A DNA stretch of 34,904 nucleotides, taken from Chitinophagaceae bacterium. GTDB lineage: Bacteria; Bacteroidota; Bacteroidia; Chitinophagales; Chitinophagaceae. The DNA is taken from NCBI GenBank assembly GCA_014380425.1, contig JACMJX010000132.1, positions 1 to 34,904 of the forward strand, in the 5' to 3' direction. Shown here in pieces: positions 1 through 34,904 of this stretch. The position numbers and the translations under genes are program-made. Within the stretch, counting starts at the first letter, position 1, and each line of letters opens with the position of its first letter. The notes under the pieces are model-generated. The model was given only the letters and a program-made list of their open reading frames with translations, did not search any database and was not told where the DNA came from.

Positions 1-903
1 GAGCATTTCAACGCCGTATTTGCGGAGACAGATATTTACGTCACCAATGATCTTGCCGCTAAACTCGGCACACGCTACGAGTATTCCTCCGTTCTGCAAA
101 AGACCAATATCGCCCCAAGAGCATCCCTGGCATACAAGCTGGGAAAAGGCCAGGCCTCGCTTGCTTATGGTATCTTTTACCAGAAGCCCGAACGCGGGTA
201 TCTGCTCTTTAAAAGCAATATGGAATACCAGCGGGCAGATCATTACATTATCAATTATCAGAAGATCAGTTCTGGTTATACATTCCGTACCGAAGTGTTT
301 TATAAACAATACTACGATCTTACCACTACCTCTCCCGACACCAGCAATAACGGATCGGGCAAAGCAAAGGGTATAGAGTTTTTCTGGCGGGATAAGAAGA
401 CCCTGAAAGACGTCGATTACTGGATCTCTTATTCTTTTCTGGATACAAAAAGGAATTACCTGAATTACCCGGTAACGCTTACACCCAATTTCGCTGCCAG
501 GCATACGGCTTCCCTCGTGGTAAAGAAGTTTGTTACGAAGCTTAAAACACAGTTCAACGGCTCTTATTCATTTGCCACAGGCCGGCCCTACTACCGGTTT
601 GGTTACGATAATGACAACAAATACGTAGTTACAGACCAGGGCAGAACTATCAATTACAATAACCTGAGCTTTAGCGTTAATTACCTGCCCAGGATAGGAA
701 GGCAGGATTCAAAAACTTTCATCGTATGGGTTTTCAGCGTAACCAATGTATTGGGCAGCAAGCAGATATTCAACTACAACTATTCTTATAACGGCTCGCG
801 GAAGGAGCCTATTACACCACCTGCAGGCCGGTTCATTTTCCTCGGGTGTTTTCTGAGTTTCGGGGTAGACAGGTCGGATGACATCATAAACAGCAATCTA
901 TAA
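1..903 (+). CDS. TonB-dependent receptor, C-terminal part (5' truncated by window edge)
   Basis: Frame 1 is open from base 1 (EHFNAVFAETDIYVTNDLAAKLGTRYEYSS...) and joins the 220..903 ORF. Alternating beta-strand pattern typical of a TBDT barrel C-terminus (LGTRYEYSS, GIFYQKPE, FWRDKKTLKDVDYWISYSFLDTKRNY, TASLVVKKFV). Confidence 0.8.
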   Translation, partial: EHFNAVFAETDIYVTNDLAAKLGTRYEYSSVLQKTNIAPRASLAYKLGKGQASLAYGIFYQKPERGYLLFKSNMEYQRADHYIINYQKISSGYTFRTEVFYKQYYDLTTTSPDTSNNGSGKAKGIEFFWRDKKTLKDVDYWISYSFLDTKRNYLNYPVTLTPNFAARHTASLVVKKFVTKLKTQFNGSYSFATGRPYYRFGYDNDNKYVVTDQGRTINYNNLSFSVNYLPRIGRQDSKTFIVWVFSVTNVLGSKQIFNYNYSYNGSRKEPITPPAGRFIFLGCFLSFGVDRSDDIINSNL

Positions 904-918
904 TCAACCTATACAATT

Positions 919-1566
919 ATGAACAGAAGAACCGTTTTAATAGCAGGCATCTTAATGGGGATATCTGCTACAATGTTTGGTCAAAGCGAGAAATATGCCA
1001 ACGTAATGAAAGCCAATATAAGCCAGCTGGATTCCGCGCTGGAAAAAGGAACGATCCTGAACCTGGGCAACACGTTCGAACGCATCGGTGATGCGGAAAA
1101 AACGCAGTGGCTACCTTATTACTATGCCAGCTACTGCATAGTAATGCATTCCTACATGGAACAGGATAAAAGTAAAACAGATGGACTGGCAGACAGAGCC
1201 GAGGCACTTCTCACTAAAGCAGAAGCGTTGAACGGGGGTGAGAACTCGGAAACCTGTGTGATCAGAAGCATGATAGCGTCGTCGCATCTGATGGTAGATC
1301 CACAGTCAAGGTTCATGAAATACGGGCAGGCATCGGGCACACAGATCGCGAAAGCGAAAGCACTGGATCCGCTGAATCCAAGGCCGGTGTACCTGGAAGC
1401 ACAGGGTAAATTTTATACTCCCGAGCAATTCGGTGGTGGTAAAGCACAGGCGAAGGTATTATTTGAAAAGGCGCTTGCGATGTTTGATACATTCAAGCCA
1501 GCCACTGAACTTTCTCCATCCTGGGGGAAGGTGAGTACATTATTTTTTCTTGAGCAGATCAAGTAG
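919..1566 (+). CDS. Exported TPR-like hypothetical protein, probably co-transcribed with the upstream receptor
   Basis: ATG 15 bp after the receptor stop; N-terminal signal peptide (MNRRTVLIAGILMGISATMFGQ); helical repeat-like pattern (AEALLTKAEAL, AKALDPLNPRPVYLEAQGKFYTP). Confidence 0.75.
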   Translation: MNRRTVLIAGILMGISATMFGQSEKYANVMKANISQLDSALEKGTILNLGNTFERIGDAEKTQWLPYYYASYCIVMHSYMEQDKSKTDGLADRAEALLTKAEALNGGENSETCVIRSMIASSHLMVDPQSRFMKYGQASGTQIAKAKALDPLNPRPVYLEAQGKFYTPEQFGGGKAQAKVLFEKALAMFDTFKPATELSPSWGKVSTLFFLEQIK

Positions 1567-1608
1567 TCTGGATGATGTTTTCATCCGGTTTAGCCGTGCC
1601 CGGATCTA

Positions 1609-1660
1609 AAAGCAGGCGCTCCAAATCCTCCTGATTAAAGGATACCGGTGCGCCTGCTTT
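1609..1660. repeat. Inverted repeat AAAGCAGGCGC / GCGCCTGCTTT between convergent genes
   Basis: 11-bp perfect arms at 1609-1619 and 1650-1660 with a 30-nt spacer. Confidence 0.7.
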
Positions 1661-1720
1661 GAATAGGATCCATTATTAAACCATAGCTGTAAGAAGCAAG
1701 CCAAACGAAATAACAATAAA

Positions 1721-2911
1721 TTAATTCAACTTTGCCAATGCATCTTTAACACGTTGCCATGCTCTTTCTATATTCTGCATGCTGTTTGCAAATGAAAATC
1801 GTACGCAGGCGGGCTCTCCGAATGCCTCGCCCATAACCGAGGAAACATGTGCCGTATTCAGGAGATACATGGAAAAGTCTGCCGAATTGGAGATGGTAGT
1901 AGTCCCATCGCTTTTTCCGAAGTAAGACGATATATCCGGGAAGATGTAAAAAGCTCCCTCGGGCTCATAACATTTAATGCCGGGGATGCCTGCTACCAGT
2001 TCCATTGTTCTCTTCCTTCTCCTCGTAAATTCCTCCGTCATTTCCATAGAAGGCTTCAGATCTCCGGTGAGTGCAACCACTGCTGCTTTCTGTGCAATAG
2101 AGCAAGTACCGCTGGTAAACTGTCCCTGCAGCTTTTCCGTGGCCTTAGCCACGTCTACCTGCGTCGCTATATAGCCGAGCCTCCAGCCGGTCATGGCAAA
2201 ACCCTTGCTGAGTCCATTGATTATGATTATCCTGTCTTTAAGGTCGGCAAACTGTGCAATGCTCTCATGTTTACCGATGAAATTGATGTATTCATAGATC
2301 TCGTCGGATATGATGAAGATGCCAGGATGCTTTCTGAATACCTCTGCCAGCGCTGCCAGTTCCGCCTTGCTGTAAACGGCCCCGGAAGGGTTACAGGGAG
2401 AAGAAAACAGGAATAGCTTGGTTTTGGGAGTGATCGCAGCTTCCAACTGGGCCGGGGTAAGTTTAAACCCACTTTCTAAGGAAGTACGCACCTCGATAAC
2501 TTTACCCCGGGCTATTTTTACTAGTTCGGAGTAGGTTACCCAATAAGGGGTAGGGATAATTACCTCTTCGTCTTCGTCAACCAGGGCCAGAATGGTATTG
2601 GCAAGGCTTTGTTTTGCACCTGTAGACACTACGATCTGCTCGGGTTTATAATCCAGGTTATTGTCCCTTTTCAGTTTGCTGCATACGGCCTCTCTAAGGT
2701 CGGGATAGCCGGCTACGGGAGTGTAGTGGCTCCAGTTATCATCGATTGCCTTCTTGGCCGCTTCTTTTATATGTTCCGGCGTATCAAAATCAGGTTCTCC
2801 AAGGCTCAGATCTATCACATCCATACCTTTTGCTCTTAATTCTCTGCCTAATTTTGCCATTTTAAGTGTCTCTGGCTCAGCGAAGCGCGACAGAATCGAT
2901 GATAATTCCAT
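1721..2911 (-). CDS. Pyridoxal phosphate-dependent aminotransferase (aspartate aminotransferase family I)
   Basis: 396 aa; DLSLGEPDFDTPEHIKEAA, ISDEIYEYINF and the PLP-lysine context NGLSKGFAMTGWRLGY are diagnostic. Confidence 0.93.
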   Translation of the reverse strand: MELSSILSRFAEPETLKMAKLGRELRAKGMDVIDLSLGEPDFDTPEHIKEAAKKAIDDNWSHYTPVAGYPDLREAVCSKLKRDNNLDYKPEQIVVSTGAKQSLANTILALVDEDEEVIIPTPYWVTYSELVKIARGKVIEVRTSLESGFKLTPAQLEAAITPKTKLFLFSSPCNPSGAVYSKAELAALAEVFRKHPGIFIISDEIYEYINFIGKHESIAQFADLKDRIIIINGLSKGFAMTGWRLGYIATQVDVAKATEKLQGQFTSGTCSIAQKAAVVALTGDLKPSMEMTEEFTRRRKRTMELVAGIPGIKCYEPEGAFYIFPDISSYFGKSDGTTTISNSADFSMYLLNTAHVSSVMGEAFGEPACVRFSFANSMQNIERAWQRVKDALAKLN

Positions 2912-2952
2912 AATTTAAGCGGTTGTTTGATTGCTTGTTTTAAAACCGGCTG

Positions 2953-2960
2953 CAAAAGTA
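2953..2960 (-). promoter_or_regulatory. Bacteroidota-type -7 box TACTTTTG upstream of the aminotransferase
   Basis: Plus-strand CAAAAGTA, 41 nt upstream of the ATG at 2911; matches TAnnTTTG. Confidence 0.5.
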
Positions 2961-3085
2961 GAGAAAATCGCGCTAAATTGTATCGTTAAAGATTGATGAC
3001 GCGTTAACGCAGTACTGGCCTTTGGTTGCGATAAAACACTATCTTTGCCAGCTCTAAAAAAATTAAAAACAAAACAACTAGTCCA

Positions 3086-6000
3086 ATGAGATCTTTGGTG
3101 ACTATTTTCGTGGGATTGTTAATTGTGTATTCCCTATACCTGCTTTCCTTTACCTGGTTTGTCAACAGCCATGAAAAGTCGGTCGAGGGAAAGGCCGAGA
3201 AGTTTGTCAAGTCCCGGTATCCTCAAACGGCGCAGCAGAAATATCCAAACGATAAAGAAGCGCAGGTACTTTACCAGGACACGCTCGAAAGACTTCTTAA
3301 GCAACGCAGACAGCAATTACTGGATAGTAGCAAAAATCAGCCCATCACCTGGTGGGGAACCAGCTATCAGAAAGCCAAAGAAAGCGAACTTCTGCTGGGC
3401 CTGGATCTACAGGGCGGAATTAACGTGACGATGGATATAGAACTGTCTGGTTTAATCAAGGGCCTTGCCAATAACCCGGCTGATCCTTCTTTGAAAAAGG
3501 CCATCGATGAAGCTACCAGGAGAAAGACGAACAGCGATGTGGATTATATTACGCTGTTTTCGCAATCATTTAAAGACGTTAACCCAAACACTCCCCTGGC
3601 ACCCTTATTTGCCAGCAGCACAAAGAACAAACTAAAGATCGACGCTTCCGACAATACCGTTATAACTTATATCCGCGAACAGGCGAATGCTTCTATGAAG
3701 CAGACTTACAATGTTCTTACAAAACGTATCGACAAGTTCGGCGTAGCACAACCCAATATTAATCTTGACGAGAACAAAGGGATCATTACAGTAGAACTTG
3801 CTGGTGCAGACGATCCTGAGCGGGTTCGTAAATACCTGCAGTCGACAGCTAACCTACAATTCTTTGCCGTTTATAATATTGCGGAACTGGATAAATCGAT
3901 AGCAGAAGCAGACAAGGCACTTGCTATAGTTCTCAATGGCTCCGCACCTGTGGATACTGCAGTAACTAAGGCGGCTGACAGTTCCGCGGTTGTTGCACCT
4001 GCTGCTGATAGCCCTGCTATAAAAAGCCTTAAAGACCTGGTAAACACAACGATAAAAGAAAAGGCTAAAACGACAGATTCTGTAGCGGCTAAAAACGAGC
4101 ATCCTCTTATAGGAGGCATCATCCAGTTTATACCCCCGCAGGATAACAATAAAGATGGCACACCTGATTTTTCTGCCGCGCTGGGCTATGTAGCACTTAA
4201 AGATACGGGCACTGTTAACAGCTATCTTCAAAACCCGGCAGTACTAAATAATATCCCCGCCGATGCACGCTTCGTGTACGGCATGCCTGAAAAAGACAGA
4301 AATGGCAAGCTACAGGAATTCATTCCCATGTACGCCATAAAAACCATCCCCGGTTCTGAAAAAGCAGAGCTCGAGGGAGATCATGTTATAGACGCTGCAC
4401 AGGACTTCGATCAGTTTGGAAAAGTGTCGGTAAGCATGACGATGGATAAGCAGGGAGAGCGGATCTGGGAAAGAATGACCGAGGCTAATATAGGTCGTCC
4501 CATAGCTATCGTACTCGATGAGATCGTTTATTCCGCACCCAATGTAATGAGCAAGATCAGTGGCGGAAGCTCACAGATCAGTGGAAACTTTACAGTGCAG
4601 GAAGGCCAGGACCTTCAGAATATACTGAAAGCGGGTAAGCTACAAGCCCCTGCCAAAATAGTTCAGGAGCAGGTAGTAGGCCCTACTTTGGGGCAGGAGG
4701 CTGTAAAGGGCGGTTCTATGGCTTTCATTATTGCCTTCCTCCTTATTTTTATCCTGATGCTGGTGTATTACAATACGGGCGGATGGGTGGCTAATATCGC
4801 CTTGATATTAAACCTTTTGTTAACGGTAGGTGTGCTTGCGGCGGGTAACGCTACACTCACTGCAGCCGGTATCGCAGGCCTGGTTCTTACCATTGGTATG
4901 GCGGTTGATACGAACGTAATCATCTTCGAAAGAATAAAAGAGGAACTCACCAGAGGCAAGAACTACCAGCAGGCGGTAAAAGACGGTTATAAGCGCTCCC
5001 TGGCCCCGGTGCTGGATGCCCATATCGCCACTTTAATGACCGCCTGTATTCTATTCTACTTCGGTCTCGGTCCTGTACTGGGTTTCGCCACTACCCAAAT
5101 CATCGGTATTCTACTATCGTTACTTTGCGGTATAGTGATCTCCAGGCTAATCACCGATTTCTGGACAAACAAGAACCGTCACTTCAACTACTTCACGCCT
5201 GTTTCGAAGAGAATATTCAGGCACGCCAGCTTCGATTTCGTGAAATACAGAAAAGTAGCTTATGGCATATCCGTGGTTGTATTGCTACTGGGCATAGGAG
5301 CCATGTTCAATGGATTTAAAGAAGGTGTGGAGTTCAGCGGAGGTCGCAGCTATATAGTTAACTTTACCAAGCCGGTAGATGTTGCCAAAGTAAGAGATGA
5401 GCTGAATACGGTGTTTGGCAGCAGCCCTGTTATCAAAACATACGGCAGTTCTTCCAAACTCGATATCACTACCGATTATCTGATAGCGCAATCCGGAGAA
5501 AATGCCGATGGCCAGGTAAGAGAAAAGCTTTACCTGGGCTTGAAATCATTCCTTCCATCCGGCACTACTGCCACCGACTTCCAGTCAAGGCATATCGAGC
5601 AATCGAAAAGAGTAGATGCTACTATTTCAGATGATCTTAAGTCGGGAGCCAAATGGGCTACGTTCTGGTCTTTGCTCCTGATCACGCTTTACATCCTGAT
5701 ACGCTTCCGCGATTGGAGATACTCGTTGGGTACAGTGTTCTCGCTGCTTCATGATGTGGTGGTTACCATTATAGTGTTCTCCTTTTTAAAGGATATCGTA
5801 CCGTTCCCTCTGGAAATTGACCAGCACTTTATTGCTGCCATCCTTACGGTAATAGGCTTTTCCATGAATGATACGGTAATTGTATTCGACCGTATCAGGG
5901 AATACACCGGCACCATGAAAGGAGCCAGCAAAGCAGAGATCATCAACAAAGCCATCAATGATACGCTGAGCCGTACTATCATGACTTCTTTAACGGTTTT

Positions 6001-6220
6001 CCTTACCATCCTGATCCTGTTCCTCGTAGGAGGAGAAGTAACCAAGGGCTTCGCTTTTGCCATGCTGATAGGCGTTGTAACGGGTACCTATTCTTCCATC
6101 TTTGTAGCTGCACCCGTGCTGCTCGAGTTTGGCAAGAACCGGGCTTTAGGATCTTCTTCCGAGGAGCCTGTCGTAAAAACAACCGTTAAAACAGCTCCGC
6201 AGATAGCCCCGGTGAAATAG
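3086..6220 (+). CDS. secDF: Protein translocase subunit SecDF (fused SecD-SecF)
   Basis: 1044 aa; SecD signatures (LLGLDLQGGINVTMDIEL, AAGIAGLVLTIGMAVDTNVIIFERIKEEL) followed by SecF signatures (GVEFSGGRSYIVNF, IAAILTVIGFSMNDTVIVFDRIRE). Confidence 0.97.
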   Translation: MRSLVTIFVGLLIVYSLYLLSFTWFVNSHEKSVEGKAEKFVKSRYPQTAQQKYPNDKEAQVLYQDTLERLLKQRRQQLLDSSKNQPITWWGTSYQKAKESELLLGLDLQGGINVTMDIELSGLIKGLANNPADPSLKKAIDEATRRKTNSDVDYITLFSQSFKDVNPNTPLAPLFASSTKNKLKIDASDNTVITYIREQANASMKQTYNVLTKRIDKFGVAQPNINLDENKGIITVELAGADDPERVRKYLQSTANLQFFAVYNIAELDKSIAEADKALAIVLNGSAPVDTAVTKAADSSAVVAPAADSPAIKSLKDLVNTTIKEKAKTTDSVAAKNEHPLIGGIIQFIPPQDNNKDGTPDFSAALGYVALKDTGTVNSYLQNPAVLNNIPADARFVYGMPEKDRNGKLQEFIPMYAIKTIPGSEKAELEGDHVIDAAQDFDQFGKVSVSMTMDKQGERIWERMTEANIGRPIAIVLDEIVYSAPNVMSKISGGSSQISGNFTVQEGQDLQNILKAGKLQAPAKIVQEQVVGPTLGQEAVKGGSMAFIIAFLLIFILMLVYYNTGGWVANIALILNLLLTVGVLAAGNATLTAAGIAGLVLTIGMAVDTNVIIFERIKEELTRGKNYQQAVKDGYKRSLAPVLDAHIATLMTACILFYFGLGPVLGFATTQIIGILLSLLCGIVISRLITDFWTNKNRHFNYFTPVSKRIFRHASFDFVKYRKVAYGISVVVLLLGIGAMFNGFKEGVEFSGGRSYIVNFTKPVDVAKVRDELNTVFGSSPVIKTYGSSSKLDITTDYLIAQSGENADGQVREKLYLGLKSFLPSGTTATDFQSRHIEQSKRVDATISDDLKSGAKWATFWSLLLITLYILIRFRDWRYSLGTVFSLLHDVVVTIIVFSFLKDIVPFPLEIDQHFIAAILTVIGFSMNDTVIVFDRIREYTGTMKGASKAEIINKAINDTLSRTIMTSLTVFLTILILFLVGGEVTKGFAFAMLIGVVTGTYSSIFVAAPVLLEFGKNRALGSSSEEPVVKTTVKTAPQIAPVK

Positions 6221-6244
6221 ATTCCATTCTTTATAGTATAAGGA

Positions 6245-6274
6245 GAGGGCTGCCTTGCGAGGTAGCCCTCTTTT
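6245..6274 (+). terminator. Rho-independent terminator after secDF
   Basis: GAGGGCTGCC-ttgcga-GGTAGCCCTC followed by TTTT. Confidence 0.85.
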
Positions 6275-6331
6275 CGTTTATATCTTTCAATTATTGCCGG
6301 CAAAACCCTGTCATTTCCGATCTTTGCTCAC

Positions 6332-7258
6332 TTGAACACGGCATCAAATACAAGATTTATTAAACAGGCGGCATTAGCGCTTGGTTTCGACTACTGCGGT
6401 GTTGCGGCAGCGCAGTTTCTGGAAGACGATGCGCACCGCCTCGAGAAATGGCTGCACCAGGGCATGCATGGATCTATGACTTATATGGAGAACAATTTCG
6501 ACCTGCGGGTAGATCCCCGAAGACTGGTACCGGGCGCTCGCTCGGTAATTACTTTGCTGATCAATTATTTTCCTCCGGAGATGCAGACGGACGCTGCTCC
6601 TAAAATATCTAAATATGCCTATGGCAACGATTACCATGAGGTAATAAGAGCAAAGCTGAAGATGCTGCTGGTTAGTATCAGAGAACAGGTGGGGGACGTA
6701 AATGGAAGGGGATTCATCGATTCTGCTCCTGTTCTGGAAAGAGCCTGGGCGGTAAAAAGCGGCTTGGGCTGGTTGGGGAAGAATGGCAACCTGATCACCA
6801 GAAAGCTCGGCTCCTTCTTTTTTATAGCCACGCTGATAACAGACCTGGAACTGGAATATGATGATGCTTTTGCCAGGGACTATTGCGGAACCTGTAGAAA
6901 GTGCATAGATGCCTGCCCTACCGAAGCTATCGGTGATGATAAAGTGATCAATGGAAGCAAATGCATCTCCCACTTCACTATAGAACTGAAAGATCTTACG
7001 ATTCCTGATACGATGAAAGGGCAATTCGGTGACTGGATGTTCGGATGCGACGTATGCCAGGATGTTTGCCCCTGGAACAGATTCAGTACGCCCACAAAAG
7101 AACAGGGGTTTGCTCCGCTAAAAGAAATACTGAACTTCTCCCTGTCAGACTGGGAAGCGCTTACAGAAGAATCTTTCAAAGAGATCTTCAGAAGATCGCC
7201 ACTTAAGAGAAGCAGGTTTGAAGGGATCAAACGAAACCTTAAATTCATCAAGCCTTAG
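6332..7258 (+). CDS. queG: Epoxyqueuosine reductase QueG
   Basis: 308 aa with TTG start; ALGFDYCGVAAA, APVLERAWAVKSGLGWLGKNGNLI, and two 4Fe-4S motifs (CGTCRKCIDACPTEAI, CDVCQDVCPWNRF). Confidence 0.93.
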   Translation: MNTASNTRFIKQAALALGFDYCGVAAAQFLEDDAHRLEKWLHQGMHGSMTYMENNFDLRVDPRRLVPGARSVITLLINYFPPEMQTDAAPKISKYAYGNDYHEVIRAKLKMLLVSIREQVGDVNGRGFIDSAPVLERAWAVKSGLGWLGKNGNLITRKLGSFFFIATLITDLELEYDDAFARDYCGTCRKCIDACPTEAIGDDKVINGSKCISHFTIELKDLTIPDTMKGQFGDWMFGCDVCQDVCPWNRFSTPTKEQGFAPLKEILNFSLSDWEALTEESFKEIFRRSPLKRSRFEGIKRNLKFIKP

Positions 7259-8802
7259 AATATCATCAATGGTATTTCTGTTTTGATGCCTATGAATAAT
7301 GCGTGCTTATTATTGTCCGGTACTCTGGCCGTGAAAAGATTCGTAATACCATATTGAATTTTGGGACCTATCAGGAACGAGAAGTTTTTACCGAGAGATA
7401 ACTGTGCCGATACCCCCCCTTCCACGTTCAGGAAATTCGTTCTCACCAGTTGATTGTTCTTATAGTAAATCTTCGATCTTCCATCATAATGAAGTGTATT
7501 GGTGTTGATCAGGCGCGAATAGGATAATCCGCCATTAACATAAATCGGCAGCTTTTTACCTTTGTTTAATTGATAATAAAGCAACACAGGTAATTCTATA
7601 AAGTTGAATCTGTTCGTGTGATCATAGGCCGATCCGGTTGCAAAGGATTCATTCAGGGTTTGAAAGCGCCCATTGGCATCTATAACGCCGGTAGGGTTCT
7701 CCATCCTCCTGCCGGTTTTTATCTCGGTTGTTAGCAAACTGTACTGAACGCCTCCGGCAATCAGCAACCGGCGGGATAATCTATAGCGTGCATTGAGGCC
7801 GATTGAAAAGCTATTGCCTGGCTTTATATCCGATGGTGCAATGGATGGTGCAGTAAACGCACCCCCGGCTGAAAGGAAGCTTGGAGTTGAATTGTTAAGT
7901 ACTACTGGCTCTGCCGCAGTAAATAGTTTATTCACTTTTCCATTACTATAAATAGATTGCCCGCCGCTTGCTACTAAGTGAAGTGTCCATTTTTTCACTC
8001 GTAATTTTGTTGACAGCACAGCAGACGGCTCCAGGTCTTCTTTGATAGCGGCGTCGATCTCGATCTTGCTTCTCATACTTGCTATTCCACTAACCTGGGA
8101 AGCAAGTGGAACCTTCGCTTCTTCGGGAGTCTGCATATCATCTACCAAAACGGCGCTGCTGGCTTCTGTTTCATTATCTCTCGCAAAAATTGCCGGAGCA
8201 TCAGGTGTTGTATAGTCGTTACCTTTATTTGCTGATGTAAGCTGTGGACGTTTATTATTCTTACCATTTTTCTTTGCTGATACAACTGGCCTATCAGGTT
8301 CGCCAGATGAACCCAGTGTTTGGTCTCCGGAAGTAGAACCCTGGGTTGAAACCTCTGCCGCTTTGTAATCCGCCCCCCTGTAACCCGCTTTATTTGAGCC
8401 GGAGGTTTTATCCATCTTTTGCTCATTGCCTAAAACAGCCGGCAACGTGGAAGCCTGGGGTTGCAATTTTAATTGATTTTTCTGATCGGACGCTGATGAC
8501 GAATTACTTGAGGAGGAACTACCCGACGCACTCTTCTTGTTTTTAGTGGGTACCGTTTCTGAATGAGCAGCCAGAGTAGAAGTAGTTGCCTTATCGGAAG
8601 CCGTTTTAGTAAAAAAGAAAAAATACCCGCCTGTAGTGCATATCAATGCAACAAGCGCCGCCCATAACAGAATAGCACCCCGGCGTCTCCTTTCGGAGGG
8701 AAGCTGAGACTCGATTCTGTTCCACACAGATGCGGAGGGACGAAGGTCCATCTCCTGCAGCTTCTGCTGCACCTGTGTTTCAAATTTGTCGTTATCGAAC
8801 AT
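7255..8802 (-). CDS. Single-TM protein with low-complexity linker and C-terminal outer-membrane beta-barrel; candidate anti-sigma/sensor protein
   Basis: 515 aa. Residues 1-42 cytoplasmic-like (KFETQVQQKLQEMDLRPSASVWNRIESQLPSERRRR); residues 43-64 TM (AILLWAALVALICTTGGYFFFF); Ser/Lys/Gln-rich linker; PorT/OmpA-like strands from about residue 270, ending in aromatic F (KTEIPLMIF). Start codon overlaps the ECF sigma stop. Confidence 0.8.
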   Translation of the reverse strand: MFDNDKFETQVQQKLQEMDLRPSASVWNRIESQLPSERRRRGAILLWAALVALICTTGGYFFFFTKTASDKATTSTLAAHSETVPTKNKKSASGSSSSSNSSSASDQKNQLKLQPQASTLPAVLGNEQKMDKTSGSNKAGYRGADYKAAEVSTQGSTSGDQTLGSSGEPDRPVVSAKKNGKNNKRPQLTSANKGNDYTTPDAPAIFARDNETEASSAVLVDDMQTPEEAKVPLASQVSGIASMRSKIEIDAAIKEDLEPSAVLSTKLRVKKWTLHLVASGGQSIYSNGKVNKLFTAAEPVVLNNSTPSFLSAGGAFTAPSIAPSDIKPGNSFSIGLNARYRLSRRLLIAGGVQYSLLTTEIKTGRRMENPTGVIDANGRFQTLNESFATGSAYDHTNRFNFIELPVLLYYQLNKGKKLPIYVNGGLSYSRLINTNTLHYDGRSKIYYKNNQLVRTNFLNVEGGVSAQLSLGKNFSFLIGPKIQYGITNLFTARVPDNNKHALFIGIKTEIPLMIF

Positions 8803-9352
8803 ATGACTCCATTTTAATATCAGTTGTGTACTTGTTCAGCCATTTAACCAGCAATGCCCGCGCCCGCGAATACTGCGATCTCGAGGTTCCTTCATTAATC
8901 CCCAGCATTTCACCTATTTCCACGTGCGTGTACCCCTCTACTGCATGAAGATTGAAAATAGCCTGAAATCCTGGTGGCAATTGCCGGATGAGGTCTGCAA
9001 GTTGTTTCGTATCAAGGGTTACTGCCGGATCGTTATAAGACACTGGATGCAGCGGCATATCATCGAACGAGAGATCCGTCTGGTAGTTCCGGTTCTTTTT
9101 AAGATAGTTGATGGCCGTGTTTACCATGATCCTGCGGATCCAGGCCCCTAGCTCGCCCTCGCCTTTATACTGGTTAAGATTGTTGAATACCTTCACGAAC
9201 CCTTCCTGCAGCACGTCTTCTGCATCTACCATCGACTTCGTATACCTGTAGCACACAGCAAGCATCGCAGATGAGTACTGCTCATACAACGCTTTCTGGG
9301 AAGCTCTTTTACCCCGCAAACAGTCTTTTATCAACGATTTTTGATCGGTCAT
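8792..9352 (-). CDS. RNA polymerase sigma factor, ECF subfamily (sigma-70 family)
   Basis: Start placed at MTDQKSLIKDC (ATG 9352). Region 2 DAEDVLQEGFVKVFNNLNQYKGEGELGAWIRRIMVNTAINYLKK; region 4 LPPGFQAIFNLHAVEGYTHVEIGEMLGINEGTSRSQYSRARALL. Confidence 0.95.
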   Translation of the reverse strand: MTDQKSLIKDCLRGKRASQKALYEQYSSAMLAVCYRYTKSMVDAEDVLQEGFVKVFNNLNQYKGEGELGAWIRRIMVNTAINYLKKNRNYQTDLSFDDMPLHPVSYNDPAVTLDTKQLADLIRQLPPGFQAIFNLHAVEGYTHVEIGEMLGINEGTSRSQYSRARALLVKWLNKYTTDIKMESYVR

Positions 9353-9410
9353 GATAGTGTGCTGCCACTGTTGACAATACGATGATGTCAAACGTTGCAT
9401 TAGTGCCGGA

Positions 9411-10274
9411 CTAGAGAGAACTTTCCTTTCCAGCATCCTTTAAAGAGGTATAAAGTTCTTTCCACACGCCGGTGGCATCTTTAAAAGTATAGTATTTATC
9501 GTAGATTTTCTTGGTCTTGTTCCAGTTTTTACCATTATTATAGTGCCATACGGCAAAATTCATGGCAAATTCCTTTCTCCAGCCGTTATCCATCAGCCCT
9601 TCCAGTTCTTCATATCCGTGCTTATTCAGAATCTCCAGGTTCCGGATCAGCTGTTTACCTGTCGCGGCATCATAAGGTACTAGTTCGAGCTTGCCCTGGG
9701 CATAGCGCAGCTGTATTTCCCGGATCGTTTTGAACCCACTGGTGCTGTCGGAAAAACCGCAGGCATAGCAAGCGAAGAAATAGCCCAGGGTTTCATTTAA
9801 AGAATACGTAAAGATATTAGTTGCCGGATCGATACAAACAAACCCTCCAAACAGCTTCGCCTTGAAACTATAATCTGCTCCCTGCCTGGAAAAAATATGG
9901 ATCTCATCGCAGCAATGCGCTCCTCCCGTGTAATTGTACACCACCAGCTCCGGGGTAGTGTCGTTATCGAGGCTTTTGACCCCGTACCTCGCATATCTTC
10001 CTGCCATATCGGTTTCAGCAAAGCTTTTGAATGTAACCTTGCTTCCGTTCTTGAGCGTGAGCATAACATCACCGGAATCATTTACTTTGCCAAGACCCTG
10101 AAAGAATTTCTCGTAGCAGTCTTCGTAAACAAGTGTGTCGGAAACCTTCGCGGTAGTATCTGTCGAAGTAACGGATGTATCCTTCTGCGATGCATTCTGG
10201 TCGGCGTTATTCTTACAAGCTGTTATGGAAATAATTAATAAAAAACTGAATATACAAGCACGGGGATGGATCAT
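9411..10274 (-). CDS. Putative lipoprotein of unknown function with TGGAHCC and CYAC motifs
   Basis: Lipobox-like N-terminus (FSFLLIISITACKNN); 287 aa; conserved-looking cysteine motifs YNYTGGAHCCDEIHIFS and FFACYACGF. Confidence 0.75.
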   Translation of the reverse strand: MIHPRACIFSFLLIISITACKNNADQNASQKDTSVTSTDTTAKVSDTLVYEDCYEKFFQGLGKVNDSGDVMLTLKNGSKVTFKSFAETDMAGRYARYGVKSLDNDTTPELVVYNYTGGAHCCDEIHIFSRQGADYSFKAKLFGGFVCIDPATNIFTYSLNETLGYFFACYACGFSDSTSGFKTIREIQLRYAQGKLELVPYDAATGKQLIRNLEILNKHGYEELEGLMDNGWRKEFAMNFAVWHYNNGKNWNKTKKIYDKYYTFKDATGVWKELYTSLKDAGKESSL

Positions 10275-10299
10275 ACCGTAATTTTATGCAAAATACATA

Positions 10300-10307
10300 T
10301 AATTTTG
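10300..10307 (+). promoter_or_regulatory. Bacteroidota-type -7 box TAATTTTG upstream of bioA
   Basis: TAnnTTTG match 9 nt before ATG 10317. Confidence 0.4.
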
Positions 10308-10316
10308 AGGCCAGAT

Positions 10317-11591
10317 ATGAGCGATTCACTTTCAGAAAGAGATAAAAGATATATCTGGCATCCTTACACTTCTTTGTCTGCGCCCGCGCCTGTTCCGATC
10401 GTTAAAGGGCGTGGGGCTTATCTCATCGATGAGGGCGACAATTTTTACCTGGATGCGATAAGCAGCTGGTGGGTTACTATTCACGGCCATGCACACCCTT
10501 ATATTGCAGAGCGGCTCTACCGCCAGGCACTGGAACTGGAGCAGGTGATTTTCGCCAACTTTACGCACCGGCCTGCTGTAGAACTGGCAGAGTATCTGGT
10601 TGCCATCCTGCCCCTGGAAGTGTCTAAAGTATTTTACTCGGATAACGGATCCACAGCCACGGAAGTAGCAATAAAAATGGCGCTCCAATACTGGTGGAAC
10701 CAGAAAGAATCAGCAGGGCTCAAAAGAACTAAAATACTGGCTTTCCATCACGGCTATCATGGGGATACATTCGGAGCGATGAGTATCAGTGGCCGCAGTG
10801 TTTTTACGGAGGCTTTCAACGACAAGCTCTTCGATGTCATTTTTATCGATACACCGGAAGCAGCTACTATTTCGCAGATCCGTAGTATCGTAGAGGAGCA
10901 TGCAGAAGAGATCGCCGCATTCATCTACGAGCCCCTGCTCCAGGGTTCGGGCGGCATGAGGATGTATGAACCGGGGATGCTGAATGAATTGCTGTTGCTC
11001 TGTCAGCAGCATGATATTATATGCATCGCGGATGAAGTAATGACAGGATTCGGGAGAACCGGTAAACTGTTCGCCAGTAGTTACATGACGGCCATTCCGG
11101 ATATCATCTGCCTTTCAAAGGGGCTTACCGGGGGCACTATGGCGCTGGGCGTAACGGCCTGCAATGCTAAGATCGAGTCGGCATTTATTAGTGAGGAGAA
11201 AATGAAAACATTCTTCCATGGTCATTCCTTTACCGCGAACCCCCTTGCCTGTACGGCTGCCCTGGCAAGCATAGACCTTCTATTACAGCAGGATTGCCTT
11301 GACAGGATAGACTGGATAAGTGCCAGCAATAAAGAGTTCGTCAAAAAGCTGGAAGGCCGGGCAGGTATAAAGAACGCAAGATCCCTGGGCACCATCGCTG
11401 CTTTCGAATTGTCGGAAGGTAAGGACGGGTATCTGAATACGGCCGGTAAAAAGCTGGCAGAGTTGCTGATGCAGCAGGGTATCTTTATACGGCCACTGGG
11501 TAACACGGTGTACATAATGCCTCCCTACTGCATAAGGGAGGAGGAGCTGGAAGGATTGCAGCACGCCATTTTAGCGGCCTATAGTGCCTGA
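10317..11591 (+). CDS. bioA: Adenosylmethionine--8-amino-7-oxononanoate aminotransferase
   Basis: Start at MSDSLSERDKRYIWHPYTS; BioA motifs DAISSWWVTIHGHAHPYIAE, YSDNGSTATEVAIKMALQYW, ADEVMTGFGRTGKLFAS and CLSKGLTGGTMALGVT. Confidence 0.95.
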   Translation: MSDSLSERDKRYIWHPYTSLSAPAPVPIVKGRGAYLIDEGDNFYLDAISSWWVTIHGHAHPYIAERLYRQALELEQVIFANFTHRPAVELAEYLVAILPLEVSKVFYSDNGSTATEVAIKMALQYWWNQKESAGLKRTKILAFHHGYHGDTFGAMSISGRSVFTEAFNDKLFDVIFIDTPEAATISQIRSIVEEHAEEIAAFIYEPLLQGSGGMRMYEPGMLNELLLLCQQHDIICIADEVMTGFGRTGKLFASSYMTAIPDIICLSKGLTGGTMALGVTACNAKIESAFISEEKMKTFFHGHSFTANPLACTAALASIDLLLQQDCLDRIDWISASNKEFVKKLEGRAGIKNARSLGTIAAFELSEGKDGYLNTAGKKLAELLMQQGIFIRPLGNTVYIMPPYCIREEELEGLQHAILAAYSA

Positions 11592-11596
11592 TTAAA

Positions 11597-11947
11597 TCAA
11601 TCGGCCTCTGCCCTTGCCTTAAGTGCCGCCAGTTCTTTTTCCATAACAGGCCCCAGTTGCTTATCGTATGTAATGCTTCCCAACTTTTCCCAGGGGCGGT
11701 ACCATTTTATACGAAAGTCGTAATACAACTGCACGGTAGTAATGGTATCGAACGGGTATATCTGCCAGTTGTAAGGAAAGCTGTCCTTCGTCTTCATCGT
11801 CTGAAGCATCTGCTCCAGGTCTTTAGGTGAAGCACGCATATTCTCGGCTCTCGATATCCTTATCTCCGAGGGAATGATGGCGGAGAAGCATAATAGCATG
11901 ATGGAAAAGACTACAAAGCTTATCAATCCAAGTTTAATGATCTTCAT
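11597..11947 (-). CDS. Small membrane-anchored protein, possible shortened SRPBCC (START-like) protein
   Basis: 116 aa; N-terminal TM (LGLISFVVFSIMLLCFSAIIP), then RISRAENM and a C-terminal segment resembling the last strand and helix of SRPBCC proteins (VQLYYDFRIKWYRPWEKLGSITYDKQLGPVMEKELAALKA). Confidence 0.55.
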   Translation of the reverse strand: MKIIKLGLISFVVFSIMLLCFSAIIPSEIRISRAENMRASPKDLEQMLQTMKTKDSFPYNWQIYPFDTITTVQLYYDFRIKWYRPWEKLGSITYDKQLGPVMEKELAALKARAEAD

Positions 11948-11957
11948 ATCTGGTCGA

Positions 11958-13076
11958 TTATTCCCATCGGAAGAATTTTATAGCCAGCACATAAGCCAGT
12001 ATCCCCCATAAAATAATAATGCCTATCTGTTTAATGCAATCCTGCAAATGCGCGCCTTCAAAAGCCACTTTCCGCATAGCATCGTTAAGATGGGTAAGGG
12101 GCAGCACCCTGCATACGGGTTGCAACCATTTGGGGAAGGCTTCGATACTAAAGAAAGTACCGGCCAGCAGAAACTGCGGAAGTGTTATAATGTTCGCAAG
12201 CGGTGGTATGGTGCTTTCCGTTTTGGCAATGCCGCTTATTATGAACCCGAAGCCCATAAACACCATCAGGCCAAGAAAGCTGAGCACCAGCAGTTCCAGG
12301 AAGGTGACAATGCCATGCTCCAGCGTAAAGCCGAAAAACAGGTAACCCATTCCCAGGATAGTTACAGAGGTGATCATCTGAAAAAGCACCCTGCTCAAGC
12401 CCTCGCCCAGTATAATGTAGCCGCGGTTGATGGGTGTAGCGAAGAATCTTTTTAGTACCAGCGTCTGCCTCAGGTTAAAAAACAAGAAAGCTACGCCAAA
12501 CACTCCGGCACTCAGCAGCGAGAACCCCAGCTGCCCCGGAAGAATGAAGTCGATCGTTTTGTATTCCCTTACTTCCCTTATATCTCCCGCCCTTACATCT
12601 ATCCTCGCATACTGCGGCCTGTCCTCAAACACAGCATTGCTCACCTTGTTGATGATACCATCTACAAGTACGAGGAACTGCGGGTATTTGTCGGAGCTGG
12701 CGGTGGTACTTTTCAATCTGAACAGGTATTGAGGTGCGGCACCCTGGCTGGTATTCTTTTCAATGCTAACGACGCCGGTTATGCGGCCTTTCTTGAGATC
12801 CGACTCCAGTTCGCTCTTTGTATCGTACGTTACTATTCTTATACTTCTATTAGCCACAAGCGAATCGTAGAGCGCATTCGTGCTATCACTACCCGCTTCG
12901 ATAGCTATCTTGAATATCGAGCCTGAGCCGCTTCCTCCCAGAAACCCGAATACAAGAATAAAGATCAGCGGAAACGCGAAGCTGAAGATTACGGCAGATG
13001 GACTGCGAAATATAGAACGGAAGCTGGCCCTTGTAATAGCCAGCATCGCCGTAATCTGGTTATATGGCGCAGGCAT
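11958..13076 (-). CDS. ABC-2 type transporter permease
   Basis: 372 aa; ABC-2 layout with one N-terminal TM, an extracytoplasmic domain and C-terminal TMs (LRQTLVLKRFFATPINRGYIILGEGLSRVLFQMI, LTHLNDAMRKVAFEGA). Confidence 0.88.
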   Translation of the reverse strand: MPAPYNQITAMLAITRASFRSIFRSPSAVIFSFAFPLIFILVFGFLGGSGSGSIFKIAIEAGSDSTNALYDSLVANRSIRIVTYDTKSELESDLKKGRITGVVSIEKNTSQGAAPQYLFRLKSTTASSDKYPQFLVLVDGIINKVSNAVFEDRPQYARIDVRAGDIREVREYKTIDFILPGQLGFSLLSAGVFGVAFLFFNLRQTLVLKRFFATPINRGYIILGEGLSRVLFQMITSVTILGMGYLFFGFTLEHGIVTFLELLVLSFLGLMVFMGFGFIISGIAKTESTIPPLANIITLPQFLLAGTFFSIEAFPKWLQPVCRVLPLTHLNDAMRKVAFEGAHLQDCIKQIGIIILWGILAYVLAIKFFRWE

Positions 13077-13132
13077 TTATCATCATAGTTTTTAATAATC
13101 TGTCAAAAATAAAGATATTTGAATGATAGAAC

Positions 13133-13645
13133 ATGAATAAAGTATATCTACTCACCGGAAGTAATATGGGCGACCGGATAAATCATCTGGATAAAGCCGC
13201 AGAATCTATTGAAGCCAGTGGAATGGCCGTTACAGAAAGATCGCCGGTGTACGAGACAGGAGCCTGGGGCAAAACGGATCAACCCGCATTTCTGAACCAG
13301 GTGCTGCTGGTAGAAACCGCGCTGGACCCCGATGCCACTATGCGCCTTTTGCTGAAGATAGAGGAAAAGGCAGGAAGAAAGCGCCTGGAGAAATACGGCC
13401 CCCGAACGATAGATATAGATATCCTGCTGTTTAACGAAGACTCGATCGATACTGCACTCGTTACAATTCCCCATCCTGAGCTGCAAAACCGTCGTTTCGC
13501 GCTTCAGCCGCTGGCAGACATCGCTGGTGATCTAAAGCACCCGGTACTGCAACGCACCATCTTTCAGCTACTACAGCTTTGCAACGATGATTTGCCCGTA
13601 ACCAAATGGGAACAGTCTTTGCCTTACCAAACCAGCAACGAATGA
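13133..13645 (+). CDS. folK: 2-amino-4-hydroxy-6-hydroxymethyldihydropteridine diphosphokinase
   Basis: 170 aa; VYLLTGSNMGDRINHLDKA, SPVYETGAWGKTDQPAFLNQVLLVET, KYGPRTIDIDILLF, IPHPELQNRRFALQPLADI. Confidence 0.95.
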   Translation: MNKVYLLTGSNMGDRINHLDKAAESIEASGMAVTERSPVYETGAWGKTDQPAFLNQVLLVETALDPDATMRLLLKIEEKAGRKRLEKYGPRTIDIDILLFNEDSIDTALVTIPHPELQNRRFALQPLADIAGDLKHPVLQRTIFQLLQLCNDDLPVTKWEQSLPYQTSNE

Positions 13646-14274
13646 AGTACCACTTTATAACGATAGAAGGAAATATAGGTGCAGGCAAAACAACACTGGC
13701 AAACCTGCTTTCCAGGCACTATAATGCAAGGCTTATTCTGGAAGAGTTTGCAGACAACCCCTTTCTTCCCAAGTTTTATGAAAGCCCGAAACAGTACGCC
13801 TTCCCACTGGAGCTTTTCTTTATGGCGGAGCGGTACAAGCAACTGAAAGAAATGCTGCAGTCGCAGGATCTTTTCAGTTCACTCACCATCTCCGATTATC
13901 TGTTCACCAAAAGCCTCCTGTTTGCCCGCAACACGTTGCCAGCCGAAGAATTCCGGCTGTACCAGAAAATCTTCGATATCATCAATCCGCAGCTGATTCA
14001 ACCGGATCTGCTGGTGTTTCTTCACGCATCCGTCAATCATCTTCAGTCGAATATCCGTAAACGCAATCGCCCCTATGAGCAGAATATTCCTGATGAATAT
14101 CTTTTCAATCTTCAGGAAACTTATACACAGTATATCCGGCAGCACCATCTTAAAACCCTTGTAGTAGATGTAAGTAATGCTGATTTTCTTGGAAACGAGC
14201 AGCATTTGCAAACCGTTATCAATGCTCTTGAAATGGATTACGATGTAGGCCAGCACTACCTTACATTACCATGA
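13642..14274 (+). CDS. Deoxynucleoside kinase (dNK family)
   Basis: Start at MKYHFITIEGNIGAGKTTLANLL; P-loop GNIGAGKTT; ATGA overlap with the folK stop; dNK-like RNRPYEQNIPDEYLFNLQETY. Confidence 0.9.
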   Translation: MKYHFITIEGNIGAGKTTLANLLSRHYNARLILEEFADNPFLPKFYESPKQYAFPLELFFMAERYKQLKEMLQSQDLFSSLTISDYLFTKSLLFARNTLPAEEFRLYQKIFDIINPQLIQPDLLVFLHASVNHLQSNIRKRNRPYEQNIPDEYLFNLQETYTQYIRQHHLKTLVVDVSNADFLGNEQHLQTVINALEMDYDVGQHYLTLP

Positions 14275-14338
14275 TACCGTTCAACATCACCTTCCACCTT
14301 ACTTTACTATCTTTACCCCCTACTTACGCACACCAGAT

Positions 14339-15595
14339 ATGGCAGAAGAAGTTCCGCAGCAGAAACAGACAGCCTTTGCTACGCTTTCCATTCCTGAATT
14401 CCGCTTCTTTATTCTGGGCCGCTTCTGCTTTGTAATGGCCGTGCGAATGACGGCCACGGTTATCGGCTGGATGATCTATCAGCTTACTAAAAATCCCCTG
14501 GCGCTGGGCATAGTGGGCCTTGCAGAAGTAATACCCGCGCTTTCTCTCGCACTTTATGCAGGCCATGTAATCGACAAAAGTGAAAGAAAAGGGCTTGTGT
14601 TGAGAACGATGAGTCTTTATATACTCTGCGAACTGGCCCTGCTGCTTATCTCTGCCCCCTTCCTGCTTCAGCATACTGATAGTACTTTAATAGAATATGC
14701 CATCTATGGAGTCATCTTCTGCACGGGCATCCTGCGCGCTTTTGCAGGCCCGGGAATGAGCTCCATGATCGGGCAGATCGTTCCCAGGCACATGCTCGGC
14801 AAAGCAGTAACTATGGGCCAGGGCACTTTCCTCTCCGCCTCGGTTATCGGCCATGCCACCTCCGGCTTTCTTATAGGGCATTTTAGTTACACGGTCGTTT
14901 TTACCGTGATTGCCAGCACCATGACGCTCGGCACCCTGGCTATGACAGGCCTTAAAAAGAAACCGGTGCTTTACAAGCCGGAGGTAGATCAACGTACCTG
15001 GGGCAGTGTGAAGGAAGGGCTGCGCTTCGTGTTTCGCACCAAAGAAGTGCTGGGGGCTATGAGCCTTGACATGTTTGCGGTTCTCTTCGGTGGCGCCGTA
15101 GCGCTGATACCGATCTATGCCAGCGATATCCTGAAAATAGGGCCGGTGGGCTTCGGCTGGCTGAATGCAGCTTCCGACCTCGGCGCGATCGCGATGATAC
15201 TTGCCATTACCATTTTTCCGCTTAAGGGCAAGCAGGGGCTAATCCTGCTGTTTTCGGTAGTCGGCTTCGGAATATGTATCATCGTCTTCGGGCTTTCTAA
15301 AATATTCATCCTCTCTTTTTTCGCCCTTCTCTTCAGCGGCATGCTGGACGGGATCAGCGTAGTGATCCGCGGCACCATCATCCAGTTGAAAACTCCGGAA
15401 GAAATGAAGGGCCGGGTGCTATCGGTAAGTTCGATGTTCGTGAACTCCTCCAACGAACTGGGTCAGTTTGAAAGCGGACTTGCGGCGCGGCTTATGGGTA
15501 CTGTAAGGGCAACTGTTTTCGGGGGAATCATGACGCTCCTGGTGGTGGGCATCACCTGGTTCAAAGCTCCCAGCCTGCGAAAGATGGAATATTGA
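14339..15595 (+). CDS. MFS transporter
   Basis: 418 aa polytopic protein; RFCFVMAVRMTATVIGWMIYQLTKNPLALGIVGLAEVIPALSLALYAGHVIDKSERKG is typical of MFS_3/enterobactin-exporter-like families. Confidence 0.9.
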   Translation: MAEEVPQQKQTAFATLSIPEFRFFILGRFCFVMAVRMTATVIGWMIYQLTKNPLALGIVGLAEVIPALSLALYAGHVIDKSERKGLVLRTMSLYILCELALLLISAPFLLQHTDSTLIEYAIYGVIFCTGILRAFAGPGMSSMIGQIVPRHMLGKAVTMGQGTFLSASVIGHATSGFLIGHFSYTVVFTVIASTMTLGTLAMTGLKKKPVLYKPEVDQRTWGSVKEGLRFVFRTKEVLGAMSLDMFAVLFGGAVALIPIYASDILKIGPVGFGWLNAASDLGAIAMILAITIFPLKGKQGLILLFSVVGFGICIIVFGLSKIFILSFFALLFSGMLDGISVVIRGTIIQLKTPEEMKGRVLSVSSMFVNSSNELGQFESGLAARLMGTVRATVFGGIMTLLVVGITWFKAPSLRKMEY

Positions 15596-16090
15596 TCATA
15601 CCAATCTTTCCAGCACAAAATGAACAATAGGGCAAAAGCTGCTGTTCTTCAGCGTAATATGTGGTCGTTTTAAAAGAACGTCCTCATCCGTATAGGGGAA
15701 TCGGTGGCAGTCGGAAGGCCTTTCTTCGTAAATGGTGCAGTAATTGTCGGCACCGAGAAAGGGACAGGGGCGCAGTTTTGCTACATAATCGCCTTCCTCA
15801 TCCAGGCGCAGGTATGTATCGATAAAATCGCCCTCCTTCATTTTCAGGTACCGGGAGATGCGTTTGATGTCGGGGGTTTTAAAGCGGGGTGAATAGTTCT
15901 TGCAGCAATTGGCACATTTCAGGCAATCGATCTTCTCGAAAGCCTCTTCATGTATATCCGGCAATTGCTTCAGGATCTTTTTCTTATCGGCTCTCTGCAG
16001 AAAGTCTTTGTACAGCTTCTGATGCTCCATCGACCGTTTCTGCCATCCAGGCATCAATTCTCCTTCCTGTGTCTGCAGCACTTTACGCAT
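15596..16090 (-). CDS. YkgJ-family cysteine cluster protein
   Basis: CLKCANCCKNYSPRF...CPFLGADNYCTIYEERPSDCHRFPY cysteine pattern. Confidence 0.88.
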   Translation of the reverse strand: MRKVLQTQEGELMPGWQKRSMEHQKLYKDFLQRADKKKILKQLPDIHEEAFEKIDCLKCANCCKNYSPRFKTPDIKRISRYLKMKEGDFIDTYLRLDEEGDYVAKLRPCPFLGADNYCTIYEERPSDCHRFPYTDEDVLLKRPHITLKNSSFCPIVHFVLERLV

Positions 16091-16157
16091 TCTCGTATCC
16101 TGTTAAGAACGCAAGATAGGCATGGCAATTGAATCATGTAAATCTCATTTTATATAA

Positions 16158-17123
16158 ATGGACGTTTTAAAGAACCAGCTACTTTTTATTCTGTCTACTC
16201 CACTTTACGTCGTTCTCATCGCGTTGGAGCTGTGTATCAGTCATTTTCAGGGAACTCGTTCCTATTCGCTAAAGGATACCGCGCATAATTTCTACCTGAG
16301 CCTCTTAAGGGGTGGTGTCGAGCTGCTCACCCGGGGCGTTAGCCTAATAGTACTGAGCGCTGCTTTTTATTACCGGCTTTTTTCACCCGAGCAGTCGTTT
16401 TTCTATTGGTGCCTGTTGCTGCTAAGCGTCGATTTCATGCACTATTGGTTGCACAGGGCCAGTCATTTCTGTCGCTTCTTTTGGGCTGTTCATGTCAATC
16501 ATCACTCTTCTCCGCATTACAATATTAGCGTCGGCTTCCGGAGTGCCGTGCTGGAGCCCTTTTATAATTTCCTGTTTCTTACCCCGCTCGCCCTTGCAGG
16601 GTTCAGGCCGGCAGATATCATACTGGTTTATGCCATCACTGAAATCTGGGCAGTACTAACGCACACGGAAAAAGTGAAAAAGCTGGGCTGGCTGGAGTAT
16701 ATAATGAACACACCTTCTCATCATAGGGTGCATCATGCTTCCAATCCCAAATACCTCGACAAGAATATGGGGTCTCTGTTTATTTTCTGGGACAAGCTCT
16801 TCGGCACCTTCCAGAAAGAACTTCCCCCGGATGCCTATCAATCCCTGAAGTACGGGCTCACTTCACCTTTGGCGAACGAGAAACTACCGCATCTTGTATT
16901 TCACGAATGGGCGGCTATTCTTGCTGACCTCAGAAGAAAAGATATCACCTGGAAAGATCGTTGGTTGTACCTGTTTGGCCCTCCCGGATGGAGCCACGAC
17001 AGCACCCGAATGACCAGTGAACAGATGCGCCAGCAGGAAAACGATGAAAGCAAAAAGAACCTGAAACAGGGTTCTCCTGTTCTGCTTCGCCGGAATGCGA
17101 TGCAGGAAAAGCAGCAGATATGA
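16158..17123 (+). CDS. Sterol desaturase / fatty acid hydroxylase family protein
   Basis: Di-iron histidine motifs HYWLHRASH, HVNHHSS and SHHRVHHASN in a polytopic membrane protein. Confidence 0.9.
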   Translation: MDVLKNQLLFILSTPLYVVLIALELCISHFQGTRSYSLKDTAHNFYLSLLRGGVELLTRGVSLIVLSAAFYYRLFSPEQSFFYWCLLLLSVDFMHYWLHRASHFCRFFWAVHVNHHSSPHYNISVGFRSAVLEPFYNFLFLTPLALAGFRPADIILVYAITEIWAVLTHTEKVKKLGWLEYIMNTPSHHRVHHASNPKYLDKNMGSLFIFWDKLFGTFQKELPPDAYQSLKYGLTSPLANEKLPHLVFHEWAAILADLRRKDITWKDRWLYLFGPPGWSHDSTRMTSEQMRQQENDESKKNLKQGSPVLLRRNAMQEKQQI

Positions 17124-17258
17124 GTTTCAATACGCTTTTATCGGGGCAGTTCTGCGTTTATGCTACATTTACTGGCAGCCTTAATGCATCACATTTAAGA
17201 TCGAAACTTACCAGGCAACGCACTTGATTCGCCTTTAGTTTTTGTGCTTGTTACATTG

Positions 17259-17266
17259 TAACTTTG
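17259..17266 (+). promoter_or_regulatory. Bacteroidota-type -7 box TAACTTTG upstream of gcvP
   Basis: TAnnTTTG match about 50 nt upstream of ATG 17319; a TTTG lies 14 nt further upstream. Confidence 0.45.
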
Positions 17267-17318
17267 CGCAAATTTCCGTGATTACCAGCCGGAAACCTAC
17301 CTCAAACTAGATAATAAT

Positions 17319-20192
17319 ATGAATCTATTCGAACAGCAAGCTATTGAATTTGCAGAACGGCATATCGGGCCAGACGCGTCGGAAACAGTGCAGATGCTTA
17401 AAACGATCGGTGCGGGTTCGCTCGAAGAGCTGATCAGCAGAACCATCCCTGCCTCCATACGGCTGACGGGCGCATTGAATACCGCAGGCCCGGTGAGTGA
17501 GCACGAGTACCTTTCGGAACTTAAACAGGTGGCTTCTAAAAACAAGTTGTTTAAAACATATATCGGCCAGGGATACTACGATACCATCACCCCATCCGTC
17601 ATACTGCGGAATCTTTTCGAAAACCCGGGGTGGTACAGCCAATACACTCCATACCAGGCAGAGATAGCACAGGGAAGGCTTGAAAGCCTCCTTAATTTTC
17701 AAACGATGGTAAGCGATCTTACCGCTCTTCCTATCGCCAATGCAAGCCTGCTAGACGAAGGTACCGCTGCCGCGGAGGGAATGGTGATGCTTTTCAACAG
17801 CAAGAACAGGGCAGAGCATATAACCTCGCCTAAATTCTTTGTGGATGAAAAGGTTTTTGCGCAAACAAAAGATGTGATCCTTACCCGGGCAACCCCCTTT
17901 CATATAGAAATAGTTACCGGTAGTTTCAAAACAGCCCAGCTCGATGAAACGTATTTCGGAGCTATAGTGCAGTACCCTGACAGTGAAGGAACGATACAAG
18001 ATCACCGGTCATTTATCGAGAAGGCCCACCAGGTAAATGCCTATGTGATCATAGCCACAGACCTACTGGCTCTTACCCTGCTTACCCCTCCTGGCGAGCT
18101 GGGTGCTGATATCGCTATCGGCTCTTCCCAGCGTTTGGGCGTTCCTATGGGCTTTGGAGGGCCCCATGCGGCGTTTTTCGCTACAAAGGAGGAGTTCAAA
18201 CGCAGTCTCCCCGGCCGCATCATTGGTGTAAGCCTCGATGCGCAAGGCAATCGCGCGTTACGAATGGCGCTCCAAACCAGGGAGCAGCACATACGGCGGG
18301 AAAAGGCCACTTCCAATATCTGCACAGCGCAGGCACTCCTGAGCAATATGGCTGCTATGTATGCTGTATATCATGGCCCGGAAGGGCTTAAGAACATTGC
18401 CAAGCGCGTAAGTCTGCTCACCAGAACACTCTCTACCGAGTTGGAGCATATCGGCTACGAGGTAGTAAGCCAGCATTATTTCGATACGCTGCTCGTAAAA
18501 GCAGATACGGAACTGATTCGCGTAGAGGCAGAAAAAAGAGCTATCAATTTCAACTATATCAGCAAGGAACTATTGACCCTGTCTCTCGACGAAACAACCA
18601 CCCGGCAGGATGTGGTCGATATCCTTGAAGTGTTTTCATCGGTAAAGCATATAGATGTTGCCGGAGCTGTTTTCGAAACCCAGGGCAACCTGGATAATAT
18701 TCCTTCAGCCTTAACCAGAACCTCCGGTTACCTGGCGCACCCTGTGTTCAACACGCATCACAGCGAAAGCCAGATGATGCGGTATCTGAAATCGCTCGAA
18801 AACAAAGATCTCTCGCTCAATACATCCATGATCGCCCTGGGCAGCTGTACCATGAAGCTAAATGCTGCTACGGAACTCATTCCAGTAAGCTGGCCAGAGT
18901 TCAGCAAGCTGCACCCTTTTGCTCCGGCAGACCAGTGGAAAGGCTACCAGCAAATCATTTCCGAACTGGAAAGCTGGCTGAGCAACATTACGGGGTTCGT
19001 CGCTACTTCCTTGCAGCCGAATAGCGGGGCCCAGGGCGAATACGCCGGGCTTCTTGCCATTCATGCCTATCATGCGCACCGAAACGAATCGCACCGTAAT
19101 ATCATCCTCATTCCTATTTCTGCGCACGGCACCAATCCTGCCAGCGCGGTAATGGCAGGCTTCAAAGTGGTGGTTACCAAATGCGACGAGGCGGGAAATA
19201 TAGATATGAACGATTTAAAGGCCAACGCGGAGAAACATGCTGCCCATCTTGCGGGGCTTATGGTTACCTATCCTTCCACCCACGGGGTATTCGAGGAAAG
19301 CATCAAAGAGATCTGCCAGTTGATTCACGATAACGGAGGGCTGGTGTATATGGACGGCGCCAACATGAACGCGCAGGTGGGCCTCACTTCCCCTGGAAAT
19401 ATAGGTGCCGATGTTTGCCATCTCAATCTTCATAAAACCTTCGCGATTCCCCATGGCGGCGGCGGGCCGGGAATGGGGCCCATTTGCGTTAATGAAAAGC
19501 TGAAACCCTATCTGCCCGGGCACGTAACGCTCGGCACACAGAAGGCCGTAAGCGCAGCGCCTTATGGGTCGGCAAGTATTCTACTGATAAGTTATGCTTA
19601 TATCAAGATGCTGGGCGCAGAGGGCCTTAAAAGATCCACTGAATACGCTATCCTGAATGCAAACTACATGAAGGCAAGGCTGGAGCAATTCTACAAAATT
19701 CTGTATTCCGGTAAAAACGGCACTTGTGCCCACGAATTCATCGTCGATTTGCGTCCTTTCAAGCAAACCGCAGGCATAGAAGCTGAGGATGTGGCAAAGC
19801 GCCTGATGGACTACGGTTTTCATGCTCCCACGTTAAGCTTCCCCGTTGCGGGCACTATCATGATAGAACCCACGGAGAGCGAAGATAAGGCCGAGCTGGA
19901 CCGTTTCTGCGATGCTCTTATTAGTATTTACCACGAGATAAAGGCGATAGCCGATGGCAAAGCCGACCGCGCCGATAATCCCTTAAAGAACGCACCGCAC
20001 ACCCAGCAGGTGATTACGGCTGATGAATGGAGCCACAGCTATTCCCGGCAGGTGGCGGCCTTCCCGCTTCCTTACGTGAAGGAAAACAAATTTTGGCCGA
20101 GTGTAAGCCGGGTTAACAATACATATGGCGACAGAAATCTGATTTGCACCTGCGAACCTATAGAGAGTTTTGCAGAAGCTGGAGTTAACTAA
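17319..20192 (+). CDS. gcvP: Glycine dehydrogenase (aminomethyl-transferring), P protein
   Basis: 957 aa; [66 protein letters not shown]-lysine region [23 protein letters not shown]. Confidence 0.98.
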
Positions 20193-20214
20193 TTTCCACT
20201 AAAATACAATGGTT

Positions 20215-20248
20215 AGAGGATGCATCAAAGCTGATGCATCCTCTTTTT
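20215..20248 (+). terminator. Rho-independent terminator after gcvP
   Basis: AGAGGATGCATC-aaagct-GATGCATCCTCT followed by TTTT. Confidence 0.9.
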
Positions 20249-20327
20249 GCTTTGCACCTACCCCGAACCTAGAATAGCGGGAATGTAGCATTCGTGTTGT
20301 ATCGATTTCTTTACATTTCGGTGATAT

Positions 20328-20431
20328 TTCGATCATCCTAGGTAGATCCTAGGTAGATACTAGGTAGATCCTAGGTAGATTCTAGCTAGATATACGTAGT
20401 ATCTACGTAGGATCTACCTAGGATGAACGAA
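20328..20431. repeat. Long imperfect palindrome/hairpin overlapping an 11-bp tandem array (CCTAGGTAGAT-type units)
   Basis: Positions 20328-20370 pair with 20389-20431 at 39 of 43 positions (mismatches 20332/20427, 20352/20407, 20363/20396, 20367/20392) around an 18-nt loop. 11-bp phased units run from 20337 to 20446. Confidence 0.9.
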
Positions 20432-20519
20432 GGATTTACCTAAGATAGAGATGCTAGTAACGTTATATTAAGCTGGGCGGAATGGCAATTGCACTAGTAT
20501 GTATTGTAAAAAAGGATTT

Positions 20520-20741
20520 ATGAACAGAGAAAGCATTAATAAACCAGCGGTAATACCACCGGATAATTTACAGGATCGCGGTGCTGAAGACGGCTCAAGC
20601 CGGCCAGGAGGTAATTTGCCGCCAGAACACAAGGGAGAACCCGATGGGGCAACCGTGTTAATTGGCAGTGACGATAAAGGCCCGGAGGAGGCCGGCGTAA
20701 TGCCTAATAAGGGCGAGCAGGACGGAGGCGCAGGTAGCTGA
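20520..20741 (+). CDS. Small hypothetical protein, predicted disordered, Gly/Pro/Glu/Asp-rich
   Basis: 73 aa from MNRESINKP; purine-rich AAAAAAGGA just upstream of the ATG; followed by a candidate terminator. Composition gives little independent coding support. Confidence 0.5.
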   Translation: MNRESINKPAVIPPDNLQDRGAEDGSSRPGGNLPPEHKGEPDGATVLIGSDDKGPEEAGVMPNKGEQDGGAGS

Positions 20742-20742
20742 C

Positions 20743-20763
20743 GGGGGTAAATTGCCCCCCTTT
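20743..20763 (+). terminator. Candidate terminator after the small ORF
   Basis: GGGGG-taaattg-CCCCC followed by a short T run (cTTTgt). Confidence 0.5.
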
Positions 20764-20769
20764 GTCATT

Positions 20770-20823
20770 TTGTAGAAAAACAACAAGGCCCGACCTAAAA
20801 CCTGAAAGGTTTTAAACCGGGCC
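20770..20823 (-). terminator. Rho-independent terminator for the DUF4397 gene
   Basis: On the minus strand: GGCCCGGTTTAAAACCTTTCAGGTTTTAGGTCGGGCC (nested AAAACCT/AGGTTTT stem) then TTGTTGTTTTT. Confidence 0.8.
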
Positions 20824-20845
20824 ATTGCCTGTATGCCTAAACCCT

Positions 20846-21568
20846 CTAAAATGCTGCTCTTAACACTATCAGTTTCAGCGCATTGAAACCTGTTCCTTTG
20901 GAAACCCCGTGAAGGTAAATAGTGTAGGCGTTGGCAGGATTGAGCTGAGCCGATATATCGGCGATCAGTGAATCGCTTCCGGCCACTTTAGCCTTGATCT
21001 TGTAACTACCGGGCTCATATTTTTGAAAAAGACCATAAAAATCTTCATTCTGAACATCAGCATTCTTTCTGCCTGAAGTTACTTTATCATTTTCTATGTA
21101 AAAGTCTACATCCACCGAATCCGGGCTCATATTTAAGAACCGGCAGGAAGCTTTATTAGCATCGATGCCTGAAAAATCATCATTGATTCTCGTAATCTGT
21201 GCATTGCCGGGAGATAGCGGATTATCATGAAGAATTATAGTGGCAAAGCGCAAAGAATCATAGTATTCTATCGGAGCGGCTGCTATAAGGCTATCCGACT
21301 GGGCCTTCTTAAACCGGATATCCAGAAGCCCGGGATTTGTAGGCGCATAATAGCTGAAATAACCGCCGGGCGGCATAGAATTCGTTTCCCTGATATTATT
21401 GATATAAACCTCCGCCGACGGTGCGCTGGGTGCAAGATGCAGGATGGTTACATAGGTTTTTACTTCTTCAGGGGCCAGTTCACTCTTTTTCAGGCAGCTT
21501 GTGAAAAGAAAACCAATCGCAAGCAGGCTATAAAAAGCTTTTTCTACATTTCTAAGGGATAAACTCAT
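20846..21568 (-). CDS. DUF4397 domain-containing putative lipoprotein
   Basis: 240 aa; lipobox-like SLLAIGFLFTSCLKK; VTILHLAPSAPSAEVYINN and RFLNMSPDSVDVDFYIEND are typical DUF4397 motifs. Confidence 0.85.
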   Translation of the reverse strand: MSLSLRNVEKAFYSLLAIGFLFTSCLKKSELAPEEVKTYVTILHLAPSAPSAEVYINNIRETNSMPPGGYFSYYAPTNPGLLDIRFKKAQSDSLIAAAPIEYYDSLRFATIILHDNPLSPGNAQITRINDDFSGIDANKASCRFLNMSPDSVDVDFYIENDKVTSGRKNADVQNEDFYGLFQKYEPGSYKIKAKVAGSDSLIADISAQLNPANAYTIYLHGVSKGTGFNALKLIVLRAAF

Positions 21569-21676
21569 TACTATTCATTTAATGCTTACAACAAAATTAC
21601 GTGATAATGACACCTCCCCGTTCCATTTCGTTGCATTTAACCTCGTTTTCTCTCAAAAAGCGGCGATACACCGCGT

Positions 21677-24349
21677 ATGACTAATTTAATATTCTATACA
21701 TTTGAAGAAGCGAAGCTGTTGCTGCCAGACAATCAAGAAAAGAAATCGCTTATGAATGAAGAACAGGAAAGACTGAAACATAAGGAATGGAAAAAATGGG
21801 GGCCCTACGTCAGCAACCGGCAGTGGGCCACGGTACGGGAAGATTACAGTGATTACGGAAGCACCTGGGACTACACCAATTACAATTCGGCCAGAAGCAA
21901 GACATACCGCTGGGGCGAAGACGGCATCGGCGGAATAAGCGACGATAAACAGTTGCTTTGTTTTGCCCCTTCGCTGTGGAACAGGAAAGACCCTTTTATC
22001 AAGGAACGCCTTTTTGGACTCACCAACTGGGAAGGTAATCATGGGGAAGATGTAAAAGAGCAGTACTATTACCTCGATAATACCCCGACGCATTCCTACA
22101 TGAAGATGCTATACAAATATCCCCATGAGGAATTTCCTTATAAAAAACTGGTTAACGAGAATAAAAAAAGAAGCCGGCAGGAGCCCGAGTACGAATTGCT
22201 CGATACAGGTATTTTTAAGGATAAGAAGTATTTCGATGTATCGATAGAATACGCAAAAAACGGCCCGGAAGATATCTTCGTTAGGATCATCGTTTACAAC
22301 AGGGGTGAAGAAACGGCCCCCCTTCATCTGCTACCAACTATCTGGTTCCGGAATACCTGGAGCTGGGGCGACGACCCTTATAAGCCTACGCTGGAAGGCG
22401 ACGGTAGCCAGAAGATAAAAGTGATACATGAAAAGCTGCCCCCCATGGCGCTTTACTGCGAGAACAATGCCCTGCCGCTTTTCTGCGAGAATGAGACCAA
22501 TATAGCCTTGCTGTATAATAAAAAAAGAAGGGGGTTTTATAAAGACGGCATCAATGATTACATTACTCGCAATGATGACAAAGCCATTAACAAAATGGAT
22601 ACCGGAACCAAGGCGGCGTTCAACATACGGCTTTCCGTTGAAGGCGAGTCTTCTGCCATTATCACGCTCCGGCTTGGCCCTGATGGCATACAAAAGCCAT
22701 TCGAGAACTGCCATGCATTGTTTAAGCAGCGGATAGAAGAAGCCAACTTGTTTTACGAAAATCTGCAGAAAGATACCAACGAGCGGGATGCGCGGCATGT
22801 GCAGCGCCAGGCCCTGGCAGGGATGCTCTGGAACAAGCAGTTTTATTACTACGATGTAGATGTATGGATCAACGGAGACCCTTCCGTGGCGGCCTCACCC
22901 TCCCGGAAAACAGGGCGTAACCACCGTTGGATGCATCTCCATAACGCAGATGTTATCTCTATGCCCGATAAATGGGAATATCCCTGGTATGCAGCCTGGG
23001 ATCTTGCCTTTCACTGCATACCACTCGCCCTTACAGATATCGGCTTCGCGAAGCAACAACTGCTGCTGCTTACCAAAGAGCGGTATATGCACCCCAATGG
23101 CCAGCTACCGGCTTACGAGTGGGATTTCGGTGATGTAAACCCTCCCGTACATGCCTGGGCAGCGTGGAAAGTGTATAATATGGGCAAGAAGCAGGAAGGA
23201 AAAGGCGATCTCTCCTTCCTCGAATCCATCTTTCATAAGTTGCTCATGAACTTTACGTGGTGGGTAAACCGGAAAGACACGGCGGGTAACAATATCTTCC
23301 AGGGAGGCTTTCTGGGTCTTGACAATATCGGGGTGTTTGACCGCAACTCCCAATTGCCGGCCGGCGGCTACATTGAACAAGCCGACGGCACCAGTTGGAT
23401 GGCTATGTTCAGCCTGAACATGCTCAGGATCTCGCTGGAGCTGGCGGGGAATAACCCGGTTTACCAGGATATGGCTACCAAATTCTTCGAACACTTTCTT
23501 TATATAGCAGGAGCTATGGCCCATATGGGCGAAGGAAGAACAGGGCTATGGGATGAGCAGGATGGCTTCTTTTACGACCAGGTACGGCTGCCTGAAAACG
23601 GCACCATTCAGCTAAAGGTAAGAAGCATGGTTGGCCTTATTCCATTGTTTGCCGTAGAAGTGCTGGATAATAAAGTGCTTCTCCAGAATGCCGATTTCCT
23701 CGACAGGATGAACTGGTTTCTCGATAACAGGCCCGATCTTGCGGCACTGGTTACACGCTGGCAGCAGACCAACGAGGAAGGAAAGCACCTGCTAAGTCTC
23801 TTGCGTACGAATGAGATTCAGCGCATCATGCATCGCATGCTCGATGAAACGGAGTTTCTGTCAGACTATGGCATCCGCTCCCTATCCAAGTATCACGAGC
23901 AGAACCCTTATGAGTTGCAGATGGAAGGGAATAATTTCCAGATTGCCTATGACCCCGGAGAGTCTATCAACGATATGTTTGGAGGCAATAGCAATTGGCG
24001 GGGACCGGTATGGATGCCGTTGAACTACATGATTATAGAGAGCCTGCGCAAGTATCATTATTACTATGGAGACAACCTCAAGGTGGAGTGCCCGGTAGGA
24101 TCCGGACGCTATCTCAATCTGAATGAAGTAGCAGGAGAACTTACGGCCAGGCTCACGCGCCTGTTTCTTTTAAACAAAGAAGGGAAACGGGTAGCAGCAG
24201 GAGACGACGCCCTACTGCATTCCGATCCCGATTTCCGGGATAATCTGCAGTTCTATGAATATTTTCATGGAGATACCGGCAGAGGTCTAGGCGCTTCGCA
24301 GCAAACGGGATGGACGGGGCTGATAGCAGAACTGATAAGGAGATTATAA
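21677..24349 (+). CDS. GH63-like glucosidase (MGH1-like glycosyl hydrolase domain)
   Basis: 890 aa; no signal peptide; KEWKKWGPYVSNRQWATVREDYS, NADVISMPDKWEYPWYAAWDLAFHCIPLA, NSNWRGPVWMPLNYMIIESL, QQTGWTGLIAELIRR. True start may be MNEEQERLKHKEW at 21752. Confidence 0.85.
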   Translation: MTNLIFYTFEEAKLLLPDNQEKKSLMNEEQERLKHKEWKKWGPYVSNRQWATVREDYSDYGSTWDYTNYNSARSKTYRWGEDGIGGISDDKQLLCFAPSLWNRKDPFIKERLFGLTNWEGNHGEDVKEQYYYLDNTPTHSYMKMLYKYPHEEFPYKKLVNENKKRSRQEPEYELLDTGIFKDKKYFDVSIEYAKNGPEDIFVRIIVYNRGEETAPLHLLPTIWFRNTWSWGDDPYKPTLEGDGSQKIKVIHEKLPPMALYCENNALPLFCENETNIALLYNKKRRGFYKDGINDYITRNDDKAINKMDTGTKAAFNIRLSVEGESSAIITLRLGPDGIQKPFENCHALFKQRIEEANLFYENLQKDTNERDARHVQRQALAGMLWNKQFYYYDVDVWINGDPSVAASPSRKTGRNHRWMHLHNADVISMPDKWEYPWYAAWDLAFHCIPLALTDIGFAKQQLLLLTKERYMHPNGQLPAYEWDFGDVNPPVHAWAAWKVYNMGKKQEGKGDLSFLESIFHKLLMNFTWWVNRKDTAGNNIFQGGFLGLDNIGVFDRNSQLPAGGYIEQADGTSWMAMFSLNMLRISLELAGNNPVYQDMATKFFEHFLYIAGAMAHMGEGRTGLWDEQDGFFYDQVRLPENGTIQLKVRSMVGLIPLFAVEVLDNKVLLQNADFLDRMNWFLDNRPDLAALVTRWQQTNEEGKHLLSLLRTNEIQRIMHRMLDETEFLSDYGIRSLSKYHEQNPYELQMEGNNFQIAYDPGESINDMFGGNSNWRGPVWMPLNYMIIESLRKYHYYYGDNLKVECPVGSGRYLNLNEVAGELTARLTRLFLLNKEGKRVAAGDDALLHSDPDFRDNLQFYEYFHGDTGRGLGASQQTGWTGLIAELIRRL

Positions 24350-24356
24350 AAACTTT

Positions 24357-25295
24357 TTATAAGTTCCGAAGCATATCGGCCGTCATGGCAGGCAGGTCGT
24401 ATTCAGGCTTCCAGTTCCAGTTACTGCGTGCAACCGAATCATCGATGCTTTGCGGCCAGCTATCTGCAATTGCCTGGCGGTAATCCGGCTTGTAGGAGAT
24501 GGTGAAATCCGGAATATGACCTTGTATTTCTCCTGCTATTTCTTCCGGAGAAAAACTTATCGATGCTATGTTATAAGAGGTGCGTATGGCGATCTTTTCC
24601 GCAGGAGCTTCCATAAGTTCGATCGTGGCACGGATGGCATCGGGCATATACATCATAGGCAGAAAAGTTTCTTTCTTTAGAAAGCATTCATACTTTTTAT
24701 CTTCCAGCGCTTCATGAAATATTTCGATGGCATAATCGGTAGTGCCGCCCCCCGGGGCCGACTTATAGCTTATCAAGCCCGGATACCGGAGGCTGCGAAC
24801 GTCTACCCCATAACGTTGAAAATAGTAATTACACCAGAATTCTCCTGCATACTTGCTGATGCCATACACGGTGGTAGGCTCGATGATCGTCTGCTGCGGA
24901 CAATCTTTTCTGGGAGACGTGGGTCCGAAAACAGCGATACTGCTTGGCCAGTAAACTTTCGCCAGCTTCTCTTCTCTTGCTATATCCAGCACGTTTAAGA
25001 GGCTCTGCATATTGAGGCTCCAGGCAAGGTTGGGGTTCTTTTCACCCGTTGCAGATAATATGGCAGCAAGGAGATAGATCTGAGTAATGTTCTGGCGGAT
25101 CACCTGCACATGAAGCATCTCCTTGTTCATAACATCGATACTAACATAAGGACCGGTACCTTTCAGTAGTTCATTCTCTTCTCTCAGGTCAGAAGCTATC
25201 ACTTGCGTACCGCCATAAATCTTGCGTAATGCAAGCGTCAGTTCAACGCCTATTTGTCCGCAGGCACCTATCACCAGTATCTTTTCCTTCAACAT
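24357..25295 (-). CDS. SDR-type NAD-dependent epimerase/dehydratase family, likely L-threonine 3-dehydrogenase
   Basis: Start at MLKEKILVIGACGQIG (Rossmann GxxGxxG); WPSSIAVFGPTSP, TVYGISKYAGEFWCNYY, RYPGLISYKSAPGGGTTDYAIEIF resemble the short-chain TDH family. Confidence 0.85.
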   Translation of the reverse strand: MLKEKILVIGACGQIGVELTLALRKIYGGTQVIASDLREENELLKGTGPYVSIDVMNKEMLHVQVIRQNITQIYLLAAILSATGEKNPNLAWSLNMQSLLNVLDIAREEKLAKVYWPSSIAVFGPTSPRKDCPQQTIIEPTTVYGISKYAGEFWCNYYFQRYGVDVRSLRYPGLISYKSAPGGGTTDYAIEIFHEALEDKKYECFLKKETFLPMMYMPDAIRATIELMEAPAEKIAIRTSYNIASISFSPEEIAGEIQGHIPDFTISYKPDYRQAIADSWPQSIDDSVARSNWNWKPEYDLPAMTADMLRNL

Positions 25296-25313
25296 AAACC
25301 ATAAATTTGGTTG

Positions 25314-25321
25314 CAAACCTA
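25314..25321 (-). promoter_or_regulatory. Bacteroidota-type -7 box TAGGTTTG for the TDH-like gene
   Basis: Plus-strand CAAACCTA, 18 nt upstream of the ATG at 25295. Confidence 0.4.
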
Positions 25322-25374
25322 AGCAAAAGTTTACCGTTAACAGGTTTAGAAAGATCTTTCCAGTACAACTCGTT

Positions 25375-25382
25375 TATCTTTG
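25375..25382 (+). promoter_or_regulatory. Bacteroidota-type -7 box TATCTTTG directly before kdsA
   Basis: TAnnTTTG match 4 nt before ATG 25387. Confidence 0.5.
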
Positions 25383-25386
25383 CAAT

Positions 25387-26226
25387 ATGGAAAAGTACCT
25401 GGAAGATTTATTCAGTCAACAATCATACGATAGCAGCAATTTCTTTCTGATAGCAGGCCCTTGTGTGGTAGAAAGCGAAGAACTGGTAATGGAAGTTGCG
25501 GAGCGGGTTTCAGGCATCTGCAGCAACCTGGGGATACCCTACGTGTTTAAAGCCTCTTACCGGAAAGCGAACAGAACCAGCGGTTCTTCTTTTACCGGCA
25601 TAGGAGATGAAGCCGCTTTAAGCCTCGTGAAAAAAGTGGGCGATCGATATAAGCTTCCTACCACTTCCGATATTCATGCCCATGAAGAAGCCGCTGTAGC
25701 TGCAAAATACATCGACATTCTTCAGATTCCCGCGTTCCTTTGCCGCCAGACAGATCTTCTGCTGGCAGCCGCAGCAACAGGCAAAGTAGTGAATGTAAAG
25801 AAAGGACAGTTTTTAAGCGGGCAGTCGATGAAGTTTGCGGTAGATAAAATAAAGAGCGGCACTCCCCAAGCGACAACACCCAAAATACTGCTTACCGAAA
25901 GAGGAACTACGTTCGGATACCAGGACCTGGTGGTAGACTATAGAAACATTCCGTGGATGCAGGAGCACCAGGTGCCGGTGGTGATGGATTGCACCCATAG
26001 CCTGCAGCAGCCCAACCAAACGAGCGGTGTAACGGGAGGTAATCCCCGGATGATTGGTACGATAGCGAAAGCGGCCATTGCAGCAGGAGCAAACGGGCTG
26101 TTCATTGAAACCCATCCCGATCCTTCAGTAGCGAAAAGCGATGGGGCGAATATGCTTCAACTCAACCTGCTTGAAGGATTGCTTCAGCAACTCGTGAAGC
26201 TGCGGAAGGCCGTTGTAGCATTATAA
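25387..26226 (+). CDS. kdsA: 3-deoxy-8-phosphooctulonate (KDO-8-P) synthase
   Basis: Start at MEKYLEDLFSQ; FFLIAGPCVVESEELVMEVAE, FKASYRKANRTSGSSFTGIG, DIHAHEEAAVAAKYIDILQIPAFLCRQTDLL. Confidence 0.95.
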   Translation: MEKYLEDLFSQQSYDSSNFFLIAGPCVVESEELVMEVAERVSGICSNLGIPYVFKASYRKANRTSGSSFTGIGDEAALSLVKKVGDRYKLPTTSDIHAHEEAAVAAKYIDILQIPAFLCRQTDLLLAAAATGKVVNVKKGQFLSGQSMKFAVDKIKSGTPQATTPKILLTERGTTFGYQDLVVDYRNIPWMQEHQVPVVMDCTHSLQQPNQTSGVTGGNPRMIGTIAKAAIAAGANGLFIETHPDPSVAKSDGANMLQLNLLEGLLQQLVKLRKAVVAL

Positions 26227-26236
26227 ACCAGTTCTA

Positions 26237-26458
26237 CTATAGGTATTTGAGCGGATTGCGCCGGGCGTTCAGGATGTAAGCTTTTACATTCATCCAGAAA
26301 GCGATAAAAAAATAAAAGACTACCGGAGATCCCATGGTCATCAGGGAGATATAGATAAAGTATTTGCGTATGGTGCCGGTAGCAATGCCCATTTTTTCAC
26401 CTATGTAGGTGCAAACACCGAAAAGATGCCATTCTATAAAATGTCGAAGGCTATTCAT
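26237..26458 (-). CDS. Small PspC-like membrane protein
   Basis: 73 aa; HLFGVCTYIGEKMGIATGTIRKYFIYISLMTMGSPVVFYFFIAFW resembles PspC domains. Confidence 0.75.
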   Translation of the reverse strand: MNSLRHFIEWHLFGVCTYIGEKMGIATGTIRKYFIYISLMTMGSPVVFYFFIAFWMNVKAYILNARRNPLKYL

Positions 26459-26597
26459 GCAGCTAATTTAAAAAAAAATATTGGATAAATTCAAACTACT
26501 CTTTTACTGCCGAAGATGGCACATCCATATATTCGGGCAAGCGGGAAAATTACCCCGATACGGTGCAATTGCCGTGCTGCTTTTCCTGCCTTTTCAG

Positions 26598-26605
26598 TAC
26601 TTTTG
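26598..26605 (+). promoter_or_regulatory. Bacteroidota-type -7 box TACTTTTG upstream of aconitase
   Basis: TAnnTTTG match 50 nt before ATG 26656. Confidence 0.45.
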
Positions 26606-26655
26606 CAAATCGGAAGGTTTTACCCAGTCTCCGCTAACTTCTAAATACATAAGCA

Positions 26656-28926
26656 ATGGCATTTGACTTTGAAATGATTAAAAAGGTGTACGCAAGTTTT
26701 CCTATTAATGTGGAAGCAGCCCGGAAAGTAACTGGAAGAGCTTTAACGCTCACAGAAAAGATCCTGTATGCTCACCTATGGCAGGGAGAACCCACCAAAC
26801 AGTACGACAAAGGCAAGAGTTATGTGGATTTTGCACCGGATAGGGTTACCATGCAGGACGCGACGGCACAAATGGCCTTGCTTCAGTTTATGCAGGCCGG
26901 GAGAGACAGGGTTGCGGTGCCATCTACCGTGCATTGCGACCACCTGATTATGGCTAAAGACAACAGTAAGGAAGATCTTAGCCGCGCAGTGCATGAAAGC
27001 AGCGAGGTGTTCGATTTTCTGGCTTCTGTTTCCAATAAATATGGCATCGGCTTCTGGAAGCCCGGTGCCGGAATCATTCACCAGGTAATGCTGGAGAATT
27101 ACGCATTTCCCGGGGGTATGATGATCGGTACCGACAGCCACACGGTGAATGCCGGTGGCCTGGGGATGATTGCCATCGGCGTAGGCGGTGCAGACGCCTG
27201 CGATGTAATGGCAGGGTTACCGTGGGAGCTTAAATTTCCCAAGCTGATAGGGGTAAAGCTGAAAGGAAAGCTATCTGGCTGGACGGCACCCAAAGATGTT
27301 ATTCTTAAAGTAGCCGGTATATTAACCGTTAAAGGCGGTACAGGCGCCGTAGTGGAGTATTTCGGTGAGGGTGCAGAGGCCATGAGCTGCACCGGCAAGG
27401 CTACTATCTGTAATATGGGTGCCGAAGTAGGAGCCACCACTTCCATATTTGGCTACGATGAGAGCATGAGCCGCTACCTGAAGGCAACGGGCCGTGAAGA
27501 CGTTGCCTTTTTAGCCGATGGCATCAGGGAACACCTTATTGCAGATGAAGACGTATATGCCAATCCCGAAGCATATTTCGACCAGGTGATCGAACTCGAT
27601 CTGAGTGAGCTGGAACCTCACCTTAACGGGCCATTTACGCCTGATCTCGCTACGCCCATTTCCCGCATGAGGGAAACAGCTCTTGCCAATGGCTGGCCTC
27701 TCAAGGTAGATATCGGCCTGTTGGGAAGCTGCACCAACTCCTCGTATGAAGACATAGCAAGATCTGCTAGCCTTGCGAAACAAATCACCGAAAAGAAGCT
27801 TAAGACAAAGGCGGAGTTTGCCATCAATCCAGGATCGGAGCAGGTGCGTTTTACGGTACAAAAAGATGGCTACCTCGATATCTTCGACCAGATAGGCGCT
27901 AAAGTATTCGCGAATGCCTGCGGGCCCTGCATAGGAATGTGGGATAGGGTAGGCTCGGAAAAACAGGAAAAGAACACGATCGTGCATTCATTCAACAGAA
28001 ACTTCGCCAAAAGAAATGATGGCAACCCCAATACATACGCATTCGTAGGAAGCCCGGAAATTGTAACTGCTCTTGCAATAGCCGGTGATCTCGGCTTCAA
28101 CCCGCTTACAGATACGCTCACCAACGAAGATGGAATAGCTGTTAAACTAGACGAGCCTTCTGGCTTCGAGCTACCGCCGAACGGCTTTGCAGTTGAAGAT
28201 GCAGGCTACCAGGCTCCCGCAGAAGATGGGAGAGATGTTCAGGTGCTTGTTTCCCCTACGTCTAACAGGCTTCAGGTGCTCGATCCCTTCCCGGCATGGG
28301 AAGGCACCGATCTCAAAGGCCTTACACTTCTTATCAAGGCTAAAGGAAAATGTACCACCGACCATATCTCGATGGCAGGCCCCTGGCTTAAATTCAGGGG
28401 GCACCTTGATAATATCAGCAACAACATGCTGATAGGCGCGGTGAACTACTTCAACGAGAAAACTGATAAGGTAAAGAATGCCCTTACAGGCGATTACGGA
28501 ACAGTTCCAGGTACGCAGCGCGCTTATAAAGCAGCGCAAATAGGAACCGTTGTAATAGGAGACGAAAACTACGGTGAAGGTTCCTCTCGCGAGCACGCGG
28601 CCATGGAGCCCCGTCACCTGGGTGTTCGCGCCATTCTTGTTAAGTCGTTTGCCCGCATCCATGAAACCAATCTTAAAAAGCAGGGGATGCTTGCGCTTAC
28701 CTTTAATGATAAAACGGACTACGATAAAGTACTCGAAGATGATAAGATAGATATTATTGGCCTGACGACCTTTACCCCGGGGGAGCCACTCACGGTGGTT
28801 CTGCATCATGCAGATGGAAGCGTCGATATCATAACCGTGAACCATACCTATAATCAGCAGCAGATCGAATGGTTCAAGGCGGGTGGAGCGCTTAATATCA
28901 TCAGAAGACAGTTTACTGCCAACTAG
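26656..28926 (+). CDS. Aconitate hydratase
   Basis: 756 aa; [92 protein letters not shown]. Confidence 0.98.
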
Positions 28927-28956
28927 ATTTATAAGAGGAACTGTATACTACACTAT

Positions 28957-28984
28957 AAGGGCCGGAATCATCCGGCCCTTTTTT
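28957..28984 (+). terminator. Rho-independent terminator after aconitase
   Basis: AAGGGCCGGA-atca-TCCGGCCCTT followed by TTTT. Confidence 0.9.
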
Positions 28985-29116
28985 ATATGTTCAAATTAAC
29001 ACCAGGATTCCGAATATGGGAACACCATTGATTGTTAGCATGTTGTAAAGCACTGAAGATGAGCCCTTTAAGATCTGGCATCGGTATTGAAAACTAATGG
29101 CATAACTCAGAAACTC

Positions 29117-30565
29117 ATGAAACATATTTACTCAAAACTCTCAAAAACAATCTTAACACTGGTTCTTACCTTAAGTATGGCTGCTGCCTTCGCCGCTACC
29201 ATCGTAGTTCCTGCAGGCACCACCCAAACTTTTACGGGGTCTATGAACGGAACCATCTTCGAGGTTTATGGAACCCTGAATTTTACACCAAGCGGTTTTA
29301 ACGGCAGCAACAATAAAGTAATTGCATTTGCCGGTGGTATCGTTACTATTCCTTCAGCCACTTCTATGCAGAATGTAGTTTTAGATATCAGAAAAGATGG
29401 AACACTGAATATCAAAGCCACCAACTTTTCAATGAACAACAGTAATTCCGGAATTATAAACAACGGAATCATCAATGCCGCTTCCACAACACTTACATTC
29501 AAGTCAGGAACCGGTCTTCAGAATTCAGGTACTGTCAACGCAGGTACACTTATTCTTGAATCAGGAGCTCCGGTTGGTATTTTGCAACAGAACACAGGCA
29601 CTATAACCGTAGGCCAGTATTTTGAAAACGCCGCCAATTACGAGAACGCAGCTTCAGGAACGATCAACGTAACGGGCCCTTGCTCCGGACTGAGATGCGG
29701 GTTCACTACTAAGAATGGCTTGTTTAAGAACAGTGGTCTTATGGACATTACAGGCGCCGTAAATATAGACGCCAATATGGAGCTGAATGGCACCATGAGA
29801 GTAACTGGTGATCTTAGCATAAAAAGAACGGTGAGTGGCATCAATGGTAAATTGCATGTTATTAAAGGCAGGAGCGAAATGGTGGGTGACGGACATTATA
29901 AAGGAACGAATATGCAGTTTTACGATTATGACACACCAGGCAATAATTTCGACAGCAAAACAGCTAATAACCAGTCAGAAGACCAGTACACGGTAGTTGC
30001 TCCGCCTGCAGCTCCGGCCGCTGCCCTGCCATTAAGATTCATTTCTTTCCAGGCCGTTACTTACAACAAGTTCAGCGTTTACTTCAAGTTTACTACAAGC
30101 GTAGAATCCGCACTTTCAAGCCTTCAGTTGCAAGGAAGTAATAATGGCAAGAACTATACGATCATCGAAAGCTTCAAGCCACACAACCAGAACGGAATAT
30201 TTCATTATACCTCCGCTCATATAGACGCATCGAAATACACTTCTTACCGTATAGCCGTAGTAAATGTTGACGGTCAAAAAGAATATTCAAATATAGTATT
30301 CTACAAATCATCTGCAGCATCTGTTGAAACCAGTATTTACCCTAACCCTGTTACTAACGCAACTTTCAACGTGAAGGTTTCATCTGCGGAACCAGCAATC
30401 GTTAATATCTATTCCAACGACGGAAAGTTACTATCGAACACTGTACTGAAAGGTCAGCAGCAGTACCCAATAAAAATGAATGCTGCCGCTGCAAAGTTTA
30501 ACCTGCTTACCGTACAGGTAATACAAAAAGGAAAGATCCATTCATTCACGGTGGTGAATAACTAA
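29117..30565 (+). CDS. Secreted protein with beta-helix-like repeats and T9SS type A sorting domain
   Basis: Signal peptide MKHIYSKLSKTILTLVLTLSMAAAFA; repeats such as NSGIINNGIINAASTTLTFKSGTGLQNSGTVNAGTLIL; C-terminal SIYPNPVTNATFNVKV...VNIYSNDGKLL is a T9SS type A signature. Confidence 0.85.
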   Translation: MKHIYSKLSKTILTLVLTLSMAAAFAATIVVPAGTTQTFTGSMNGTIFEVYGTLNFTPSGFNGSNNKVIAFAGGIVTIPSATSMQNVVLDIRKDGTLNIKATNFSMNNSNSGIINNGIINAASTTLTFKSGTGLQNSGTVNAGTLILESGAPVGILQQNTGTITVGQYFENAANYENAASGTINVTGPCSGLRCGFTTKNGLFKNSGLMDITGAVNIDANMELNGTMRVTGDLSIKRTVSGINGKLHVIKGRSEMVGDGHYKGTNMQFYDYDTPGNNFDSKTANNQSEDQYTVVAPPAAPAAALPLRFISFQAVTYNKFSVYFKFTTSVESALSSLQLQGSNNGKNYTIIESFKPHNQNGIFHYTSAHIDASKYTSYRIAVVNVDGQKEYSNIVFYKSSAASVETSIYPNPVTNATFNVKVSSAEPAIVNIYSNDGKLLSNTVLKGQQQYPIKMNAAAAKFNLLTVQVIQKGKIHSFTVVNN

Positions 30566-30596
30566 TAAGGATTTGAGTTTGAGTTTCATGAGTTAG

Positions 30597-30625
30597 GCAG
30601 CGCTTTGAGAGAGCGCTGCTTTTTT
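30597..30625 (+). terminator. Rho-independent terminator after the T9SS cargo gene
   Basis: GCAGCGCT-ttgagag-AGCGCTGC followed by a T run. Confidence 0.85.
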
Positions 30626-30674
30626 ATGCTACAGCGCAAGGAACGACTGGGTAGTAGTGCGTGTTCATTTTTAT

Positions 30675-30682
30675 TATATTTG
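30675..30682 (+). promoter_or_regulatory. Bacteroidota-type -7 box TATATTTG directly before the DUF4403-like gene
   Basis: TAnnTTTG match 5 nt before ATG 30688. Confidence 0.45.
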
Positions 30683-30687
30683 TGAGT

Positions 30688-32070
30688 ATGCTTAGACAGT
30701 TTCTGCCGGCGCTTTCATGCTTTATTTTCCTGCAGGCAGCAGGTCAGGAGGTGGTGGTTCCGCAACCTATGACCAGTCTTCCTTCCCTTCAGGAGTCTGT
30801 GATTCATGTACCTGTAAAACTTTATGCAAGGCCTTATCTTCAGCAGGCAGAAGCGATGACACCGAAGGAGTTTCTGTCGGAAGGCTGGCCGGAGTTCCTG
30901 GCCTCCGGATGCGAGTTCAGGTATAAATACAGGTTCGTGCGTTCAGGGCTTGGCCTTTCCTGCGTTAACAACAAGATGACCATAACCTTTTCGGGAAGTT
31001 ACCAGATTGCAGGAAGCGAAACCATCTGCGCCTTTGGCAAACAAATGTCTCCCTGGGTAACCGGCAGTTGCGGCTTTGGCAGTGAGCCTATGCGTAAAGT
31101 GCAGATCAGTATTCAGTCTTTCCTTGAATTTCAGCCGAATTACACATTAAAAACCACTACCCTTCCCGAAAAAGTAACCGCACTGGATAAATGCATGGTG
31201 ACTATTTTTAACTCCGATGTAACTAAAGAAGTGATCGATAGCATCGGAGCTTCCGTAGCCGCTTTCGGTAATTCACTCGATCAGAAAATAGCCGGGCTGA
31301 ACTTTTCCTCCACTTTGCAGGTACTTGCCGAGAAAGTGGGAAAGAAGATTCCATTGAATAATTATGGTTACATCAAACTCAATCCCTCTTCCGTAAGAGC
31401 AGGCAGGGTTAATTTTACACGCGATACCCTTTATTTCACGCTCGGGGTTTCCTGCTTTCCGGAACTGAGTTCCGACAGTATCAATGCAAGCATTACTAGT
31501 TTTCTGCCACCACTAACCTCAACAGAGCTGAACCCGGGGTTTCGTATCAATACCAATGCTATTTACGATTATGTTACACTCGATACCATCCTTAACCGCA
31601 GCTTTCGCAATACCAGTTTCGATCTTGGTGGAAGAACTATGATACTTAAAAATGTAGCAGTAAGCGGGCTTGACAATAACCAGGTAGAACTCCGGATAGA
31701 TTTCGAGGGCGATAAAAAAGGAACTGTGTATTTAACAGGAACTCCCCTTCTCGACGTGAAGAACCAGGTGATTACGATCCCGGATCTCGATTACTCCTTA
31801 CGATCCAGAGATCTTATTCTGAACGTGGCAAAGACCCTCTTCAATAAAAAGATTTTGGCTACACTCCGTGAAAACGGAACCATCCGCATTAATGAGATTT
31901 ACATCAAAAACAAAGCGCGGATCGACAGTGCTTTCAACCGCACGATAAGTACAGAATTGAGCACGGCAGGCCGATCTTCGGGCTTTTCGGTAACAGGGCT
32001 GGTGATTAAAAGAGATAATCTGCTGCTGCAAACAAATGTGACAGGCGACCTTTCGATACTTGTAAAGTAA
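30688..32070 (+). CDS. DUF4403-like family protein, exported
   Basis: Start MLRQFLPALSCFIFLQAAGQ with signal peptide; paired repeats with IHVPVKLYARPYLQQAEAM and ITIPDLDYSLRSRDLILNVAKTLFNKKI resemble DUF4403. Confidence 0.75.
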   Translation: MLRQFLPALSCFIFLQAAGQEVVVPQPMTSLPSLQESVIHVPVKLYARPYLQQAEAMTPKEFLSEGWPEFLASGCEFRYKYRFVRSGLGLSCVNNKMTITFSGSYQIAGSETICAFGKQMSPWVTGSCGFGSEPMRKVQISIQSFLEFQPNYTLKTTTLPEKVTALDKCMVTIFNSDVTKEVIDSIGASVAAFGNSLDQKIAGLNFSSTLQVLAEKVGKKIPLNNYGYIKLNPSSVRAGRVNFTRDTLYFTLGVSCFPELSSDSINASITSFLPPLTSTELNPGFRINTNAIYDYVTLDTILNRSFRNTSFDLGGRTMILKNVAVSGLDNNQVELRIDFEGDKKGTVYLTGTPLLDVKNQVITIPDLDYSLRSRDLILNVAKTLFNKKILATLRENGTIRINEIYIKNKARIDSAFNRTISTELSTAGRSSGFSVTGLVIKRDNLLLQTNVTGDLSILVK

Positions 32071-32074
32071 GTTG

Positions 32075-32458
32075 CTACTGCTTGTCGAACCAAACGGGTG
32101 TGCTATCATCCCAATCACCATTGTAGTTAATGAACAGTTCTTCACCTGCCTTGATGTCTCTTACGGTTTCAATGCGGATGATACTGTGCCCCGGCTCCAT
32201 TTCATATTCACAGTTACTCTGATAGCTGTGGTTATACAAGGGAACGTAACCCAGCGCCATGCAACATTGCTTTAGTGCAGTATCCCATTCAAAAATATAA
32301 TCGTGCAGCAGTGTCTGATCTATGAGTTTTCTGTCTGATGCGTTCAGCACGATAACGGGAGACATCTCGATTACAATCCCCTGCAGGATATCCTGATCGG
32401 TAAATACGCCCCTGCCCATAGCTGCGGTAGGGGCTATAAATAAACAAGGCAGAATCAT
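32075..32458 (-). CDS. SET domain-containing protein (putative protein-lysine methyltransferase)
   Basis: 127 aa; canonical SET motifs GRGVFT, YNHSYQSNCEY (NHSxxxN) and AGEELFINY. Confidence 0.85.
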   Translation of the reverse strand: MILPCLFIAPTAAMGRGVFTDQDILQGIVIEMSPVIVLNASDRKLIDQTLLHDYIFEWDTALKQCCMALGYVPLYNHSYQSNCEYEMEPGHSIIRIETVRDIKAGEELFINYNGDWDDSTPVWFDKQ

Positions 32459-32506
32459 AGTGAATCTTTGCGATCTTTGCTCCTTTCGCCGTGTAAAAAT
32501 AAGCCT

Positions 32507-33898
32507 ATGCCCGTTGAATCAGAAAATACTTCTTTAAGTGACCAGTTCGAAGACATTATAGCTACAGAGGACAAATTGCTGATCAAGGAATTTCTCAATA
32601 ACCAGAACATCAGTGAGGTGGCGGATCTTGTTTATGAATTTGAGGACTATGCCAGCCAGATCATCGGGAACATGAGTGTACACCGGGCTGCCTCCACATT
32701 TAAGATACTTGATTTTTCCATGCAGAAGCAGATCATCCAGGAGCTGCCTCCTTTGCACAGTGCGGAGTTACTGAATGAGCTTCCCGCCGATGATCGTACC
32801 GCATTTTTGGAAGAGCTGCCGAGCAGTGTAGTGAAGGAACTTATAAAAACGCTGGACCCCGAAGAGCGAAAAGTAACACTTGCTTTGCTCGGTTACCCCG
32901 AAGACAGTGTAGGCAGGCTTATGACACCCGATTACATAGCGATCAACAGAAACTGGAATATGCAGCAGGTGCTGGATCATATCCGCCTTGTAGGGCGTGA
33001 CAGCGAAACGATCGATGTTATCTATGTGGTAGACGACCAGGGTAAATTTCTCGATGATCTTCGGATAAGGGAGGTAATACTTGCCAGCCCAGACAAGAAG
33101 GTAGAAGATGTAATAGACTACAGATTTATCACCCTCCATGTTAATGACGACCAGGAAGTAGCGAACCAGATCTTTAAAATGAATAACAGGGTGGCCCTAC
33201 CGGTTGTGGATAAAAACAACATACTACTGGGCATTGTAACGATCGATGACGTACTGTGGGTTGCCAACGAGGAATTTAGCGAGAACGTGCAGAAGATCGG
33301 CGGAACCGAGGCTTTGGATGAGCCCTATCTTGAAATGCCCATACTTAAACTTTTCCGTAAAAGGATTACCTGGCTCATAGTGCTTTTTCTGGGCGAGATG
33401 CTAACGGCAACCGCTATGGGGTTTTTTGAAGATGAAATTGCCAAAGCGGTGGTGCTGGCACTTTTTGTTCCGCTTATTATTTCCAGCGGGGGTAATAGTG
33501 GCTCGCAGGCATCTACCCTTATTATTCAGGCAATGGCTATGGGAGAACTTTCAATAAGCGACTGGTGGCGGGTGTTGCGAAGGGAGATCGTTAGCGGCCT
33601 TTTACTGGGAGGTGTTCTGGGCATCACCGGATTCATCAGAGTAATTGCATGGTCACAATTCTTTCCGCAGGTGTACGGCCCTCACTATTTATATATTGGA
33701 GCAACGGTCGGTTTTTCCCTGGTAGGCGTTGTTCTATGGGGAACTTTAAGTGGCTCTATGCTTCCCATCCTATTAAAGAGAGCAGGTGCGGACCCCGCCG
33801 TTTCATCTGCCCCCTTTGTTGCCACCCTGGTAGACGTTACCGGCCTGATCATCTATTTTTCCCTAGCCTATATGTTTCTACAAGGCACTTTATTATAG
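32507..33898 (+). CDS. mgtE: Magnesium transporter MgtE
   Basis: Start MPVESENTSL; MgtE N-domain (LPPLHSAELLNELPADDRTAFLEELP), CBS pair (SVGRLMTPDYIAI...NNRVALPVVDKNNILLGIVTIDDV), TM domain (VPLIISSGGNSGSQASTLIIQAMAMGEL). Confidence 0.95.
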   Translation: MPVESENTSLSDQFEDIIATEDKLLIKEFLNNQNISEVADLVYEFEDYASQIIGNMSVHRAASTFKILDFSMQKQIIQELPPLHSAELLNELPADDRTAFLEELPSSVVKELIKTLDPEERKVTLALLGYPEDSVGRLMTPDYIAINRNWNMQQVLDHIRLVGRDSETIDVIYVVDDQGKFLDDLRIREVILASPDKKVEDVIDYRFITLHVNDDQEVANQIFKMNNRVALPVVDKNNILLGIVTIDDVLWVANEEFSENVQKIGGTEALDEPYLEMPILKLFRKRITWLIVLFLGEMLTATAMGFFEDEIAKAVVLALFVPLIISSGGNSGSQASTLIIQAMAMGELSISDWWRVLRREIVSGLLLGGVLGITGFIRVIAWSQFFPQVYGPHYLYIGATVGFSLVGVVLWGTLSGSMLPILLKRAGADPAVSSAPFVATLVDVTGLIIYFSLAYMFLQGTLL

Positions 33899-33957
33899 AT
33901 CCCGCGCTCGCCAAATTAAACAAATTGCAAACTGGAAGGATTTAGATATTTTCCAGC

Positions 33958-33965
33958 TACTTTTG
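33958..33965 (+). promoter_or_regulatory. Bacteroidota-type -7 box TACTTTTG upstream of glmS
   Basis: TAnnTTTG match 16 nt before ATG 33982. Confidence 0.45.
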
Positions 33966-33981
33966 TCTTTAAAGTTTATTT

Positions 33982-34904
33982 ATGTGCGGAATTGTTGCTT
34001 ATATAGGTCCACGTGAAGCATACCCGGTTATTTTAAAAGGCCTGAAGCGACTTGAGTACCGCGGCTATGATAGTTCTGGAGTTGCCCTTTTGAATAACGG
34101 GATTAAAATTTATAAGAAAAAAGGCAAGGTGGTCGATCTTGAAGACGATATGCCCGGGAAAGATGTACAAGGGCATGCAGGTATCGGGCATACGCGGTGG
34201 GCAACCCACGGAGAACCCAGCGATTACAATGCACACCCCCATCTGTCTGCCAATGGTCGCTTTGCCATGATACATAATGGGATCATCGAGAACTATGCGC
34301 AATTAAAAAGCGAACTGGTAAGTAAAGGATACTCTTTCAAAAGCGATACAGACACTGAAGTACTACTGAATTTTATTGAATACATTCAGAAAAATAATGA
34401 ATGCAGCCTGGAAGAAGCCGTACGAATCGCGCTGAAGAGAGTTGTGGGAGCTTATGTAATCATACTGCTCGATGAAGAACAACCCGATACACTTATAGCC
34501 GCGAGAAAAGGCAGCCCGCTGGTAATAGGTATTGGAAAGGGAGAACACTTCCTGGCTTCCGATGCCTCTCCGATCGTTGAATATACAAAAGAAGTGGTTT
34601 ACATAAACGACTATGAACTGGCCATTGTAAAAGCAGATGAACTTATTCTTAAGAATCTGGGTAATGAGAAAATAACACCTTACATACAGAAGCTGGATTT
34701 GGAACTGGCCGCGATAGAAAAAGGAGGTTATGATCATTTTATGCTGAAGGAAATTTTCGAGCAGCCGGAGACTATTCATGACTGTTTGAGAGGAAGGCTG
34801 GATGCGGGCGCCGGCACCATCACCATGAGCGGCGTTCAGAACTATATAGAGCAATTAAAAACCGCCAACCGCATCCTTATCGTGGCCTGCGGAACCAGCT
34901 GGCA
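33982..34904 (+). CDS. glmS: Glutamine--fructose-6-phosphate aminotransferase (3' truncated by window edge)
   Basis: Open frame from ATG 33982 to the window end: MCGIVAYIGPREAYPVILKGLKRLEYRGYDSSG, GIGHTRWATHGEPS, DHFMLKEIFEQPETI, ILIVACGTSW. Confidence 0.97.
   Translation, partial: MCGIVAYIGPREAYPVILKGLKRLEYRGYDSSGVALLNNGIKIYKKKGKVVDLEDDMPGKDVQGHAGIGHTRWATHGEPSDYNAHPHLSANGRFAMIHNGIIENYAQLKSELVSKGYSFKSDTDTEVLLNFIEYIQKNNECSLEEAVRIALKRVVGAYVIILLDEEQPDTLIAARKGSPLVIGIGKGEHFLASDASPIVEYTKEVVYINDYELAIVKADELILKNLGNEKITPYIQKLDLELAAIEKGGYDHFMLKEIFEQPETIHDCLRGRLDAGAGTITMSGVQNYIEQLKTANRILIVACGTSW

Follow-up and report, generated by a model that had tools for sequence, protein, structure and literature searches.

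Downstream of gcvP, in a stretch of 34,904 nucleotides from a Chitinophagaceae bacterium (the window, i.e., the whole of the DNA analysed here), lies a CTAG-rich array of 11-bp units that can also be drawn as a long hairpin. The question raised by this locus is whether the element is a protein-binding site on the DNA, a structured RNA, a mobile repeat, or the product of a duplication or assembly accident. A preliminary description of the sequence considered several of these options and stated that no named class of feature fitted cleanly. This remains correct for Rfam, where the window gave no match and a known Rfam RNA was rejected for this reason, and for the literature searched, in which nothing relevant was found on CCTAGG or AACGAAGGAT repeats.

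Architecture of the element and its copies in the host genome

The array consists of ten contiguous 11-mers (20337–20446) and contains four CCTAGG palindromes and seven CTAG tetramers, all as previously described; Tandem Repeats Finder also reports a period of 11 at 20335–20391, with 91% matches. Direct reading and a repeat search both recovered the proposed hairpin, with arms of 43 nt that are complementary at 39 positions (91%) and separated by 18 nt, and the repeat search gave three further pairing registers offset by whole units (Table 1). Folding of the region 20300–20520, which had been suggested as a check, yielded −89.3 kcal/mol versus −50.4 ± 4.3 kcal/mol for dinucleotide shuffles, i.e., a structure far more stable than expected from composition (z −9.1; 0/200 shuffles as good). 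The element was said to lie after the gcvP terminator; indeed, both the end of the gcvP ORF, at 20192, and the terminator-like hairpin are upstream of it, and similar hairpins precede several of the other copies in the anchored alignment. On the opposite side, the element is separated from a DUF4397 gene by the 80-aa ORF, which starts 52–75 bp past the array.

Table 1. Parts of the window element and its immediate context, in window positions
Feature	Position	Strand	Basis
Intrinsic-terminator-like hairpin of upstream gcvP (context, outside the element)	20215..20248	+	Sequence
Leader, weakly conserved	20292..20336	+	Anchored alignment of copies
5' arm of the near-perfect hairpin register of the preliminary description	20328..20370	+	Repeat search
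Left arm, five direct 11-mers (nCTAGGTAsAT)	20337..20391	+	Five such units, free of indels, in all complete copies
3' arm of the near-perfect hairpin register of the preliminary description	20389..20431	+	Repeat search
Right arm, five 11-mers of inverted polarity (sTACCTAGnAT / AACGAAGGAT)	20392..20446	+	11-bp frame of the left arm; gap 0 between arms in 17/17 complete copies
Unit 9 of the window copy, GAACGAAGGAT	20425..20435	+	Identical to the direct-repeat unit 5' of the partner gene in genera without CTAGG arrays
Tail, weakly conserved: degenerate eleventh unit, then divergence	20447..20476	+	Anchored alignment
Small ORF of 80 aa, 3' of the element (context only, distinct from the partner protein)	20499..20741	+	No Pfam match

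BLAST searches with 20328–20446 located copies with different flanks on 18 host contigs, and a 22-nt array pattern matched the host genome 103 times, while its backward control gave no match. The 18 copies represent about 16 loci, every one of them intergenic, in convergent, tandem and divergent gene settings, and hence the multi-copy intergenic element that had been listed as one of the options is what is observed. C151 and C308 have a common upstream flank and are likely to be one locus split by the assembly. The ybeY-mnmG locus (gene names by eye) seems to be represented twice, by C3 and C388, in versions from two strains; the divergence of these versions (L009 and L024) suggests a strain mixture in the assembly. 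The host genome is a fragmented assembly, 84% complete, and contigs end in or near several copies (C151, C303, C308 and C3), as repeats usually cause. This last circumstance would suit a chance duplication, replication slippage or an assembly error at one locus; nevertheless, the element is present in 18 places with different flanks, and the same architecture appears in many genera and in isolate genomes. The recurrence of the array refutes these origins, including the random local duplication and the assembly slip named in the preliminary description, and the probability left to them is practically nil.

The 17 complete copies, of 110 bp, align without a single gap and show 56 variable columns and at least 82 base changes, with pairwise identities of 73–94%. 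Every one of them is formed by five plus five units, both arms follow one 11-bp frame in 17/17, and unit positions 10 and 11 (AT) are 94–99% conserved in both arms. A leader of approx. 45 bp is common to most copies (consensus GTAgNATTTnCGTCRTATTC...TCATCAT; the window copy carries a variant with different spacing), and the right end fades. Given that an 11-bp unit corresponds to one helix turn, one face of the DNA would present the same recognition bases ten times, once per turn, with five units in one orientation and the remaining five reversed.

IS3-like transposase ORFs end 91–143 bp 5' of the array at two loci, L020 (568–1862, host contig C316) and L101 (Chitinophaga sedimenti). The leaders at these loci have a similar IS-end-like sequence (GTGTAAGACATACC / GTATAAGACAAACC), and an IS may target the element.

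Related arrays and the pairing of the two arms

The exact unit pair is absent from 398 other genomes of the family, among them the only congeneric one, and the exact 22-mer had no match in other named genomes. Relatives were found only with a relaxed pattern (CTAGGNNNATN repeated), for which the matches listed from 85,000 species genomes were mostly from Bacteroidota, with many copies per genome. The search of the host and its relatives proposed in the preliminary description revealed, in addition to the 18 host contigs, multi-copy arrays in Chitinophaga, Flavihumibacter and Paraflavitalea, in which direct units are followed by inverted units in one continuous 11-bp frame. Both arms share this frame in nearly all copies read from the three genera; a shift of 1 bp was seen in one copy from Flavihumibacter. 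The sequence of the unit depends on the genus and both arms change together (GGTASAT/TACC, GGTTCAT/GAACC, GGGTTAT/AACCC), and the duplex energies of the arms range from −49 to −64 kcal/mol within groups and from −35 to −53 kcal/mol between groups.

A structured RNA, either a small RNA or a 5' or 3' UTR hairpin of about five A-form turns, perhaps bound by the small partner protein or cut by RNase III, would agree with the very stable fold and with arms that remain complementary within each genus despite a unit that differs between genera; A-form RNA likewise has a pitch of 11 bp, and the array lies about 50–140 bp before the start codon of the partner gene described below. However, when the 17 copies were compared in the correct register, 80.5% of the alignment cells were paired versus 80.0% after shuffling (106/500), the covariation score was reached by 56 of 500 shuffles, and with fixed arms the pairing within copies was no better than between copies (P 0.13). 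An excess of ungapped within-copy pairing was seen, but its centre had been optimised on each copy and it was not counted; a within-copy test of duplex energy, which partly carries the same bias, gave P values of 0.04, 0.015, 0.23 and 0.009. At fixed positions, C to G and T to A changes in the right arm disrupt the pairing. In other genera the homologous arrays consist of direct repeats and lack an inverted arm, neither an Rfam match nor a promoter motif was identified, and several copies follow a terminator. The copies conserve the unit and its phase, not the copy-by-copy pairing, and the arms are complementary because both bear the same unit in opposite polarity. The structured small RNA that had been contemplated is thus improbable. 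A cruciform, contemplated as well, loses ground to the same covariation result and to the arrays at the partner genes of other genera, which often have no inverted arm.

Rumen Bacteroidales MAGs (L065–L168; RGIG10247 and UBA3834 loci) carry dozens of CTAGGTCAATA arrays with a conserved right end, GGATTCAAGGCTTAGTATCAGnngGTTAC (e.g., L133 at 6446–6560, L157, L071 and L143). At apparently orthologous loci, the number of units (3 versus 9) and the 5' half vary; hence, the suggestion that the array is prone to slippage is borne out in these genomes and fails in the host, where all complete copies have five plus five units. Heptamer tandem repeats, (CACTAAA)n, adjoin the rumen 11-mer arrays in the left flanks of L079, L125, L167 and L113. 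The Chitinophagaceae partner protein is absent from the rumen Bacteroidales with similar arrays, and therefore 11-bp CTAGG arrays can exist without it.

A small basic protein encoded beside the arrays

An all-against-all comparison of flanking ORFs yielded one recurrent close neighbour of the arrays, present in the host (C347), in C. sedimenti and in a Chitinophaga MAG. The host gene encodes 98 aa and is located about 50 bp 3' of the array. Members of this family have approx. 100 residues, are basic (pI 9.3–10.4) and share only five invariant residues (M1, A2, G14, Q46 and A56), with nothing resembling a catalytic set. No significant match was detected in Pfam, NCBIfam, PHROGs, PADLOC or PDB sequences, and the protein is absent from phage and plasmid records. 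AF2 models (pLDDT 86–87, pTM 0.57–0.61) predict a small beta-sheet (strands 14–16, 20–25 and 28–33) followed by three helices, with no ribbon-helix-helix predicted; a Foldseek search gave no PDB match with E below 0.6 and nothing significant among viral models.

The protein and the arrays occur together. Among 18 chosen genomes, it is encoded in 13/13 with arrays and in 0/5 without them. In a sample of 219 genomes of the family that was searched for both, the protein was found in 8/8 genomes with CTAGG arrays (E ≤ 1e-39) and in 4/211 of the others (1e-30; Fisher 4e-12), or in 8/8 versus 23/211 (P 7e-8) with a cut-off of 1e-6 that includes paralogues of ~190 aa, figures that come from one family, are not phylogenetically independent and partly reflect shared ancestry. 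Among 345 genomes drawn from the class, only three others passed 1e-10, mostly with long paralogues, and none had a leading 11-bp period upstream.

In nearly all genomes with the partner gene, an 11-bp array lies 5' of it. Such an array precedes 15 of the 16 first-found genes of the short family, with the best dyad 76–139 bp before the ATG; the sole exception is a strongly similar gene of Paraflavitalea sp. CAU 1676 (G164, also G423), which has no array upstream, though its genome has arrays elsewhere. A second, more distant gene, in G165, shows period 11 upstream with no palindrome. Period 11 ranked first of 15 periods upstream of 29/32 short-family genes, downstream of none of them (0/32), and upstream of 3/11 long paralogues. 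In several genomes without CTAGG arrays (G064, G175, G065, G025, G154, G162, G215 and G151), the gene is preceded by direct repeats of GAACGAAGGAT or a near-variant. A three-unit ACGAAGGAT pattern was present in 13/26 gene-bearing genomes and in 0/21 without the ~100-aa gene (P 1.3e-4; control 0 everywhere). Many solitary arrays are seen again in G109 (Chitinophaga-like by its matches) and G064; in many genera the array at the gene amounts to a few direct units, with solitary copies scarce or undetected. No second neighbour gene recurs in 32 loci, nor is there a motor gene (parM).

Two further observations concern these upstream regions. A ~190-aa paralogue at L289 (host C169) has direct 11-mers (ACAAGGATAAG) upstream, which most of the other long paralogues examined do not have. 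At L261 and L260, the GAACGAAGGAT array 5' of the partner gene reads as overlapping tiny ORFs, ATG-AAC-GAA-GGA-TGA, with the stop and start overlapping in ATGA, probably by coincidence.

On balance, we lean towards the explanation that the arrays are same-face binding sites on the DNA for a new family of small proteins, one array being at the gene itself and the solitary ones dispersed. The ~100-aa basic protein, encoded directly 3' of one array (C347), probably binds them, and the window element would be a solitary copy of a dispersed intergenic docking array. A same-face binding array had been among the initial proposals and is now the best supported of them, given the strict 11-bp phase without indels, the arms in one frame, and the small basic protein that co-occurs and is co-located with the arrays. 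The array at its own gene would allow the protein to regulate its own expression; the promoter signal between the two was not above shuffles, and so it is the position of the array that points to autoregulation. The solitary arrays may give additional docking points to a protein that organises the chromosome or resembles a partition adaptor, or else be a repeat that persists through the partner protein.

The main rival, which is possible but rather doubtful, is a selfish mobile intergenic repeat (REP-, MITE- or BrickBuilt-like) whose protein would be a mobilising factor or the cargo of a parental element, with no host function. It would account for dispersed homologous copies with a common leader and core, for one copy beside a gene and many solitary ones, as with RAYT genes and REPs, and for the same-genus genome (G078) having neither array nor partner gene; the differences in unit number and half-elements at orthologous rumen loci also speak for it. 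Nevertheless, by eye, the anchored alignments showed neither clear terminal inverted repeats nor clear target-site duplications, the host genome has no Y1_Tnp/RAYT, the five invariant residues of the protein form no catalytic-like set, and solitary copies are few or undetected in the many genera with a few direct units at the gene.

Comparison with known repeat and partition systems

BOX elements of Streptococcus pneumoniae contain a variable number of internal boxB units; these and ERIC-type palindromes are intergenic, hairpin-forming and dispersed, as are the arrays of the host, and they are not known to have an 11-bp period or a partner protein. The TAACTGA direct repeats of Beggiatoaceae are likewise abundant and intergenic, with a suspected regulatory role, but their unit is 7 bp, they have almost no inverted copies, and the abstract mentions no linked small protein family (PMC4679880).

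The nearest precedent for a selfish repeat, also from Bacteroidota, is the BrickBuilt MITE of Porphyromonas gingivalis, with about 19 intergenic copies in which 23-nt tandem repeats, variable in number among strains, lie between a leader and a tail (PMC4596501). It resembles the present element in its dispersed intergenic copies, internal tandem repeats, leader and tail. In contrast, the unit here is 11 nt, BrickBuilt has IS5-like terminal inverted repeats and target duplications of 4–5 bp, and the inverted second array and the cognate protein gene are not among the features given in the consulted part of that report (PMC4596501).

Tandem 11-bp units beside the gene of a small DNA-binding protein are also found in ParR/parC, the type II partition system of plasmid R1; for the arrays, binding is what we infer from phase, co-occurrence and location. 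To judge by the titles of work attributed to Dam and Gerdes and to Jensen et al. in 1994, ten repeats reportedly flank the own promoter of the R1 par operon, which is said to be autoregulated. Tandem repeats of 10–20 bp next to the gene of the binder define such systems, and here period 11 has that position at the partner genes. For ParR of R1, the minimum is two 11-bp repeats (PMC9426499). However, the arrays are chromosomal, at about 16 dispersed loci with half of each inverted, there is no ParM-like or other recurrent neighbour, and the predicted fold of the partner is not ribbon-helix-helix. The arrays might work as parC does with ParR, but the system is not a member of that class. Rather tentatively, we propose an undescribed chromosomal system of Chitinophagaceae, in which a basic protein of a new family and new fold would assemble on arrays of one turn per unit and be autoregulated, with solitary arrays as docking or organising sites, and with neither a motor nor a ribbon-helix-helix fold.

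REP/REPIN sequences and their RAYTs share with the arrays the short palindromic, dispersed intergenic repeats and a single cognate protein gene flanked by a copy. They differ in that the units here form 11-bp tandem arrays and the partner is not a Y1 (HUH) transposase. PF01797 (Y1_Tnp) had no match in the host genome (G000, 84% complete), for which RAYT/REP was rejected, or in Flavihumibacter sp. ZG627 (G400, also G182), and in some of the other genomes with arrays it gave no more than weak or single matches. Dispersed intergenic repeats of bacteria are usually orphans with regard to a binding partner, RAYT-REP being the main exception; the family described here comes with a specific, testable candidate and, if binding is true, it would extend these systems by a DNA-binding family, and perhaps a fold, not previously described, as well as by a novel type of chromosomal array in a common phylum.
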